DNA of 64,000 nucleotides. Source: Hyphomonadaceae bacterium. Its GTDB lineage: Bacteria > Pseudomonadota > Alphaproteobacteria > Caulobacterales > Aquidulcibacteraceae. How positions within the stretch are numbered: the first letter of the stretch is position 1; the number at the start of each line of letters is the position of its first letter. Below, piece after piece: positions 1-64,000 of the stretch. The stretch spans positions 124,001-188,000 of the forward strand of contig WRPI01000004.1 of assembly GCA_009773395.1 (NCBI GenBank), in the 5' to 3' direction. A program made the position numbers and the translations under genes. The notes under the pieces are model-generated. The model ran no database searches. It saw only the letters and a list, made by a program, of their open reading frames with translations, and was not told the DNA's origin.

Positions 1-2
1 AG

Positions 3-548
3 AGTGCTTACCCAAAATTGAAATTATATTTGCGCGAAGAACAAACTGCACGCCTCATTGATTCGCTGATGAGCAATGAATTGGATGCCGCAATAATTGC
101 GTTGCCATATGAAGCAAAAGGCATTGAAACCGCTGTGCTTTTTGACGATGAGTTTTTGTTTGTTGCGCCAAAATCTCACAAGTTTGCCAAACAAAAATCC
201 GTGAAAATTGACGAAATTGATTTGGCTGATTTGCTTTTGCTTGAGGACGGGCATTGCTTAAAAGACCACACAATCAATGTATGCGGCGGCATGGGATTGG
301 GAGCGCAAGAAGTTCGGGCGACTTCGCTTTTTACTTTGGTGCAAATGGTGGCGGGCGGTATGGGCACTTCACTTATCCCGAAAATGGCAATTGACGCGGG
401 CTTGCCGCTTAACGGGCTGGTGGTAAAAGGCTTTTCGCCACCAATTGTCGGTCGGCAAATTGGGCTCGCGTGGCGCAAAGGGTCGAGCCGCGAAAAAGAG
501 GCAAAGATATTGGGTCGCCTTTTGTGTCACGCGCCAGCTAATGAGTAA
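3..548 (+). CDS. oxyR: OxyR, C-terminal part (cut by window start)
   Basis: LysR-type transcriptional activator of the peroxide response. Only the effector (RD) domain is inside the window; the reading frame is open to the first base, so the helix-turn-helix lies upstream. The diagnostic feature is the redox pair: an EDGHCL motif followed eight residues later by a second cysteine (NVC), matching Cys199 and Cys208 of E. coli OxyR, which form the peroxide-sensing disulfide. The following RATSLFTLVQMVAGGMG stretch is also typical of OxyR. The stop (546-548) directly abuts the convergent phosphatase gene. A plain LysR regulator is unlikely because both sensing cysteines are present. Confidence 0.93.
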   Translation, partial: SAYPKLKLYLREEQTARLIDSLMSNELDAAIIALPYEAKGIETAVLFDDEFLFVAPKSHKFAKQKSVKIDEIDLADLLLLEDGHCLKDHTINVCGGMGLGAQEVRATSLFTLVQMVAGGMGTSLIPKMAIDAGLPLNGLVVKGFSPPIVGRQIGLAWRKGSSREKEAKILGRLLCHAPANE

Positions 549-1328
549 TTATTCCAATAAATTGTCGTGAATTTTTTGAACATCGTCTTGGTTCACACCA
601 ATCATTTCCAAATAATCACTAATTGTTTCGTGCTTGGCGGCAATTGCGCCAAATGCTGCTTGCAAATACTCAGCATAAACCGCGCCCATGGGCCAGGTGG
701 CTTCAACTGGGAAAGTGCGGCCAAATCTTTGCCCCAATTTTTCGGCATAACCTTTAATAATTTTGTCGAGATATGGAATTTTATTGGTCAGCATATAATC
801 ATCTTCAATTATAGCATCATCAACCTCGAGGCATTTTAGAATCAAGGCGCACAAAACCCCAGTTCTGTCTTTCCCCGCCGCGCAATGAATTATTATTGGC
901 GCATCATCATTTGCCAGCGCCAAAAAAGTCTCACGGAATAAATATTTGTGCTGATCTATAAATGGAATGCGCTGATAAGTATCAATCATATGCGCAAAAG
1001 TTGCATCATAAGTAACTTCATCGTCGCGTAAATAAGCCATATGCGGCGGCAGGGCTCCGCCATCGTCATGGACATCTAGCCCCTCTAAGCGGCGCAGCGG
1101 CAAATCGCCAAAATCACTCGGTTGTTCTTCGCGTTCTTTTGCGCGGCGCAAATCTATGATTGTTTTTGGTGAATGTACTTTGAAAGATTCCATTCCGCTG
1201 TCGGTGATATTTGAAAATTGCCCAGCGCGAAATAATTTGCCTTTTTTTACTGTTTGGTCGTTTTGGGTTTGGTATCCACCAAAATCACGAAAATTATGAA
1301 CGCCGCCGATTTCGATAAATCTATGCAT
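549..1328 (-). CDS. Tyrosine/serine protein phosphatase-like protein (Y_phosphatase3 type)
   Basis: 259-aa cytoplasmic protein with the cysteine phosphatase P-loop HCAAGKDRTG near residue 150, i.e. the CX5R signature with Cys nucleophile and Arg. The N-terminal NFRDFGGY motif is typical of the bacterial LipA/PTP-like family that acts on phosphotyrosine or phosphoinositides. I chose the ATG at 1328 (MHRFIEIGG), which lies 4 nt beyond the amn stop; a start nine codons upstream would overlap amn. It follows amn on the same strand and is probably cotranscribed with it. The in vivo substrate cannot be told from sequence. Confidence 0.85.
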   Translation of the reverse strand: MHRFIEIGGVHNFRDFGGYQTQNDQTVKKGKLFRAGQFSNITDSGMESFKVHSPKTIIDLRRAKEREEQPSDFGDLPLRRLEGLDVHDDGGALPPHMAYLRDDEVTYDATFAHMIDTYQRIPFIDQHKYLFRETFLALANDDAPIIIHCAAGKDRTGVLCALILKCLEVDDAIIEDDYMLTNKIPYLDKIIKGYAEKLGQRFGRTFPVEATWPMGAVYAEYLQAAFGAIAAKHETISDYLEMIGVNQDDVQKIHDNLLE

Positions 1329-1332
1329 TGCG

Positions 1333-2787
1333 CTACCTAAAAGGGGGTTCGTCAAAGGAGCGTAATTTGCGCGAGTGAATCACTGCTTCTTTTGCGCGCA
1401 TAGTTTCAAGCGTGACAATGCCGATTTTCAAATGTTCACCAATTGCGCGCTCATAAAACACATTGGCCGCGCCGGGCAATTTGATTTCACCATGCACTGG
1501 CTTGTCAGAAATACAAAGTAGTGTGCCATATGGCACTCGGTGGCGGAAACCTTGCGCCGCGACCATACAGCTTTCCATATCGACTCCAATAGCGCGCGAC
1601 ATATTGATAAGTTGCCGCTCGGACGACCAATAAAGCTCCCAATTTCTATCGGCAAAACTCACAACCGTTCCAGTGCGTAATCGCCGCTTTAAGGCTTCTG
1701 GCGCTTCGCCGGTTACTTTAATTGCCGCATTTTGCAACGCGATTTGCACTTCGGCAATTGGCGGTATGGGAACGCTAAGCGGCAATATATCATCAAGCAC
1801 ATTATCGCGCCTTAAATAAGCATGCGCCAAAACATAATGGCCAATTTTCTGGCTTTGCCGCAGGCCGCCGCAATGGCCAACCATAAGCCAGCAATTGGGA
1901 CGTAAAACCGCCAAATGATCGGTAATATTTTTGGTATTGGAAGGCCCGACGCCAATATTCACTAAGGTGATGCCGTCACCCTCTTTGGAAAGCAGGTGAT
2001 AGGCAGGCATTTGATATTTGCGCCAATTACCGCTTGCGACAAGTTTAACCGCATCATCGGCGTTATCGATAGTAATATCAACGCCGCCCGAACAAACCAA
2101 TTTGTAATATGGACTATCGGGATATTGAATTTCATTGGCCGCCCAAAGGACAAACTCATCAACATAGCGGGCGTAATTGGTGAACAAAATCCAGGGCTGA
2201 AAAGCCTGCCAATCGGTGCCAGAATAATGCATCAAGCGCTTTAGCGAATAATCAACTCGCAAAGCATCATATAACCCAAGGGGCCTTGAATCATCATGGC
2301 CAAAATCCCAAAGACCATCGACAATTTCATCACCAACACTGTCAAGTGTTGGCGTTGGGAACCACCTAGCGAGTTCATCGGGAGGCACATCGCCAACGCC
2401 AAGTTCATTTTGCCCATCAACCACATAGGCATAAGGAATTTCTTGATCCGAAACTTCAATAGTTAATTTTGCTCCGTATTCACCAACCAAAGGCACGAGT
2501 TGCTCGCGCAAATATTGGGCGAATTGGCGCGGGTGGGTTACCGAAGTTGTGTAAGTTCCGGCTGTATTAAACTTGGCATAAGCACGGCTGGAAATGGGCG
2601 TTGGGCCATCTGGCTCATACACCAAAGTTATTTGTGGGTAGCGAAATTTCGCGCGTTGTGCCGCAGTTGGCGGCACTTTGGTTTTTACAAATTGCGCTAG
2701 GCTTGATTTTAGTGCCGCTACGGCGTCTTGATATAATTCGTCAAGGCGCCCAATTGCGGCCTCTATTTCTTCTTCGACATTTTTCAT
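1333..2787 (-). CDS. amn: AMP nucleosidase
   Basis: Hydrolyses AMP to adenine and ribose 5-phosphate, a purine-salvage and AMP-level control enzyme. The 484-aa length matches the E. coli enzyme. There is an N-terminal Amn-specific domain (about residues 1-180; FRYPQITLVYEP, GTYTTSVTHP) and a C-terminal nucleoside-phosphorylase fold (about 270-480) with NIGVGPSNTKNITDHLAVLRP, VGHCGGLR and a VDMESCMVAAQG segment that corresponds to the ribose-binding MES motif. Start ATG at 2787. The gene is followed after 4 nt by a phosphatase gene in the same orientation. Confidence 0.95.
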   Translation of the reverse strand: MKNVEEEIEAAIGRLDELYQDAVAALKSSLAQFVKTKVPPTAAQRAKFRYPQITLVYEPDGPTPISSRAYAKFNTAGTYTTSVTHPRQFAQYLREQLVPLVGEYGAKLTIEVSDQEIPYAYVVDGQNELGVGDVPPDELARWFPTPTLDSVGDEIVDGLWDFGHDDSRPLGLYDALRVDYSLKRLMHYSGTDWQAFQPWILFTNYARYVDEFVLWAANEIQYPDSPYYKLVCSGGVDITIDNADDAVKLVASGNWRKYQMPAYHLLSKEGDGITLVNIGVGPSNTKNITDHLAVLRPNCWLMVGHCGGLRQSQKIGHYVLAHAYLRRDNVLDDILPLSVPIPPIAEVQIALQNAAIKVTGEAPEALKRRLRTGTVVSFADRNWELYWSSERQLINMSRAIGVDMESCMVAAQGFRHRVPYGTLLCISDKPVHGEIKLPGAANVFYERAIGEHLKIGIVTLETMRAKEAVIHSRKLRSFDEPPFR

Positions 2788-2898
2788 TGCTTAAGTTTGA
2801 TGAAAAGCAAGCGACTTGTCAATCAAAGCATCAAGTCAATTTTATGATAATATTGTTTCAAGCGCCATAATTAATAAAGAGGCGCAAAAACAAATCCA

Positions 2899-3018
2899 TT
2901 AAACCACCATTTGTGATGCCAAAGAAAGTAGTGGAAAAACCAAAGCAACAACAATTACAGTTGCAGCAAGAATGCTCTGAACGCGGAATTGGTTTGTGTT
3001 TGAATTGAAGTTAGTCAT
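2899..3018 (-). CDS. Small single-span membrane protein (39 aa)
   Basis: Short open frame starting at ATG 3018, with a hydrophobic helix (QSILAATVIVVALVFPLLSL) after a polar, Asn-rich N-terminus. It is supported by a strong Shine-Dalgarno (AAAGGAC, about 7 nt upstream) and by a well-spaced promoter at 3073-3101. It could be an uncleaved inner-membrane peptide or a secreted small protein with signal peptide. I do not recognise a family. It stands alone between amn and a DUF4239 gene. Confidence 0.6.
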   Translation of the reverse strand: MTNFNSNTNQFRVQSILAATVIVVALVFPLLSLASQMVV

Positions 3019-3072
3019 TATAATAGTCCTTTTTCTGGGTTGCGCTGCGATGTGTTGTGCAGCAATAGTGTG

Positions 3073-3101
3073 GTAGTAACCTAAGACACTAATGAGGTCA
3101 A
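3073..3101 (-). promoter_or_regulatory. Sigma70-type promoter for the 39-aa membrane protein
   Basis: On the minus strand, TTGACC (3096-3101) and TACTAC (3073-3078) are separated by exactly 17 nt, about 55 nt before the start codon at 3018. The -35 is one base off consensus; the -10 is weaker. Inferred by eye, no transcript evidence. Confidence 0.5.
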
Positions 3102-3273
3102 GCATTATTTTTAGGATTTTGCAGTTGATTTATTTTTACGGCCAGCCATCGTAGCCCTGACGAGCTAATCAAGCCATTAAGAAACCCGTCTATTTTGGCA
3201 AATTTGAACGATTAAATTTGACTCTTGGCCGGTTTTCAATTTATTTTCATTGAAGAAAATAGCGGAGGGGCAA

Positions 3274-4056
3274 ATGTTAGATTTGATACGTTGGATTGTT
3301 GAACGCGGCCATTTATTTGTTTTTGGGTCCATTTGTACGGTTCTTGTAACGCTAACGCTTCTTGCGCCCTTCCTAAGGCATAAATTGCAAATAAAAATTA
3401 GCAAGGAAATGTCTGACGCCGCAGAATCTGCACATAGCGCGATAATAACATTTTTGGTTTTCATTCTCGCTACCTCCCTCATTACCCTAGAGGGCAAAGT
3501 GAATTTGCTAAATGATACCGTTGCGAAGGAAGCTGAATCTTTGGTTTTCGCTAGTCGTTCTTTGTCGAGATTATCAGAATCTGCGGCGCGGCAAGCGGAA
3601 ATCGACATTCGACAATATACCTATGACATAATCAACAAGGAGTGGAAACTTCTTGGCAGTGATAAATATAGTGAAGATGTTGAACGCGATTTTGTAAAAA
3701 TGTTGGAAGAAATTGAAGATATCGAACCCCAAAATCAGCACGAAGCCGAAATTCAAGATTTAATTCTCCATAGCTTGCAGCTTGCAGATCAAGAGCGGCA
3801 AGAAAGGCTTGCCAACACTGGCCTAAGTCTGTCGCCAATTTATTGGGCAATGATTTTGGGGCTTTCAGTATTATTGATATTTTTAGCCGCAATGGGCGAA
3901 TGGAATAAGCAAAATATTATCAAAACTGGGGGTGTTACCTTTGCGCTGGCATTATTTATTTCTATGGTTTTGACTTTCGAATGTCCATTTAACGGCGATG
4001 TTGCGGTCAAACCAAAACAGATTGAAATTGCGCTCAAAAAAATGTCACAGCATTAG
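3274..4056 (+). CDS. DUF4239-like membrane protein
   Basis: 260-aa protein with four predicted membrane spans: two N-terminal (about residues 15-37 and 55-75) and two C-terminal (about 192-210 and 220-240), separated by a charged, mostly helical cytoplasmic or periplasmic middle. This layout, with the DAAESAHSAIITFLVFILATSLIT segment, resembles the bestrophin-like DUF4239 family of unknown function. The ATG at 3274 is preferred because GGAGGGG stands just before it; an upstream TTG at 3250 has no ribosome-binding site. No operon partner is evident. Confidence 0.6.
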   Translation: MLDLIRWIVERGHLFVFGSICTVLVTLTLLAPFLRHKLQIKISKEMSDAAESAHSAIITFLVFILATSLITLEGKVNLLNDTVAKEAESLVFASRSLSRLSESAARQAEIDIRQYTYDIINKEWKLLGSDKYSEDVERDFVKMLEEIEDIEPQNQHEAEIQDLILHSLQLADQERQERLANTGLSLSPIYWAMILGLSVLLIFLAAMGEWNKQNIIKTGGVTFALALFISMVLTFECPFNGDVAVKPKQIEIALKKMSQH

Positions 4057-4070
4057 GTCATTAAAGTCTT

Positions 4071-4532
4071 TTAAAAACAAGAATTGCCTTCCCAGGCGAA
4101 TGATTCAACGATTTTATCGCGGCTTATTACAAAACGGCGGACACATAATAAATGGCGGGTTTGGATAGGTGTAATATTTGTGGTGGGGATTTGCATATTT
4201 TCATAAACCACGCGGCGAGTTCCGTCGGGGTTGATAATTTCGCGCGCCCGCGACACTGTGTCGTATGAAGTATAGGTGTCGCCGCCCGAAGTATTAGTGC
4301 GCTCATCGCGATATTGGGCGACTTCACGGCCGTCAGTTAAAGTGTAACTCGAATGGGGTGGGCCAAATGCCAGCACCATTATATCGGCAGATTTGCCAAC
4401 AAAGCGGGTATTCATTTCCAGCTCATAAGCCGCGCGGCGTTCGGGATAGGGTATGCTCTGACAAGCGCTTAACGCCAATGTCGCACCCACAGAAATTACC
4501 GCCAACATGGTTATTTTGGGAAAAGCTCGCAT
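4071..4532 (-). CDS. Putative outer-membrane lipoprotein
   Basis: 153-aa secreted protein with a type II signal peptide: basic start, hydrophobic core and lipobox LSAC at about residues 21-24, so the mature protein would begin with acylated Cys24. The rest has a VGKSADIMVLAFGPP segment that resembles the small SmpA/OmlA-like lipoprotein folds, but the match is weak and I do not assign a family. Convergent with the DUF4239 gene. Function unknown. Confidence 0.65.
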   Translation of the reverse strand: MRAFPKITMLAVISVGATLALSACQSIPYPERRAAYELEMNTRFVGKSADIMVLAFGPPHSSYTLTDGREVAQYRDERTNTSGGDTYTSYDTVSRAREIINPDGTRRVVYENMQIPTTNITPIQTRHLLCVRRFVISRDKIVESFAWEGNSCF

Positions 4533-4592
4533 GATAATTCTCCAATTGAACGTACTATCACAAAACCATGCTGAACTATAGCTGAACCCGCA

Positions 4593-5282
4593 TTAAAATT
4601 TTTGCGATTTCAATTTCTCGCGCATCGCGGCAATACGTTTAACATTATTGGCCAATATTATATCCACCCTTGCCGGCCCAGCTTTTTCGGGGCTGCCGCA
4701 GTCAAATGGTGGGGCAGGGTCATATTCGAGGCCAAGTTGCAGCAATTTGGCGGCTTCACTGCCTGCGATTTTCGCATGAAGTGTCAAACCAAAATCTATA
4801 CCCGCCGTCACGCCGCCCCCTGAAATTCGGTTTCTATCTTGAACGACTCGCTCCTTCACAAATTCTGCGCCATATTTCGCAAGCTCATGCCCCCACGCCC
4901 AATGGCAAGCTGATTTATAGCCTTCAAGCAAACCCGCCGCGCCCAAAACCAAAGATCCATTGCAGACCGAACATACATATTGCGCATTGTCGCCTTGGGT
5001 TTTTAGGAAATCCAAAATTTCAGTATCTTCAATTAGCGCGAAAATTCCAATACCACCGGTGACAACCAATATATCAAGCTGTGGGCAATCGGCAAAAGTC
5101 GTCGTTGGCACGATTGCGAACCCTGAATCAGTCATCACTGGTGCAAGGTTTTTGGATAAATAATAGGTTTGGCAATTGGGCAAGCGCGATAAAACCTGCG
5201 CCGGCCCCGTCATATCGAGCTGTGTCATTTGCTCAAAAACAAGAAAGCCGATTTGGAGTGATTTTGTTGTTGGTGAAGCCAT
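4593..5282 (-). CDS. DJ-1/PfpI family protein, isonitrile hydratase-like
   Basis: 229-aa cytoplasmic protein of the DJ-1/PfpI superfamily. The nucleophile elbow carries a Cys (CSVCNGSLVLGAAGLLEGY, about residues 105-123) followed by HWAWG; family members closest to this pattern are cyclohexyl-isocyanide (isonitrile) hydratases such as InhA. The N-terminal FLVFEQMTQLDMTGPAQVLSRLP and the GGGVTAGIDFGL motif also fit that subgroup. The precise reaction is inferred from family resemblance only. It is divergent from the brn toxin-antitoxin genes. Confidence 0.75.
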   Translation of the reverse strand: MASPTTKSLQIGFLVFEQMTQLDMTGPAQVLSRLPNCQTYYLSKNLAPVMTDSGFAIVPTTTFADCPQLDILVVTGGIGIFALIEDTEILDFLKTQGDNAQYVCSVCNGSLVLGAAGLLEGYKSACHWAWGHELAKYGAEFVKERVVQDRNRISGGGVTAGIDFGLTLHAKIAGSEAAKLLQLGLEYDPAPPFDCGSPEKAGPARVDIILANNVKRIAAMREKLKSQKF

Positions 5283-5329
5283 TTCTTTGAATAGCCGCCA
5301 ATATTGCGCTGGTCAAACTTGTGAAGCGC

Positions 5330-5357
5330 TTGACATTTGTATAGATAAATGTATAGA
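5330..5357 (+). promoter_or_regulatory. Promoter and probable operator of the brnT-antitoxin pair
   Basis: TTGACA (5330-5335) and TATAGA (5352-5357) are spaced by 16 nt. The octamer TGTATAGA occurs twice as a direct repeat, at 5338-5345 and 5350-5357, 12 nt apart and overlapping the -10 box. This is what an autorepressing ribbon-helix-helix antitoxin would bind. The -10 sits so close to the ATG at 5364 that the message would have almost no leader; an upstream in-frame ATG at 5349 lies inside the promoter and is rejected. Confidence 0.6.
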
Positions 5358-5363
5358 CAAAAA

Positions 5364-5660
5364 ATGAACATTGAAATATCTGGTTTCGATTGGGACGATG
5401 GAAACATCGAAAAATGTGCAAAACATGGTGCATCAATCGAAGAAATCGAGCAAATTTTCCATCAAAACCCAGGAATCGCGGCGGACACTAAGCATTCTGA
5501 TGTGGAACAAAGATATATCGCTATTGGTAAATGCGAAAATAGTCGGCCAATGTTTGTCGCGTTTACAATGCGAAAAATAAATGGCGAAAATTATATTAGG
5601 CCAATAAGTGCTAGATACATGCACGAAAAGGAGGTGCTATCATATGAAAAAAGTTCCTAA
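5364..5660 (+). CDS. brnT: BrnT-family ribonuclease toxin
   Basis: 98-aa toxin of the BrnT family (type II, RelE-like fold), expected to cleave RNA and arrest growth unless bound by the antitoxin. Family landmarks seen: FDWDDGNIEKCAKHGASIEEIEQIF at the N-terminus, ERYIAIG-like EQRYIAIG in the middle and IRPISARYMHEKEVLSYE at the end, the last being the usual BrnT C-terminal signature. Start set at ATG 5364 from the promoter position. The stop overlaps the antitoxin start by 17 nt, the usual toxin-first order for BrnT/BrnA systems. Confidence 0.85.
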   Translation: MNIEISGFDWDDGNIEKCAKHGASIEEIEQIFHQNPGIAADTKHSDVEQRYIAIGKCENSRPMFVAFTMRKINGENYIRPISARYMHEKEVLSYEKSS

Positions 5661-5895
5661 TTTCAAAACCGACCAAGAGGCCGAAGATTTTCTAAATCAA
5701 GATTTATCGGATTTAGACTTCACCCAATTCAAAAAGACAAGTTTTGAATTTTTGGCAAAGGATGCGCAAGTTAATATGCGCTTCCCAAGGAAGTTATTGG
5801 ATGCCGTAAAGCAAAAAGCCAAAGCGCAACATATGCCGTATCAGAGGTTTATTCGTGAGGTTTTGGAGCGAACCATAACCGAGGCCACAAGCTAA
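5644..5895 (+). CDS. BrnA/CopG-like antitoxin
   Basis: 83-aa partner of the BrnT toxin. The C-terminal half (VNMRFPRKLLDAVKQKAKAQ then MPYQRFIREVLE) is a ribbon-helix-helix DNA-binding domain; the N-terminal acidic part (SDLDFTQF) is the likely toxin-binding arm. ATG 5644 is preceded by the near-perfect Shine-Dalgarno AAAGGAGGT, so the antitoxin should be translated more strongly than the toxin. It probably represses the promoter at 5330-5357. The subfamily (BrnA proper or a CopG-type relative) is not certain. Confidence 0.8.
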   Translation: MKKVPNFKTDQEAEDFLNQDLSDLDFTQFKKTSFEFLAKDAQVNMRFPRKLLDAVKQKAKAQHMPYQRFIREVLERTITEATS

Positions 5896-5914
5896 ACTCG
5901 GACTTTTGCACCTT

Positions 5915-8059
5915 TTAATCCATCAACTTCTGGCTCAAATATGTATATTCCAATGCGCGGCGTTTTGCGGCTTCGACTAGGTTTGCTGCTGCGCCGTGGC
6001 CGCCGTCTATGTTTTCATAATATAAAAATGGCATTCCTAATTCTTCCATTTTCGCGGCAAATTTACGGGCGTGGGCGGGGTGGACGCGGTCATCTTTGGT
6101 GGAAGTTACGAAAAATGGCTCGGGCATGTCATCGCGCTTGCGAAGTATATTATAAGGGCTAAGCCGTTCAAGCCAAGCTCGTTCTGCGGGCACATCGGGG
6201 CTGCCATATTCGTCAACCCATGACGCGCCTGCTAATAATAAATGATAGCGCAACATGTCCAAAAGCGGCACTTGCACAACTGCGGCATTGAATAATTCAG
6301 GGCGCTGGGTAAGCATTACCCCCATCAAAAGCCCGCCATTTGATCCGCCCATTATTCCAAGCCTTCGTGGGCTGGTTACATTTGTTGCTATCAAATCTTC
6401 GGCTATTGCAATGAAGTCATCATATACCACTTGGCGCTTCAATTTAAGGCCAGCTTGGTGCCAATCGGGCCCAAGTTCACCACCGCCACGAATATTGGCC
6501 AAAGCATAAGCTCCGCCGCGCTCCAACCATAATTTGCCAACATAGGCCGAATAATTGGGGCGCTGGGAAACTTCAAAACCACCATAGCCATATAATAATG
6601 TTGGCGTGCTGCCGTTCATCGCAATACCGCGTTTGTGCACCAAGAAATAGGGGACTTTTGTGCCATCTTTAGAGATTGCTTCATGCTGTTCAACCACTAA
6701 ATCGCTTGCATTAAATCTTGCAGGTTGGGATTGAACGACATGTGGGTCTTCATGAGTCTGGCTTGAATACAAAATCGAAGGTGGGGTTAAAAGGTCATTG
6801 TATGAATAAAAAACTTCGTCTTGGCGCATGCCACTATCAATAACCGATGCCACGCCATTCTGTGGCAATCGCACGCCATTGGTTAAAGCTCGGGAGGCAA
6901 ATTCATATTTAATAATCGTGCTTTTTACATTTTCACTTATTTCAACAATCAGTGCATCTTTTGTAAGGCTAGCGCCTTGCAAAGACCTGCGTTCACTTGG
7001 GCTAAAATACGAATTTACGTCAATCTGGCCGCTTGTTGCGATAAGCGACGCTATTGGAGCTGCTAATAATGACCCAGTCGGGTAAGTTTGGTTATTGCCG
7101 CGCGGCTGCCAATTTTCCTCAATTGAAAAATAGAGCTTCCCTTCGCGCAACCCAATAATCGAAGCTTTGCTTGGCAAAGCAAGTTCTTGAGGCTGATTAT
7201 TTGGCCCCATATAAAATGTCTTGCTAGTAAAAAATGTTGGTCCTCGATTGAAAAAATGGTGGAAATTCACACCGTCATCAAGGCGGAACGAGCTTGCCGA
7301 AACATCGGTTCTAGTGCCGCGAAATAATTCAACTGCTTGCGAAAGCGCTTGTCCGCGCTTAAGGACTTTCACAATATAGGGATAGCCGCTTTCGGTAAGG
7401 CTACCTTCACCCCAATCGGTCGCAACCAATAAAGTATCTTTATCAACCCAGGTGAAGTCCGATTTTGCTTCGGGTAAATTAAAGCCGCCATTAACAAATG
7501 TGCGGGTATTCATATCAAATTCACGCTCAACAACTGCGTCTTTGCCGCCGTCGGAAAGTGAAATCATACAAGTCGTATTCCATTGGTCGTTGGGATCAAG
7601 GCAGCTTGAACCTTTATAGACCCAGTTTTTGCCCTCATCGCGCGCCAATTTGTCGATGTCCAAAATGGTTTCCCATTGCGGTGAACCACTGCGCCATGAC
7701 GCAAATGTTGCACGTCGCCAAAGCCCGCGAACTTGGGTTGCGTCTTGCCAAAAGTTTGTGACATAGCCTTGCGAATAGCCGCCAAAAGTAAGCCTGTCGG
7801 TGGCGCGAATAATTGCCATGGCGTCATTTTCAAGGCCCTGATAGCGCGAGTCATTGCGCAAGCGTGCCAAAGACGGTTCATTATGCGCGCGCACCCAATT
7901 AAGCGCCCGCACGCCATTCACATCTTCAAGCCATTGATATTGGTCGGTCTTAGTCGTGGTAACTTGGCCAGCTTTAGGCTCACTCATATTTGCATTTTCC
8001 ATATTTGCACATGCGCCAATCGCGGCAAAAGAAACTAGTGCCAAAACAAACTTCCTCAT
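5915..8059 (-). CDS. Prolyl oligopeptidase family serine peptidase (S9A), lipoprotein
   Basis: 714-aa exported peptidase. The N-terminus is a type II signal peptide with lipobox AIGAC (Cys about residue 17), so it is probably anchored in the outer membrane or at the periplasmic face. The N-terminal beta-propeller runs to about residue 410. The catalytic alpha/beta-hydrolase domain has GGSNGG (Ser nucleophile, about 555), an Asp in SSKDDRVHPAHA-like TSTKDDRVHPAHA, and His in DGGHGAA. The start codon overlaps the yciB stop as ATGA, so translation is likely coupled. Cleaves short proline-containing peptides by family inference. Confidence 0.9.
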   Translation of the reverse strand: MRKFVLALVSFAAIGACANMENANMSEPKAGQVTTTKTDQYQWLEDVNGVRALNWVRAHNEPSLARLRNDSRYQGLENDAMAIIRATDRLTFGGYSQGYVTNFWQDATQVRGLWRRATFASWRSGSPQWETILDIDKLARDEGKNWVYKGSSCLDPNDQWNTTCMISLSDGGKDAVVEREFDMNTRTFVNGGFNLPEAKSDFTWVDKDTLLVATDWGEGSLTESGYPYIVKVLKRGQALSQAVELFRGTRTDVSASSFRLDDGVNFHHFFNRGPTFFTSKTFYMGPNNQPQELALPSKASIIGLREGKLYFSIEENWQPRGNNQTYPTGSLLAAPIASLIATSGQIDVNSYFSPSERRSLQGASLTKDALIVEISENVKSTIIKYEFASRALTNGVRLPQNGVASVIDSGMRQDEVFYSYNDLLTPPSILYSSQTHEDPHVVQSQPARFNASDLVVEQHEAISKDGTKVPYFLVHKRGIAMNGSTPTLLYGYGGFEVSQRPNYSAYVGKLWLERGGAYALANIRGGGELGPDWHQAGLKLKRQVVYDDFIAIAEDLIATNVTSPRRLGIMGGSNGGLLMGVMLTQRPELFNAAVVQVPLLDMLRYHLLLAGASWVDEYGSPDVPAERAWLERLSPYNILRKRDDMPEPFFVTSTKDDRVHPAHARKFAAKMEELGMPFLYYENIDGGHGAAANLVEAAKRRALEYTYLSQKLMD

Positions 8060-8718
8060 GTTTCATCTCCAGCCTCAAGCAAAGGCTTTCCGTCTTCATC
8101 GGTAAGATGTTTGGTAAGCATTGTAATACTGACAATCCAAAATATCATGTTTACCGCAAAATCGCCCCACATATTATAAGTCACCCAAATATGTTCTTTC
8201 GGGGCTTTTGTAACTGGCGCAAAAATCCGCCACATAATTTCATTGATTATAGCCAGTGAAATATACATTATTCCCGCATTAAGACTTAGGCGTCGCCAAT
8301 GCTCATCGGCCATATGGATTGCACCATCAAATAATGATTTCAATAAGTTATGCTTCACCAAGACTGAATAAACTAAAATTAGGCCCATAAGCGAATAAAT
8401 CAAAGTTGGCCGCATTTTAATGAAAATATCATTGGCGAGCCAAATTCCAAGGCCAGACATTATCAAAATCATCACAAAAGAAAAAAGCGCAATTGGCGAT
8501 AATTTGCGGGTTTTCCACCATGAAAACGCAAAGCCCAAAATCGCAACCGGCAAAAACACCATTGTCGCCGCTAAAATCGGGCTTGGTTGGTGGGTTTTAT
8601 TGGCCCACATATAGCCAATAAAAAAAGCCAGGGCAGGGCCTAAATCGGAAATAAGGCGCACCCATGTCGGGCTGGTGGGTTTTTTGGCGAGCGATTGTGT
8701 CGAGTTATTTTCTGTCAT
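8056..8718 (-). CDS. yciB: YciB/IspA-type inner-membrane septation protein
   Basis: 220-aa integral membrane protein of the intracellular septation protein A family, linked in E. coli to cell-envelope synthesis and division. It has five to six hydrophobic segments and the family marks RLISDLGPALAFFIGY near the start, FSWWKTRKLSP in the middle and NEIMWR and VTYNMWGDFAVNMIFW toward the end. The ATG at 8718 (MTENNSTQ) is preferred over a GTG/TTG-type extension 14 codons upstream that has no family similarity. Four-nucleotide overlap with the downstream peptidase gene. Confidence 0.88.
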   Translation of the reverse strand: MTENNSTQSLAKKPTSPTWVRLISDLGPALAFFIGYMWANKTHQPSPILAATMVFLPVAILGFAFSWWKTRKLSPIALFSFVMILIMSGLGIWLANDIFIKMRPTLIYSLMGLILVYSVLVKHNLLKSLFDGAIHMADEHWRRLSLNAGIMYISLAIINEIMWRIFAPVTKAPKEHIWVTYNMWGDFAVNMIFWIVSITMLTKHLTDEDGKPLLEAGDET

Positions 8719-8803
8719 AAGGGTTTTTAGCAATTCATAGCGCAAGCGCAAAGCGAACAACTGAGTTTATTTTTTGATAGCTTATCGGCGCTATAAACAT
8801 CTA

Positions 8804-9331
8804 ATGAAAATAAACCGACGAAACCTCAGCGCCCTCACTTTTGCGGCACCATTTCTGACCGCCTGCAATAACGACCCCGCGCGCGTAATAATCGGCACTA
8901 AATCACCAAAATTAAAAGCGCAAACAATTGATGGCAACTTCATCCACTTTGGGGAATTGCCACGCCCCACCGTGGTTCATTTCTTCGGGCTTTGGTGCGG
9001 GCCATGTATGGCGGAAATGCTAGTTTGGCAAGACGCGATTAAGCAACTCAAAAACATGGGCGGTATTGATATTGTGCAACTTCATTTGGGTGCGGTGCCG
9101 TCGCAATATGAGAGCCTGAATAAATGGAATGACGCTTTAGACTCCGATATTAAAACCCCAATAATTCTCGATGAAAGCCGTGAAATTGGCGATCAATTTC
9201 AAGCGTTCGGCACGCCCACGACAATTTTGATTGACAAAAATCAGATTATTGTCGAGCATTTTTGGTCTTTGAATTCTGGGCGAAATCTGTCTAAATTGAT
9301 TGATGTTGCTAAAACAACAATTCGACAATGA
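8804..9331 (+). CDS. TlpA/ResA-like thioredoxin-fold lipoprotein
   Basis: 175-aa exported thiol-disulfide protein. Signal peptide with lipobox LTAC (Cys about residue 22), then a thioredoxin fold with the active site WCGPC (about residues 64-68) and a cis-Pro loop GTPTT. It probably works in the periplasm as a reductant for cytochrome c maturation or for other envelope thiols. ATG 8804 is chosen because it gives a proper signal peptide; a TTG 10 codons upstream is possible but adds unrelated residues. The stop overlaps a possible upstream start of the next gene. Confidence 0.82.
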   Translation: MKINRRNLSALTFAAPFLTACNNDPARVIIGTKSPKLKAQTIDGNFIHFGELPRPTVVHFFGLWCGPCMAEMLVWQDAIKQLKNMGGIDIVQLHLGAVPSQYESLNKWNDALDSDIKTPIILDESREIGDQFQAFGTPTTILIDKNQIIVEHFWSLNSGRNLSKLIDVAKTTIRQ

Positions 9332-9342
9332 CGGGGAACAAT

Positions 9343-10041
9343 ATGGGCGAGCGCGTAAAATATGAATTTGCAGACGGCATTTCACGCATCACAATGGACG
9401 ATGGCAAAGTAAATGTTATTTCGCCCGAAATGATTGCAGAATTAAATGAAGCTTTTGATTTGGCACAAGCGGATCGTGGCGTGGTTTTGCTTGGCGGTAA
9501 AACAGGCATTTTCTCTGCTGGGTTCGATCTTAAAGTATTGCGAAGCGGTGATAGCGGGCGCATTTTTTCAATGTTGCGCGGCTGTGCCGACTTGGCGCTA
9601 AGAATCATGACTTTCAAAAAACCAGTTGTGACATTCAGTATGGGCCACACTTACCCCGCAGGCTTATTTTTGATGTTGGCATCAGACCTTCGGTTGGGGA
9701 CAAAAGGCGAGTTCGCATGGGGCTTTAATGAAGTCGTAATTGGCCTTACTTTGCCGCAATATTCGCTTGAATTGGCGCGGCAGAGGCTTACGCCATCATA
9801 TTATAGCCGCGCTACAATAACTGGCGAATTATTTGGCCCCGATGAAGCGCTGGCGGCTGGTTTTATGGATATATTATGTTCGCCCGAAGAAATTGAAGCC
9901 AAAGCACTTAATGCGGCGACGCAACTAACAAAAATCAATCATGATGCGCATTATGCGACCAAACTGAAAGTGCGCAAACAATATATTGACGACCTCAAAA
10001 CCGCTATCGAAGCCGAATTGCCCAATCCAAGCGCACAGTAA
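9343..10041 (+). CDS. Crotonase/enoyl-CoA hydratase family protein
   Basis: 232-aa crotonase-fold enzyme. The start at 9343 (MGERVKYEF) has GGGGA upstream and aligns with family N-termini; ATG 9328 overlaps the previous stop but adds only five residues. The oxyanion-hole segment is SAGFDLKVL, and the second region reads GHTYPAGLFLMLASDLRLG followed by WGFNEVVIG. The glutamate of the usual PE/NE position is retained, but the first catalytic Glu of hydratases (in GGCELA) is replaced by a hydrophobic residue. Activity may therefore be isomerase-like or something else on acyl-CoA. Confidence 0.8.
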   Translation: MGERVKYEFADGISRITMDDGKVNVISPEMIAELNEAFDLAQADRGVVLLGGKTGIFSAGFDLKVLRSGDSGRIFSMLRGCADLALRIMTFKKPVVTFSMGHTYPAGLFLMLASDLRLGTKGEFAWGFNEVVIGLTLPQYSLELARQRLTPSYYSRATITGELFGPDEALAAGFMDILCSPEEIEAKALNAATQLTKINHDAHYATKLKVRKQYIDDLKTAIEAELPNPSAQ

Positions 10042-10083
10042 ACTTGGTTCACCGCCCTTGTTTTGACAAAATCAAACACGATA

Positions 10084-10247
10084 TAGAGCGTTGGATGTCC
10101 AAGATGAATCGTTTTGCCGCGCTCTTTTGCACCATTTTTGGCAACAAATATTTGGCTAATACTCCAGTATTAACCGCATATTTGTCACCAAAACTGGCAC
10201 AAAATTGCTGCGACAAATTCGCTTCATCTTGAACATCCAACGCTCTA
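10084..10247 (-). repeat. R1 long-hairpin element, copy a
   Basis: 164-nt imperfect palindrome with termini TAGAGCG and CGCTCTA. Its two arms, each about 80 nt, pair along the whole length around an apical TAATAC-TGGA-GTATTA hairpin. Read on the minus strand it aligns without major gaps to copy b at 56081-56244. Most differences between the arms are T against C or G against A, which leave G-U pairs in a minus-strand transcript. It fills the gap between the crotonase gene and exoD. No gene inside is credible. Could be a palindromic mobile element or a structured RNA. Confidence 0.85.
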
Positions 10248-10303
10248 GTTGGTTCCATTATTCAAAGCCGCGACTTTGGATTTTGATTTGAAATGAGTTT
10301 ATT

Positions 10304-10942
10304 TTGCGCCACCAAAAATTCAAAACCTCGGCTCTATTGCTTGAATTGCGTGAAGCATTTGCCGATGACCATCCGATTTTTTTGGCCGAAGTTTTGCGAA
10401 AACTCGAAAATCGAGCATTCGGCCTTTTGCTTTTTGCTTTGGCCGCGCCCAATTGTGTGCCAAATATTCCGGGTATTTCGACAGTTTTCGGTGTGCTTTT
10501 GCTCGCTCCCGCATTGCAACTAATTCTCGGTGCGAAGCAAGTTTGGCTACCACGGCAAATTTTAAACATCGAAATTCAGCCCAGCACTTTGCGCGCGGGT
10601 ATCGACAAATTCGTGCCTTTATTGGTGAAAATGGAAAAAATGTTCCGCCCAAGATTGGAATTTTTGACCACAAGGCCATTCACGATTTTATTGGGTATTC
10701 AAGTTCTGATTTTGGCTTTGATACTAATATTGCCACTGCCATTGGCAAATATGGTCCCTGGCATGAGTGTGGCGATTCTGGCAGTTGGACTTATGCAAAA
10801 AGACGGCTTTTTGATTTTGCTATCAATGGTGTTTTTTTGGTTCAGCCTTTTGTTGGCACCAATGGGATTTGGAATGATGTATGCGGCAGTTTATTGGCTA
10901 TGGCATTATTTGCTTGGCATTTTTGCGCAGCTTCAAGGTTAG
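10304..10942 (+). CDS. exoD: ExoD-family membrane protein
   Basis: 212-aa inner-membrane protein of the exopolysaccharide synthesis ExoD family. Characteristic stretch: a polar N-terminal helix, then RAFGLLLFALAAPNCVPNIPG, then a second hydrophobic pair LLLAPALQLILGAKQVWLP. Further spans cover about residues 125-145, 150-170 and 175-205. The best reading starts at TTG 10304; an ATG at 10293 is in another frame. ExoD was described as needed for exopolysaccharide production and alkaline tolerance in rhizobia; its molecular role is unknown. Stop TAG at 10940. Confidence 0.8.
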   Translation: MRHQKFKTSALLLELREAFADDHPIFLAEVLRKLENRAFGLLLFALAAPNCVPNIPGISTVFGVLLLAPALQLILGAKQVWLPRQILNIEIQPSTLRAGIDKFVPLLVKMEKMFRPRLEFLTTRPFTILLGIQVLILALILILPLPLANMVPGMSVAILAVGLMQKDGFLILLSMVFFWFSLLLAPMGFGMMYAAVYWLWHYLLGIFAQLQG

Positions 10943-10954
10943 CGCCAGCGCAAT

Positions 10955-11869
10955 TTATTTCAATTTCAACCACTCACCCATGATTGCATTTACGGCATCT
11001 GGGGCTTCTTGTTGAACCCAATGGCTGACATTTGGCAAGGTTTTGAGGGTAAAATCTTCGACTAAATCACTATAACGCACACCCTCATAGCCTTGGGTTA
11101 ATTCAATCCCGAGCGCCTTATCGGCTTCGCCCCAAATCATCAGAACTGGGATTTCTATTTTCGGCAATTTGGGACCATTCGCCCCACGCAACCCACTTAA
11201 TGCCGCACGATAATAATTTATCATCGCAGTCATTGCCCCAGGGATTAGGGCATTGTCGCGATAGACTTTGCAAACTTCGTCGGGAAATTTGCTTTTATCA
11301 ACTGCAGCCCCGCGAAAAACTTTAGTAATCGCAATGGCATTGTCCTTTAATATTCGCCATTCAGGTATTTTGGGTAATTGAAAAAAGAAAATATACCAAG
11401 ATTTTTTCATTTGCGCCCAAGTTTTAAGCCCCGCGCGCATAATGCTTGGGTGCGGCACATTCATTACAATTAGGTGTTTGAGCTGTCGTTTACGTTGTAT
11501 GGCAAATGCCCAAGCCACTGCCGCGCCCCAATCATGACCCACCAAAGTTACTTCGCGCCCCTGTGCGCCAATATCAATAAGCGCCGCGACATCATCAGTG
11601 AGATGCCCAATGTCATAATCAGAAATCAAAGGCGGTTTTGAAGATTGGCCATAACCACGCATATTTGGCGCATAGATTTCATAGCCCATTTCGACCAAAT
11701 ATGGAATTTGCTCGCGCCACGAATAATTGGTTTCTGGAAAGCCATGCAGCAAAATCGCAAATTTAGGATTGCCGCGCCCTGCAATAATGACTTCAAGTTC
11801 GATGTCATTGACGGCAACCGTTTGCGATTGCGGCTCAGGCGAGATTTTTTTAGGCTTTTTGATGGTCAT
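10955..11869 (-). CDS. Alpha/beta-hydrolase, epoxide hydrolase-like
   Basis: 304-aa soluble hydrolase. Motifs: HGFPETNYSW (oxyanion HGXP), GYGQSSKP, nucleophile elbow VGHDWGAAVA with Asp as nucleophile, which is the epoxide hydrolase/haloalkane dehalogenase pattern, acid region VLMIWGEADKAL and catalytic His in NVSHWVQQEAP. The lid carries NVPHPSIM as in soluble epoxide hydrolases. ATG 11869 (MTIKKPKK) is preferred to an upstream start that would overlap the divergent cytochrome oxidase gene. Substrate unknown. Confidence 0.85.
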   Translation of the reverse strand: MTIKKPKKISPEPQSQTVAVNDIELEVIIAGRGNPKFAILLHGFPETNYSWREQIPYLVEMGYEIYAPNMRGYGQSSKPPLISDYDIGHLTDDVAALIDIGAQGREVTLVGHDWGAAVAWAFAIQRKRQLKHLIVMNVPHPSIMRAGLKTWAQMKKSWYIFFFQLPKIPEWRILKDNAIAITKVFRGAAVDKSKFPDEVCKVYRDNALIPGAMTAMINYYRAALSGLRGANGPKLPKIEIPVLMIWGEADKALGIELTQGYEGVRYSDLVEDFTLKTLPNVSHWVQQEAPDAVNAIMGEWLKLK

Positions 11870-11996
11870 AAGCGAATTAAAGCACGGCAATCTAGGTTTG
11901 TCACTCAAGCTCAAACATTTTTGTGAAAGATTGCTTGCAAAATGCAATAAGAACTTGATATTGGGGTTATTGAGTTTTGAATCAAGGGGTAAAATC

Positions 11997-12299
11997 ATGG
12001 CATCATCAGACTATGTGCACGGAAAAATGGACGTTAAGGAACAATCTGAAACATTTGGCGGATTTATAAAGTTTTCGCTTTGGGCGGGCCTTATTGTCGG
12101 CTTGGGGATTTTTGGTCTGGTTTTGGTTTATGGCGCGAACTATCCGTGGCTTGGCGCGGCATTCGGCATGATTGTTTTGGGCGGCTTAATTGGCATGCTT
12201 TTGAAAATGGGTAATGCTTGGCTTTATACATTAGGCGGCATTGGCTTGGTTTGCGTGGTTGCTGCGGTCATTGAAGCGGCGGTAAAATCATTCTCCTAA
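11997..12299 (+). CDS. aa3-type cytochrome c oxidase subunit IV-like protein
   Basis: 100-aa protein. The N-terminal HGKMDVKEQSETFGGFIK motif is the signature of the small bacterial aa3-oxidase subunit IV family of alphaproteobacteria, followed by membrane spans (about residues 28-48, 52-70 and 75-95). The usual family member has one span, so the extra hydrophobic segments make this a longer variant. ATG 11997 has AAGGGGT upstream. It sits alone, away from the main cytochrome oxidase operon. Confidence 0.75.
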   Translation: MASSDYVHGKMDVKEQSETFGGFIKFSLWAGLIVGLGIFGLVLVYGANYPWLGAAFGMIVLGGLIGMLLKMGNAWLYTLGGIGLVCVVAAVIEAAVKSFS

Positions 12300-12312
12300 A
12301 TTAAGGCGAACT

Positions 12313-12333
12313 ATGAGTTTTTTGGCAATATGA
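12313..12333 (+). other. Possible 6-codon leader peptide overlapping the proA start
   Basis: ATG at 12313 follows AAGGCGA and encodes MSFLAI before a TGA at 12331-12333, which overlaps the proA ATG (12330-12332) as ATGA. proA itself lacks an obvious Shine-Dalgarno, so this minicistron could deliver ribosomes by termination-reinitiation. Purely inferred from sequence; it may be chance. Confidence 0.3.
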
Positions 12334-13598
12334 GTTCGACAGATGAAATGCAGGCATTGGCCGCAAATATTGGCGCGCGGGCTCGTGCGGCTTATGGTGC
12401 GCTTGCAAAAACCACGATGCAACAAAGATCGGGTGCATTGGTTTTTATGGCGCAAAACGTCAAAGCCGATTGCGAACTTATCCTAGCCGAAAATGCCAAG
12501 GACATGGCAAAAGGTCTAAGTGATGGCCTATCATCGGCGATGTTAGATCGGCTCAAGCTCGACGAAGCGAGGGTGGACGCAATTGCCTCTGGCCTAATTG
12601 AAATGGCCAATCAAGGGGATCGGCTTTTTGAAATAATTGAAGAATGGTCAAGGCCAAATGGCCTGATTATGCAAAAAGTGCGGATACCAATTGGGGTAAT
12701 TGGCGTTATTTACGAAAGCCGCCCCAATGTAACTGCCGATGCGGGCGGGCTGTGTTTGCGCTCCGGCAATGCAGTGATTTTGCGCGGTGGCTCGGACGCT
12801 TTCTTGACTTCTTGTGCAATAACTAAATCCCTACGCGCGGGCTTGGTGCAAGCCGGCCTGCCTGAAGACGCAATCCAAATAATTCCGACAACAGACCGTG
12901 CAATGGTTGGTGAAATGTTGCGCGGCATGGCAGGTGCAATTGATATGATTGTTCCGCGCGGCGGTAAATCATTGGTTGCGCGCGTAAATGATGAAGCCAA
13001 AGTTCCGGTTCTTTCGCATCTTGATGGCATTTGCCACACTTATGTTCATGCTTCGGCGAATTTCGAAAAATCCGTCAATATAATTTTGAACGCCAAAATG
13101 CGCAGAACTGGCGTTTGTGGTGCAACTGAAACTCTTTTGATAGATGAAGCAATCGCCAAAGAGTTTCTGCCCAAAATTTGCGCCGCTCTTGAAAATGCAG
13201 GCTGCGAACTTCGGGGTTGCGAAATGACCCGCGTAATTGTGCCGATGATTGCAGCAAAGGACGATGATTGGCAAACCGAATATTTGGCGGCCATTATTTC
13301 GATAAAAATTGTCAATGATATAAATGAAGCTATCGAACATATTGCCCAAAATGGTTCTGGCCATACTGACGCAATTTTAGCCGAAGATATAAATGCCGCG
13401 CAAAAATTCTTGAGCGAAGTTGACAGTGCAATTGTAATGCACAATACCTCTACCCAATTTGCTGATGGCGGCGAGTTTGGTTTTGGCGGTGAAATTGGTA
13501 TTGGCACAGGTCGTTTACATGCACGTGGCCCAGTTGGAGCCGAGGGGCTGACAACATATAAATATGTGGTTCGTGGAACTGGTCAGATTAGGCCATAA
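12330..13598 (+). CDS. proA: Gamma-glutamyl phosphate reductase
   Basis: Second step of proline synthesis: NADPH-dependent reduction of glutamyl 5-phosphate to the semialdehyde. 422 aa, the usual length. Motifs: IGVIGVIYESRPNVTADAGGLCLRSGNAVILRGG, PRGGKSLV and the catalytic Cys segment RRTGVCGATETLL (Cys about residue 268). The C-terminus ends GPVGAEGLTTYKYVVRG, as in most ProA. proB is not in the window. nadD follows in the same direction after 23 nt, a common alphaproteobacterial order. Confidence 0.97.
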   Translation: MSSTDEMQALAANIGARARAAYGALAKTTMQQRSGALVFMAQNVKADCELILAENAKDMAKGLSDGLSSAMLDRLKLDEARVDAIASGLIEMANQGDRLFEIIEEWSRPNGLIMQKVRIPIGVIGVIYESRPNVTADAGGLCLRSGNAVILRGGSDAFLTSCAITKSLRAGLVQAGLPEDAIQIIPTTDRAMVGEMLRGMAGAIDMIVPRGGKSLVARVNDEAKVPVLSHLDGICHTYVHASANFEKSVNIILNAKMRRTGVCGATETLLIDEAIAKEFLPKICAALENAGCELRGCEMTRVIVPMIAAKDDDWQTEYLAAIISIKIVNDINEAIEHIAQNGSGHTDAILAEDINAAQKFLSEVDSAIVMHNTSTQFADGGEFGFGGEIGIGTGRLHARGPVGAEGLTTYKYVVRGTGQIRP

Positions 13599-13621
13599 TT
13601 TCACTAAAATTGGGGAAAATA

Positions 13622-14218
13622 ATGCGCAATTGGCCTTTGGCATTTAGGGGGCAGAAAATTGGTCTGTTGGGCGGGTCGTTTGATCCAGCTCATTCAGGTC
13701 ATTTGCATGTCGCCGAAACTGCGGCGTGCCTTTTGGGGCTTGATAAGGTTTGGTGGCTGGTGTCGCCGCAAAACCCACTAAAAATAGGCTCAAGCCCGCT
13801 CGCCCAAAGGCTGGCGTCGGCCAAAGAAGTTGCGCGGGGCCCTAAAATGGTGGTTACAAGCATTGAAACCGACCTAGGAACCCAATATACTTTTGATACT
13901 CTAACCGCACTTAAAAGCCGATATGTCGGCGTAAAATTCATCTGGATTATGGGCGGAGATAATTTGGCTGGCTTTGAACATTGGAAAGGCTGGACGAAAA
14001 TCGTCAGCCAAGTACCAATTTGTATTGTATCACGGCCGAGTGCTGGCCCGAAAGCGCGGCTTGGGCGCATGGCACGGCATTTCGAAAAACGCCGCCTTGC
14101 TTTGTCTAATGCCTCAAGCCTAGTTAATCGCCAGCCTCCAATATGGGTTTATATTCCTGCAAGGTATAATCAATTATCGTCAACCGCGATAAGGGCAAAT
14201 CGAAGAAAGCCCAACTGA
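13622..14218 (+). CDS. nadD: Nicotinate-nucleotide adenylyltransferase
   Basis: Joins nicotinate mononucleotide with ATP to give deamido-NAD in NAD synthesis. 198 aa. The nucleotidyltransferase signature GGSFDPAHSGHLH is at about residues 17-29, and the C-terminal LSSTAIRANRR matches the ISSTxIR motif. The segment GGDNLAGFEHWKGW is the NaMN-binding region. ATG 13622 with GGGGAAA upstream is better than TTG 13610. It is probably cotranscribed with proA; the usual downstream rsfS/rlmH genes are absent and an R3 repeat follows instead. Confidence 0.95.
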   Translation: MRNWPLAFRGQKIGLLGGSFDPAHSGHLHVAETAACLLGLDKVWWLVSPQNPLKIGSSPLAQRLASAKEVARGPKMVVTSIETDLGTQYTFDTLTALKSRYVGVKFIWIMGGDNLAGFEHWKGWTKIVSQVPICIVSRPSAGPKARLGRMARHFEKRRLALSNASSLVNRQPPIWVYIPARYNQLSSTAIRANRRKPN

Positions 14219-14258
14219 TTTATATCAAAAAAAAATATCGCTATTTTTCAGTCAAATT

Positions 14259-14480
14259 TTGCTTTGGAACGGTCTTAGGGTCAGGTTTGCCCTAAGCCCA
14301 TTCGGTAATTATCCCTATGCACCCTAGGTTTTTGTCAAGGCCCGCAGCCGCTTCGCGGCCTTGCAATGCGCGAGGCCTTGACAAAAACCTAGGGCGCGCC
14401 ACAAACTCGGTGAATGGTTTATGGTTAGACAAGTCTAGCCATAAACCATTCCAAAGCCACTTAATCTCTCTTTCCCACAG
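14259..14480 (+). repeat. R3 three-stem element, copy c
   Basis: 222-nt structured repeat, same orientation as copy d at 36852-37060. Three stems: CTTAGGG/CCCTAAG (14274-14280 with 14290-14296), a perfect 21-bp inverted repeat (14322-14342 with 14374-14394) whose loop holds a GC-rich inner hairpin, and a 19-nt stem (14412-14430 with 14433-14451) with one T-G pair and a 2-nt loop. It begins 40 nt after the nadD stop. Much of the stem sequence is shared with copy d, while the base of the second stem differs but stays complementary. Function unknown. Confidence 0.85.
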
Positions 14481-14689
14481 CATATGTTAATTACTTCGGT
14501 TGAACCTGACTAATTCCATTTGAACTTTCGCCGCACCAGGCTTAAGTCGCTGCTGACACTTCCTGAAATAAAACTGCAAAATGTCACAAAAAATGCAAAT
14601 ATTTACCTTTTGTTTGCGTCTTCTAAACCGCGTGTTCACCATATTGGTTTAGACTTCAAACTCAATAACAAGAATGAGAGTTTTGGGTA
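14481..14689. other. Intergenic stretch upstream of the DUF484 gene
   Basis: About 210 nt, AT-rich toward the gene. It contains a TGTCA-rich run and several near-consensus -10 boxes but no clear promoter pair, no open frame and no terminator that I can support. Confidence 0.4.
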
Positions 14690-15382
14690 ATGGCGAAACA
14701 AGAAGCACAATTTGCAACACAGGACGGGCTAGACTTGGACTTAATGCGCGATTTTATCATGCAGAACCCAGATTTTGTTCGCACCGATGAAGAACTTCTG
14801 GTCAGAATTGCCACGGATCCGCATTCAGGAAATGTGGTTTCATTGGGCGAATTGGCGCGCAATCGCTTATTGCGCGAAACGCATGCCGCGAAATCAAGGT
14901 TCGCGCAAATTGTTGCGACTGCCCGTTCCAATTATGAATCACAAATAAGGGTTCAAGAGGCGATTATTGCAATTCTCGACAGTAAAGACGTTGTAGATCT
15001 GCGCGACAGACTTTCGGGTCATGTTGCTTTTTCATTGGCCGCCGATGCCTGCGTCTTGGCGATTTCAGATTCAAGCGCCAATGGCGAAGTTTTGGATAAA
15101 ATGGGCAGCGTTTTAGAGCGTTTGGTTCCGATTGAGCGCCCAATCCATATTGGCCCAATCGATAAAACTCGCCCTTGGCTTTATGGCAATGAAGCGCAAT
15201 TCATTAAATCTGAAGCCTTAGCACGGATTGAATTTGGGGCAGAGCGCCGCGTTGCAATGCTGGCAATTGCAAGTTCCGACATTGATTGCTTCCGTGAAGA
15301 CATGGGGCTTGAGCTGATTACATTTTTTGCGCGGGTTGTTGAACGTGTGCTCACCCGCCTTAGCGCCCAAGGCCAGTTATAA
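14690..15382 (+). CDS. DUF484 family protein
   Basis: 230-aa cytoplasmic protein of the DUF484 (GAF-like) family. The N-terminal DLDLMRDFIMQNPDFVRTDEELL and the middle SLGELARNRLLRE, followed by a helix and a GAF-like half, are characteristic. In many proteobacteria this gene lies directly before xerC, as here, where the stop at 15380-15382 touches the xerC start. Role unknown; the conserved pairing suggests a link with recombination or chromosome segregation but that is inference. Confidence 0.85.
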   Translation: MAKQEAQFATQDGLDLDLMRDFIMQNPDFVRTDEELLVRIATDPHSGNVVSLGELARNRLLRETHAAKSRFAQIVATARSNYESQIRVQEAIIAILDSKDVVDLRDRLSGHVAFSLAADACVLAISDSSANGEVLDKMGSVLERLVPIERPIHIGPIDKTRPWLYGNEAQFIKSEALARIEFGAERRVAMLAIASSDIDCFREDMGLELITFFARVVERVLTRLSAQGQL

Positions 15383-16333
15383 TTGCCATTAGCGGTTTCG
15401 GGGCCAAGCAAATATCCATTAAATGCTGATATAAGCAAAATACAAAATGACTGGCTTGAATTTCTAAGCAAAATCCGCCGCTATTCGAGCAATACGGTTT
15501 CGGCTTACGCCTCTGATTTTGAATATTTTCTAGACTTTCTTCATAAGCACAATAGCGGCGAGTTTTCCAAACAAGATTTATTGGAAGTTCGCGCAAGTGA
15601 CATAAGGGCATTTCTTGCTTTTTCACGCGGCGACGAACGTGGCTTGTGTAATGCTTCAATTTCACGTTCATTGGCCGCCATTCGCTCCTTCTATAAATAT
15701 TGCGATAGGAATTTGGGAATTGCCTGTCCGCAAATTGCACTAATTCGGGGCCCTAAACTTGTGGCGCTGGCACCAAGGCCACTTGCGCGCGAAAATGCGG
15801 TAAAGCTGGTTGAAACTGTTAGCGTACTAAGCGACGAAAATTGGCTCGGCCACCGTGATGAAGCAGTATTCATGCTGCTTTATGGCTGTGGGCTGCGCAT
15901 ATCTGAATGCTTGGCGTTGAAACTTGACGATGTAATTGGGAAAAATGAATTGCGAATTGTCGGCAAGGGAAACAAAACCCGGCTTGTCCCGATGCTTGAT
16001 ATTATCCATAAAAAAATCATAAAATATGTGCAAGAATGCCCACATGAAATAAAAGGCACAGTATTTCTTGGCGAAAAAGGTGGCCCATTAAGCCCAAGAA
16101 TTGTCCAAAGACAAATCGAAAAAATGCGCGGCGCCTTGGGACTTAATTCAAACGCAACGCCACATGCGCTTCGCCACTCATTCGCGACACACTTATTGGC
16201 AAGCGGCTGCGATTTAAGATCTATACAAGAATTATTGGGCCATGCATCGCTTTCGACCACTCAAAAATATCTCGAAGTGGACGAGGCGCATTTACTGGCA
16301 GTTTTCCACCAAGCCCATCCGCGCGCTCATTAA
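15383..16333 (+). CDS. xerC: Tyrosine recombinase XerC
   Basis: 316-aa site-specific recombinase that with XerD resolves chromosome dimers at dif. The N-terminal SAM-like domain (about 15-105) has NDWLEFLSKIRRYSSNTVSAY. The catalytic set is complete: Arg in GLRISECLAL, Lys in GKGNKTRLVP, HALRHSFATHLL, LGHASLSTTQKY with His and the nucleophile Tyr. The start is a TTG immediately after the upstream stop; no ATG exists before the core domain. It sits next to a DUF484 gene with no integrase-type cargo, so it is the housekeeping enzyme and not a phage integrase. Confidence 0.92.
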   Translation: MPLAVSGPSKYPLNADISKIQNDWLEFLSKIRRYSSNTVSAYASDFEYFLDFLHKHNSGEFSKQDLLEVRASDIRAFLAFSRGDERGLCNASISRSLAAIRSFYKYCDRNLGIACPQIALIRGPKLVALAPRPLARENAVKLVETVSVLSDENWLGHRDEAVFMLLYGCGLRISECLALKLDDVIGKNELRIVGKGNKTRLVPMLDIIHKKIIKYVQECPHEIKGTVFLGEKGGPLSPRIVQRQIEKMRGALGLNSNATPHALRHSFATHLLASGCDLRSIQELLGHASLSTTQKYLEVDEAHLLAVFHQAHPRAH

Positions 16334-16492
16334 GCACAATTGATGCAATATAATTAAGCAGTATTTGCATAAATTCTGTGCCATTTGGACGATTGCACAC
16401 CTCAATCCTGTCTTTTGCTTGAAAAAACCGTGATAATTGAGAAGTGTTCGCCAATGCAGATAGCATAAGCTGCTTAATTTGGAGTCAGTGAA

Positions 16493-17965
16493 GTGAGCAC
16501 AAATACAAATATTATCGATCGCAAAGCGAATTTTGGATTGCTTATGGGCGGCGTGGCAATTTTGGCCAGTCTTGGCATGGTTGATTTGGCGTATGCGCAA
16601 GACGCCGCCCAAGCAATTGTCCCTAAAATCGAACCTAGCGTCAATAAAGGCGACACTTCATGGATGTTGGTTTCGACTATCATGGTATTATTGATGATTT
16701 TACCAGGTTTGGCATTGTTTTATGGCGGCTTGGTGCGTGCTAAAAATATGCTTTCGATGTTAATGCAGGTTTCGGCAGTAACAGCAATCGGTATGATTGC
16801 CTATATTTTCTGGGGCTATACATTGTCATTTACTGACGGTGGCGGCGCTAATATGTTTATTGGCGGAACCTCAAAACTATTCTTAAAAGGCGTTGATGTT
16901 ACCAAAATGGTGGAAACTTTTTCACCAAATGTGATGTTACCTGAATATGTTTGGATAGCTTTCCAAATGACTTTTGCCTGTATAACCGCGGCTTTGGTGT
17001 TGGGCGGTTTGGCCGAACGCATAAAATTCGCCGCAGTTTGCGCATTTGCAGTTTTGTGGCCGCTATTGTCGTATTACCCAATGGCGCACATGGTTTGGTG
17101 GTGGGCTGGGGCAACTTCTGCCATTGGCCAATCCGCAGATGATTTAGTCAAAGGCGCGGGCATGATTTGGGGTTGGGGCGCTTTGGATTTTGCAGGTGGA
17201 ACTGTGGTTCACATCAATGCAGGTATCGCGGCTTTGGTTGGCTGTATTATTTTGGGCAAGCGCGAATCCTATCGCAATGAGCCAATTGCACCACATTCTT
17301 TGACGCTTACTTTTGTCGGCGCTGGGCTATTATGGGTTGGTTGGTTTGGTTTTAATGCTGGCTCAAACCTTGAAGCCAATGGCTATGCAGCTTTGGCGAT
17401 GATGAATACTTTGGTTGCAACTGCCGCTGCGGGTATGTCATGGGCGGTTACAGAATGGGTGATTTCCAAACGACCTTCAATGCTTGGTTTCGCTTCAGGT
17501 GTTGTCGCGGGCTTGGTGGCAATAACCCCGGCTGCAGGTTTCGCAGGGCCAGTTGGCGCTGTGGTGCTCGGCCTTATTGTTTCGCCAATTTGCATAATTT
17601 TCTGTGCCAAAGTCAAATCAGCACTAAAATATGATGATAGTTTAGATGCATTTGGCATTCATGGTGTCGGCGGCATGATTGGCGCGATTGCTACTGGTAT
17701 TTTGGTTAGCCCAGCTTTAGGCGGCACTGGCATGGTGGATTTCTCGAAATGCGATCCATCGGCTTGCGGCGCGTATGATTATGATATGCTTGCCCAAGTC
17801 ATTATCCAATTGAAAGCAGTTGGCGTAGCCGTTGTTTGGTCAGCGATTGCTTCAATCATAACTTTCAGCGCTATTAAATATACAATTGGGCTTAAAGTTG
17901 ACCAAGACACTGAAGAAGAAGGCCTCGATATTGCCGAGCATGGCGAACGAGCTTATCATCTTTAA
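16493..17965 (+). CDS. amtB: Ammonium transporter AmtB
   Basis: 490-aa trimeric ammonium channel of the Amt/Rh family. GTG start with GGAGT upstream. An N-terminal signal-like segment ends at AYAQDA, then eleven spans. Landmarks: PGLALFYGGLVRAKNMLS, the AGATSAIGQ stretch before GMIWGWGALDFAGGTVVHINAG (first pore His), GAGLLWVGWFGFNAGS and DAFGIHGVGGMIG (second pore His). A C-terminal DQDTEEEGLDIAEHGERAYHL tail is the usual PII-interacting end. No glnK/glnB precedes it, unlike the typical arrangement. I found no clear sigma54 promoter upstream. Confidence 0.95.
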   Translation: MSTNTNIIDRKANFGLLMGGVAILASLGMVDLAYAQDAAQAIVPKIEPSVNKGDTSWMLVSTIMVLLMILPGLALFYGGLVRAKNMLSMLMQVSAVTAIGMIAYIFWGYTLSFTDGGGANMFIGGTSKLFLKGVDVTKMVETFSPNVMLPEYVWIAFQMTFACITAALVLGGLAERIKFAAVCAFAVLWPLLSYYPMAHMVWWWAGATSAIGQSADDLVKGAGMIWGWGALDFAGGTVVHINAGIAALVGCIILGKRESYRNEPIAPHSLTLTFVGAGLLWVGWFGFNAGSNLEANGYAALAMMNTLVATAAAGMSWAVTEWVISKRPSMLGFASGVVAGLVAITPAAGFAGPVGAVVLGLIVSPICIIFCAKVKSALKYDDSLDAFGIHGVGGMIGAIATGILVSPALGGTGMVDFSKCDPSACGAYDYDMLAQVIIQLKAVGVAVVWSAIASIITFSAIKYTIGLKVDQDTEEEGLDIAEHGERAYHL

Positions 17966-17983
17966 TAAGATTTCAGTCACAAG

Positions 17984-18010
17984 AAAAAAGCCCCGAAAGG
18001 GGCTTTTTTT
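17984..18010 (+). terminator. Bidirectional intrinsic terminator after amtB
   Basis: GCCCC-GAAA-GGGGC stem-loop flanked by a run of A on the left and seven T on the right. It serves amtB and, reading the other way, the convergent TadE-like gene whose stop overlaps it. Confidence 0.9.
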
Positions 18011-18638
18011 AACATCCAGCGACTACTACACCGTCAAAGCAGACTTTATCAGATTTCCTTGGGCGCAAGAAAAACCGTTCCTGCATGCTAATTCCTGACG
18101 GGAAAAACGAAGTGCCGAGTGAGGTGTAAGATAAGCGGACATCACCCAAGATTATCGCCCCGTCTGTGGGAATCATCGCCGTCGCTAGGTTAATAGGGTT
18201 TCCGGATCCATCGACACCGGCAACCGTGACCGCAGTTCCAACTGGATACGCAGCCGCAGTCGAGCATGAGCCGCCTGAATTTACTACGCGTGACCATTCA
18301 ATTTTTGGCGTGCCGCCAACCAAGGCAACGCTGGCAACTACTATCTCTGCATTAACACCGTTATAAGGCGCAAATACTTCGCGCGTAACCGAAACTGCGG
18401 CGGTAAGTGTGGCGCAATCCAATGTGCTGCCTTGGGCGACTAAATCGGCGATTGTTGATGCCGCTAAAGTAACTTTACGATCAACACTAACCGCTTGGCT
18501 GGCTTCGGTTGAACCAAAAAGCATGGCAATCATAACTGGCGCTACGAATGCAAATTCCACAGCAGAAGCACCGCGTTGTTTGCGGACTTTGAGGTTTTGC
18601 AAAGTTGATTTGCTAAATAATTTAGAGAGTAGTTTCAT
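18009..18638 (-). CDS. TadE/TadG-like pilus protein (second of pair)
   Basis: 209-aa minor-pilin-like protein of the Tad system. After a basic N-terminus it has the TadE motif RGASAVEFAFVAPVMIAMLFG, i.e. a pseudopilin-like helix with the conserved Glu, and a periplasmic C-terminal domain with a Cys pair near the end. ATG 18638 (MKLLSKLF) has GGATG upstream; slightly longer starts overlap the preceding gene. Third gene of a minus-strand group with another TadE-like protein and a secretin N-domain protein. The final codons lie in the amtB terminator. Confidence 0.82.
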   Translation of the reverse strand: MKLLSKLFSKSTLQNLKVRKQRGASAVEFAFVAPVMIAMLFGSTEASQAVSVDRKVTLAASTIADLVAQGSTLDCATLTAAVSVTREVFAPYNGVNAEIVVASVALVGGTPKIEWSRVVNSGGSCSTAAAYPVGTAVTVAGVDGSGNPINLATAMIPTDGAIILGDVRLSYTSLGTSFFPSGISMQERFFLRPRKSDKVCFDGVVVAGC

Positions 18639-18651
18639 AAGACATCCAACT

Positions 18652-19209
18652 CTATTCATACGGCTCATTACGAAATGCCGAAGTTGCTACCAACATGCGA
18701 TTATATGAACCATAAGCCCCGCCGCTATAATTTGACAAAGCATTTGAAAGTCCTGGCGTAAGCAAGGGCCAAACATAAAAAGAGCGAACAATTACCATTT
18801 GGCCCGAAGTTGAAGCTTGATATGGCTCATCAGCGGCTGAGCCCGGCACCAAACTGCCGTCTGTCCAAGGTTGCGCTAATGGACCCGTCGGCACGGCGCT
18901 AAATGCCTCGACCAACACAAATAAGCGATTGGTGCAATCGGCAAGACCATATAATCGATTGCAGACATTAGCTTTGAATTGGGTTTGCGAAATTGGGGCG
19001 GCTGTACTTTGCGCTTGGCCCGTGCGAATTTTGCGCGATTCTTCGGCCACTGCCGCTTCCAAAGTTGTTTGGGTGAAGAAAACCAACATTGTTTCGATCA
19101 ATGCGAAAATCATAAAGACAAATGGCGTGGCAATAAGGGCAAATTCAACCGCGGTTGAGCCACGATTTTTGCGTCTCGCCATATTTCTTCTTCTCGAAAA
19201 CAATGCCAT
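18652..19209 (-). CDS. TadE-like pilus protein (first of pair)
   Basis: 185-aa membrane-anchored minor pilin. The motif RGSTAVEFALIATPFVFMIFALIE is the TadE signature (pseudopilin-type cleavage region with Glu). The remainder is periplasmic, with TTLEAAVAEESRKIRTGQ typical of the family. Two starts are possible, ATG 19209 and ATG 19182; the first is given, the second has a GAAGAAG box and would yield a shorter basic leader. Lies 13 nt before the next TadE-like gene, so they are cotranscribed. Confidence 0.85.
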   Translation of the reverse strand: MALFSRRRNMARRKNRGSTAVEFALIATPFVFMIFALIETMLVFFTQTTLEAAVAEESRKIRTGQAQSTAAPISQTQFKANVCNRLYGLADCTNRLFVLVEAFSAVPTGPLAQPWTDGSLVPGSAADEPYQASTSGQMVIVRSFYVWPLLTPGLSNALSNYSGGAYGSYNRMLVATSAFRNEPYE

Positions 19210-19315
19210 TGGATAAACCCCGTGTGAAGGCCATATCACAATCTTGTTTCCACTAGCTTAACGAGGAAATAGAAATTTTATTTATTTAATGAGGTCTGAC
19301 CCTAATTTCAGCGAA

Positions 19316-19762
19316 CTATTGTCGGCCACCGCTACCATTCGTATGGGTTGCTCGTGAACGAATGCGGCCGGCAGTATCATTAAGTGGCCCCGCAGTTGAA
19401 TCTGGTGTTACGATATCAACGCAACGTGAGTTGCATAGGCTGTTTTGGATTTCTCGGCCGTGCATTGTTGTGACAACGCCGGCTTGCGACCCTAGGCTCA
19501 CGCTAATTTCACCTGAATAAAGGGTTTGCCCATTTTCGCCTACTACCAGAAAATGAGTGCGACCTACTGATTTTCCAACAACTAGCAAAATTTGCGGGCT
19601 ATGCACTATAACATCTGCAACTGAGGCATTGCCAATAACTACGCCAGATGCCGGCCTTGTGAGCCGAACAACTTTTGATTGATCCAATTCAAGCTGCATC
19701 GAATGCGCCAAGGCTGGGCCTGCAACAAGCACCATAAGAACTGCCACAATAAAATTACGCAT
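19316..19762 (-). CDS. Pilus assembly protein with secretin N-terminal domain
   Basis: 148-aa exported protein. After a cleavable signal peptide (ALAHS at about residues 18-22) it matches the N-terminal domain of Tad/Flp secretins (CpaC/RcpA): QSKVVRLTRPASGVVIGNASVADVIVHSPQILLVVGKSVGRTHF. It lacks any secretin barrel, so it is a free-standing N0-like domain. Its place upstream of the two TadE-like genes suggests a periplasmic accessory of the Tad machine. The C-terminal 30 residues are low-complexity and Ser/Thr/Gly-rich. Confidence 0.8.
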   Translation of the reverse strand: MRNFIVAVLMVLVAGPALAHSMQLELDQSKVVRLTRPASGVVIGNASVADVIVHSPQILLVVGKSVGRTHFLVVGENGQTLYSGEISVSLGSQAGVVTTMHGREIQNSLCNSRCVDIVTPDSTAGPLNDTAGRIRSRATHTNGSGGRQ

Positions 19763-20080
19763 TTTGCACCTATCATGATTAAATCAACAGGATTCTTTTG
19801 GCATCGTTCGGTGAATGAGGAGTTAATTTTCTATGGTTTGCAACCTAAACCAAGCCTTGCAGGTGGTGGAAAAGCCTTTAATTTCGAGGTCACTGCAGAA
19901 ATTATCACTAAAACATAATCGAAAAATCAAATTAAATCAATGCTATAAAACAATTGTCACATTTAATTATTTGTTGACCATAAGGATTCACAATATTTTA
20001 GTCGTGCTGCACTATTATTGTTTTTGGATAAGCGGAAAAGTGATGAATACCGCATCCTTGTATGCAATTAGGAGTTCAAA
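19763..20080. promoter_or_regulatory. Divergent regulatory region between the TadE arm and the flp pilins
   Basis: 318 nt, strongly AT-rich. A TTGACC at 19974-19979 is followed at promoter distance by AT-rich -10 candidates toward the pilin genes. No gene supported. The last 10 nt before the first pilin (GGAGTTCAAA) recur before the second pilin copy, so the ribosome-binding site was duplicated with the gene. Confidence 0.4.
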
Positions 20081-20233
20081 ATGAAAAATTTAATTAAACG
20101 TTTTAATAAAAATGAAGCTGGTGCAACTGCAATTGAGTATGGCTTGATCGCTGCACTTATTGCTGTAGTTCTAATTACCTCACTTTCGCAACTGCTGTTG
20201 GTACTCGCTAGTTTTAGGCGAAGTCCTAAATAA
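20081..20233 (+). pseudogene. Flp pilin copy 1, frameshifted by internal deletion
   Basis: The first 35 codons encode an intact Flp prepilin start (basic leader, cleavage at G/ATAIEYG with Glu+5, then GLIAALIAVVLITSL). Directly after CACTT (20181-20185) about 40 nt are missing compared with the intact copy 3; the sequence resumes at the last codons (ACTGCTGTTGGTACTCGCTAG) in the wrong frame. The open frame then runs into unrelated residues to TAA 20231. A terminator follows at 20241. It may still make a membrane peptide that can be cleaved, but it lacks the pilin C-terminus. Confidence 0.8.
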
Positions 20234-20240
20234 TCAACAA

Positions 20241-20275
20241 AGCCGAGTTTGCCTAAGCAACTCGGCTTTTTTTTT
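20241..20275 (+). terminator. Intrinsic terminator after flp copy 1
   Basis: AGCCGAGTT and AACTCGGCT form a 9-bp stem around a 9-nt loop and are followed by nine T. It separates copy 1 from copies 2 and 3, so the first copy has its own transcript. Confidence 0.9.
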
Positions 20276-20399
20276 GGTAAAACGCTAAATAACAAAATAA
20301 ATTGGCTCGATTCACCTGATATTAGTAAATTGAAGTTAAATTGGCGAGGATTGTTAGGAAAAATCTTTCAACAATTTTATAAATGGCTGGGAGTTCAAA

Positions 20400-20575
20400 A
20401 TGAAGAATTTAATTAAACGTTTTAATAAAAATGAAGCTGGTGCAACTGCAATTGAGTATGGCTTGATCGCTGCACTTATTGCTGTAGTTCTAATTACCTC
20501 ACTTCACTTGGTACTTTGGGCAACAACATGTCTTCACGCTTTACCACAATTGGTACTGCTATCGGCACACGTTAA
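20400..20575 (+). pseudogene. Flp pilin copy 2, frameshifted by a 5-nt tandem duplication
   Basis: The first 105 nt are identical to copy 1 except for one base, including the ribosome-binding region. CACTT is present twice in tandem (20500-20509). Removing one unit restores a complete pilin ending GTLGNNMSSRFTTIGTAIGTR with TAA at 20573-20575. As it stands, the frame continues to 20582 with unrelated residues. All the pilin's C-terminal codons are intact, so the defect is recent or reversible by slipped-strand mispairing. Confidence 0.8.
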
Positions 20576-20610
20576 TATTTAATCTAAAAATAAAGATAGG
20601 CAAGAAGACA

Positions 20611-20781
20611 ATGAAAAAATTGTTGAAATCACTTAATAAAAATGAGCGTGGCGCAACCGCAATTGAATATGGCCTAATTGCCGCTCTTATTGCAGTTGTC
20701 CTTATTACCTCGCTTGGTACATTAGGTAACAATATGAAAACTCGTTTTACAACTATTGGTACTGCCGTCGGCACTCGCTAA
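20611..20781 (+). CDS. flp: Flp-type pilin, intact copy 3
   Basis: 56-aa Flp/PilA prepilin, the major subunit of the Tad pilus. Leader MKKLLKSLNKNERG, then cleavage before ATAIEYG with the conserved Glu and Tyr, a hydrophobic helix to about residue 35 and a short C-terminal tail GTLGNNMKTRFTTIGTAVGTR. It differs from copies 1 and 2 at many silent sites, so it is the older, stable gene. Exported after processing by the CpaA peptidase encoded downstream. Followed by a strong terminator. Confidence 0.9.
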   Translation: MKKLLKSLNKNERGATAIEYGLIAALIAVVLITSLGTLGNNMKTRFTTIGTAVGTR

Positions 20782-20804
20782 TAATCGTAAGCTTAAAAAA
20801 ACAA

Positions 20805-20832
20805 GGGCCGGGGCTTTGCTCCGGCCTTTTTT
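20805..20832 (+). terminator. Intrinsic terminator after flp copy 3
   Basis: GGCCGG and CCGGCC pair around an inner GC-TTT-GC, followed by six T. Ends the pilin transcript before the DUF599 gene. Confidence 0.9.
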
Positions 20833-20878
20833 GTTGTAGTGCTTCCACATTTCTCGCTCATGATATAAAGAATAAAAT

Positions 20879-21571
20879 ATGACGATATCAGATTTAATTG
20901 CGCTATCAATTTTTGCCTTGTGCTGGCTCGGTTATGAGCCATTGCTTAAATTATTATCAAAAAAATCTGGCTTTATTGCCAAAGACCTAAGTGTTGTGCG
21001 GGCAGTTTGGATGCGCCGTCTGTGCACACGCGAAGCAAGGTTGTTTGATGCCAATTTATTAGGCCATTCGATTAATTCTGCTTCTTTTTTTGCTTCTGCC
21101 AGTTTGATTTTGATTGCGGCTGTAGCTGGTATGTTATTTCAAGGCGAAGTTCCAACTAAAGTCATTACTGGCCTAAGTGAACCATTGTCAAAATCACATT
21201 TGCTGGATCTAAAGCTCGTGCTCATCTTGGTTTGTTTGGGCCGTGGGTTTTTGAACTTCATTTGGGCGCTGCGGCAAATGAATTATTGCGCCGCCGCTTT
21301 TGGTGCATTGCCCGAAAAAATTGACAATCAAAGAGCAAAAGAATTTTCCGAGGCACTATTTTGTATTATTGAGCCAGCGATGTCGAACTTTTCGCAGGGC
21401 GTTAGGGGCTATTATTTTGCGCTCGCCGCAGCTTCCTGGGTGTTTGGCCCAATTGCACTTTGGATTGCAAGCTTAGGCGCCATGCTATTGTTGGCTTGGC
21501 GTCAATCTATGTCAGGCGCCTCAAACGGCCTTCACAAATTGCGCGATTTATTGGAAATAAGCGATAATTAG
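20879..21571 (+). CDS. DUF599 family membrane protein
   Basis: 230-aa inner-membrane protein with about four spans. Family marks are the N-terminal ALCWLGYEPLL, then WMRRLCTREARLFDANLLGHSINSASFFASASLI and a C-terminal RGYYFALAAASWVFGP. DUF599 proteins have no known role. Its position between the pilin genes and cpaA is unusual; it has its own upstream gap after a terminator, so it may not belong functionally to the pilus system. Confidence 0.75.
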   Translation: MTISDLIALSIFALCWLGYEPLLKLLSKKSGFIAKDLSVVRAVWMRRLCTREARLFDANLLGHSINSASFFASASLILIAAVAGMLFQGEVPTKVITGLSEPLSKSHLLDLKLVLILVCLGRGFLNFIWALRQMNYCAAAFGALPEKIDNQRAKEFSEALFCIIEPAMSNFSQGVRGYYFALAAASWVFGPIALWIASLGAMLLLAWRQSMSGASNGLHKLRDLLEISDN

Positions 21572-21638
21572 ACGTGCCCAAATTGGTCAAATGTTAAGAA
21601 TTTCGACTTAATTTCCATTTCGGATTAGGGGTATTGAA

Positions 21639-22166
21639 ATGTCGCAATTGCATTTGTTTATAGTTTTGGCTGCAATTGCCACTTATTCTGGCTTTTTGAT
21701 TATTGCCGCAATTGGCGATGCAAAAAGCTTCACCATCACAAATCGTTTGAACATTGCATTTGCGATCAGTTTTTTGGTTTTTGCATTGCCACTTGGATTG
21801 GCAGTCAAGGACATTGGCATCCATATTTTAGTGGCCGCTATCGCCTTTGGTATCGGGTTCTTATTGTTCGCGGCGGGTCTATTTGGTGGTGGCGATGCCA
21901 AACTTATGGCAGCGACCGCAATTTGGCTGGGGCCAGCGCCAATGTTATCTTACGGCGTGAACACGGCTTTGGCCGGCGGGCTTTTGGCGATTGTGCTGAT
22001 TGCGGCACGGTTTCTTGCCGCAAAGATCGGACTTCCAAAAAAACCAAAATGGTTAAGAAGATTGATGCGAAAAACCAATCACGTGCCATACGGAATTGCA
22101 CTTTGCGTTGGCGGATTGTTCGCTTTACCCCGTGCCACTTGGTTTGAACTTATTAAGTTGTTTTAA
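21639..22166 (+). CDS. cpaA: Prepilin peptidase CpaA (TadV)
   Basis: 175-aa membrane aspartic peptidase of family A24 that processes the Flp prepilin and TadE-like proteins. Catalytic aspartates: the first in AAIGDAKSFTITN near residue 28, the second in the GGGDAK motif near residue 86. Six hydrophobic segments; lacks the methyltransferase domain of PilD, as expected of CpaA/TadV. The C-terminal HVPYGIALCVGGLF is a further family mark. First gene of the plus-strand assembly block. Confidence 0.93.
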   Translation: MSQLHLFIVLAAIATYSGFLIIAAIGDAKSFTITNRLNIAFAISFLVFALPLGLAVKDIGIHILVAAIAFGIGFLLFAAGLFGGGDAKLMAATAIWLGPAPMLSYGVNTALAGGLLAIVLIAARFLAAKIGLPKKPKWLRRLMRKTNHVPYGIALCVGGLFALPRATWFELIKLF

Positions 22167-22282
22167 TGATAAATTAAATTGCATAGTTAACTTTGTTAAC
22201 CTGTTCTTAGAAAATCTGGCCGAAAGTTTAGTTTGAGAAACTAAATGATTCTCTATCCCGTTGTCAGGGGGAGGCAGAACGC

Positions 22283-23155
22283 GTGAACGTAAGACAATTA
22301 GCAATTATTGGTGCCGCACTAATTATCGCGGCTGGCGCTTTTTTTTGGATGCGCAGCCAAAACGCCAATAATGCGGCACAAGTTGCGCCAGTCGTTGCAG
22401 CCCCAAAAGCGGAAATGGCTTTGGCCAAAGTCCTTGTTGCGCGCCGTGAAATGAACATTGGCGATAGGGTGTTAGCCGATTCGGTCGGCTGGGCGGATTG
22501 GCCATTGTCAGGGGTTTCAGCGGCATTTATTACCCAGCAAAATGCACCCAAAGCGGTCGAGGATTATGAAAATGCAGTTGTTCGCCTGCCATTGGTGATT
22601 GGTGAACCGATTACAACGTCAAAAGTTGTGCGTGCAAATGCACCAGTAAGCGCAATGGTTGCATTGGTTACGCCAGGGATGCGCGCAACGGCAGTTTCAA
22701 TTACTGCCGAAGCTGGTGTTGCAGGATTTATTTTGCCAGACAATCGCGTGGACGTAATTTTAACCAGAGCAATTACCGCACAATCAAACGGCCAAAATTT
22801 CACGCGAACGGTTTCATCGACAATTTTCGAAAATGTTAGAGTATTGGCGATAGATCAAAATATGGCGACCACGAAAGACCAAAGGTCAATTACAGGCACA
22901 ACTGCGACTTTGGAATTGTCGGTGGGCGACGCGGAAAAACTAAGAACTGCAGATAGTTTGGGCGATATTTCACTTGCACTTCGTGGCTATAGTGATGCGA
23001 CTGGAACCACGGTTTCACGCACCGATGCTTTAGCACTTTTGCAACCGATACTGCCAAATGGGGCTGTAGTAAAAGGGCAAGGCGGACCAAATGGCGCGCC
23101 AGGCGGGCCTAATGACGCCGCTAAAACCGTTAAAATATATAGAGGCGGCCAATGA
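22283..23155 (+). CDS. cpaB: Flp pilus assembly protein CpaB (RcpC)
   Basis: 290-aa periplasmic protein with one N-terminal membrane span and tandem SAF-like domains (ALAKVLVARREMNIGDRVLADSVGWADWP), which are thought to act with the secretin. GTG start with GGGGGAGG upstream. The C-terminal part is Gly/Pro/Asn-rich (about 262-285). The stop overlaps the cpaC start (ATGA), so translation is coupled. Confidence 0.92.
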   Translation: MNVRQLAIIGAALIIAAGAFFWMRSQNANNAAQVAPVVAAPKAEMALAKVLVARREMNIGDRVLADSVGWADWPLSGVSAAFITQQNAPKAVEDYENAVVRLPLVIGEPITTSKVVRANAPVSAMVALVTPGMRATAVSITAEAGVAGFILPDNRVDVILTRAITAQSNGQNFTRTVSSTIFENVRVLAIDQNMATTKDQRSITGTTATLELSVGDAEKLRTADSLGDISLALRGYSDATGTTVSRTDALALLQPILPNGAVVKGQGGPNGAPGGPNDAAKTVKIYRGGQ

Positions 23156-24801
23156 GCAATAAGTCTAAACCTTCAATAATTGCTATTGCCTTCGTTATGG
23201 CTATTGGGGCCTTGCCGGTTTCATTGCGGGCGCAATCGGCAGTTCCTTCAGCAGCGAGCCATCCTATTGCGAGCCAGCGCTTAATTTTGCCTAAAGGTAA
23301 ATCAGCAATTATAGATTTACCAGTCGAAGCGCGTGATGTCGTTGTTGCAGATCCCAGAATCGCAGATGCAGTGATGCGAACGGCAAGGCGCGGATTTATC
23401 ATCGGCTCTGAATTAGGCGAGACCAATGTCTATTTTATTGACGCCGCAGGTCGCCAAATTCTTTCACTCGAAGTTAGAGTTGCAAGGGACACTTCAGAAC
23501 TCGATGCGCTTGTAAGCCGACTGGTTCCAGAAGCACGGGTCACTTTCGATGCAGTTGGTGACTCGATAATCCTCAACGGCGAAGTGCCTAATGCTGGGGT
23601 ATCGGACCGAGTTTTGCAAGTCGCACGGCAATATGCGGGCGGCCCCGACAAAGTCTTAAACATGATGACCATTCGCTCTGGCGATCAAGTGATGTTGCAA
23701 GTTCGAGTTATCGAAATGCAGCGAACGGTCATAAAGCAACTTGGTGTCAATATGAACGGCAATAATTTGCTCAACCAATTGCTCCCAGAAGATTGGGGTC
23801 TTAATGTTGCCACTGCTAACGGGTTTTCCGTCAATGGAAGCTTTTTGGGCGGGACAACCGTTGACGCCAATTGGGCCAAAAATTTCATAAGGCCGTCGGG
23901 TTATACGTTTGGCTCTGGGCAAGCGGCGCTTTTGAATCCGTCATTATTTACGGGAGCCGCCGGTTATAATTATGTAGCGCCAGTTACTACATGTGTGGCC
24001 TCAACCATTGCTGGCAACCCTGATACCTGTAACACAACACCTGGCTCCACCACTTATGGTCCGGGTACAATTACGGCATCAGAAGGCGCTGGCTCGACAA
24101 TTCAAGCGCTGGAGCGAGTTGGCTTGGCGCGCACTTTGGCCGAACCGCAGCTAACGGCTCTGTCGGGCGAATCTGCGCGGTTTCTTGCCGGCGGCGAGTT
24201 TCCAGTGCCAGTTTCGCAAGAAGGTAATAAAATTTCGGTTGAATTCAAACCATTTGGTGTCGGCCTCGGTTTCACACCTGTAGTATTGTCACCAAATCGG
24301 ATTTCATTGAAAATTTCAGCCGAAGTATCCGAAATTTCGACTGCTGCGTCATTTCGCCAACCAGACACTATTTTGCGTGATGCAAATGGCGTTGTCACCG
24401 ATACAATTCGTGGGCTTTCTATCCCCGGAGTTTCGGTGCGCCGCGCGGAAAGCACGTTGGAACTTGCGTCAGGCCGTTCGATTGTTATGGCAGGCCTAAT
24501 TCAAGAGCAAACTCGTCAATCAGTTGAGGGATTGCCAGGACTAAAAGACTTGCCGATTTTGGGGAATTTGTTCCGATCGCGTGACTTTCAAAATAGCGAA
24601 ACAGAGCTCGTAATCATTATCACGCCTTATCTTGTGCAATCAACCACGATGGCGCAATTACAGACACCTGCTGATGGCTATAATCCAGCGTCTGACCCAA
24701 GCGCAATTATGCTCGGTCGTTTGAACCGCATTGTCAGGCCTTCGTCAACTTCCGCCCCCGAAGGCAGATATCAAGCGCCCATTGGCCATGCAATAAGATA
24801 G
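23152..24801 (+). CDS. cpaC: Outer-membrane secretin CpaC (RcpA)
   Basis: 549-aa secretin that forms the outer-membrane pore of the Tad system. Signal peptide, then a BON/N0-like domain (IDLPVEARDVVVADPRIADAVMRTARRGFIIG), an N1-type domain (about 120-190, with VMLQVRVIEMQR), and the secretin barrel (about 310-510) with GGEFPVP, VEFKPFGVGLGFTPVV and the closing LPGLKDLPILGNLFRSRDFQNSETELVIIITPYLV. The N-terminal domain resembles the separate 148-aa protein encoded at 19316-19762. Confidence 0.95.
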   Translation: MSNKSKPSIIAIAFVMAIGALPVSLRAQSAVPSAASHPIASQRLILPKGKSAIIDLPVEARDVVVADPRIADAVMRTARRGFIIGSELGETNVYFIDAAGRQILSLEVRVARDTSELDALVSRLVPEARVTFDAVGDSIILNGEVPNAGVSDRVLQVARQYAGGPDKVLNMMTIRSGDQVMLQVRVIEMQRTVIKQLGVNMNGNNLLNQLLPEDWGLNVATANGFSVNGSFLGGTTVDANWAKNFIRPSGYTFGSGQAALLNPSLFTGAAGYNYVAPVTTCVASTIAGNPDTCNTTPGSTTYGPGTITASEGAGSTIQALERVGLARTLAEPQLTALSGESARFLAGGEFPVPVSQEGNKISVEFKPFGVGLGFTPVVLSPNRISLKISAEVSEISTAASFRQPDTILRDANGVVTDTIRGLSIPGVSVRRAESTLELASGRSIVMAGLIQEQTRQSVEGLPGLKDLPILGNLFRSRDFQNSETELVIIITPYLVQSTTMAQLQTPADGYNPASDPSAIMLGRLNRIVRPSSTSAPEGRYQAPIGHAIR

Positions 24802-24809
24802 GTAGAATC

Positions 24810-25502
24810 ATGAAAAAGACCCATAAGGCACTGCATTTTCTAACTCTCGGAACAATCGCAATTATTGCGGGTTGCGCTTCGGGTGGGCGTGAATCTAACG
24901 TCAGGGCCGCCCAACAAATTCAAGATACCAGAACCATACTTGACGCTGTCACACCAGAAGTGAGACAAGTTGAAGCAAGGCTTCTTATCAGCGGCGAGAA
25001 TGGCCATTTGTCGGCTGTTGAAATGAATAATGTGCGCGCATTTGTCGGCGAATATCAAAGGCTTGGGCGCGGCAATATTATTGTTACTTATCCCCAAGGG
25101 ACCACACAAGACGGCATGGCACAAAATTTAGTGCGTGAACTTCAACGGCAAATTTATGCCAATGGGGTTGAATTTACTAATATGGGCTTCGGGCCATATC
25201 AAGCCCAAGCAGATCAAATTTCACCAATTATAGTCTCATTTGATCGTTATGAAGTGCGGCCAGTTGAATGCACGCCTTGGACACAAATTGACCCGCGCAA
25301 AACTGCCAACAACCAAGCAACCGAGCGATTTGGTTGCGCCCAGCGCGCCAATCTTGCCGCTATGGTCGTCGATCCTGGTGATTTAATCGGGGACCGACGT
25401 GAGGGCGTAACCGATGCGCAAAGACCGCAAGTTGGCATTGAGGCACTTAGAAAAGGTGAACTGAAACAAGTATCTGGCGCAGTTTCAGGGGGGTCCAATT
25501 GA
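24810..25502 (+). CDS. cpaD: Pilus assembly lipoprotein CpaD
   Basis: 230-aa lipoprotein with lipobox IAGC (Cys about residue 22). The body matches CpaD: an OmpA-like or BON-like early half and a C-terminal CTPWTQIDPRKTANNQATERFGCAQRANLAAMVVDPGDLIGDRREG segment that is diagnostic. It is thought to pilot or stabilise the secretin in the outer membrane. Its TGA overlaps the ATG of cpaE (TGATG). Confidence 0.93.
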   Translation: MKKTHKALHFLTLGTIAIIAGCASGGRESNVRAAQQIQDTRTILDAVTPEVRQVEARLLISGENGHLSAVEMNNVRAFVGEYQRLGRGNIIVTYPQGTTQDGMAQNLVRELQRQIYANGVEFTNMGFGPYQAQADQISPIIVSFDRYEVRPVECTPWTQIDPRKTANNQATERFGCAQRANLAAMVVDPGDLIGDRREGVTDAQRPQVGIEALRKGELKQVSGAVSGGSN

Positions 25503-26899
25503 TGCAAAAGAAGAACAATCGCGAAAATTGGGAAGAATTGGCGATCGCGGATTCGCCTTTTGAATTTGATAATGACCTTGATTTTGTAAGCCCATTGCAC
25601 AAATCGCCACTTTCGACAGGTATCGCCAACGATGGTGACTTTGACACTGGCGTATTTGAAGAAACTTATGTTGGTGAATTGGCACGTGGCGGCGACCAAC
25701 CAGTTCCACGGATTTCAATCCAAGCTTTTTGCGAAAGGCCCGAAACTGCGCAATTGATACAATCAGCTTCTACCGATCGCCGTATCGCTAAGGCAACAGT
25801 TACAGTAAGTATGGGCGGCTTATTGGGCGCAATCGAATTTTTCCAGAACCAAGCGGTTCCAAACCTAATAATTGTTGAAAGTTTGGCGCCTGCAACTGCA
25901 TTGATTCAGCAATTGGACGCGTTGGCGTCTTTGTGCGAAGAAGGCGTAAAAGTCATTTTGATTGGCGAAGCCAATGACATCGGCCTTTATCGCGAACTCA
26001 TACGTCGCGGCGTATCGGAATACTTGGTTCCACCTTTGCAACCGCTACAGCTTATTCGCGCAATATCCGCATTATATGTCGATTCTGAAAAGCCTTTCTT
26101 GGGGCAAACAATTGCATTTCTGGGTGCAAAAGGCGGCGTTGGCGCTTCGACAGTCGCACATAATGTTGCATGGTCGATGGCCGAACATTCAAGAGTCAAT
26201 ACAACTCTGGTTGATTTGGACTTATCTTGGGGCACAACTGGCCTTGATTTTAATACTGACCCAACTGGAACAGTTTCTGATGCGCTTGAAACGCCAGACC
26301 GAGTGGACGATGTATTGCTCGATAGGCTTTTAACAAGGCATACAGATCACTTAACGCTTTTTACTGCGCCCGCTTCAATAGACCGCGAATATGAAATTGA
26401 CCACGAAGCCTATGAAGTCGTGATCGACGGCGTGCGGCGCGGCGTGCCGTTTGTGGTTTTGGATTTGCCACATGTTTGGAATCGTTGGGTTCGCAAAACT
26501 GTATTAAACGCGGATCATGTCGTAATTGTTTGCCAGCCTGACTTGGCGGGGCTTCGCAATGCGAAATCCCTTTATGACATGGCGAAAATTGGCCGCCCGA
26601 ATGATTCGCCGCCGAAAATTGTATTGAACATGGTTGGCGTGCCAAAACGCCCAGAAATCCCAGTAAAAGATTTTACTGCTGCATTGGGTGCTGAGCCGAT
26701 ATTGGTTTTGCCGTATGACCCAATGCTTTTTGGAACCGCATCAAACAACGGGCAAATGATTTCTGATGTTGGGCCCCAATCAAAATGTGCGGAAGGGCTC
26801 ACCCATTTGGCTTCACTTTTCGCTGGTGCTGCAGTGCAAGGAAAAGCAAAACCAAAATCTCTGCTAGCTAAATTTCTACCCAAGAAAGCGGTGAAGTAA
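25502..26899 (+). CDS. cpaE: Pilus localisation ATPase-like protein CpaE (TadZ)
   Basis: 465-aa cytoplasmic protein. The N-terminal part is a receiver-like domain (about 75-190) without the phosphorylation site. The C-terminal part is a ParA/MinD-type ATPase fold with FLGAKGGVGASTVAHNVAWS, a deviant Walker A in which the final Lys-Thr is replaced (GGVGAST), and LVDLDLSWGTTGLDF. TadZ proteins set the polar site of Tad pili. ATG 25502 overlaps the cpaD stop; a TTG one codon upstream is also possible. Confidence 0.93.
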   Translation: MQKKNNRENWEELAIADSPFEFDNDLDFVSPLHKSPLSTGIANDGDFDTGVFEETYVGELARGGDQPVPRISIQAFCERPETAQLIQSASTDRRIAKATVTVSMGGLLGAIEFFQNQAVPNLIIVESLAPATALIQQLDALASLCEEGVKVILIGEANDIGLYRELIRRGVSEYLVPPLQPLQLIRAISALYVDSEKPFLGQTIAFLGAKGGVGASTVAHNVAWSMAEHSRVNTTLVDLDLSWGTTGLDFNTDPTGTVSDALETPDRVDDVLLDRLLTRHTDHLTLFTAPASIDREYEIDHEAYEVVIDGVRRGVPFVVLDLPHVWNRWVRKTVLNADHVVIVCQPDLAGLRNAKSLYDMAKIGRPNDSPPKIVLNMVGVPKRPEIPVKDFTAALGAEPILVLPYDPMLFGTASNNGQMISDVGPQSKCAEGLTHLASLFAGAAVQGKAKPKSLLAKFLPKKAVK

Positions 26900-26900
26900 T

Positions 26901-28367
26901 ATGAGTTTTGGCAGGCGAGCAGAAGCACCATCGGTTACGCCAACGGCTCCTAAAATTGAAGTCGTCCAAAAAACTGTGGCTGCTCCTAAAGTGGAAGCGG
27001 CTGCTGCAGCGCCCCAGCCAAGCGCTGATAGGATTGCCAAGGTTACCAAACCCGTTCAAGAGCCTGCGCCAAAAATTGTGCCTGATACTCGAACTGAAGA
27101 ATATTACCGGGTAAAAACTTCAATTTACAACGCCTTAATCGAAACCATAGATTTGGGCCAACTAGCGCAATTAGATCAAAAAACTGCGCGTGATGAAATC
27201 CGTGACATCGTAAACGAAATTATCGCCATAAAACAGCTGGTAATTTCTGTTGCGGAGCAAGAACAATTATTGAGCGACATCATCAACGACGTATTGGGTT
27301 ATGGCCCACTTGAGCCTCTTTTGGCACGCGATGACATTGCCGATATTATGATAAATGGCGCACAAAATATTTTTATTGAAGTCGGCGGCAAAGTCACAAA
27401 AACCCCAATTAGGTTTCGCGACAATCAACAATTGATGAATGTCTGCCAACGGATTGTTTCGCAAGTCGGTCGCCGTGTCGATGAATCCTCGCCAATTTGC
27501 GACGCGCGTTTGCCCGATGGTTCGCGCGTTAACGTCATTGTGCCGCCATTGGCACTTGATGGTCCAACCATGACAATTCGTAAGTTCAAAAAAGACAAAA
27601 TGCGGATGCAAGATCTCGTCGGTTTTGGCTCAATTTCCCCGGCTGGCGCTAAAGTTCTGGGGATTATTGGTGCTTGTCGTTGTAATATTCTAATTTCCGG
27701 CGGCACTGGTTCTGGTAAAACCACGCTTCTAAATTGCTTGACCGGCTTTATCGCCCCCGATGAGCGCATTATCACTTGCGAAGACGCCGCCGAATTGCAA
27801 TTGCAACAGCCGCATGTTGTTAGGCTCGAAACTCGCCCGCCAAATCTTGAAGGCGCCGGCGCGATAACAATGCGCGATTTGGTCAAAAACTGCCTGCGGA
27901 TGCGACCCGAGCGGATTATCGTCGGCGAGGTGCGCGGCCCCGAAGCGTTTGACTTGCTGCAAGCAATGAACACGGGCCACGATGGATCCATGGGAACATT
28001 GCACGCCAATAGTCCGCGCGAAGGCATTTCAAGAATGGAATCCATGATTACAATGGGTGGATTTTCTTTGCCGCCAAAAACCATTCGCGAAATGATTTCA
28101 GGCTCAGTTGATATTGTGGTTCAAGCCGCCCGCATGCGCGATGGTTCGCGGCGGATTACGCATGTAACAGAAGTTATTGGCCTCGAAGGCGAAGTGATTA
28201 TCACCCAAGACTTGATTGTTTTTGAAGTTGAAGGTGAAGATGCAAATGGCAAAATAATTGGCAAGCATCGTGCCACGGGCATCGCGCGTCCAAAATTCTG
28301 GGATCGCGCGCGTTATTACGGCATGGAGCGCGAATTGGCCGAAGCATTAGACGAAGCCGATGTGTGA
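26901..28367 (+). CDS. cpaF: Tad secretion ATPase CpaF (TadA)
   Basis: 488-aa hexameric VirB11-like ATPase that powers pilus extension and retraction. An Ala/Pro-rich N-terminal linker (to about 60) precedes the ATPase. Walker A GGTGSGKTT lies at about residues 267-275; the Asp box, Walker B region RPERIIVGEVRGPEAFDLLQAMNTGHDGSMGTLHAN and His box are all intact. One base separates it from cpaE, and tadB follows after 8 nt. Confidence 0.96.
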   Translation: MSFGRRAEAPSVTPTAPKIEVVQKTVAAPKVEAAAAAPQPSADRIAKVTKPVQEPAPKIVPDTRTEEYYRVKTSIYNALIETIDLGQLAQLDQKTARDEIRDIVNEIIAIKQLVISVAEQEQLLSDIINDVLGYGPLEPLLARDDIADIMINGAQNIFIEVGGKVTKTPIRFRDNQQLMNVCQRIVSQVGRRVDESSPICDARLPDGSRVNVIVPPLALDGPTMTIRKFKKDKMRMQDLVGFGSISPAGAKVLGIIGACRCNILISGGTGSGKTTLLNCLTGFIAPDERIITCEDAAELQLQQPHVVRLETRPPNLEGAGAITMRDLVKNCLRMRPERIIVGEVRGPEAFDLLQAMNTGHDGSMGTLHANSPREGISRMESMITMGGFSLPPKTIREMISGSVDIVVQAARMRDGSRRITHVTEVIGLEGEVIITQDLIVFEVEGEDANGKIIGKHRATGIARPKFWDRARYYGMERELAEALDEADV

Positions 28368-28375
28368 GGTAGCCA

Positions 28376-29350
28376 ATGGATAGCTCACTTATTTTTTCTG
28401 GAATAATCGCGTTAGGAATTGTTGTTCTTGGTCTTGGGCTAGCGCAAAAAGATTCGTCGGTTGATAATAAACGCATTCAATATGTGTCAAAAGACAAAGA
28501 AGGTGCGCTTAAACGTAAGCAAGCCGATCCAGATGCAGATCGGCGCAAAAAGCTGCTCGGAAATATCAAAGATCTCGAAATCAAAGAACGGCAAATGCGC
28601 AAAGCCCGCCTTTCAACTGAAGCAAAAATCGAACAAGCTGGCATGACCATAACTCCGCTTAATTTTTGGATGTTTTCCATTGGCATCGGTGTTTTTGTTG
28701 CATTGGTTCTTTTTGTAATCGGCCAACCGTTTTATATCGCATTGGGAGCAGCGTTTGCTGCGGGTTTTGGCTTTCCGCAATGGGTATTGAAATTTATGAT
28801 TGGCATGCGCCAGAAAAAGTTCATTTTGGAATTCGCAACTTCAATTGAAGTAATTGTGCGCGGTGTGAAGTCGGGCCTGCCACTAAACGAATGCCTGAAA
28901 ATGATTGGCCGCGAAGCAATTGAACCGCTTGGCGGTGAATTTCGCAGGCTTGTAGATCAAACGTCAATGGGCGTGCCATTAGACCAGGCGCTCGCAAAAT
29001 TATTTGAACGTATGCCTCTGCCTGAAGTTAGTTTTTTTGCAATTGTTTTGTCGATTCAGCAAAAAGCGGGGGGTAATTTGTCTGAAGCATTGCAAAATTT
29101 GGCGACAGTGCTTCGTTCACGCAAAATGATGCGCGAAAAAATTAATGCTCTCTCATCAGAAGCTAAAGCATCAGCCATGATCATTGGCGCTTTGCCAATT
29201 GCGGTCTGCGTTATGGTATCAATTACAAGCCCTTCATATATGTCGCTATTGTTTACAGATCCCACCGGTCGCATGGGCTTAATGGTCGGTCTTGGAATGA
29301 TGGGAACGGGCATAATGGTTATGCGTAAAATGATTAATTTCGAGATTTAG
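28376..29350 (+). CDS. tadB: Inner-membrane platform protein TadB
   Basis: 324-aa type II secretion F-domain protein. Spans at about 5-22, 95-130 and the C-terminal 265-315. The T2SF core carries FATSIEVIVRGVKSGLPLNECLKMIGREAIEPLGGEF and FAIVLSIQQKAGGNLSEALQNLATVLRSRKMMREKI. It works as a heterodimer with TadC to anchor CpaF. Tight spacing to both neighbours. Confidence 0.95.
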   Translation: MDSSLIFSGIIALGIVVLGLGLAQKDSSVDNKRIQYVSKDKEGALKRKQADPDADRRKKLLGNIKDLEIKERQMRKARLSTEAKIEQAGMTITPLNFWMFSIGIGVFVALVLFVIGQPFYIALGAAFAAGFGFPQWVLKFMIGMRQKKFILEFATSIEVIVRGVKSGLPLNECLKMIGREAIEPLGGEFRRLVDQTSMGVPLDQALAKLFERMPLPEVSFFAIVLSIQQKAGGNLSEALQNLATVLRSRKMMREKINALSSEAKASAMIIGALPIAVCVMVSITSPSYMSLLFTDPTGRMGLMVGLGMMGTGIMVMRKMINFEI

Positions 29351-29367
29351 GGCAGCAGGCGAACAAT

Positions 29368-30402
29368 ATGTTTCAAGAAGTTAGCTCCTTTGCACAAAAA
29401 GTTACCGACCCCGCCAATGTGGCGGCGGTGGTAATTGCTGCTGCATCGTTCATAACCTTGGTGACCATCGCCCAGCCGCTTTTTAGTGGCGACAAATTGG
29501 CATCGCGCATGCGTTCAGTTTCGACAGACCGTGACGAAATGCGCCGCAAGCATAGAGCGCTCTTGGCGCGCGAGTCAGCGGCGTCGGGTTTGCGCATGCA
29601 GGACAAAGGGCCGTGGAAGAATGTCGTCCAAAAACTAAATCTAAAGACTCTTTTGGCGGATCCAAATGTCGAATCGAAATTATTGCAGGCAGGTTTGCGT
29701 GGGCCAACTGCATCATCGGTTTTTTATTTTTGCCGTTTTGCGCTTCCGATAATTTTCTTCTTCGCCGCCTTTCTATATATGTTCATTGCGGGCGTGGAAC
29801 TTAAATCAAACCAAAAATTGTTGGCAGGTATGGTTGCTTGCGCCTTTGGTTTTTATTTGCCGAATTTGGTCGTGGGCAATATGGCGTCAAAGCGCCAAAA
29901 GTCGATTATGAAAGCATTTCCAGACGCATTGGATTTACTGCTAATTTGCGTCGAAGCCGGCATTTCAATCGAAGCCGCCTTTGCCAAAGTTGGCGAAGAA
30001 ATCGGTTCATCATCAATTGAATTGGCCGAAGAATTGGGTCTGACAAACGCTGAGCTTGCTTATTTGCAAGACAGGCGCGTCGCCTATGAGAATCTGGCGA
30101 AACGAACGACCCATCCAGGCGTAAAAGCGGTGACAATCGCACTCACCCAAGCCGAGCGCTACGGCACGCCGTTAGGTGCTGCACTGCGGGTTATGGCCAA
30201 AGAAAACCGCGAAATGCGTATGACCGAAGCCGAGAAGAAAGCCGCCGCATTGCCGGCACAATTAACTGTGCCAATGATTGTGTTCTTCCTGCCAGTTTTG
30301 TTCATTGTTATTCTAACACCAGCCTATGTCAGATGGCAGCACATGAACCAAACCAATAGCGAAACTGTCGCTACGGCGAATGCTAAAGCAGTTAAGAGAT
30401 AA
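29368..30402 (+). CDS. tadC: Inner-membrane platform protein TadC
   Basis: 344-aa T2SF-domain protein with the TadC marks KAFPDALDLLLICVEAGISIEAAFAKVGEEI and LTQAERYGTPLGAALRVMAKENREMRMTEAEKKAAALPAQLTVPMIVFFLPVLFIVILTPAYVR. Spans at about 15-35, 115-165 and 300-322. Last plus-strand gene of the Tad block; its stop lies 1 nt from the convergent tadD stop, and there is no room for a terminator outside coding sequence. Confidence 0.95.
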   Translation: MFQEVSSFAQKVTDPANVAAVVIAAASFITLVTIAQPLFSGDKLASRMRSVSTDRDEMRRKHRALLARESAASGLRMQDKGPWKNVVQKLNLKTLLADPNVESKLLQAGLRGPTASSVFYFCRFALPIIFFFAAFLYMFIAGVELKSNQKLLAGMVACAFGFYLPNLVVGNMASKRQKSIMKAFPDALDLLLICVEAGISIEAAFAKVGEEIGSSSIELAEELGLTNAELAYLQDRRVAYENLAKRTTHPGVKAVTIALTQAERYGTPLGAALRVMAKENREMRMTEAEKKAAALPAQLTVPMIVFFLPVLFIVILTPAYVRWQHMNQTNSETVATANAKAVKR

Positions 30403-30403
30403 T

Positions 30404-31390
30404 CTAATTACTAGCGTGAGCAACGGCTTGGGAATTTGACTGAGTTCCTGAAGGCGGCGATGTATTCCACCGATTTTCTTCGCCGTTCAGCATCGCCCGA
30501 ATATAAGCAATATTGCGCGCTGCGACATCGGGTGGCACGTCTTGCGCGGCCAGTCTCTCGCTTTCCTGCAAACGCCCTTGCAGCCCAACAATTAAGGCCA
30601 AATTTTGCCGCGATTGAATCGGCGCATTGGGTAAAGCGACAGCGCGGCGCAACATACGCTCGCCACCCGCTAAATCACCATTTAATGCCATGGAAAATCC
30701 AAGATTAGAAACAAGATTGGCATCATTTGGGGCAATCGCAAGGCCTTCATTATACGCGGTAATTGCCAAATCACTGCGACCAATTTTATCATATGCTATG
30801 CCTAGTCCGTTACGGACATTCGCATCGCGCGGCAAAAGTGAAATTGCTTTGCTTAAAGCTTGCACGGCCTGTTCATTGGCGTTGCTTGCCAAAAGCCCCA
30901 AGCCAAGGCAAGCCCATAAGCGGCCACTGCTATCATGTGCTTGCAGTCCAGTTGCCGCAGTTGCGACAGCACGTTCAGCCGAGCCAATGTATCGAAGTGC
31001 TTGGCTAGCTTCGAAAGCCGCTTCTTCATCGGCGGGATTTTTTTCAAGCTCATTGAGCCAAAAAGTCGATTGTGAAACCAAAGGCAATGTCCGCGCGGCT
31101 TGCCTTTGTTCAGGCGTTGCAGCCGGGGCGGGAGCAGGAACGGTTGGCGCAGCAACAGCAGCGGGCGCGGTGGGAGTTGGCCGTGCGTGACGGCTTCGCG
31201 CTTTTGGTGCGGGGGTTGCATTTGGCGTTGCGGCGGGCGCAACTTGCCCAGGCATTTGTATTTCTGGCGTGATGCTGTGCGGTGACGCGGGCGGTGGCTC
31301 GGCTCGGCGCGAAAAAGGCAATGCATTGGCACTTATCACAAAAGCAGAGCCAGTAATGAGCGCAGTTGTGGCAATAAATAATTTCTTCAT
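30404..31390 (-). CDS. tadD: TPR pilus assembly protein TadD
   Basis: 328-aa exported protein with TPR repeats, the usual TadD piloting/assembly factor. Signal peptide to about ANA (residue 23), then a Pro/Ala-rich linker (about 30-100), then at least four TPR units including GSAERAVATAATGLQAHDSSGRLWACLGLGLLA and AVQALSKAISLLPRDANVRNGLGIAYDKIGRSDLAITAYNEGLAIAPNDANLVSNLGFSMALNG. ATG 31390 has AAGG just upstream; a GTG five codons earlier is less likely. Convergent with tadC. Confidence 0.88.
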   Translation of the reverse strand: MKKLFIATTALITGSAFVISANALPFSRRAEPPPASPHSITPEIQMPGQVAPAATPNATPAPKARSRHARPTPTAPAAVAAPTVPAPAPAATPEQRQAARTLPLVSQSTFWLNELEKNPADEEAAFEASQALRYIGSAERAVATAATGLQAHDSSGRLWACLGLGLLASNANEQAVQALSKAISLLPRDANVRNGLGIAYDKIGRSDLAITAYNEGLAIAPNDANLVSNLGFSMALNGDLAGGERMLRRAVALPNAPIQSRQNLALIVGLQGRLQESERLAAQDVPPDVAARNIAYIRAMLNGEENRWNTSPPSGTQSNSQAVAHASN

Positions 31391-31518
31391 TTTCTTAGCC
31401 TTCACCGTGATAATAGAATAGTGAATTATCGAATCGGGCTTTAAGTTTTTGGTGATTTTAGTTAATTTTTCATCAATTTATCGCATGGTTTACGGAATTG
31501 TTAGAAAGCCCACCTCAA

Positions 31519-32889
31519 ATGAACCAAACAAGCGCCAATATTCCGATTTTCCTTATTTCCCAAAGCGACTTTTCCAATAAATACGCCAATGGCAAAAATG
31601 CTGATGGTGACTTGATGGCGGCGCATCGATTTACGGGGCAAAGTGGGAAAGTCTTGATTGCGCCCAAAAATACTGGGGAACCAAAAAAAATATTTTTGGG
31701 AATTGGCGAAGTTTTCACGCCGCAGATTTTGGGATGCCTTGCGAAAAACCTGCCTCAAGGCAATTATGAAATTAAAACAAAAATAAAGCCAGAACATGCC
31801 CAAAACGCCTATTTGTTTTTCCTTCTCGGGTGCTATTCTTTCGATAAATATAAATCGAAAAAAGCTAATAAAGAAAACGTCAATTTGCTTCCTCCGAAAA
31901 ATGTTGACGCCGAAGTTGCAAAAGGCATTGCCACCGCAATTGCGGCAGGGCGCGACCTTATCAATACCCCCGCCAATGATATGGGGCCTGTAGAAATCAC
32001 TAACGCAGCCATCGCCGTCGCAAAACAAAATAATGCTGAAATTGAAATAATAAAGGGCGACGAATTATTAACCCAAAACTATCCCTTAATCCATGCGGTT
32101 GGTCGGGCAGCTTCGCAAGAACCGCGATTGCTAATATTGCGAAGGCCCAAAGCCGACGCCCCAAAAATCGGGATTGTCGGGAAGGGTGTCGCATTTGACA
32201 CTGGCGGTCTTAATCTAAAACAGGGCAATTTCATGGGCCTAATGAAAAAGGACATGGGCGGCGCTGCCTGTGCTATTTGCCTGTTTGATATATTAGCGCA
32301 AATGGATTTGAACATAGATCTAAACCTATATTTGCCATTGGTTGAAAATGCAGTTTCCGCTAATTCGATGCGGCCTAGCGATGTTGTAAAAGCACGCAAT
32401 GGAATGTTTGTTGAAATTGACAATACCGACGCCGAAGGGCGCTTGGTTTTGGCCGACGCCTTGACCCGCGCCAGCGAGGACGGCATGGCGACTATTTTTG
32501 ACTTTGCAACGCTGACGGGTGCAGCGAGAGTGGCATTAGGGCCAGATTTGCCGCCATTTTATACGCATAATAATGGCTTGGCACGCGAATTGGAAATTGC
32601 ATCACACAAAGTTCAAGACCCAATTTGGCGCATGCCTTTGTGGGCAAATTATAGTGACGATTTGGAAAGCCAAATCGCCGATTTGAAAAATGGCGGCGGC
32701 CAGTTTGCGGGTTCAATTACTGCAGCTTTATTCCTCGCCAAATTTGTGACTGCAAAAGAATGGGTTCATTTTGATGTTTATTGCTGGAATCCGAAAGACA
32801 AACCAGCAAGGCCAATGGGCGGCGAAGTTCAAGCAATTCGGGCAGTTTTGCAATTGCTGACAAAAAGATATCCCAAGCGCCAGCAATAA
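31519..32889 (+). CDS. Leucyl aminopeptidase family protein (M17)
   Basis: 456-aa cytoplasmic metallo-aminopeptidase. The C-terminal catalytic domain has KGVAFDTGGLNLK (first metal ligands and the catalytic Lys region), the family signature NTDAEGRLVLADAL near residue 305, and NGGGQFAGSITAALFL with WVHFDVYCWNP toward the end. The N-terminal domain is short and divergent, like PepB-type enzymes in proteobacteria. No strong Shine-Dalgarno; ATG 31519 is preferred over TTG 31498. Exact subtype (PepA or PepB) not resolved. Confidence 0.9.
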   Translation: MNQTSANIPIFLISQSDFSNKYANGKNADGDLMAAHRFTGQSGKVLIAPKNTGEPKKIFLGIGEVFTPQILGCLAKNLPQGNYEIKTKIKPEHAQNAYLFFLLGCYSFDKYKSKKANKENVNLLPPKNVDAEVAKGIATAIAAGRDLINTPANDMGPVEITNAAIAVAKQNNAEIEIIKGDELLTQNYPLIHAVGRAASQEPRLLILRRPKADAPKIGIVGKGVAFDTGGLNLKQGNFMGLMKKDMGGAACAICLFDILAQMDLNIDLNLYLPLVENAVSANSMRPSDVVKARNGMFVEIDNTDAEGRLVLADALTRASEDGMATIFDFATLTGAARVALGPDLPPFYTHNNGLARELEIASHKVQDPIWRMPLWANYSDDLESQIADLKNGGGQFAGSITAALFLAKFVTAKEWVHFDVYCWNPKDKPARPMGGEVQAIRAVLQLLTKRYPKRQQ

Positions 32890-32983
32890 TTGCAGAGAAA
32901 TTTTTTCATATTGACTCTTTTCAAGACTCTTGCACGCGAACACAAATCACTTGACGATTCGCAAAACAACGTTGGGGTGAATA

Positions 32984-33400
32984 ATGGAATTGGAAAATCG
33001 CGAAGCCTTGGATTTGTGGCGCGACATTACTCACCGCGCAATTAAGGCCGATGGCCCTGATTTATCGGCGCGGCAAACCGCATTGCTTTTGACAATTCAT
33101 TTGGATGAAGATCGTCATACGGTGCGCGGCCTGTCTAAGCGTTTGGGGCTTGGAAAACCAGCTATAGTGCGTGCGCTTGATAGCTTGCAGGCACTTGGTT
33201 TGGTGCGGCGGGTGCGCGATGAAACGGATCGGCGCAATATATTTATTGAACCAACCGAAGCGGGTGCGCATCGACTAAGTGATATTGCAATAATCATCGC
33301 GCAAGGCATATCCAATATGGACCGCGGCAAAACAATTGAAATTCGAAGAATTGAAAGCAATTTTGCGAATGACCATTTTGCCAATTTCGCGACGCACTAG
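32984..33400 (+). CDS. MarR-family transcriptional regulator
   Basis: 138-aa winged helix-turn-helix protein. The DNA-binding core reads LSARQTALLLTIHLDEDRHTVRGLSKRLGLGKPAIVRALDSLQALGLVRRVRDETDRRNIFIEPTEAG, with the DxRxR wing motif represented by DETDRRN. It precedes the NlpC/P60 gene by 5 nt, so the two are cotranscribed. Likely a small-molecule-responsive repressor; ligand unknown. Confidence 0.88.
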   Translation: MELENREALDLWRDITHRAIKADGPDLSARQTALLLTIHLDEDRHTVRGLSKRLGLGKPAIVRALDSLQALGLVRRVRDETDRRNIFIEPTEAGAHRLSDIAIIIAQGISNMDRGKTIEIRRIESNFANDHFANFATH

Positions 33401-33405
33401 TTCAA

Positions 33406-34251
33406 ATGCTCGATAAATCCATAAACCCCTATCGCGATGACTTGGCGGCAATTAAACTCAAAGGCATGGTCAATGCGCCAAAATATGTCGAACCGCAGAC
33501 TTTCCAAATAGTCAAATCCGCCGCTCCAATTTTGGCCAAACCCGCACAAAAAGCCGAACAAATAAGTGAAGCATTATGTGGTGAAATTATGGAAGTTTAT
33601 GATGTTTCAAATGGTTTTGCGTGGGGCCAATTGGTCAAAGATCAATATGTTGGCTATGTTTCAATTGATGCAATATGCAATAATATAGTTACCACAACCC
33701 ATAAGGTGAAAGTGTTGCGCACATATGGCTTTGAAAATCCTAACGTAAAAACGCCAATCATTGGGACATTTTCATTGGGTGCAGAAGTTTGCGCCACTGG
33801 CGAAACCGCGAATGGTTTTGCCAATTGTGGGGTTCATGGGTGGATTCATGAAACCCATTTAAGTGAAATTGGTGAATACGCTTCTGACCCAATCGCCATC
33901 GCCAAATGGTTTTTGAAAGCGCCTTATTTATGGGGTGGCAAACAAAGCTTCGGCTTGGATTGCTCGGGCCTAACCCAGATTGCGTTTGCTGCTTGTGGGA
34001 TAAATTTGCCGAGAGATAGCAGATTGCAAGAAACTATTGGCGAGAATATTGAATTTGACGGCGGTCTGCATAATTTACGCGCAGGAGATTTAGTTTTTTG
34101 GCAAGGCCACGTCGCCATGCTGATAGATGATGTGAATATTATCCATGCCAATGCCTATCATATGATGGTCGAAATTGAGCCTTTGTCGGCAGCCAAAGAG
34201 CGTTCAGACGCAAGCGGCATTGCTTTGCGCACAATTAGTAGAATTTTGTAA
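33406..34251 (+). CDS. SH3-domain NlpC/P60 peptidoglycan hydrolase-like protein
   Basis: 281-aa protein with two SH3b-like regions (about 35-85 and 95-150) and a C-terminal NlpC/P60 domain. The catalytic Cys is in FGLDCSGLTQIAF, followed by GDLVFWQGHVAML with the His and ANAYH as third residue region. These enzymes usually cut D-Glu-mDAP bonds in muropeptides. No signal peptide is seen, so it fits the cytoplasmic recycling enzymes of this group (YkfC-like). In one unit with the MarR gene. Confidence 0.85.
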   Translation: MLDKSINPYRDDLAAIKLKGMVNAPKYVEPQTFQIVKSAAPILAKPAQKAEQISEALCGEIMEVYDVSNGFAWGQLVKDQYVGYVSIDAICNNIVTTTHKVKVLRTYGFENPNVKTPIIGTFSLGAEVCATGETANGFANCGVHGWIHETHLSEIGEYASDPIAIAKWFLKAPYLWGGKQSFGLDCSGLTQIAFAACGINLPRDSRLQETIGENIEFDGGLHNLRAGDLVFWQGHVAMLIDDVNIIHANAYHMMVEIEPLSAAKERSDASGIALRTISRIL

Positions 34252-34264
34252 ACTGTCGTTATTT

Positions 34265-34954
34265 TTAGTGCGCGGGTGCCGCGGCTGGCGCTACGGCATT
34301 AGTAGTCGCGGCGGCAGTTGGTGCGACTGCATTGCCTGCAACAGCATTAGCAGGCGCGGCTTCAGTTGCAGCCGCCGCAGCCGCTGGATCGCGTGCTGGG
34401 TCTGGCGCTGGAATCGCTGGCGCAGATGGCGATATCGAACGCAAATAGGCAATTGCTGCAATTCTATCTTCAGCTTTTGGCAAACCCGCAAATGACATTG
34501 ATGTGCCGTCCACTAATTTTTTCGGCGATTGCAAGAAACTATTTAATTGATCATAGCTCCAACTTTGGCCAAATGCTTTCATCGGTGCTGAATATCCAAA
34601 CCCTGCGTAACTACCCGCAGCTCTGCCTACAACCCCTGCCAAAGCTGGGCCAGTTTTATTGGCCGCAGCAGCCGAAAAATCGTGGCACGATTGGCAAACT
34701 TTGGTGACTTTTTCGCCATTAGCTTGATAGGCCGCCAATTGTGCAGCATCACCAAATAAAGCGCCCCAATTAGGCAATAATTCAGGACCTTTGGTGGCCG
34801 AAGCGCTTGAACCTTCTTCGGCATCTACGGGATAACCAACAGCCTCAACATTTGAAGCATATAAATTGTCCGAAAACATTTGCATTCCCATAATACCAAG
34901 ACCAGTTGCCAAAACCGCACCAGCCGCCATATTGAACCACAAAGAGCCTTTCAT
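34265..34954 (-). CDS. Membrane-anchored cytochrome c
   Basis: 229-aa c-type cytochrome of the CycM/cyt c552 group. An uncleaved N-terminal helix (about 7-26) anchors it in the inner membrane; the haem site CQSCH is near residue 87, KTGPALAGVVGR follows, and the axial Met lies in DGTSMSFAGL. The last 55 residues are Ala/Pro/Thr-rich, an unusual low-complexity tail. Likely carries electrons from the bc1 complex to a terminal oxidase. Convergent with the NlpC/P60 gene. Confidence 0.9.
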   Translation of the reverse strand: MKGSLWFNMAAGAVLATGLGIMGMQMFSDNLYASNVEAVGYPVDAEEGSSASATKGPELLPNWGALFGDAAQLAAYQANGEKVTKVCQSCHDFSAAAANKTGPALAGVVGRAAGSYAGFGYSAPMKAFGQSWSYDQLNSFLQSPKKLVDGTSMSFAGLPKAEDRIAAIAYLRSISPSAPAIPAPDPARDPAAAAAATEAAPANAVAGNAVAPTAAATTNAVAPAAAPAH

Positions 34955-35142
34955 TTCAGTCTATCCCTCAAATCCTGTAAAATATTATATTAAGCGCATA
35001 TGACACGGCTTTGGTCGTCTATCAATATCCTCACCTGCCCATGGTGACTTTTTTTCGCGCAAAATTGAAGCTAATGCTGTATTTACCAGGCCGAAATTGA
35101 ACATCAATGCGAAATCAGCGCAAAAAATACGAAACAGAGTGA

Positions 35143-35886
35143 ATGAATCCAATTATTGTAATTCCCGCGCGCCTTGCGTCAACCCGACTACCCAATAAGC
35201 CATTGGCCGATATTGAAGGCAAGTCGATGATTGCGCGGGTTGTCGAGCGCGCTTTGCTGGCACAAACTGGTGCGGTTTTGGTTGCGGCGGGAGATGACGA
35301 AATCATGGAACCCGCGCAAGAAGCTGGCGCGGTGGCAATTTTGACAGACCCTCTATTGCCCTCGGGTTCGGACAGAGTTTTGGCTGCAATCGAAAAATAT
35401 GACCCGCAGTGTGATTTTGATGTGATTGTAAATCTACAAGGCGACATGCCAACATTTGACCCTATTATCATCAACAAAGTGCTTGAAATATTGGTGCAAA
35501 ATAGTGACGCGGATATAGCAACGCTGGTTTCGCCAAGTGAAAACCAAGATGAAAAGTCGGATCCGAATGTGGTAAAAGCCATTGTTGCAAACATCCAAAA
35601 TGACGGTTCAGGGCGGTGTTTATATTTCACTCGCGCCAATGCACCCAATGGCGATGGTCCAATATATCGCCATGTTGGCATTTATGCGTTTCGCCGCGCA
35701 GCCTTGAAAAAATTTGTAAATGCAGCGCCTTCGAGCCTTGAAATGCGCGAAAAATTGGAACAATTAAGGGCACTTGAAATCGGGCTGAAAATATTTGCGG
35801 GTCAAATTGACAATTTCCCAAAAGGTGTAGATACCGCCGAACACCTTGAGGCCGCGCGAGAATTTTATAGAAACGAACTTTTGTAA
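35143..35886 (+). CDS. kdsB: CMP-KDO synthetase (3-deoxy-manno-octulosonate cytidylyltransferase)
   Basis: 247 aa. Activates KDO with CTP for the inner core of lipopolysaccharide, so the cell has an LPS outer membrane. Motifs: ARLASTRLPNKPLADI, GSDRVLAA, VNLQGDMPTFDP, and HVGIYAFRRAALKKF with EQLRALEIG. Its TAA shares one base with the pheA start (TAATG), giving tight coupling. Confidence 0.95.
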   Translation: MNPIIVIPARLASTRLPNKPLADIEGKSMIARVVERALLAQTGAVLVAAGDDEIMEPAQEAGAVAILTDPLLPSGSDRVLAAIEKYDPQCDFDVIVNLQGDMPTFDPIIINKVLEILVQNSDADIATLVSPSENQDEKSDPNVVKAIVANIQNDGSGRCLYFTRANAPNGDGPIYRHVGIYAFRRAALKKFVNAAPSSLEMREKLEQLRALEIGLKIFAGQIDNFPKGVDTAEHLEAAREFYRNELL

Positions 35887-36734
35887 TGAGCAAATACATA
35901 GCTTTCCAAGGTGAATTGGGCGCCAACAGCCACATGGCGGCTCTAAACGCGCGCCCCGAATATATTCCAATGCCGTGCCAAACATTTGAAGATGCATTCA
36001 GCGCTGTTATTGATGGCAAAGCCGATTTGGCAATGATTGCAATTGAAAACACATTGGCGGGCAGGGTCGCTGATGTGCATCATTTATTGCCGCAATCTGG
36101 GCTATTTATTATTGACGAATATTTTGCACCAATCCACCACCAATTAGTTGGCGCAAAAGGCGCGAAAATTGGCGATGTCAAACATATTCGTTCGCATCCG
36201 ATGGCATTGGGGCAGTGCCGCAAAATTATCGCTGAACTAAAAGCCACACCAATTGTCACGGCCGATACTGCCGGCGCAGTGCGCGAAATTGCGCAATTGG
36301 ACGATAAGTCACATGCATGTTTGGGAACCGCTTTGGCGGCGCGCGATTATGATTTACCAATTTTGCGCGCTGATGTTGAAGATGCCAAACATAATGCGAC
36401 AAGGTTTGTGATTTTGGCTGCAAATGCCGATGACGCGGCTTTTGTTGATGATGGCCGCAAATATATTACTTCATTGGTTTTCAGGGTGCGCAATATCCCA
36501 GCAGCATTATACAAAGCCATGGGCGGGTTTGCCACAAATGGCGTCAATATGACCAAATTAGAAAGCTATCAAATCGGTGGTAGTTTTAACGCCACCCAGT
36601 TTTATGCCGATATTGAAGGCCACCCAGATCAACGCAACGTCCAACTCGCATTGCAAGAACTTCGGTTTTTTGCGGCGGATTTGACAGTTTTGGGGATTTA
36701 TCACGCGCATGAGTTCAGGTCACGCGTGGTTTAG
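35886..36734 (+). CDS. pheA: Prephenate dehydratase
   Basis: 282-aa single-function enzyme making phenylpyruvate for phenylalanine synthesis. N-terminal catalytic domain (to about 185) with FQGELGANSHMAA, ENTLAGRV, SHPMALGQC, the TA..GAVREIA region and NATRFVIL. C-terminal ACT regulatory domain (about 198-275) with NIPAALYKAMGGFATNGVNMTKLESYQ for phenylalanine feedback. Ends with TAG at 36732-36734, where R1-like end sequence begins. Confidence 0.93.
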   Translation: MSKYIAFQGELGANSHMAALNARPEYIPMPCQTFEDAFSAVIDGKADLAMIAIENTLAGRVADVHHLLPQSGLFIIDEYFAPIHHQLVGAKGAKIGDVKHIRSHPMALGQCRKIIAELKATPIVTADTAGAVREIAQLDDKSHACLGTALAARDYDLPILRADVEDAKHNATRFVILAANADDAAFVDDGRKYITSLVFRVRNIPAALYKAMGGFATNGVNMTKLESYQIGGSFNATQFYADIEGHPDQRNVQLALQELRFFAADLTVLGIYHAHEFRSRVV

Positions 36735-37108
36735 GCCAAGGGATGTTCAAGTAGAACCGCTTAAAGCGGATTGTGTTTGGTTTTTACGCTTTAAGAAAAT
36801 GTTATGCTAATGCGACACATTAGCGGTTGTGTTGATATTGCTTAGAAGAAATTGCTTAGGAATGGTCTAAGGGCAGGTTTGCCTTGAGCCCATTCGGTTA
36901 TTGTCCTTCTGCGCCTTAGTTTTTGTCAAGGCCCTTGCCTTCGGGCGCAAAGCGCGGCCTTGACAAAAACTAAGGCGCAGACACACTCGATGAATGGTTT
37001 TGGTTAGACAAGTCTAGCCATAAACCATTCCAAAGCCACTTAATCTTTCTTTCTCAAACAATCCGCAAAATGTAAATATTTGATGCGACTTGAACGTCCA
37101 ATGCCCTA
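36732..37108 (+). repeat. Possible R1-like ends enclosing the R3 copy d
   Basis: The left end starts at the pheA stop codon (36732) and carries GGATGTTCAAGT at 36741-36752; the right end (37085-37108) carries ACTTGAACGTCC followed by AATGCCCTA. The two are inverted repeats with one T-G pair at the same position as in the R1 copies. TAG-to-GGATG spacing equals that of R1 copy a. The R1 core is not recognisable between them; R3 copy d lies inside. Either a decayed or composite R1, or chance similarity of short arms. Confidence 0.4.
36852..37060 (+). repeat. R3 three-stem element, copy d
   Basis: 209 nt, aligned along its length with copy c (14259-14480) in the same orientation. It has a perfect 25-bp inverted repeat (36909-36933 with 36956-36980) whose base sequence differs from copy c but remains fully paired, an inner C(TTCG)G hairpin, and a third stem (36992-37009 with 37012-37030). 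Located between pheA and the convergent nudC. No open frame is supported inside. Confidence 0.85.
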
Positions 37109-37155
37109 GTTAGCTTATTTGTTCGCGCTTTTCGTGCGCAAAACCGCACGCACTT

Positions 37156-38082
37156 TTAAGCCAAGCTCTCCAGCCAATGCTGCATTATGTGATACGCAAT
37201 CGCCACTTTCGGTGGACCAAAAAACTGCTCGCTATCAATTAAAGTGCCACCATCGAGCATTTCGGCAATTTGGCTTTTGCTGAACCAACGTGCATCGGCA
37301 ATTTCTTCGGCATCAATTGAAATTTCGGTGGTTGTCGCAGTGGCAATAAGCCCAATCATCAATTGTGATGGAAAAGGCCAAGGTTGATTGCCAATTATTT
37401 CGCAATCCGAAACCATTACACCGACTTCCTCAAAAACTTCGCGGCGACAGGCTTCTTCAATGCTCTCACCCGCCTCAATGAAGCCTGCCAAACAGGAATA
37501 AAAAGCTCTTGGAAATCGCGGGCTATTTCCCAATAAGCATTTGCCGTCATGCACTACCAGCATTATGGCGACTGGGTCGGTTCTCGGGAAATGCTCGGTG
37601 TTGCAATCTGGGCAAATTCGTTTCCAGCCAGCTTCGGCAATATCGCTCGAAGCGCCACAATTGGCACAATATCCGTGCCGTCCATGCCAATCGAAAAGCG
37701 AGCGCGCGACACCCAACATAGCCAAATCTTCATGGGAAATTCTCATCATCATTTGCCGCAATTCTGCAAACTCACCCATGCCTTGCAATATTGAATTATC
37801 GACATCAAAACTTGCAGACAATTCGATAGCGAACAATGGAATAGAATCATTGTCCTTGCCCAGGTAAATTGGCCCAAGTTTAATTTTACCAAATTGCGGC
37901 AATGCGCTTGCTAACAATCTTAATGGTGCGTTTGCGTCCTTGGCAAAAAACGGTTTTGCGTTTTGAAATATTATTAGCTCGGTGTTGGGGCTTGCCAATT
38001 GTTCCGCAATATAAGCGGCATCATTGCGTTTGCCGCTCTCTCTATCAAGTTTGCCGCCAGCGAAAGGCAATATCTTATCCAA
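37156..38082 (-). CDS. nudC: NAD(+) diphosphatase NudC
   Basis: 308-aa Nudix hydrolase that splits NAD(H) and removes NAD caps from RNA. Zinc ribbon CANCG ... CPDC (about residues 140-160), then Nudix box GFIEAGESIEEACRREVFEEVG and the NudC motif NQPWPFPSQLM (SQPWPFPxS family mark). The start is TTG 38082; no ATG precedes the domain. Divergent from the CPBP-like gene. Confidence 0.92.
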   Translation of the reverse strand: MDKILPFAGGKLDRESGKRNDAAYIAEQLASPNTELIIFQNAKPFFAKDANAPLRLLASALPQFGKIKLGPIYLGKDNDSIPLFAIELSASFDVDNSILQGMGEFAELRQMMMRISHEDLAMLGVARSLFDWHGRHGYCANCGASSDIAEAGWKRICPDCNTEHFPRTDPVAIMLVVHDGKCLLGNSPRFPRAFYSCLAGFIEAGESIEEACRREVFEEVGVMVSDCEIIGNQPWPFPSQLMIGLIATATTTEISIDAEEIADARWFSKSQIAEMLDGGTLIDSEQFFGPPKVAIAYHIMQHWLESLA

Positions 38083-38123
38083 TTTATTTGCCCGTTTCGT
38101 AAAAATAGTGCCAGACTAATATT

Positions 38124-39008
38124 ATGATAATAAGTTTAGCATTTAATGCCGCATTATACAAAGAATTGAAAGGCGATATTTTGACCGAAGCCGCGAACGT
38201 GCCGAAATTAAAGCAAATTATTGCACTCGTGTCCTCCGCTATTTATGTGGTTGCGGCGACATATTTCGCGGGGCTGGCTTCGACAAATATTGCATATGGC
38301 TTAGCCTTCAAAGGGATTGCAATACCGGTTCGCGAACCTTTGAACATTGGAATTGTTTTGGCCTTTTATTGGTTGTTTTTGAAATATCAACGCAATTTAG
38401 TCAATAATCCGATGCCAATTGGTGGGCTAAAAGCCGTTTTTTTTGGTGTTGGCACGACTATTATTTTATTGTCTGCAACATGGTTTGGTTTATGGCAAAT
38501 TCGGGCTTTAACCAACTTCACGCCTAGCCCCATCGACCAACAAGCCGCAATCGGTGTGATATTTGGTTTTGTATTTGTATTCATTCATGGCTTGTCCGAA
38601 CAATGGTTGTTGCAAAAAATTGGCCAGCAGCTTTTTGCGCAATTTTACGGAAAATGGGTTGGGATATTGAGCGCGGGCGCAATGTTCGCAATATTGCAGG
38701 CTCTACAGGGATATGCCACGCCAATTTACATCGTCAATAGTGTAGTCTTTGGGGTGCTTATGGCAATAATGGCAGCTAAGTTCGGCATATTGGCTGCCGC
38801 CGCCGCGCATGGCTTCTGGACCTGGGCTGAAGTCATTTATTTGCCAGCCGCATTTGATTTCCACTTAAGTGCTGGCCTGTTTTCGGGGCAGCGGCAGGAT
38901 TCTTATAGCTCGCTTATTTTCACTTTGGTTGCGGCGGCTTTGTGTTTAATCCTTGGATTTGCGAAAAATTTCAACTACAAGACCAAGCATGACGAGATCA
39001 AGCATTAG
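38124..39008 (+). CDS. CPBP-like membrane protein with degenerate active-site motifs
   Basis: 294-aa protein with about eight spans, resembling the CAAX-protease/CPBP family. The position of the usual EExxxR motif reads GLSEQWLLQ, and that of the HxxxN motif reads HGFWTW, so one acidic residue and the His remain but the second Glu, Arg and Asn are missing. It may be a non-catalytic member. Its end overlaps the next gene's start (38989) by 20 nt. Confidence 0.55.
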   Translation: MIISLAFNAALYKELKGDILTEAANVPKLKQIIALVSSAIYVVAATYFAGLASTNIAYGLAFKGIAIPVREPLNIGIVLAFYWLFLKYQRNLVNNPMPIGGLKAVFFGVGTTIILLSATWFGLWQIRALTNFTPSPIDQQAAIGVIFGFVFVFIHGLSEQWLLQKIGQQLFAQFYGKWVGILSAGAMFAILQALQGYATPIYIVNSVVFGVLMAIMAAKFGILAAAAAHGFWTWAEVIYLPAAFDFHLSAGLFSGQRQDSYSSLIFTLVAAALCLILGFAKNFNYKTKHDEIKH

Positions 39009-39666
39009 CCTTACGCCCGAAATAATTGATTATATTATTGCCGCCAACCCAATCGAAAATGACGTTTTGAGCCTGTGCCGCGCTGAAACCGCAAATCACC
39101 CTAGGGGCAATATGCAAATTAGCCCCGAGCAAGGTGCTTTCATGTCGTTTTTGCTACGTTTAATCGACGCGCGAATTGCGGTCGAAGTTGGTGTATTTAC
39201 TGGCTATTCATCGCTCACGACCGCGCTTGCTTTAAGGACAAATGCCGGCCCTGGTGCCCGTTTGTTTGCGCTTGATATTTCACATGCCTATCTTGATATT
39301 GCCAAAAAATATTGGGAAATGGCAGAAGTTTCAGGCGTGATTGTCCCAATGATTGCGCCCGCAAAATCCAGCCTTAGTGAACTTCTTGAAAGCGGCTATG
39401 AAGGAAAAATTGACTTCATTTTCATTGATGCCGATAAAAAAGGCTATCTCGACTATTTGCCGCTGGCCAAAAAATTATTGCGTGCTGGTGGTTTGGTCAT
39501 GTTTGACAATGCGTTATTAAACGGACGGGTAGCCGATACTAGCAATACGGACGAAGAAGTAATCGCATTGCGCGAATTGGTGCAATTGGTGAAATCTGAT
39601 CCGAAATTAGATGAATGCTTTATCGGCGTGGGCGACGGCCTTTTATTGGCGCGCAAAAAATCCTAA
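38989..39666 (+). CDS. SAM-dependent O-methyltransferase
   Basis: 225-aa enzyme of the caffeoyl-CoA/catechol O-methyltransferase family (methyltransf_3). SAM site EVGVFTGYSSLTTALAL (about 62-78), acidic loop FALDISHAYLDIAKKYW, and metal-binding FIDADKKGYLDYLPLAKKLLRAGGLVMFDNALLNGRV. It transfers methyl from SAM to a hydroxyl of a small molecule; the substrate is unknown. ATG 38989 is preferred over an upstream start deeper in the CPBP gene. Confidence 0.88.
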   Translation: MTRSSISLTPEIIDYIIAANPIENDVLSLCRAETANHPRGNMQISPEQGAFMSFLLRLIDARIAVEVGVFTGYSSLTTALALRTNAGPGARLFALDISHAYLDIAKKYWEMAEVSGVIVPMIAPAKSSLSELLESGYEGKIDFIFIDADKKGYLDYLPLAKKLLRAGGLVMFDNALLNGRVADTSNTDEEVIALRELVQLVKSDPKLDECFIGVGDGLLLARKKS

Positions 39667-39678
39667 ACTAGCGCCGCG

Positions 39679-40170
39679 CTAAACGCGCCCTTCGCTGGCC
39701 AATTGAATTGCAATTGCAATCTCGCAGTCACGCACTAATTCCTCGCCAATTGCGCTGTCTCTATTTTCGTTTTGCATTGTGAAAAGCGCGGCAACAGCAA
39801 CAGTGGTTAATAAATTGGCGTCTGGCTTAAAATCGCTTGGCGCATTGTCCAAATATTTGCAAATTAGGTCAGCAATACGCCCTAAATTTACAAATCCTGC
39901 ATTGGCTGCAACACCCCTAACTTCATGGGCATGATACCAAACTTCATCACGAATATTTTCTTTCCGTTCACGCGCGAGTTTTGAAATTGATTTAAGGCGA
40001 GTTTTAACTTGATCTTGAAGCGGCGGCATAAACTGCTCTAATATGGCTTCCGCCAATAGTATCAATTCGGGCGTTATGAAACTGGTTGCCTTGCCGCCAA
40101 TTTTTTGTTGCAACATAAATGAACGTGGAAATATTTCCGGGGTTTCAGATATCGATAATGCATAGGCCAT
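39679..40170 (-). CDS. HPt-like phosphotransfer protein
   Basis: 163-aa all-helical protein. YHAHEVRGVAANAGFVNLGRIADLICKYLD (about 87-116) matches the HPt consensus H-x-L/V-K/R-G-x-A-x-x-x-G, with the His as probable phosphorylated residue. It lies 2 nt downstream of a receiver gene in the same operon, so the two probably exchange phosphate in a phosphorelay. The kinase partner is not in the window. Confidence 0.65.
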   Translation of the reverse strand: MAYALSISETPEIFPRSFMLQQKIGGKATSFITPELILLAEAILEQFMPPLQDQVKTRLKSISKLARERKENIRDEVWYHAHEVRGVAANAGFVNLGRIADLICKYLDNAPSDFKPDANLLTTVAVAALFTMQNENRDSAIGEELVRDCEIAIAIQLASEGRV

Positions 40171-40172
40171 GA

Positions 40173-40715
40173 TTAAGTTTCCACTTTTTCTGTTTTGTTT
40201 GCCGCTAGTTTTGCTTTTTCAGCTTCTGGATCATCGGTTTTTCGCCGCCATGGACCCGCAAAATCTTTTGGACTAGTGCGCCTGCGGCATGGGCCAACAT
40301 ATGACGCTGTTTTTATGAACGGGCGTGGACGGTCAATTACCGCAATAATTCTGTCCATCAATGTTCGTGCCGAAATCGGCTTGGCCAAAAACTCATTGAC
40401 CCCAGCATCACGCACGGCTTCAACTTTGGATCTTTCGGTATGGCCAGTCATCATAATTATCGGCACGAATGGAAAAGGACTGTCGGCGGCGGTGCGCACC
40501 ATTTTGGAAAAGTCGAGACCGTCAATTGGATCCATGTTCAAGTCACAAATTACAACATCAGGAACGCCTGCGCGCATGACTTCAAAGGCATCGGCTCCGT
40601 CGCAGGCTTCTTTGACTGTGCCAATCCCTATACCGCGCAAAATGGCAACAACAATCGAGCGCATATGCGCATTATCATCGACCACCAAAACATGAATAGA
40701 GCCAAGGCCAGCCAT
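40173..40715 (-). CDS. Single-domain response regulator with basic C-terminal tail
   Basis: 180-aa CheY-like protein. Receiver domain about 5-128: acidic pair DDNAHMRS, phosphoacceptor Asp in VVICDLNMDPIDGLDF, Thr in MMTGHTER and Lys in FLAKPIS. The tail (about 132-180) has YVGPCRRR and FAGPWRRK, a repeated GP-x-RR motif common in alphaproteobacterial receivers, then a Lys/Glu-rich end. No output domain. Operon with the HPt-like gene. Confidence 0.85.
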   Translation of the reverse strand: MAGLGSIHVLVVDDNAHMRSIVVAILRGIGIGTVKEACDGADAFEVMRAGVPDVVICDLNMDPIDGLDFSKMVRTAADSPFPFVPIIMMTGHTERSKVEAVRDAGVNEFLAKPISARTLMDRIIAVIDRPRPFIKTASYVGPCRRRTSPKDFAGPWRRKTDDPEAEKAKLAANKTEKVET

Positions 40716-40782
40716 TTGTAATTAACCCCAAAGCCAAAGCACGAATTATAGGGCGGTCTTAGTTAATTATACGTTGAAAATT

Positions 40783-40889
40783 CTAGCGCGGTTTGCGTTT
40801 AGTTGTCACTAAACGCCCGCGCTAGTTAGTTTCTTGGTCGCGCATTTTTGCTTATTAAGTTGAATCAACTTAAACGCAATGCGCTCTAG
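40783..40889 (-). repeat. R2 double-hairpin element, copy a
   Basis: 107 nt. Hairpin one (40783-40825): CTAGCGCGG pairs with CCGCGCTAG, continued by GCGTTTAG/CTAAACGC. Hairpin two (40840-40884): GCGCAT pairs with ATGCGC, continued by an AAGTTG/CAACTT inner stem. The linker contains CTTGGTC. On the minus strand it aligns over its full length, without net gap, to copy b at 43247-43353. It sits between the gene at 40901 and the receiver gene, both on the minus strand. Confidence 0.85.
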
Positions 40890-40900
40890 TTTCCACATGC

Positions 40901-41575
40901 TTATCGAGCATAGTCGGCACGGTTTGGCGCAGTATTAAATGCTAAATTTATCGCTCCGCGTGCGTTTGCGGCACTGGGCGTAAAAACCAAAGCGTCGCCT
41001 TGTTTAACCAGTGGAATTTGGCGACTATTAGAGAAATTTACGAAGCCCGATTGCGCACCTTTGAAAGCAATTGAAGTAAATTTCGGTGCCATAAGCGCTG
41101 CTGGTCCGCCAGCAATTCGAATGCCATCACGATAATCGCTAAGCGCATTATTTATCGCGCTAACGGCTACGCTTCTTCCAAGAGGGATAATTGGTTCAAT
41201 ATCCAAATTTACCGAAATGCCGCTGCCTTTGGCCTTGGAGTCGCTAGTGCCCGAATTAGGGAGTTCGACTGTAGCACGCCTGAAATTTTCAAGGTCTGGT
41301 GGGTTTAATATCACACCGTTTCTGTCGGTTCTAAGAAGGGTTCGTTGAGCGCCATTTACCAAATATAATTCGGGCAATGGCCCGCTACGCGAACGAATTG
41401 TATAAAGCAAATTAAAGCCATCACGGATATGGGGCGGTAATGTAAGGTATTTATCCCAAAATTGGAAAACTTGATTGGCGCGTAAGGCACGAACTTCGGA
41501 AGCAAATACGCTATTTTGCGAATATAAAGCGATAAAAATGCTGACCAAAACGACAGGTAAAAATAATTTTTTCAT
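40901..41575 (-). CDS. Exported protein of unknown function
   Basis: 224-aa protein with a signal peptide (cleavage near VFASE, about residue 26). The rest is soluble, with FQFWDKYLTLPPHIRDGFNLLY near the N-terminus and a long segment rich in small residues. I recognise no family. ATG 41575 has GGTGG upstream. It lies downstream of the methyltransferase-like gene and may share its transcript. Confidence 0.55.
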   Translation of the reverse strand: MKKLFLPVVLVSIFIALYSQNSVFASEVRALRANQVFQFWDKYLTLPPHIRDGFNLLYTIRSRSGPLPELYLVNGAQRTLLRTDRNGVILNPPDLENFRRATVELPNSGTSDSKAKGSGISVNLDIEPIIPLGRSVAVSAINNALSDYRDGIRIAGGPAALMAPKFTSIAFKGAQSGFVNFSNSRQIPLVKQGDALVFTPSAANARGAINLAFNTAPNRADYAR

Positions 41576-41630
41576 AACCACCATTGAGTGGCAAGAATTG
41601 TTGCAGTCAAATTAATTTGAATTAATAAGT

Positions 41631-42054
41631 TCAACTTTTCTTTTTCTTATTTGGTGGATTCCAAGTTGGTATATTGGGGTTAACACGCGGCGGCGTTGCT
41701 TTTGTTTTGGCTTTTGGCGCTGCTGGTGTTGTACGAGTATTTGTCCTTGGCGCAGTTCTTGTTGTTGATTGCCTTGCAGCATTGGTGCTTGTTGGTCTTG
41801 ATGCACTAGTTCTTGCACCACTAGAATTGCGCGTTGGCGTCGTCGATGGTCTTGACCTGGCCGAATTAGTTGCGGCGCTGGTGCTGCTTGGTCGTGGCGT
41901 CGTTCTTGCGTTGGGCGTGGCGGCAAGCTCGCTGGCGCGGCGTCAGGGGCTGGATTCGCTGCTGCTGTTTCAGCCTGCGCATCGCGCACCGCGACAACAA
42001 ATGGCTCGGCAGAAGGTGAAGCAGGCGGGGTCGTGTTTAAAGCGTCAGTTCCAA
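41631..42054 (-). pseudogene. Frame-broken Ser/Thr/Pro/Ala-rich tail downstream of the methyltransferase-like gene
   Basis: Coding-like composition continues past the upstream stop in two other minus frames. From about 42100 to 41945 one frame reads SIAGELIVGTDALNTTPP, AEPFVVAVRDAQAETAAANP without a proper start. From 41942 to 41631 a second frame is open for 103 codons, also without a start, and ends PNIPTWNPPNKKKKS. The pattern suggests that one long tail was broken by two indels, or that the assembly has two errors here. A GTG-started frame over 41612-41989 is Gln/Arg-rich and less convincing. Confidence 0.45.
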
Positions 42055-43203
42055 CTATAAGCTCTCCAGCAATAGATTGATTTGGTGCTGATTCAGTAGT
42101 GGCGACACGGGATTCACTGGTTGCGGCGGGTGCGCACTGGGTATAGCCGGCGGCAATGGTTGGGCAGCAACAGTGGGTGTTGCCGAAACTTGGTTGTTGG
42201 GTGCAGCTTGAGGAGTTGGCGGCGGCGCGAACACCATGCGCACAGGTTGCGGGGCAGTTGCTGCGGCCAAAACATTTACTGGTGGCGCGAGCGGTTTGCG
42301 AAACAACAAAGTCATGCGATCGCTTTCACCTATTTCAAGAAACGGGCGTTGATCAAAAGCTGGGTTGTCCGCTTGTCCTTGTGGCGCAGAGCGACTTACC
42401 GGTGGCAATGTCCAAACCCCAAAAGGGTGATCCTTAGTATCAAGAGGGTTGGCATTGATTTCTGAGGTGTCAACCAAAACAAATCCAGCTTCCCTTGCCA
42501 TATCGATAACGTAATCTTGGCGCACATAGCCATCGTTTGCGAGCGGGTCTTGCGGTGCATCATTGCTTGCGCGGTGTTCTTCAATTCCCAAATAACCGCC
42601 GGGTTTTAATACTTTGAAGAAATCCTCGAAAGCCTTTTCTGTCCAACCTTGGTTCATCCAATTATGGATATTGCGATAAGTCAGAACATAATCAACACTA
42701 TTGGCGGGGCCAAGTGCGCCAGACCTGGGGCCAAATGAAACGATGTCAACGTAGCCAAAGCGTTCAACATCGCTTGCAAAGCGATTGCGATAATTGTCAA
42801 CAACTTGGCGAACCAAAGGCGAATTGGAATTTGAAATGTCAAAATGTGCCGCGATGAAACGGCCACCACCAGATTTCAAATAAGGCGCCAAAATGGAGGA
42901 ATACCAACCTTGCCCTGGCCAAATCTCAATTACAGTGTCGTTCGAATTAATCCCGAAAAAACTCAATGTCTCGAAAGGGTGTCGATATTGATCCCTAATT
43001 CTATCAATCCGTGCGCTCGATTCCGTTGCTCGCGCCAATGCACCGCTTGAAGCAGCACTGAGAATTGGTCGTAAGTTTGTAGCCTGCGCAGCATTCGTAG
43101 AAGTGGTGGCGGTTTGGGCAAAAGCGCAATTTGAACTCAAGGCGAGAAAAATAAGGCCAGTGATAAAGCTAGGTCCAATGCCTATTTTAATTTTTGTGGT
43201 CAT
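42055..43203 (-). CDS. Exported methyltransferase-like protein
   Basis: 382-aa protein with a signal peptide (cleavage near AFAQT) followed by a class I methyltransferase fold: VIEIWPGQGWYSSILAPYL as SAM motif I, DYVLTYRNIHNW and FKVLKPGGYLGIEEHRA. Periplasmic SAM-type proteins of this type exist but their substrate is not known. The C-terminal 70 residues are Pro/Ala-rich and may result from a frameshift (see the tail at 41631-42054). ATG 43203 is preferred to TTG 43218. Confidence 0.75.
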   Translation of the reverse strand: MTTKIKIGIGPSFITGLIFLALSSNCAFAQTATTSTNAAQATNLRPILSAASSGALARATESSARIDRIRDQYRHPFETLSFFGINSNDTVIEIWPGQGWYSSILAPYLKSGGGRFIAAHFDISNSNSPLVRQVVDNYRNRFASDVERFGYVDIVSFGPRSGALGPANSVDYVLTYRNIHNWMNQGWTEKAFEDFFKVLKPGGYLGIEEHRASNDAPQDPLANDGYVRQDYVIDMAREAGFVLVDTSEINANPLDTKDHPFGVWTLPPVSRSAPQGQADNPAFDQRPFLEIGESDRMTLLFRKPLAPPVNVLAAATAPQPVRMVFAPPPTPQAAPNNQVSATPTVAAQPLPPAIPSAHPPQPVNPVSPLLNQHQINLLLESL

Positions 43204-43246
43204 TGGTAAAAATGCCAAAATAAGCGTCCCTTAATTTTCCAAACTG

Positions 43247-43353
43247 CTAAAGCGCAATCCATTCAAGTGGAATCGCTTGAATGGATAAATTGCGCGACCA
43301 AGCGAAGAATCTAGCGCGGTTTTCAAGTTCCACTTGAAAAGCCACCGCGCTAG
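43247..43353 (+). repeat. R2 double-hairpin element, copy b
   Basis: 107 nt, the same length as copy a. Hairpin one (43252-43294): GCGCAAT/ATTGCGC with inner ATCCATTCAAG/CTTGAATGGAT. Hairpin two (43311-43353): CTAGCGCGG/CCGCGCTAG with inner TTTTCAAGT/ACTTGAAAA. The constant parts (GCGCGACCAAG linker and the two stem bases) match copy a, while both inner stems are different but self-complementary. It ends 44 nt upstream of the methyltransferase-like gene. Confidence 0.85.
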
Positions 43354-43431
43354 GTTACATGTGTTTAATGCTCGCTTCAAGCGTAGTATCGTTAAATTTA
43401 TTTTATGTGAACACGGTTGGAGGCTATTTTG

Positions 43432-44676
43432 TTAGGCTTGTTTCAATACTTCAACTTGCTCATCTAAAATCAATTGGGGCAGCATTTTTGGCGATATTTT
43501 GGTGTTGTTTAATTTCGCATCAGTAAGATTGGCGCCTTGCAATTTGACCCTGCTCAAATCTAAACCAGATAAATCGGCATGTGACAAATCGGCACCGCTT
43601 AAATCGGCCCATAATTCACGACCGTCAGGCAATTTCAAAGGCGACAAGTCTGCTTGTTGAAGATTAGTCCATTGCATTTTACAATCTTTAAGATTGATTC
43701 CGCGCAAATCACATTCTTGTAAGTCGCATGAACGCATATCTGCGCCTGTCAGCATTGCGCCTTGCAATTCAGATTTGCTTAAATCAAGTCCGCATAAAAC
43801 CGCATTTTTGGCGCGAAAAGCGGTAAGTGGTTTATCGGACAAGTCCTGGGCACTGCGCAAATCTAGATTGTCAAAAATACCAACTTGGCCTTGCTTGCCC
43901 ATGGTTTCACGCCACAAAATGTGCTGTCCAATAGAAGCGCCAATTTCAGACATTTTTTTCGCTTCATCGCCTTTTGGTTCTTTAATCATACCGCTTACAT
44001 CGGCGCCACGAACATCCATTCCAACAGTATTTGCGCCAGCGATAATCGCGCCGTGCAAATCAGCGCCTTCAAGGTTTGCGCCACTCAAATCCGAATTCGT
44101 TAAATCAGCGCCCGCAAGAATGGCTTGTTTAAGATGCGCGCGAACCAATTTAACTTCGCGCATCATTGCGCCAGTGAAATCGGCGGAAATCGCAATCATT
44201 CCGTTCATTTTGGCGTTGCTTAATTTTGCGCCTTTGAAAATTGTATTGCAGCCACTTGCAGCCATTGGCACGTGCGTTACTTGGGTGAGGCCGCCTTTCT
44301 TGTCGCGTTTTGCCACAACCCCTTCGCGCAAATCGGCTTCTGATAAATCGGCATTGGTTAAGTCCGCGCCATTGAATAAAGCGCCGCGTAAATCGGCTCG
44401 TGACAAATCACAATAGCGCAAATTCGCCCGCCTTAGATCAGCGGAAAAAAACGCTGCGCATTTGAAATTACTGCCCGACAAGTCAGCTCGTTCGAGCCGC
44501 GACCCCGTAAAGTCCGAATCCCGCAAATCACAATTGCGCATTATGACGCCAGTTAAATCACAATTATTGAAAACCATGCGCTTTGCACCTTGCTGGCCGC
44601 GCAAATAGGCAGTGTGAGCGACAATTGCATTGTCGATCTCATCTTGATTTACATGCCGTAACTCATTGGTAGTCAT
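43432..44676 (-). CDS. Pentapeptide-repeat protein
   Basis: 414-aa protein made almost wholly of A(D/N)LXX repeats in two blocks (about 35-220 and 285-400), e.g. RADLSGSNF, RRANLRYCDLSRADLRGALFNGADLTNADLSEADL and HADLSGLDLSRVKLQGANLTDAKL. Such repeats fold as a right-handed quadrilateral beta-helix. A non-repeat linker (about 225-285) contains GASIGQHILWRETMGKQGQ. No signal peptide. Function unknown; DNA mimicry as in Qnr/MfpA is only one option. Confidence 0.85.
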   Translation of the reverse strand: MTTNELRHVNQDEIDNAIVAHTAYLRGQQGAKRMVFNNCDLTGVIMRNCDLRDSDFTGSRLERADLSGSNFKCAAFFSADLRRANLRYCDLSRADLRGALFNGADLTNADLSEADLREGVVAKRDKKGGLTQVTHVPMAASGCNTIFKGAKLSNAKMNGMIAISADFTGAMMREVKLVRAHLKQAILAGADLTNSDLSGANLEGADLHGAIIAGANTVGMDVRGADVSGMIKEPKGDEAKKMSEIGASIGQHILWRETMGKQGQVGIFDNLDLRSAQDLSDKPLTAFRAKNAVLCGLDLSKSELQGAMLTGADMRSCDLQECDLRGINLKDCKMQWTNLQQADLSPLKLPDGRELWADLSGADLSHADLSGLDLSRVKLQGANLTDAKLNNTKISPKMLPQLILDEQVEVLKQA

Positions 44677-45104
44677 GCCTATTTATAGGGGCAAGAATAT
44701 AATTTGTGGTTAAAGCAATTTATAAAATTTTATGAATATCGAATTTCGTTTTCCAATAGATTATTGAGTCGAAATTAGGCTTGAAAAACGATTCCAAAAA
44801 TTGCCTCAATCAAGCAATTCAAAAACCAGCAAAAAACCACTCAAAATGCACTTAAACTGTAACTTTATTGCAACTGCTAACTGCTGTGAGCCTTTAAGCT
44901 GTGAATAAAGCACTAATCCCGTCTTGAGTGTCATAACAATGTCACTTAAAGGGCTATGGAAGAATTAACTTTTTGTTAGTGGCCACTCGGACTTGGACTA
45001 TATTGATTGTCAATCAATATTCAGCAATCAAAACCAAATGTCTGTAGCCTGCTGATATTGTAGCATGAACATGGCAGAGTGCCGTGAAAAAATGGGGTTG
45101 AGTT
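44677..45104. promoter_or_regulatory. Long upstream region of the TonB-dependent receptor gene
   Basis: 428 nt between two divergent genes, AT-rich, with no credible open frame. It should hold promoters for both directions, but I cannot name a -35/-10 pair with confidence. No Fur-box-like palindrome was found by eye. Confidence 0.35.
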
Positions 45105-48100
45105 ATGACGAATTTCAAGAAATTAGTATCAAGCTGCGCTTTGGGCGTCTTGGCAATTGCGATTACAGCGCCAGTTGCCGTGTTTGCGCAAGAAACGACG
45201 GCGGATATCCGTGGGCAGATTAAAGGCGCGGGCTCACCTTTGGCAGGTGCAAGTGTTGTTGTTACACACGTTGCTTCTGGAACAAGAGCCACGGCGAGAA
45301 CTGACGCTACTGGCGGTTTCGCGGTTTCTGGTTTGCGTGCAGGTGGCCCTTATCGGGTTGATGTTGACGCTGCAAATTTCCAAGGCGCAACAGTATCAGA
45401 TGTTTACCTTTCGGTTTCCGAGCCATATTCAATGTCATTGGATTTAATCCGAGGCCAAGTGGCTGGCTCAACAGTTGTGGTTCGCGGTGATAGAGCTGGG
45501 ACGGTTCGTGGTGATGGTACAACAACTGCGCTTCGCCGTGATGCCATTGAAGCACGGGTGGTTATTAACCAAGATTTGCGCGAATTGGCTCGTTCTTCAC
45601 CACTGGTTTCGCAAAACTCGGTCGGCGATGGCGGTATTTCAATCGCGGGTTCCAATCCGCGCACCAATCGTATCACAATTGACGGCGTTGCGGCGCAGGA
45701 CGATTTCGGCCTTAACACAGGTGGTTTCCCGACTCGCCGCGGCCCGATTGCAATTGATGCAATTTCACAGTTCAATATTTCCGCTACGCCGTTTGATGTA
45801 AAGAATGGTGGTTTTTTGGGTGGTGCGTTGGATATTGTATTGCGGTCAGGCGATAATGACCTTCACGGCGCAGTGTTTGGTAAGTTCAAATCCGAAGATT
45901 TAACTGGCGCGTGGATTGATGGGACTAGAGTTCAGCCGATTATTGATAATACCAATTATGGCGCTTCTTTGCGCGGGCGGATTTTACGTGACCGCTTGTT
46001 CTTTGCTTTGGCATATGAAACGTTTGAATCCTCCGATATCACGCTTCGCGGCCCTGCTGGTGGCGGTTTTGCCAATACAATTGTCGGCCCAACCGGCGCG
46101 CCGATGACACAAGCAGAAATTGATGCAGTCACCAATGTTTACAAAAACACCTATGGCGGAACTCGGAATTTAGGCTCAATACCAAGCACAAAACCTGTGA
46201 CCGATGAAAAATATTCGGCTCGCTTTGATTTAAATATTACTGATGATCACCGTGCTAATTTGACTTATCGCCGTGCAACATCAGAAGTGTTCAACTTCAC
46301 CAATTTGGGTTCGACAACTGCTTCTCTTGATTCACAATGGTATTTTACTGGCGAAGATGATGAAACTTTGTCCTTCCAAATTAACTCAAAATGGAATGAT
46401 AATCTTTCAACAGAATTGCGTTTAAGCCGTCGTGATTATACTCGTTTACAAGAGCCTCCAGGTGGGCAAAATTTTGCAGACATAACAGTTTGTTCAACGC
46501 CAACTGCTGAAGATACTACAGGCTCGTTCCGTTTGACTAGTTGCGCAAACTCGACTGGTACTGGTCGCGGTGTGGTTCGTTTTGGTCCTGACCAATTCCG
46601 TCACGCAAATTATCTAACCAATGTGAATGACCAAGTTCATTTTGAAGCTAAATATCGTATGGGCGATCACGCATTCAAAGCCGGTGTTCAGCATCAAATG
46701 CGCGAAGTTTATAATTTGTTTGTTCCAAATAGTGACGGCACATATTATTTCGATTCAATTGCTGATTTCACTGCGGGTCGTGCTAATCGCTTGATTTATA
46801 CCAATGCTCCTTCGGGCAATCCTTCAGACGCGGCGGCGGCATTTGACTATACTATTACTGCTCTTTATGCACAGGATAACTGGCAAATTGCCGATAATTT
46901 GCGTGTGAATTTGGGTCTTCGCTATGACACATATGGTATGGACAAAAAGCCAGTTGCCAATGCTAATTTCTTAGCACGTCAAGGCTTTTCCAACACCAAT
47001 ACTTATGATGGCTTAAGCATTGTTATGCCGCGAGTCAGCTTCAATTGGGAGCCCATGGCAGATTTGAAAATTTCGGGCGGCGTTGGCCTGTTTTCGGGCG
47101 GCTTGCCTGACGTGTTTATGTCCAACTCATATTCCAACACAGGTATCGCAACTGTTGGTGTGCAAATTGAGCGTCTAACCGATGGCACATTCGTGGAAAC
47201 TGGTGCTGCACCTGGCTTTAACCAAACAATCGGTGCTGCTGCGTTAAACGTCGGCATCAACCCACAATTTGGCAGCTCAATCCCTGCCAGCGTTTTGGGT
47301 CTGTTAGGCGGCGTTACACCAAACCCGACATCAGAAGTTAATGCATTGGCAAATAATTTCGAAGTGCCTTCGGAGTGGAAAGCCAATGTCACGATTTCCA
47401 AAGAACTTCCTTGGGGACTGCGCGGCACTTTTGACGGCGTAATAACCCGGGTTAAAACTGGATATGCGTTCCGTGATGGTCGGGCAACACCATTGATGGT
47501 CAATGGTGCGCAAGCAAGAACTCCAGATGGTCGTATTCGTTATGATGGCCTAAGTTCGGCGCAGCGTACTGCTGTGGTCGGCACTGTAGTAAACTCAACT
47601 GCTGCTGCAATTGCGGCGGGCGCTGTGACCGCGACCAGTTCAATTTCAAACCGTGACATTATCATGTATAATCCATCGGGCGATTTGGGCGAAGCCTTTG
47701 TCGCGGCATTTGGCCTTTCAAAGCGATTTGGTAATTTAAGCACTTCAATTGCTTATACTTATCAAAATATTGAAGAATTGGGCAATTCGGGCCGTTTCGC
47801 ATCCACTGCAAGTTCGCTTTATGGTGGCATGTTCACAGGGCTTGATCCAAATGCACCTACATATGGCCGTGCGCAAGAAGAAATCCGCAACGCGTTCAAA
47901 TATTCGGTTGATTGGAAAGGCACGCCATTTGGTGATCTTGAAACTCGTCTGTCACTATTTGGTGATAAGCGAAATGGCCGCCCAATTACATTTGTAATGA
48001 ATGCTGGAAGTGGAAGAAACTCAACTTTTGGTGTTAATCGTTTTGCGAACCTCGCATATATACCAAACTTCGCGGGCCTGAATGATGCAGTTCTAACTGC

Positions 48101-48587
48101 AACAAGTGCTGGTGTGACCACATCATCTTCGGGCGCAATTTTGATTGGCGGCGATAATAAAGTCGCTTTCGATAATGTCACTACTTTGAACAATGTGCGC
48201 AATTTGGTTAACCACTTTGGGCTTAATCAGGGCGTTATTGCTGAACGGTCTGCTTATCGCAATGAAGACATTCATTTGGTTGACATGAAGCTTAGCCAAC
48301 AATTGCCTTCCTTCTTTGAAGGCCACAAAGCAATTGTAAGCCTTGAGTTTGCCAATTTGCTTAATATGTTGAATGACGAATGGGGCGTTACCCAAGAGTT
48401 TGGTGAAACCCAAACTCTCTATAACGTAACATGCGCCGATGCGACTGGTGCCTCAAACAATGCCGGTGCGGTTACTTGTAACACTTATCGCATTACTAAC
48501 GCTTCTAACCTTTTGACAAATGCTCCAACGCGAAATGTTGATAGGTCGCGTTGGCAAATTACTGTTGGTTTGCGTTATGAGTTTTAG
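45105..48587 (+). CDS. TonB-dependent receptor, Oar-like with N-terminal carboxypeptidase-regulatory domain
   Basis: 1160-aa outer-membrane receptor. Signal peptide to about VFAQE (residue 29); Ig-like carboxypeptidase-regulatory domain (about 32-110) with IRGQIKGAGSPLAGASVVVTHVASGT; plug (about 120-240) with SNPRTNRITIDGVAAQDDFGL; then a long beta-barrel ending in the aromatic WQITVGLRYEF. Large Oar/SusC-like receptors import oligosaccharides, peptides or other polymers. Followed by a terminator and phoD. Its energisers may be the ExbB-ExbD-TonB set at 53438-56024. The ligand is unknown. Confidence 0.92.
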   Translation: MTNFKKLVSSCALGVLAIAITAPVAVFAQETTADIRGQIKGAGSPLAGASVVVTHVASGTRATARTDATGGFAVSGLRAGGPYRVDVDAANFQGATVSDVYLSVSEPYSMSLDLIRGQVAGSTVVVRGDRAGTVRGDGTTTALRRDAIEARVVINQDLRELARSSPLVSQNSVGDGGISIAGSNPRTNRITIDGVAAQDDFGLNTGGFPTRRGPIAIDAISQFNISATPFDVKNGGFLGGALDIVLRSGDNDLHGAVFGKFKSEDLTGAWIDGTRVQPIIDNTNYGASLRGRILRDRLFFALAYETFESSDITLRGPAGGGFANTIVGPTGAPMTQAEIDAVTNVYKNTYGGTRNLGSIPSTKPVTDEKYSARFDLNITDDHRANLTYRRATSEVFNFTNLGSTTASLDSQWYFTGEDDETLSFQINSKWNDNLSTELRLSRRDYTRLQEPPGGQNFADITVCSTPTAEDTTGSFRLTSCANSTGTGRGVVRFGPDQFRHANYLTNVNDQVHFEAKYRMGDHAFKAGVQHQMREVYNLFVPNSDGTYYFDSIADFTAGRANRLIYTNAPSGNPSDAAAAFDYTITALYAQDNWQIADNLRVNLGLRYDTYGMDKKPVANANFLARQGFSNTNTYDGLSIVMPRVSFNWEPMADLKISGGVGLFSGGLPDVFMSNSYSNTGIATVGVQIERLTDGTFVETGAAPGFNQTIGAAALNVGINPQFGSSIPASVLGLLGGVTPNPTSEVNALANNFEVPSEWKANVTISKELPWGLRGTFDGVITRVKTGYAFRDGRATPLMVNGAQARTPDGRIRYDGLSSAQRTAVVGTVVNSTAAAIAAGAVTATSSISNRDIIMYNPSGDLGEAFVAAFGLSKRFGNLSTSIAYTYQNIEELGNSGRFASTASSLYGGMFTGLDPNAPTYGRAQEEIRNAFKYSVDWKGTPFGDLETRLSLFGDKRNGRPITFVMNAGSGRNSTFGVNRFANLAYIPNFAGLNDAVLTATSAGVTTSSSGAILIGGDNKVAFDNVTTLNNVRNLVNHFGLNQGVIAERSAYRNEDIHLVDMKLSQQLPSFFEGHKAIVSLEFANLLNMLNDEWGVTQEFGETQTLYNVTCADATGASNNAGAVTCNTYRITNASNLLTNAPTRNVDRSRWQITVGLRYEF

Positions 48588-48621
48588 CGCTAGCGCGGTG
48601 AATTTCATAATATGATTTTTA

Positions 48622-48655
48622 AGGGCAAGTTTTGGTATCAAAACTTGCCTTTTTT
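48622..48655 (+). terminator. Intrinsic terminator after the TonB-dependent receptor gene
   Basis: GGCAAGTTTTG and CAAAACTTGCC form an 11-bp stem with a 4-nt loop and six T. It separates the receptor from the downstream phoD. Confidence 0.92.
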
Positions 48656-48702
48656 CTAAGTTCGTGAAAATACATATTTGGCTGAAAAATGAGGACATTG
48701 CG

Positions 48703-50298
48703 ATGGACGAAGAAACAAACAGAAAACTTCTTGCTCGGCGCAGGTTTTTATCGGGCGTTGCAATGGGGTCTGCTGCCAGTGCAATGATAAGCCCGTGGCA
48801 AGGCTCAGCATTTGCCGCAACCCCAAGATTTGTAAACGACCCATTTTCGCTAGGCGTGGCATCGGGCGATCCAACGCCTGATGGTTTTGTATTATGGACA
48901 CGGCTTGCGCCGAACCCTTTTGACACCGAATCTGGCTTGACCGATTTGATAGAAGTCGGCGTCGAAGTCGCAGAAGATTTGGCGTTCACCCGTATTGTCC
49001 GTCGGCAGACCGAAATCGCAAGACCCGATTTGAACCATTCAATTCACGCTGAAATATATGGTTTGCCGCCCGCGCGCCATTATTTTTACCGCTTCAAAAT
49101 TGGCCTGTTAACCAGCCCAATTGGCAGGGTGGCAACTGCGCCTTTATTGGGCTCAAACCTTGATAGATTTAAATTTGCCTGGCATTCTTGCGCCCATTAT
49201 GAGCAGGGTTTTTATACCGCCTATGCCGATATGGCGGCGCAAAATCCTGATTTAATCCTCAGTCTGGGTGATTATATTTACGAGACTTCTTGGGGCCCGC
49301 AAGTTCGCCGAATGCCAATTGATGAAGCATGGAGCTTGGCGGATTATCGTCTTATTCATTCGGTCACCAAAACCGATAAGGATTTGCAGGCGGCACATGC
49401 AGCTTGCCCTTGGGTATTCATTTGGGACGATCATGAAGTAGCCAATGATTATCAAGGCGATGTCGGTAAAGTTGTGGCTGGCTTCACGCCGGCCGATTTC
49501 CCAACTCGCAAGCGAAATGCCTATCAAGCATTTTTTGAGCATTTGCCGCTTCGTCGGCGTTCAATGTTTACTGCGGCCAATCGTATGCGGATATATGGCC
49601 AGGTGAATTATGGCAATTTGGTTGAGTTTAATTTGCTCGATACCCGTCAATATCGCGCTCGCGCCGCTTGCGCCAATGAAGGCCGCTATGAAGCGCAATT
49701 GGTATCGCGCGCCACTTGCACTGAACTCCAAGACGCCAATCGCTCTATCCTTGGCGCGCAACAAGAACGGTTTTTCAACGATAATATGATGCGTGGAACC
49801 ACCAAATGGTCGGTATTGGTGCAGCCAACATTGTTCGGAACTCTTAACCAAAAAGACAATCGCGGCGATGCCGTTGCCTATAATGATGGCTGGGGTGCTT
49901 TCGAGCCAGCACGTCAAAAAATCATTGAAAATATTCGCCGCAGAAATGATAAAGCTTCATGCGTTGTAATTGGTGGCGACATTCATGCTTTCTTTGCTGG
50001 TGAAGTGAAAATGGACTATGCCAACCCAGCATCACAAAGCGTGGCCGTGGAATTTGTTGGTGGTTCAATAACCTCAAAATCTTTTTCCTACGAACGATTT
50101 ATGGCGATGTTGCCTGATAATCCGCAATTTAAGTTTTTTGACGATAGAACAAATGGCTATGGCTTGGCCGAAATAAGCCCAACTCGTATGGATGTAAAAT
50201 TGCGCCATACGCCATCGACTTGGCGACGCGACGCGGGCTTTGCCAACCTTAAACACTATGTTGTCGAAAAAGGCGCGAATCGCTTAAGCGAGGCATGA
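48703..50298 (+). CDS. phoD: Alkaline phosphatase D (PhoD), Tat-exported
   Basis: 531-aa phosphodiesterase/phosphatase of the PhoD family, active in the periplasm with Fe/Ca. Tat signal with ARRRFLSG (about 11-18) and AFA cleavage region. PhoD marks: SLGVASGDPTPDGFVLWTRLAP, the metal-site motifs SLGDYIYE, WDDHEVANDY, and GGDIHAF. ATG 48703 has GAGG upstream and gives a full Tat leader; GTG 48664 would add 13 residues. Its neighbour is the large TonB-dependent receptor, suggesting release of phosphate from imported organophosphates. Confidence 0.93.
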   Translation: MDEETNRKLLARRRFLSGVAMGSAASAMISPWQGSAFAATPRFVNDPFSLGVASGDPTPDGFVLWTRLAPNPFDTESGLTDLIEVGVEVAEDLAFTRIVRRQTEIARPDLNHSIHAEIYGLPPARHYFYRFKIGLLTSPIGRVATAPLLGSNLDRFKFAWHSCAHYEQGFYTAYADMAAQNPDLILSLGDYIYETSWGPQVRRMPIDEAWSLADYRLIHSVTKTDKDLQAAHAACPWVFIWDDHEVANDYQGDVGKVVAGFTPADFPTRKRNAYQAFFEHLPLRRRSMFTAANRMRIYGQVNYGNLVEFNLLDTRQYRARAACANEGRYEAQLVSRATCTELQDANRSILGAQQERFFNDNMMRGTTKWSVLVQPTLFGTLNQKDNRGDAVAYNDGWGAFEPARQKIIENIRRRNDKASCVVIGGDIHAFFAGEVKMDYANPASQSVAVEFVGGSITSKSFSYERFMAMLPDNPQFKFFDDRTNGYGLAEISPTRMDVKLRHTPSTWRRDAGFANLKHYVVEKGANRLSEA

Positions 50299-50383
50299 GC
50301 GCCCAAAAACATTGCCTAAGATTAACTTGAAGTTGGAAAACTTGAGCGTAAATTTCCCAATGTATAAATGGGAGACACGAAAT

Positions 50384-51262
50384 ATGACGCTGAATAGACT
50401 GGCTGTGTGCGCGGCAATCCTGGGCGCGACTTTGACTTCATCAACTCTTAGCGCGCAAGCCGCGCCAAGACTCTTAGAAATTGATAATTTCATTGGCCGC
50501 ATTGAAATGAGCACTTCAAATAGCCCAAATATGAATGTTGTCGTAACGCCGGGTCGCAAAGCAAATGCAACCACCACAATAAATGGCAATGTGACGCGGG
50601 TAAGTGGCAGTTTTGGCCGTGTGCGCAACATCAATTGTAATAGCAATAATGGTCGCACAATAATTACCATCAATGGCGTAAATTATGCGCCCGAAGATTT
50701 GCCAATGATTACCGCCACCAGCAATTCAGCGCACGGATTGCGCATTCGCTACTCGTATATAACTGGTCAAATTGGCGATATTGGCGGCGTTACATTGGGT
50801 CTGCAAGGTTGTGGTGATTTGGTAATAGGCAATGTGTTGCATGATGCGCAAATAAATATGGCTGGCTCTGGTGATGTAAGGGTTGGCAATATTGGCGGCA
50901 AAGCGGACATCAATTTAGCGGGTTCTGGTGATGCTCAAATCGGCAATGTCGGGCATAATTTGGAAATTAATATCGCGGGTTCTGGCAATTTACAGACTGG
51001 CAATATTGGCGGTGAAACCGATCTCAATATTGCGGGGTCTGGTAATGCCGACATAGCTTCAACGCCAAAATTAGACGCAAATGTCGCGGGTTCGGGCGAT
51101 ATCCTTGTTCGCGGTGGGCGCGGTGAAATTGAAGCAATGATTGTTGGGTCGGGCGACATAAATTATCGTGGAACCGCGATTTCACCAAAAATCAGAATTT
51201 TGGGAAGCGGGGCCGTTAATTTCGCGAAAACTGAAGACGAAATGCGCGGCGGAAGCCGTTAA
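50384..51262 (+). CDS. Exported GIN-domain (DUF2807) protein
   Basis: 292-aa protein with a signal peptide (cleavage near AQAAP) and a right-handed beta-helix head-GIN domain in the second half. It has at least six turns with the AGSGD/AGSGN motif (e.g. MAGSGDVRVGNIGG, LAGSGDAQIGNVGH, IAGSGNLQTGNIGG). GIN proteins are envelope proteins of unknown role, often seen near transporters in Bacteroidetes and alphaproteobacteria. ATG 50384 has GGGAG upstream. Confidence 0.85.
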   Translation: MTLNRLAVCAAILGATLTSSTLSAQAAPRLLEIDNFIGRIEMSTSNSPNMNVVVTPGRKANATTTINGNVTRVSGSFGRVRNINCNSNNGRTIITINGVNYAPEDLPMITATSNSAHGLRIRYSYITGQIGDIGGVTLGLQGCGDLVIGNVLHDAQINMAGSGDVRVGNIGGKADINLAGSGDAQIGNVGHNLEINIAGSGNLQTGNIGGETDLNIAGSGNADIASTPKLDANVAGSGDILVRGGRGEIEAMIVGSGDINYRGTAISPKIRILGSGAVNFAKTEDEMRGGSR

Positions 51263-51321
51263 AACTGCCACCGTAGCAAAAACTATTTGCAATTCTTGCC
51301 CTAATGTTATCATAAGCGGGA

Positions 51322-52338
51322 ATGGAACTATCAATCACTATTCCCGCCGAATGGGCTCCGCATAAAGCTATCTGGACTTGCTGGCCGTCTGCGGCTGATT
51401 TGTGGCAGGAGGATTTAGAACCGGCGCGGGCAGAAATTGCGGCAATGATTAATGCGCTGATTGCCCCGCATAATGGCAAATTTGACCAAGTAAAATTATT
51501 GGTATCGGGTAGCGAGGCCAAGCAAAGCGCCGCTTCGGTTTTCGATGGCAAAGTTGAATTATACGACATTCCATTCGGTGACGTATGGTTGCGCGACACA
51601 GGCCCTATATTTGCCAAAAATGAAAGCGGAGCAAGCAGTGCCATTTGTTTCGGTTTCAATGGTTGGGGCGGCAAATTCGTCCTTGAACATGACGGCGCAT
51701 TAAGCACTAAACTTGCAGATTGCGCTAAAGTTCAGACGCAAATTGTCGATTTTGTCCTCGAAGGCGGATCAATTGATGGCAATGGTGAGGGGGTGTTTCT
51801 TACCACCAAACAATGCCTTTTGAACCCTAATCGCAACCCCAATATCACTCAAAGCGATATTGAAGAGATTTTACGCGCAAATTTGGGCGCGAGGAAAATA
51901 TTGTGGTTGGATGATGGCTTATTAAACGACCACACCGATGGCCATATTGATAATATCGCTCGCTTTATCGCACCAAATAAAATCATATGCCAAAGCCCAT
52001 TTGGGGTGGATGATCCCAATTACGAGGTTTTGAATAATATTTATTCAGACCTTTGCAGCATGACCAATCTTAATGGTGACAAGTTCGAAATTATTCGCAC
52101 GCCCTCACCAGGTAAAGTATTGAGTGTTGAAGGTGAAATCATGCCAGCTTCACATATGAATTTTATCATCGGAAATGGTTCGGTGGTAATGCCGCATTAC
52201 AGCACAGCAAGCGCCGACGCAGCCTTGAGGGTTTTGGCTGAGCATTTCCCAAACCACAAAATTATTGGTATTGATGCTAGCGCCATTTTAACTGGTGGCG
52301 GATCATTTCATTGCATTACACAGCAAGAGCCAGATTAA
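51322..52338 (+). CDS. aguA: Agmatine deiminase
   Basis: 338-aa enzyme converting agmatine to N-carbamoylputrescine, a step of putrescine synthesis. PAEWAPHKAIWTCWP at the start, DVWLRDTGPIF, NDHTDGHIDNIARF and the catalytic Cys in GGGSFHCITQQEP are the peptidyl-arginine-deiminase-type (PPAD) signature. The next gene, aguB, starts 3 nt after its stop, so both are one operon. Confidence 0.95.
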   Translation: MELSITIPAEWAPHKAIWTCWPSAADLWQEDLEPARAEIAAMINALIAPHNGKFDQVKLLVSGSEAKQSAASVFDGKVELYDIPFGDVWLRDTGPIFAKNESGASSAICFGFNGWGGKFVLEHDGALSTKLADCAKVQTQIVDFVLEGGSIDGNGEGVFLTTKQCLLNPNRNPNITQSDIEEILRANLGARKILWLDDGLLNDHTDGHIDNIARFIAPNKIICQSPFGVDDPNYEVLNNIYSDLCSMTNLNGDKFEIIRTPSPGKVLSVEGEIMPASHMNFIIGNGSVVMPHYSTASADAALRVLAEHFPNHKIIGIDASAILTGGGSFHCITQQEPD

Positions 52339-52340
52339 TC

Positions 52341-53198
52341 ATGACCAGTCCACGAATCGTAAAAGCAGCCTCAATCCAATCGTCCTACGGCCACGATATG
52401 GACGCCAATATCGCCAAAACTATTGGTTTTGTCCGTGAGGCCGCAGCCCAAGGCGCGAACATAATCCTCCCTTCGGAATTATTTCAAGGCATTTATTTTT
52501 GCACAACCCAAGACGAGCGCTGGTTCAAAACCGCATATCCCGCACAAGCCCACCCTTGCGTGGTCGCGATGCAGAAAATCGCAAAAGAGCTTGGGGTTGT
52601 AATCCCAGTTTCAATTTTCGAAAAAGATGGCCCGCGATATTATAATAGCATCGCAATTATTGATGCCGATGGCGCAAATTTGGGAACTTATCGAAAAAGC
52701 CATATTCCCGATGGCCCTGGTTATCAAGAAAAATACTATTTCAGACCGGGAGATACAGGGTTCAAAGTTTGGGATACAAAATTCGCAAAAATCGGCGTCG
52801 GAATATGTTGGGATCAATGGTATCCCGAAGCGGCACGGGCAATGATGCTGCAGGGCGCTGAATTGCTATTTTATCCCACCGCAATTGGCACTGAACCACA
52901 TGATGATAGCTTGGACACCAAAGACCCATGGCAACGCGCGATGATTGGCCATGCAGTATCAAACATAGTGCCAGTTATTGCCGCCAATCGGGTGGGAATT
53001 GAACAAGGGCTTGGCGCGGAGCAACATTTTTATGGTTCCAGCTTTATCGCCAATCACCGTGGTGATAAAATTGCCGAAATGGGGCGCAGCGAAGAAGGCG
53101 TTATTATCGCATCTTTTGACCTTGGTTATTTGGAAACTCATCGGGCGGCATGGGGCTTTTTTCGCGATAGACGGCCAGACTTATATTCGGCGAATTAG
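52341..53198 (+). CDS. aguB: N-carbamoylputrescine amidase
   Basis: 285-aa carbon-nitrogen hydrolase finishing the agmatine route: N-carbamoylputrescine to putrescine, CO2 and ammonia. The Glu-Lys-Cys triad is visible: PSELFQG, the Lys in YRKSHIPDGPGYQEKYYFRPGD and GVGICWDQWYPEAAR. The C-terminal region has FIANHRGDKIAEMGRSEEGVI. Start ATG 52341; no strong Shine-Dalgarno, in line with coupling to aguA. No arginine decarboxylase is encoded nearby. Confidence 0.95.
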   Translation: MTSPRIVKAASIQSSYGHDMDANIAKTIGFVREAAAQGANIILPSELFQGIYFCTTQDERWFKTAYPAQAHPCVVAMQKIAKELGVVIPVSIFEKDGPRYYNSIAIIDADGANLGTYRKSHIPDGPGYQEKYYFRPGDTGFKVWDTKFAKIGVGICWDQWYPEAARAMMLQGAELLFYPTAIGTEPHDDSLDTKDPWQRAMIGHAVSNIVPVIAANRVGIEQGLGAEQHFYGSSFIANHRGDKIAEMGRSEEGVIIASFDLGYLETHRAAWGFFRDRRPDLYSAN

Positions 53199-53437
53199 AA
53201 AATTTCTTTCGCACTTGCAGCATAAAATTTCACTATTTTTGCAATTGCAGAAGAAAACACCAAAAAAGCTAAGATTTGACAGAAAAATAGCCCCATATGA
53301 CAAAATGTCACAGAATCTGCCAAAAAAATCTGTTGGGGGGCTTTTCAATTTGCAATTTGCTCGCTAGCTGTAAAACCAGTGCTTGATTATTAAACCTTTG
53401 TTAATAGTCGGCTCGTCTTTTGGAGGAAATGGTCCCA
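53199..53437. promoter_or_regulatory. Upstream region of the ExbB-ExbD-TonB cassette
   Basis: 239 nt. Contains a TGACAAAATGTCA palindrome (53297-53309) that could be an operator, and a good Shine-Dalgarno GGAGG (53422-53426) before exbB. No open frame, and no clear Fur box. Confidence 0.4.
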
Positions 53438-54286
53438 ATGTTCGCACTATTACAAGCCAGCGGCGCTGCTGAAGCCGCAACTAATGAAGTAGCAAACGCT
53501 ACAAATGCTGCCGTCGATACAGCTAATGCTGTTGCCGCCGCTCCAGCAGCAGCAACCCAAGCAGAATTAGACGCAGCAGCTGAAGTAGCTGCAAAAGCCG
53601 CTGAAACTAGCGATGTTTCGCTTTGGAGCATGATTATGGATTCTACCTTGGTTTCCAAGGCAGTTTTGGTAATTCTTGTCCTTTGCGCAATTTACGCTCT
53701 TTCACTATTATTTGAAAAAGTTCTCGTAATGCGGGCTACTAAAGCAAAAGTAGCGGGTTTCATGGCGCAATTTCACAAAGCAAAAACTCCTGATGAAGCT
53801 GCACAATTAGTTGCTAAACAACCAGACAGCACCATCAAAAAAATGTTCGTTGCTGGCTGGGCTGAAGTTCAGAAAACTCGCGATATGGGTCTTTACAGCA
53901 TGAAAACTGGAGATCATACTTTGTCGCGTATTTCAACCGCAATGGATATTGAGCAAAATAAAGGCGTTGAAGACCTTGGTTCAAACATGACGTTCTTGGC
54001 ATCAATTGGTGCAAACGCGCCATTCATTGGTTTGTTTGGTACAGTTTACGGTATTATGAACTCTTTCGTAGGTATCGTTCAAACTCAAACAACTTCACTT
54101 GCATCAGTTGCCCCTGGTATCGCTGAAGCACTTGTGGCAACCGCAGCGGGCCTATTGGCAGCTATCCCTGCAGTTTTGATCTACAACTTTTCGGGTAAAC
54201 AAATCAGCACAATTGGTGGCTATATGGATGACTTTAAGGCCGAATTCTTGGCGCTATTGTCACGCGATATGGATAAACAAGGCTAA
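53438..54286 (+). CDS. exbB: MotA/TolQ/ExbB proton-channel protein
   Basis: 282-aa inner-membrane protein that with ExbD harvests the proton motive force for TonB. An Ala-rich N-terminal periplasmic extension (about 5-60) precedes three spans; the ExbB core has [28 protein letters not shown] and [30 protein letters not shown] 53438 lies at the right distance from GGAGG; an ATG three codons earlier is too close. First gene of a four-gene set. Confidence 0.92.
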
Positions 54287-54316
54287 TTATTTACCTTCAG
54301 AAAAGGAGTATTGACC

Positions 54317-54802
54317 ATGGGTGCAAAAGTCTCATCTGGACCAGCGAAACGTGGCGGGCATGCCACCACGTCAGACCCCAACGTAATTCCTTTTGTGGAC
54401 GTTATGTTGGTGCTGTTGATTATCTTCATGGTTGCCGCGCCTATTGCTACGGTTGACGTAAATGTCGATTTGCCAAATTCCAAGGTAATTCCGTCGAAAC
54501 GCCCACCAAAGCAAACCTATATTTCCATTCAAGATCGTAATGGCGTTGCAGTTTATTATGTTGGTAACGAAAGAGTAGCGGATCCGAGCCAATTGGGTAA
54601 GGAAGTCTATAAAGAAGTTCCTAGAAACAACAAAGAAACTGCCAGAAAAACTGGGGAAGAGCGTGATGTAGCCATCATTACGGAACGGATTTATATTCGG
54701 GGTGACGGAACGACACCTTATAGGAATGTGGTTTATGCAATGAACCGCATTCAAGATGAAGGCTTCTTCAAGGTCGCTTTGGTCGGCTTAGATAAACGAT
54801 AA
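54317..54802 (+). CDS. exbD: ExbD-like biopolymer transport protein 1
   Basis: 161-aa single-span protein. The core NVIPFVDVMLVLLIIFMVAAPI contains the conserved Asp (in FVDVML) that takes the proton. The periplasmic domain binds TonB or its ligand. ATG 54317 has AAAGGAG upstream; a TTG at 54311 is not needed. Followed by a second, different exbD gene, as is usual in alphaproteobacterial TonB cassettes. Confidence 0.9.
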   Translation: MGAKVSSGPAKRGGHATTSDPNVIPFVDVMLVLLIIFMVAAPIATVDVNVDLPNSKVIPSKRPPKQTYISIQDRNGVAVYYVGNERVADPSQLGKEVYKEVPRNNKETARKTGEERDVAIITERIYIRGDGTTPYRNVVYAMNRIQDEGFFKVALVGLDKR

Positions 54803-54820
54803 TCTTAAGGGAGAACTTAA

Positions 54821-54895
54821 ATGGTCAGTCATTTGGAACTTCCAATAGGCATGCTCGAAAGAGCTAAGAAAGTTAGGTGCTATCATGGGTGCTAA
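54821..54895 (+). CDS. Possible 24-aa ORF between the two exbD genes
   Basis: ATG 54821 has a good Shine-Dalgarno (AAGGGAG) and encodes MVSHLELPIGMLERAKKV and six more residues to TAA 54893-54895, overlapping the start of the second exbD (54885). The second exbD itself has a weaker site, so this could be a coupling peptide. No homologue known to me; it may be noise. Confidence 0.35.
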   Translation: MVSHLELPIGMLERAKKVRCYHGC

Positions 54896-55367
54896 AGTAT
54901 CCTCGGGTGGATCTGGGAAAAAGGGTTCGTATGAAGCCAATGGTGATATGAACGTTATTCCGTTCATTGATATTTTGTTGGTTTTGTTGATTATCTTTAT
55001 GGTTGCCGCCCCTCCGCCGACAACCGACGTTAAAGTGGATTTGCCACCGCCGACGCCACAGAATCCCATAGTCGATAATAAGATACCGACCGTCGTTGAC
55101 ATTCGTGACGATGGCACTGGTGCCATGCAAATATTCGTCGATGGTACAATTTCCGATACGTCAACACTGGGTGATGACGTGCTGAACCGTGTCGCGATTA
55201 ACAATCCTGGCACACCAAATCGTCTTCTCGAAACCATCAAGGTTCGGGCAGATCAAACACTTGCATATCGGGACGTTATGGGGACCATGGCGCTCTTGCA
55301 AGAAAAACAATTCCAAAAAGTTTCATTGGTGGCAGAAGATGCCATTGCTGAATCAGAATTGCGATAG
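54885..55367 (+). CDS. exbD: ExbD-like biopolymer transport protein 2
   Basis: 160-aa protein with the same architecture as the first: MGAKVSSG start, NVIPFIDILLVLLIIFMVAAP transmembrane segment with the conserved Asp, and a periplasmic domain. The two share near-identical N-termini but diverge afterwards, so they are ancient paralogues; the complex may hold one of each. Confidence 0.9.
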   Translation: MGAKVSSGGSGKKGSYEANGDMNVIPFIDILLVLLIIFMVAAPPPTTDVKVDLPPPTPQNPIVDNKIPTVVDIRDDGTGAMQIFVDGTISDTSTLGDDVLNRVAINNPGTPNRLLETIKVRADQTLAYRDVMGTMALLQEKQFQKVSLVAEDAIAESELR

Positions 55368-55379
55368 AGGGAGATAATA

Positions 55380-56024
55380 ATGGCTAAATATCGTGGTCTA
55401 TTTCTACTTCTATCCGCTATTCTTTGGGGTTTGGCACTTTGGGGTTTGTCAAAAGTAAAACCAAGCACTTTTGAAGCACTGGAAAAAGAAGTTGGTGCAA
55501 TTCTTGGTCAAAAGAAGCCGCCACCACCGCCACCTCCGCCTCCACCACCAAAAGAATTGCCACCACCACCGAAACTCGTGGAACGCAAAACTACGGCAAG
55601 AGTAGATGTTGTTGTGCCGCCTGAACCAGAGCGCGTTGTTGTTGATAGAACGCCGCCTGTACAAAGGCCGGTAATCTATGACCCAACCCCCGCTCCGCCA
55701 CCGCCGCCACCACCACCTCCGCCACCACCGCCTTCTTGCACAGAAAGTCCGCGCTCCGTGCGGCAAACTCGGGCGTTTAACATCGAGCGTGCATATCCGG
55801 CGCGCGCTATCGAGCGGGAGCAAGAGGGCAGCGTAACTGCTGTATTGCAAATCGATGCCAATGGTAATGTTGGTGGAGTAAGTATCACTTCTTCCAACCC
55901 ACCAGGGGTGTTTGATGCGGCAGTTCAACGTGAAGTGCAACGTATGCAATTTGATCCCGCGCGCCGCGAGTGCGAAAACGTGGCTGGGACATATAATCTA
56001 ACGGTCCAATTCCGCTTGGATTAG
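55380..56024 (+). CDS. tonB: TonB energy-transducing protein
   Basis: 214-aa protein. N-terminal span (about 6-24), two long proline runs (about 47-57 and 105-119) that bridge the periplasm, and a C-terminal TonB domain with RAYPARAIEREQEGSVTAVLQIDANGNVGGVSITSSNPPGVFDAAVQREVQRMQFDP. It couples ExbB-ExbD to outer-membrane receptors such as that at 45105. Ends with a Cys pair (PSC and REC) typical of this subfamily. Confidence 0.93.
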   Translation: MAKYRGLFLLLSAILWGLALWGLSKVKPSTFEALEKEVGAILGQKKPPPPPPPPPPPKELPPPPKLVERKTTARVDVVVPPEPERVVVDRTPPVQRPVIYDPTPAPPPPPPPPPPPPPSCTESPRSVRQTRAFNIERAYPARAIEREQEGSVTAVLQIDANGNVGGVSITSSNPPGVFDAAVQREVQRMQFDPARRECENVAGTYNLTVQFRLD

Positions 56025-56047
56025 CATTCGGACTCAATAAAAAAATT

Positions 56048-56074
56048 AAAGGCCACTCAATTGGGTGGCCTTTT
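56048..56074 (+). terminator. Intrinsic terminator after tonB
   Basis: AAAGGCCAC and GTGGCCTTTT form a hairpin closed by an inner CAATTG, with flanking A and T runs. It can work in both directions and precedes R1 copy b. Confidence 0.88.
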
Positions 56075-56080
56075 GTTTGC

Positions 56081-56244
56081 TAGCGCGTCGAACGTTCAAG
56101 TTGCAAAGAATTTGCCGCAGCAATTTTGGGTGAGTTTTGGTGGCAAATACGCAGCTAATACTGGGGTATTTGCCAAGTATTTGGTGCCGAAAATCGCACA
56201 AAAGGGCGCGGCAAAACTATGCAACTTGAGCGTTCGAAGCGCTA
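56081..56244 (+). repeat. R1 long-hairpin element, copy b
   Basis: 164 nt with ends TAGCGCG and GCGCTA, paired along its length. The terminal stem, e.g. TCGAACG and TTCAAGTTGCA, differs in sequence from copy a but keeps complementarity, with the same T-G pair. The core (TTTGCCGC and GCGGCAAA arms, apical AATAC-TGGG-GTATT) is shared with copy a on the opposite genomic strand. The last three bases (56242-56244, CTA) form the TAG stop codon of the minus-strand kinase-like gene. Confidence 0.85.
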
Positions 56245-57270
56245 TTTCGCGCCCGCGGCCACTGCCTGTAGCCAAGCATGGTGCGCCAATTCATCGAACC
56301 TCTCGACCATTTTCGCAGCATCTTTATTGGCTGCATTCCCGCGAATAAGGCGACCCTTTATTCCGTGCAAAATTGCCGCCAGCCGAAACATATTGAAGGC
56401 GACGTAGAAGCTAATATTCTCAATATTTTGTCGGCCTGTCCTTCGCAAATATGCATCAATTGATTGTTGTTCCGTCGGCAGCCCAAAGGCCGAATAATCA
56501 ATTCCTTTTACACTCGAAGGCCAGCCTTGCGGCATATGATATGCCATTAAATGATAAGTGAAATCCGCCAAGGGGTTGCCCAATGTTGATAATTCCCAAT
56601 CCAATACAGCAATAATCCGCGGCTCAGTCGGGTGAAAAACCATATTATCGGAGCGATAATCGCCATGAATGATTGTGGTCTCATCAAACGTGGGTATGTT
56701 TTGCGGCAGCCATGCAATAAGCCGATCCATATCGGGGTTTCGCCCCGCATCTTCATCGGCCAAATATTGGCGCGTCCATAATTTGATTTGCCGTTCAACA
56801 AATTGGCCTTCCTTGCCATAATCGCCAAGGCCAATTGCTTTATAGCCTATGCCGTGAAGCCGCGCCAAAACTTGGTTCATCGCATCAAAATAGGCAAAGC
56901 GCTCGGATTGGGGAATTTCGGCAAAACTTTGGTTCCAAAATATCCGCCCTTCAACCATTTCCATAACATAAAACATTGAGCCAATAACATTATCATCATC
57001 GCAAATGCCATAGGTTTGCGGCACTGGGAAACCAGTCTTTCCCAAAGCGCTAATTATGCGATATTCGCGATCTACAGAATGCGCACCCGGCAGCAAAGTC
57101 CCCATTGGTTTGCGCCGCAAAACATAGTTTTTGTTTGGAGTAGAAATTTTGAAAGTAGGGTTGGATTGCCCCCCTGCGAACTTGGAAATCTCAATCGGAC
57201 CCGCAAATCCGTCAATATTTGCAGTCATCCATTGACTTAAGGTCACCTCGTTCAAAACATTCGAATTCAT
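56242..57270 (-). CDS. APH-fold phosphotransferase (ACAD10/FadE36-like)
   Basis: 342-aa protein of the aminoglycoside-phosphotransferase/choline kinase fold, close to the kinase domain found with acyl-CoA dehydrogenases in ACAD10/11. Motifs: FAGGQSNPTFKI (P-loop), YVLRRKPMG (Lys), catalytic IHGDYRSDNM and metal-binding VLDWELSTLGNPLADF. ATG 57270 (MNSNVLNE) is better than a start 19 codons upstream. Divergent from an acyl-CoA dehydrogenase gene, in agreement with that link. The stop codon is supplied by the end of R1 copy b, so the C-terminus may be altered. Confidence 0.88.
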   Translation of the reverse strand: MNSNVLNEVTLSQWMTANIDGFAGPIEISKFAGGQSNPTFKISTPNKNYVLRRKPMGTLLPGAHSVDREYRIISALGKTGFPVPQTYGICDDDNVIGSMFYVMEMVEGRIFWNQSFAEIPQSERFAYFDAMNQVLARLHGIGYKAIGLGDYGKEGQFVERQIKLWTRQYLADEDAGRNPDMDRLIAWLPQNIPTFDETTIIHGDYRSDNMVFHPTEPRIIAVLDWELSTLGNPLADFTYHLMAYHMPQGWPSSVKGIDYSAFGLPTEQQSIDAYLRRTGRQNIENISFYVAFNMFRLAAILHGIKGRLIRGNAANKDAAKMVERFDELAHHAWLQAVAAGAK

Positions 57271-57392
57271 TGATTCTGATTTGGATTGAGTCACTAAAAC
57301 ACCCAGACAAAGTAATTTAATACGCACAAGTTTGATTTGACACTAAGTTCTGCGATGTGGCAAGTTTGAAATACAAAGTGATGGGGAAAACA

Positions 57393-58556
57393 ATGAGCGC
57401 AATTGATGTAGCAAATCCAGAATTCATGGAAGATGAAGAAATAAAAATCTATCATGACGCTGTTGCAAAGTTCTTTGCCCGTGCCGCCACGCCCGCGCGC
57501 AAAGCAAAATGGCGCGCCGACGGCATGGTCGAACGTGAGTTTTGGCGTGAAGCGGGCGCGGCCGGTCTTTTGGGTGCAAGTGTGCCAGAAGAATATGGCG
57601 GTCATGGTGGCGATTTCAGGCATGAACTTGTGGTCGCTGAATTAACCGCGAGAATGGGTGTCGAAGGCTTTTCTGCCGTTCTGCATAATATTATTATTAT
57701 ACCCTATATTGTTGCCCACGGCACCGAAGAGCAAAAGCATCGCTGGCTTCCAAAACTTGTGTCTGGCGATTTGGTTACGGCAATTGCAATGTCTGAACCT
57801 GGTACAGGTTCCGATTTGCAAGCGGTTAGCACGACCGCATTAAGGGACGGCAATGGCTATCGCCTAAATGGGTCAAAAACCTTTATTTCGAACGGCCAAT
57901 TGGCAGATTTAATTGTAGTGGTTTGTAAAACCGACCCGACAAAAGGCGCAAAAGGAACGTCGCTCATGGTGCTAGAAACCGAAGGCGCAGAAGGGTTTAG
58001 TCGTGGCAAAAAGCTCGATAAAATCGGCCTAACTGCGCAAGATACTTCTGAATTATTTTTTGATAATGTGTTTGTGCCAGCTGATAATTTGCTGGGCGCT
58101 GTGGAAGGGCAAGGGTTCATTCAATTAATGAAAGAACTCCCAAGAGAAAGACTAATTATCGCAATTTCGAGCACAATCGTGATGGAAAAGGCGCTTGAGC
58201 TAACCATTGAATATACCAAGAACCGCAAAGCTTTTGGGCAAACCGTGTTTGAATTCCAAAACTCACAATTCAAACTAGCCGAAATGAAAGCCAAAGCCAC
58301 AATTGCGCGGGTCTTTATTAATGATTGCATCGCGAATTTATTGAAAGGCAAATTGGACTTAACCACAGCCTGTATTGCCAAACTTTGGGCCACCGAAACC
58401 GAAGGCGAAATTGTCGATGGCTGTTTACAGCTTCATGGTGGTTATGGCTATATCAATGATTATCCTATCGCCCAAATGTATAAAAACTCGCGGATTTCGC
58501 GGATTTATGGTGGATCGTCGGAAATTATGAAAGTCATAATTGCGCGAAGCCTATAA
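57393..58556 (+). CDS. Acyl-CoA dehydrogenase
   Basis: 387-aa flavoprotein that introduces a double bond into acyl-CoA. Signatures: AIAMSEPGTGSDLQ (FAD/substrate loop), GSKTFISNGQLADLIVV, KELPRERLIIAISS and QLHGGYGYINDYPIAQMYKNSRISRIYGGSSEIMK. ATG 57393 has GGGGAAA in front; earlier GTG/ATG starts add residues with no family similarity. Substrate chain length cannot be told. First gene of a plus-strand run of fatty acyl-CoA genes. Confidence 0.93.
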   Translation: MSAIDVANPEFMEDEEIKIYHDAVAKFFARAATPARKAKWRADGMVEREFWREAGAAGLLGASVPEEYGGHGGDFRHELVVAELTARMGVEGFSAVLHNIIIIPYIVAHGTEEQKHRWLPKLVSGDLVTAIAMSEPGTGSDLQAVSTTALRDGNGYRLNGSKTFISNGQLADLIVVVCKTDPTKGAKGTSLMVLETEGAEGFSRGKKLDKIGLTAQDTSELFFDNVFVPADNLLGAVEGQGFIQLMKELPRERLIIAISSTIVMEKALELTIEYTKNRKAFGQTVFEFQNSQFKLAEMKAKATIARVFINDCIANLLKGKLDLTTACIAKLWATETEGEIVDGCLQLHGGYGYINDYPIAQMYKNSRISRIYGGSSEIMKVIIARSL

Positions 58557-58560
58557 TATT

Positions 58561-59448
58561 ATGCCAAAAACAGGGCCCGCAAAATTTTTACCAATGTTGT
58601 TGCTATTGGCGGCAATGGCGAGTTTTCAGCTCGGCGCAAGCCTTGCGACCGATTTGATGAAACATAGCAATCCATTTGTGGCAACTGCCTTGCGGCAAGG
58701 GTTTTCTGCGCTTTTCCTTTTCTTTTTTGTCAAATTATGGCGCTTTGATTGGCGTGGTGTGAAATTAGGGGCGCTGGTAATTTATGGTCTCAGTTTGACC
58801 TTGATGAATTTGGCATTTTATATGGCAATCGCCCGCATTCCCTTGGGTATAGCCGTGGCAATTGAGTTCATTGGGCCGCTATTTGTCGGCATTATTTCCT
58901 CGCGCAGGCCACTGGATTTTTTATGGATATTAGTCGCGGCTCTTGGTCTGTTGTTATTACTGCCGATAACCAATTTCAGCGCCCATCTTGACGCGGCGGG
59001 AATTTTTTATGCCCTTCTCGCGGCGATTGGCTGGGCAATCTATATTTTAAGCGGACATCATTTGGGCAAAAATTTTGAAGGCCTAAATGCAGTCGCCATC
59101 GGTATGTGCATCTCGGCGCTGGTTACAATTCCAATGGGGATTTGGCAAAGCAGCGAGTTAACTCTACCAATTACACAATTCATCCTTTACGGCGCAATAT
59201 TGGGTCTATTATCTAGCGCCATACCTTACAGCATCGAGATGTTTGCGCTAAAAAGACTGCCGCGCCGCAGTTTTTCACTATTAATGAGCCTCGAACCGGC
59301 GCTGGCGGCATTGGTTGGTGCGCTCTTGCTATCACAGACGCTCGGACTGCCACAAAAACTGGCAATTGGATTAATTATATTGGCATCCATCGGTAGTTCA
59401 TACTACAGTGAAGATAAAGCAGTGAATGATAAGATTATTGTTCAGTAA
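58561..59448 (+). CDS. EamA/DMT-family transporter (RhtA-like)
   Basis: 295-aa inner-membrane exporter with ten spans in two EamA repeats (about 8-140 and 150-285). IARIPLGIAVAIEFIGPLFVGI and SLLMSLEPALAALVGALLLSQ are typical of the threonine/homoserine exporter RhtA group. Starts 4 nt after the acyl-CoA dehydrogenase stop. Exports small metabolites; its link to the acyl-CoA genes is unclear. Confidence 0.85.
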   Translation: MPKTGPAKFLPMLLLLAAMASFQLGASLATDLMKHSNPFVATALRQGFSALFLFFFVKLWRFDWRGVKLGALVIYGLSLTLMNLAFYMAIARIPLGIAVAIEFIGPLFVGIISSRRPLDFLWILVAALGLLLLLPITNFSAHLDAAGIFYALLAAIGWAIYILSGHHLGKNFEGLNAVAIGMCISALVTIPMGIWQSSELTLPITQFILYGAILGLLSSAIPYSIEMFALKRLPRRSFSLLMSLEPALAALVGALLLSQTLGLPQKLAIGLIILASIGSSYYSEDKAVNDKIIVQ

Positions 59449-59481
59449 AATTGGGAAAATAGTTTTTTCGAGGAGTGCAAA

Positions 59482-60645
59482 ATGGGTCAAGCATATATTG
59501 TTGAAGCGGTAAGAACTGCGGGCGGACGTCGTGGTGGTCGCTTGGCTGGTGTTCATCCCGCCGATTTGGGCGCAATTGCCTTAAACGCAATCATTGACAG
59601 AACCGGCGTGGACCCTGCCGCAATTGAAGATGTGATAATGGGCTGCGTCATGCAAGTCGGGGAACAAGCGCTGCACATTGGCCGCAATTGTGTAATGGCA
59701 TCAAAATTGCCAGATAGTGTTCCAGCAGTTTCAATTGATCGCCAATGTGGATCCTCGCAACAAGCAATTCAATTTGCCGCTCAAGCCGTAATGTCGGGCA
59801 CGCAAGACATGGTAATCGCAGCAGGCGTTGAAAGCATGAGCCGGGTCCCGATGGGCATAAGCGCACTTCGGGATCAAGGTTTCGATTCCCTAAGCCAAGC
59901 AATAAAAGACAGATATAAAGTGAGGTCATTTTCGCAATTTAAGGGCGCAGAAATGCTGGCGCGCAAACATGGCTTTAGCCGCGAAGACCTCGACGCTTTT
60001 GGCCTTGAAAGCCACAAGCGTGCGGCCGCAGCCACCAGCGGCGGCGCGTTCAAAGGCGAAATCGTGCCAGTAAATATCACCTTGCCAGATGGCAGCGCCG
60101 CAATCCATGAAATTGACGAAGGAATAAGGGCGGACGCTACTGAAGAATCAATGGCGGCAGTGAAATTGCTGATTGAAGGCGGGGTAATAACTGCCGCCAA
60201 TGCCAGCCAAATTTGCGACGGCGCATCGGCAGTTTTGGTGGTGTCCGAAGCTGCACTAAAAGCCCATAATTTAACGCCACTGGCGCGGATACATAATCTA
60301 ACTGTCACGGGTGGCGACCCAATAATAATGTTGGAAGAACCCCTATTTGCAACCGATAAAGCCCTAAAACGCGCAGGAATGAAAATTGACGATATTGATA
60401 TTTATGAAGTCAATGAAGCATTCGCACCCGTCCCACTTGCTTGGCTTAAACATACTGGTGCTGATTATTCCAAACTAAATGTCAACGGAGGCGCGATTTC
60501 GCTTGGTCACCCGCTTGGTGCCTCTGGTGCCAAACTAATGGCGACTTTGGTCCATGCCTTGCGCGCACGCGGTAAACGCTACGGTCTGCAAACCATGTGT
60601 GAAGGTGGTGGTCTTGCTAATGTAACAATTATTGAAGCGCTATAG
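59482..60645 (+). CDS. Acetyl-CoA acyltransferase/thiolase
   Basis: 387-aa thiolase. Nucleophilic Cys in SIDRQCGSSQQAIQF (about residue 90), the His motif GGAISLGHPLGASGAKL and the C-terminal Cys in MCEGGGLANV. Preceded by GAGGAG. It cleaves 3-ketoacyl-CoA or forms acetoacetyl-CoA. The direct neighbour AMACR and SDR suggest beta-oxidation of branched or other acyl chains. Confidence 0.94.
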   Translation: MGQAYIVEAVRTAGGRRGGRLAGVHPADLGAIALNAIIDRTGVDPAAIEDVIMGCVMQVGEQALHIGRNCVMASKLPDSVPAVSIDRQCGSSQQAIQFAAQAVMSGTQDMVIAAGVESMSRVPMGISALRDQGFDSLSQAIKDRYKVRSFSQFKGAEMLARKHGFSREDLDAFGLESHKRAAAATSGGAFKGEIVPVNITLPDGSAAIHEIDEGIRADATEESMAAVKLLIEGGVITAANASQICDGASAVLVVSEAALKAHNLTPLARIHNLTVTGGDPIIMLEEPLFATDKALKRAGMKIDDIDIYEVNEAFAPVPLAWLKHTGADYSKLNVNGGAISLGHPLGASGAKLMATLVHALRARGKRYGLQTMCEGGGLANVTIIEAL

Positions 60646-60648
60646 AAT

Positions 60649-61779
60649 ATGGCAGGCCCATTATCAGGATTGCGAATTGTGGAATTAGCGGGGCTTGGCC
60701 CTGCGCCTTTTTGCGCGATGATGCTGGCAGATCATGGTGCTGAAGTAATAAGAATTGACCGTATCGGTGGGTTTATTCCACCTTTTGATTGCTTGGCGCG
60801 TTCGCGTAGTTCAATTGCGGTCAATTTGAAATCGGCAGAGGGAATTGAAATCATCCGTGAACTGATTAAATCTGCAGACGGCGTGATTGAAGGCTTTCGC
60901 CCTGGAGTATGCGAACGGCTTGGCCTAGGCCCCGATGTGCTTTTGGCCGATAATCCAAAATTGGTTTATGGGCGTATGACGGGTTGGGGGCAATTTGGGC
61001 TTTTGGCGCAAGCTGCGGGCCACGATATTAATTATATTGCGCTTTCGGGTGCACTGCATACATGCGGCCGCGCCGATGGCCAACCAACACCGCCAGTCAA
61101 TTATCTTGGCGATTTTGGCGGCGGTGGGATGATGCTGGCATTTGGCATGGTGTCGGCTTTATTGGCGGTGAAAAATGGCGCAACGGGCCAAGTGATTGAT
61201 TGCGCTATGACTGATGGATCTGCGCTTCTAACCGCAATGACATGGAGCTTCTATAACGCTGGACATTGGCAGGATAAAACTGGCGTGAATCTACTCGATA
61301 CGGGCGCTCATTTTTACGATACATATGAAACCAAAGATGGGAAATGGATATCAATTGGGTCAATCGAACCGCAATTTTATGCCCAATTACGCAAATCGAC
61401 CGGTTTGGAAACCAATGAAGCGTTCGACAAGCAACTTAACCGCGCCGAATGGCCAAAAATGAAAGCCGATCTTGCGGCTATATTCAAACAGAAAACCTGT
61501 GAAGAATGGTGTTCCATTATGGAAGGAACTGATGTTTGCTTTGCGCCAGTTTTGTCTTTGGCCGAAGCCACCCAACACCCCCATAATTTGGAACGTGAGA
61601 CTTTCATCAAGGTCGGCGGCTTTACCCAACCCGCCCCCGCACCACGATATTCAAAAACCAAAACCGAAGCCCCACAGCCACCGCCAAAAGTCGGAAGTGA
61701 TACTATGCAAATATTGTCGAAATTGGGGGTCACTCAAACTAGAATTGACGAATTGATAAAAGCTGGCGCAATCGCTTAA
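60649..61779 (+). CDS. Alpha-methylacyl-CoA racemase / CaiB-BaiF family
   Basis: 376-aa enzyme that interconverts 2-methylacyl-CoA epimers so that branched chains can enter beta-oxidation. The catalytic His and Asp positions of AMACR are present: AGHDINYIALSG and LGDFGGGGMML. LRIVELAGLGPAPFCAMMLADHGAEVIRID is the CoA-binding N-terminal half. It starts 3 nt after the thiolase stop. Could instead be a CoA-transferase, but the His/Asp pair favours racemase. Confidence 0.88.
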   Translation: MAGPLSGLRIVELAGLGPAPFCAMMLADHGAEVIRIDRIGGFIPPFDCLARSRSSIAVNLKSAEGIEIIRELIKSADGVIEGFRPGVCERLGLGPDVLLADNPKLVYGRMTGWGQFGLLAQAAGHDINYIALSGALHTCGRADGQPTPPVNYLGDFGGGGMMLAFGMVSALLAVKNGATGQVIDCAMTDGSALLTAMTWSFYNAGHWQDKTGVNLLDTGAHFYDTYETKDGKWISIGSIEPQFYAQLRKSTGLETNEAFDKQLNRAEWPKMKADLAAIFKQKTCEEWCSIMEGTDVCFAPVLSLAEATQHPHNLERETFIKVGGFTQPAPAPRYSKTKTEAPQPPPKVGSDTMQILSKLGVTQTRIDELIKAGAIA

Positions 61780-61802
61780 AACAAACCAAGAGAGGACACG
61801 AA

Positions 61803-62585
61803 ATGCAAATATCAAACCAAACTTCAGCAGTCATTACGGGCGGCGCATCGGGCCTAGGCGAAGCCACCGCACGCGCGATCGCAGCAATGGGGGCAAAAGT
61901 CGCGATTTTCGACATGAATGAAGTCCGTGGTGAAGCACTTGCCGCTGAACTGGGCGGAATATTTTGCAAAGTCGATGTCAGATTCGATGAAGATGTCGAT
62001 GCCGCCTTTGCCAAAGCCCGCGCTGGCAATGGTCAAGAGCGTATATTGGTAAATTGCGCAGGAATTGGCTCGGCCTCCAAAACTGCAAGCCGTGATAAAA
62101 CTACTGGTGAACCCAAACATTTTCCGCTCGACATCTTTGCCCGCACGATTGAAATTAATTTAGTCGGTACATTTCGCTGTATCGCCAAATCAGCGGCAGG
62201 AATGTTGACACTCGAACCGCTCGAAGATGGCGCGCGTGGTATCATCATCAACACTGGCTCAGTTGCTGCACAAGATGGCCAAATGGGGCAGGCGGCCTAT
62301 AGCGCTTCCAAAGGCGGCGTTGTCGCCATGACATTGCCAATTGCGCGCGATTTGGCCTCCGAAGGCATTCGCATCAATACGATTTTACCAGGAATTTTTG
62401 ATACGCCAATGATGGCCGCCGCACCTGAAAATGTGCGCAGCGCTTTGGCGGCATCAATTCCATATCCAAGCCGCTTTGGCCAGCCATCGGAATATGCTTC
62501 GCTGGCGTTGGAAATGATAAGGAACAATTATTTGAACGGTGAGACCATACGCCTAGACGGAGCAATCCGTATGCCGCCACGTTAA
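61803..62585 (+). CDS. SDR oxidoreductase, 3-hydroxyacyl-CoA dehydrogenase type II-like
   Basis: 260-aa short-chain dehydrogenase. NAD-binding TGGASGLGEATA (about 12-22), NCAGIGSASK, catalytic Ser in NTGSVAAQDGQMGQAAYSASKGG with Tyr and Lys, and PGIFDTPMM. The length and the IARTI/EINLVGTFR layout match 17-beta-HSD10/HADH2, which oxidises 3-hydroxyacyl-CoA of short and branched chains. With thiolase and racemase it completes the pathway. Confidence 0.88.
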   Translation: MQISNQTSAVITGGASGLGEATARAIAAMGAKVAIFDMNEVRGEALAAELGGIFCKVDVRFDEDVDAAFAKARAGNGQERILVNCAGIGSASKTASRDKTTGEPKHFPLDIFARTIEINLVGTFRCIAKSAAGMLTLEPLEDGARGIIINTGSVAAQDGQMGQAAYSASKGGVVAMTLPIARDLASEGIRINTILPGIFDTPMMAAAPENVRSALAASIPYPSRFGQPSEYASLALEMIRNNYLNGETIRLDGAIRMPPR

Positions 62586-62643
62586 AAATCATTATTGAGG
62601 CGCATTGCGTCGTCGATTGTCTTTTGCTGCCTGTCGCAGAAAC

Positions 62644-63744
62644 TTAGAATCTCGGAACGCGCAGGCTCCCTAGGCTAATTGTCTGTTCAATTTTAACCGC
62701 GCCATTTTCGCCGCGAATTGAGACCTTGACATTATTATTGGTCCAATCGATTTCGATTAGTCCGAAATTTCTATCGCGGTAAGCCTCGCCAATTCGGCGG
62801 CTATTGGGCGGAATAACTGGCCAAACTTCGGTAATGCCTGATGAAGTAAAATCCCAAATTGGATACGGAACATTGACATCCAATTTCGAAATTTCGCCAT
62901 AATGAGTGTCACCCGAAAGGCAAATAAGGCCATTGGCGCGGTGCCGCCGTATTGCGTCTATAAGCCGTTGGTGGTCGCGGTGGTAATTAATCCAGGCTTC
63001 CCAACCGGGAAAATCGGCAATGACTTGCAAGGACGAGGCAAATATTCGCAAATCTGCTGGCTTTTCCAACTCATTCTCAAGCCATTCCCATTGTGAATTG
63101 CCAATCATTGTTGCCGCATCATCGGGGTTACGAAGATAAGGCCCAGGGATTGGCTTGCTTTGCCTAAATTGGGTAAGCGCCCATCTTTCATATGATTGCC
63201 TATCGGTAAAAGTCGAAAGTATCGGCGTTCGATTCCATCTTAAATCTGGCAAAATAATTTGAACTTTGCGGCCATCGGGTCCAAAAACTTCGGAAGTATA
63301 AATGCCATCGGGTCGAGTGCGGCGTGGGCTGTCTGCGGGAACGTCCCAAAAATCGCAAAATTGTTTGCGACTTTCGTCTTTCATCACATATTCGATACCG
63401 CCATCATTCAAGCCATAATCATGATCGTCCCACATGGCGAGAATAGGCACGGCGGCTCTAAACCGTGCAAATTCGGGCTTTTGCCTTAGGGCTTCATATT
63501 TTTCGCGCATAATTGCTGGATTATCGGTATCGGCATAAATATTGTCACCAATAAACAGAAATAAATCAGGATTGGTTTGCGCAATTGCATTCCAAATTGG
63601 CTGGCGCTTGTTTTGATGAGCGCAAGATCCCCAAGCAATGCGGGTAATTTCACTATTTGCACTTGGCTGCGAGCGCGCAATGTCGCTGGTGGCAATCGCA
63701 CTTGCGGCGGCAATTCCGGCACCCATAATTTCACGGCGATTCAT
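62644..63744 (-). CDS. PhoD-like metallophosphatase, second copy
   Basis: 366-aa exported phosphatase with a twin-arginine-type or Sec leader (MNRREIMGAGIAAASAIA). Metal-site motifs: IAWGSCAHQNKRQPIW, FLFIGDNIYADTDNPA, ILAMWDDHDYGLNDGG and SGDTHYGEIS. It is shorter than the PhoD at 48703 and belongs to a different branch, close to the eukaryote-like PhoD group. Not in an obvious operon; convergent with the SDR gene. Confidence 0.88.
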   Translation of the reverse strand: MNRREIMGAGIAAASAIATSDIARSQPSANSEITRIAWGSCAHQNKRQPIWNAIAQTNPDLFLFIGDNIYADTDNPAIMREKYEALRQKPEFARFRAAVPILAMWDDHDYGLNDGGIEYVMKDESRKQFCDFWDVPADSPRRTRPDGIYTSEVFGPDGRKVQIILPDLRWNRTPILSTFTDRQSYERWALTQFRQSKPIPGPYLRNPDDAATMIGNSQWEWLENELEKPADLRIFASSLQVIADFPGWEAWINYHRDHQRLIDAIRRHRANGLICLSGDTHYGEISKLDVNVPYPIWDFTSSGITEVWPVIPPNSRRIGEAYRDRNFGLIEIDWTNNNVKVSIRGENGAVKIEQTISLGSLRVPRF

Positions 63745-63788
63745 GCGCTTCTCCTAAAAAATAATCAGAGCAGCAATATTGCCAATTA

Positions 63789-64000
63789 TCAAGCCTCTGA
63801 ATGCTGCCGAATAAGCCCTTCTTGTGCAACGCTTGCGACCAATTTGCCATCCGCAGTATAAACCAATCCGCGATTCATACCGCGTGCGCCGCCCGACCAT
63901 GGCGCTTCCAAGGCATAAAGCAACCACTCATCAAGCCAAAAATCTTCATGCATCCACAAAGCATGATCAAGGCTTGCGACTTGCATTTTTTGCTGATGCC
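63789..64000 (-). CDS. tesB: Acyl-CoA thioesterase II, C-terminal part (cut by window end)
   Basis: The visible 70 residues are the end of a TesB double-hotdog thioesterase: QVASLDHALWMHEDFWLDEWLLYALEAPWSGGARGMNRGLVY then ASVAQEGLIR, where the Asp of SLDHA and the Gln of VAQEG are catalytic-region residues. The frame is open to the window edge, so the start lies outside. Fits with the acyl-CoA genes nearby. Confidence 0.9.
   Translation of the reverse strand, partial: HQQKMQVASLDHALWMHEDFWLDEWLLYALEAPWSGGARGMNRGLVYTADGKLVASVAQEGLIRQHSEA

Follow-up and report, generated by a model that had tools for sequence, protein, structure and literature searches.

The window analysed here is a 64,000-nt stretch of DNA from the genome of a Hyphomonadaceae bacterium (2.63 Mb in 17 contigs, 99.86% complete). 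A preliminary description of the window had claimed two related hairpins on opposite strands, and both are present as claimed; aligned in inverted orientation, they match over 170 nt with 79% identity. Copy 1 occupies 10084–10247 (164 nt), with its better-folding strand, called the sense strand below, on the minus strand (covariance model hit G000:C8:134084-134247, where G000 is the window's own genome). Copy 2 occupies 56081–56244 (164 nt), with the sense strand on the plus strand (hit G000:C8:180081-180244). In copy 1 the terminal inverted repeat consists of the sense 3′ arm at 10084–10108 (minus strand), which pairs with the sense 5′ arm at 10223–10247 (minus strand; TAGAGCGTTGGATGTTCAAGATGAA). 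The former resembles the TAGAGC.. ends of a group of IS630 elements, and its outer TA is presumably one copy of a target duplication. The predicted folds close with an apical tetraloop, TGGA at 10163–10166 (minus) in copy 1 and TGGG at 56162–56165 (plus) in copy 2. At the edge of copy 2, the TAG at 56242–56244 (minus) is the stop codon of an APH-family gene at 56242–57327 on the minus strand, as seen from the list of open reading frames (ORFs), the Pfam APH assignment, and the survey of gene ends described below.

The folding energy of copy 1 is −78.9 kcal/mol on the plus strand (z −12.1) and −101 kcal/mol on the minus strand (z −18.9), and that of copy 2 is −75.6 kcal/mol on the minus strand (z −11.5) and −91.4 kcal/mol on the plus strand. 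Both copies, on both strands, have z between −11.5 and −18.9, as a long stable stem-loop does, and none of 200 shuffles folded as well on the strand read in the preliminary description (−78.9 and −75.6 kcal/mol), so that the end-to-end folding of each segment stands. The compensatory differences reported between the two outer stems are also real in the sequence. The internal unpaired spots reported with them are so only in part, since A–C oppositions on the strand then chosen are G–U pairs on the better-folding one; the strand choice is corrected to minus for 10084–10247 and plus for 56081–56244.

The window holds other repeats. A second family of about 200 bp is found at 14276–14477 and 36868–37056, and also at G000:C7:343183-343265; it has a central long hairpin (..CCTAGGTTTTTGTCAAGGCC..) with a smaller one at its flank, and between copies the arms of the long hairpin show matched differences. 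Adjoining this family, 37082–37108 appears by eye to be a degenerate end fragment of the 164-nt element (GATGCGACTTGAACGTCCAATGCCCTA). A 115-nt direct repeat is present in three copies at 20071–20715.

A genome search with a covariance model, which the preliminary description had called for, located the element at 35 distinct places in its own genome, with E no higher than 1.5e-9 and often with both strands scoring, and there are short end fragments in addition to these. The length is exactly 164 nt in 24 of the 28 copies taken first, and later ones are mostly 162–164 nt; two shortened copies have 148 and 131 nt. Terminal TA..TA is found in 21 of the 24 full copies, and the remaining three differ at one end base. 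Pairwise identity among 31 aligned copies ranges from 97% down to 49%. Three copies carry a 42-nt insert (L046 and L047 at element position 63, L048 at position 118), which is identical in two copies belonging to different subfamilies and, at up to 3 mismatches, is absent from the rest of the genome. The element is small and multi-copy (164 nt, 35 places), and it encodes no transposase. The orientation of most of these copies was assigned by sequence likeness, and that of the more diverged ones by the model, which had been built in the orientation of the preliminary description.

Covariation was examined in an alignment of 31 copies in the sense orientation, 30 from the own genome and one from a congener (G001), with five own copies that have deletions or inserts excluded. 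In this alignment, 93.9% of the cells are paired. Changes on both sides were seen in 52 of the 72 pairs, amounting to 229 cells; shuffles gave 59.8, and none of 500 was as high. When the partner was slid by 1 to 3 columns, only 18–28 pairs showed changes on both sides. If the covariation were confined to the outer ends, a need for both of them to suit one transposase could account for it. The inner stem is therefore informative: taken by itself, away from the terminal repeats, it shows both-side change in 31 of 45 pairs (105 cells against 26.2). This confirms that the covariation runs over the entire stem and is far from chance, and with it the earlier claim of a fold conserved through compensatory change. 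Some sites that are not Watson–Crick paired are also conserved: GC opposite AA at columns 72–73/96–97, in 27 and 30 of the 31 copies, and G opposite A at columns 55/114, in 26 of the 31.

The two strands of the element are not equivalent. The same strand, the sense strand, is the more stable in all 36 copies folded (35 own and one of G001) and also in two distant relatives, L067 from G001 and L145 from G080, giving 38 of 38. The two relatives were retrieved by a structure model of the sense strand; the orientation of L145 was checked by eye, and its 3′ arm, GCAAAAGAACAAG, matches the 3′ arm of the copy L038. Were the palindrome strand-neutral, single transitions in its Watson–Crick pairs should yield as many G–U as A–C oppositions on the sense strand. 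A tree of the copies instead has 63 changes from majority Watson–Crick pairs to G–U and 14 to A–C. By mutation type, C>T exceeds G>A (27 vs 6) and A>G exceeds T>C (31 vs 8); both C>T and A>G favour the sense strand, so that the asymmetry is not a single mutational bias. A strand-neutral self-alignment of each copy gave G–U 81 and A–C 24 in 12 lineages that we picked as representatives. G–U was in excess in 11 of the 12 and equal to A–C in the other, and among all 33 copies of 150–165 nt it was in excess in 32 and equal in one. Such counts are not independent, because the copies are related and may also recombine. Pair columns give 32 vs 13 (p 0.007); singletons give 18 vs 8 (p 0.08), and singletons of the main subfamilies 13 vs 9 (p 0.52), neither of which is significant.

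The distribution of changes over the tree is also uneven. Pair-breaking single changes make up 50 of 153 on terminal branches and 7 of 75 on internal ones (p 8e-5), or 60 of 168 and 16 of 85 when two-step changes are included (p 0.006). This is as if folding mattered while the copies spread and was relaxed later, and weak purifying selection would give the same pattern. The G–U excess on one strand, weaker by some counts, is likewise a hint that the spread of the element involves a folded single strand. G–T wobble pairs occur in DNA as well, and therefore RNA and single-stranded DNA are indistinguishable in these counts.

Could the palindrome be kept by copying of DNA from one arm to the other, through template switching or quasipalindrome correction, and not by selection on the fold? 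Blocks of adjacent changes that appear in both arms, such as GTTGGATG vs GCCCAATG with matching partners, are what arm copying would leave, and double changes from one Watson–Crick pair to another outnumber single steps to G–U on the tree, 118 vs 62, in a count whose pairs were defined on one copy's sense strand and which therefore leans towards G–U. However, arm copying predicts neither the excess of G–U over A–C on one strand nor the recurrence of the same internal non-Watson–Crick sites across subfamilies, as with the GC/AA columns above, and we consider it unlikely.

The junctions left by the element were reconstructed by excising 35 copies in silico so that one TA remained. With a crude ORF caller, 7 junctions fall in a stop codon, 14 are intergenic, and 14 lie inside ORFs, 12 of these within 50 nt of the ORF start or stop. 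The same crude caller places 394 of the remaining TAs in these regions in stop codons and 3,805 between genes; compared with them, the junctions favour stop codons over intergenic sites with odds of 4.8 (p 0.002). Among 36 copies, with open stretches of at least 110 codons taken as genes, the edge of the element is the exact stop codon at 13 sides of 12 copies, and the gene runs along the sense strand at 5 of these sides and opposed to it at 8. The relatives L067 and L145 likewise adjoin an ORF stop codon exactly. The target matches YTAR in 19 of 35 cases, whereas the share among all TAs of the sampled regions, with coding TAs included, is 22% (p 3e-5).

One empty site is available for comparison. 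In G001, an orthologous enzyme ends ..EPWLIEAII-TAA and overlaps a convergent ORF by 4 nt, and its counterpart in the own genome ends ..EPWLIEAMI, with a TAG stop supplied by the element. In this one case compared, insertion at the stop codon has left the neighbouring protein whole. Queries with joined flanks, for two junctions in four congeners, gave usable matches for one junction, covering one flank and not spanning the junction. From the single between-species empty site, in which the DNA match ends short of the junction, we infer that a TA is duplicated at the target. Element orientation is unbiased: 19 of 35 copies are oriented with the G-rich strand, and 13 of 35 with the majority gene strand. 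We also considered insertion into single-stranded DNA of the lagging strand and rejected it on the lack of bias against GC skew (19 of 35), the skew itself being weak.

The preliminary description had likened the hairpins to Rickettsia palindromic elements (RPE). The likeness holds for size and for the end-to-end hairpin, and among 27 copies of 164 nt, 11 have a frame that is open from end to end on the sense strand and 14 have one on the other, the rest being stopped. A coding role, considered on these frames, was set aside. However, the element is placed between genes or near ORF ends, even the 14 junctions inside ORFs lying mostly close to a start or stop by the crude caller; no copy is shown fused in frame within a conserved protein; and the ends match those of the IS630 group. 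Membership in the RPE families is therefore extremely improbable, and the earlier comparison stands for size and shape alone.

The distribution of the element among relatives is patchy. Of its congeners, G001 has two full but diverged copies, G003 a partial match (E 2e-4), and G002 a doubtful one (0.09), and G004 gave no match at E 1. Four of 60 genomes of the family have matches at E 0.01 or better, including a 95-nt hairpin in G011 (L128), which folds at −65 kcal/mol and has an element-like apex (AATATCTGGATATT). In the order, 5 of 398 genomes have matches with E no higher than 1e-5. These are the own genome, G001, G080, and two in which the match is a perfect 48-nt hairpin and the relation is doubtful; whenever more than 40 genomes were searched, the filters were stricter, and weak matches are lost by them. 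The G080 relative, L145, belongs to another family of the order; it is full length at 163 nt, is 38–50% identical to the 13 copies compared, and its sense strand folds at −89.2 and the opposite strand at −62.7. The two 48-nt hairpins (L146 in G152 and L147 in G200, from another family of the order) have perfect 22-bp stems and end TAGAGCC/GGCTCTA; they are perhaps smaller elements with similar ends. Carriage by phages or plasmids was considered and rejected. A blastn search with copy 1 against phage and plasmid collections gave no match at E 0.01. A 15-nt core pattern occurs in 29 viral contigs, and a model scan of all 29 yielded a single match, L106, which is 101 nt long, AT-rich, and weak (E 8e-4) and which we judged to be chance. 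A 23-nt core pattern had no match in a collection of genome contigs, and a protein scan of that kind gave one Pseudomonas hit at 44%. For an acyl-CoA dehydrogenase of the window, the top plasmid hits are from Sphingomonas (70%) and Novosphingobium (65%), which makes an alphaproteobacterial host likely.

These data bear on whether the hairpin is a structured RNA of benefit to the host, such as a terminator, an mRNA stabiliser, or an sRNA, that has multiplied in the genome. The strong structure, the covariation, and the many copies at gene 3′ ends would fit such an RNA. It is nevertheless very unlikely, since full-length copies number 35 in the own genome, two in G001, and none in the three other congeners (weak or partial matches aside), and the sides at which the element supplies a stop have mixed orientation to the gene, 5 the same and 8 opposite. 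Furthermore, a consensus scan found no promoter-like sites in the two element regions of the window. A terminator or other regulatory role for the neighbouring genes was rejected as the main reading on the same mixed orientation and on the sharp difference in copy number between congeners. No Rfam family reaches the gathering score in the whole 64-kb window, and a search by E-value at 8 loci gave 4 matches, all below the gathering score, 3 of them being microRNA hairpin models that lie over the element. Searches of open-licence PMC papers did not bring up the element. Within that open-licence literature the term 'undescribed palindromic element' used earlier is apt, given the many dispersed copies, the TA ends, the strong covariation, and the lack of an Rfam match at gathering score.

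The ends of the element are similar to those of certain insertion sequences. Two IS630-type (DDE_3) elements, L053 from the same order and L130 from the same family, end TAGCGC/TAGAGC... The ends of L053 were noticed first, and relatives of its transposase were then taken from named plasmids (8 of the 30 hits listed). Among 19 IS630 loci, 7 have matching end pairs 1045–1056 bp apart, with 13 of the 14 ends beginning TAG[AC]GC and one TAGAGT; 4 have other end pairs and 8 gave none by the search used, as did 3 further loci. When the 14 ends were compared with 72 element ends, the median identity was 13–17 of 27, reaching at least 14 for 13 of the 14. As a control, 36 of 20,000 TA-starting 27-mers of the own genome reach 14 with the elements masked, and 65 of 20,000 do so with element and IS ends unmasked; the four IS630 elements with other ends have medians of 5–12 of 27. 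The likeness is confined to the outer ~27 nt, and L145 (TAGGGC..), the oldest relative, deviates within that stretch too. No DDE_3 gene was found in the own genome or in its four congeners; for the own genome, this means that the mover is gone or unrecognised, and the element is assigned to IS630/Tc1-mariner by its ends and its target. Y1 transposase (PF01797) and reverse transcriptase (PF00078, RVT_1), the latter expected for a retroelement or retron product, also gave no matches in the own genome at the thresholds used, in searches that were positive in 5 and 3 of 14 control genomes, respectively.

The strand asymmetry could mean that the element moves as a single strand, with the sense strand, as single-stranded DNA or RNA, folding end to end and the hairpin being the moving form, as proposed for REPINs. 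A hairpin single strand is the moving form in IS200/IS605-type elements. The G–U bias in 11 of the 12 chosen lineages (one equal), the fact that C>T and A>G both favour the sense strand, and the concentration of pair-breaking changes on terminal branches all speak for it. Pairing is also kept through compensatory change in REPIN hairpins, according to passages of PMC3116915, a likeness to our element; REPINs, however, go with RAYT (Y1) transposases, and neither a Y1 nor an RVT_1 gene was found in the own genome. Furthermore, orientation is unbiased, the presumed TA duplication and the IS630-like ends suit a transposase acting on double-stranded DNA, and the kinship of the copies reduces the asymmetry to the column and singleton counts given above. 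Movement as a single strand is rather unlikely.

We consider it quite probable that the element is a new MITE family: non-autonomous, 162–164 nt, fully palindromic, inserting at TA, and moved in trans by an IS630/Tc1-mariner-type transposase. The preliminary description had made its proposal depend on further copies and significant covariation, both of which were found, the covariation being strong, and on the absence of a known IS or MITE that would account for the sequence, where relation to IS630 elements and MITEs does explain much of the element. In the proposed mechanism, the transposase would bind both matching ends, excise the element, and paste it into another TA, which would be duplicated. 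As no such transposase is now detected in the own genome, its supply in trans would lie in the past. The covariation of the outermost stem could follow from both ends fitting one transposase. The inner-stem covariation and the one-strand G–U bias need something more, and we think that there was selection for the sense strand to fold during spread. The family is amplified in its own species. Against an IS630-type MITE, the proposed mover is unseen where the copies are, and cut-and-paste of double-stranded DNA by itself demands neither an 80-bp palindrome nor a preferred strand.

A hybrid of the two modes is possible, though doubtful. An element with IS630-like ends would then depend for its spread on one strand, as RNA or single-stranded DNA, folding into a hairpin of fixed length (163–164 nt) with set internal loops. 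It would lie between cut-and-paste MITEs and single-strand hairpin elements, and its fold would have been kept since the divergence of two families of one order, or since a transfer, while most paired positions changed. Why are bacterial MITEs often end-to-end palindromes, and is the fold itself selected? The family described here bears on this general question: with 31 alignable copies and deep relatives, it keeps its fold beyond the transposase-binding ends and more so on one strand, which makes a test with compensated and uncompensated mutants possible. The strand asymmetry is the part of the finding that merits experiment, and the TAGAGC-ended IS630 group provides a candidate transposase partner.

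The MITE proposed here would add a new family to a known kind, that of RUP, ERIC, and NEMIS, and is not a new kind, because bacterial stem-loop MITEs with TA ends are already well described; passages of PMC2229807 and PMC10969869 give 100–200 bp, TA ends, and long stem-loops. ISY100, a member of the IS630 family, transposes into TA and duplicates it, according to part of PMC2170065, and a title cited within that paper names a preference of IS630 for CTAG. The IS630-group elements of Alphaproteobacteria (Bosea, Microvirga, Azospirillum, Martelella; G015, G028) share with our element a TA target and ends that are mostly TAGAGC(A/G)(T/C)CGGAY.., but they are about 1.05 kb long and encode a transposase, whereas the element encodes none. 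Another alphaproteobacterial MITE, with IS1182 ends, is reported in PMC11578231.

The QMITE1 and QMITE2 families of Coxiella resemble the element, on the description in parts of PMC5896051, in that each family has about 50 copies in a single genome and a long palindrome, with some copies over gene 3′ ends; by the same description they are set apart by other sizes and by direct repeats of 2–3 and 7–11 nt, and some QMITE copies are expressed as sRNAs. In pneumococcus, MITEs are over-represented between convergent genes, as stated in an excerpt of PMC3049150. ERIC and NEMIS/Correia, as characterised in passages of PMC2229807, are TA-ended, about 107–155 bp, and mostly intergenic, with stable stem-loops, a likeness of type; the 9-mer TGCAACTTG that occurs, by eye, in one E. 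coli ERIC copy at a similar distance from the end is taken as coincidence. RUP of Streptococcus pneumoniae, 107 bp long and proposed to be moved by IS630-Spn1, is described in the same passages of PMC2229807 as having TA ends, a terminal inverted repeat in common with an IS630 element, an intergenic location, and a long stem-loop, and by this description it is like our element. Our element differs in being a covarying palindrome over its whole 164 nt and in having no IS630 detected in its host genome.
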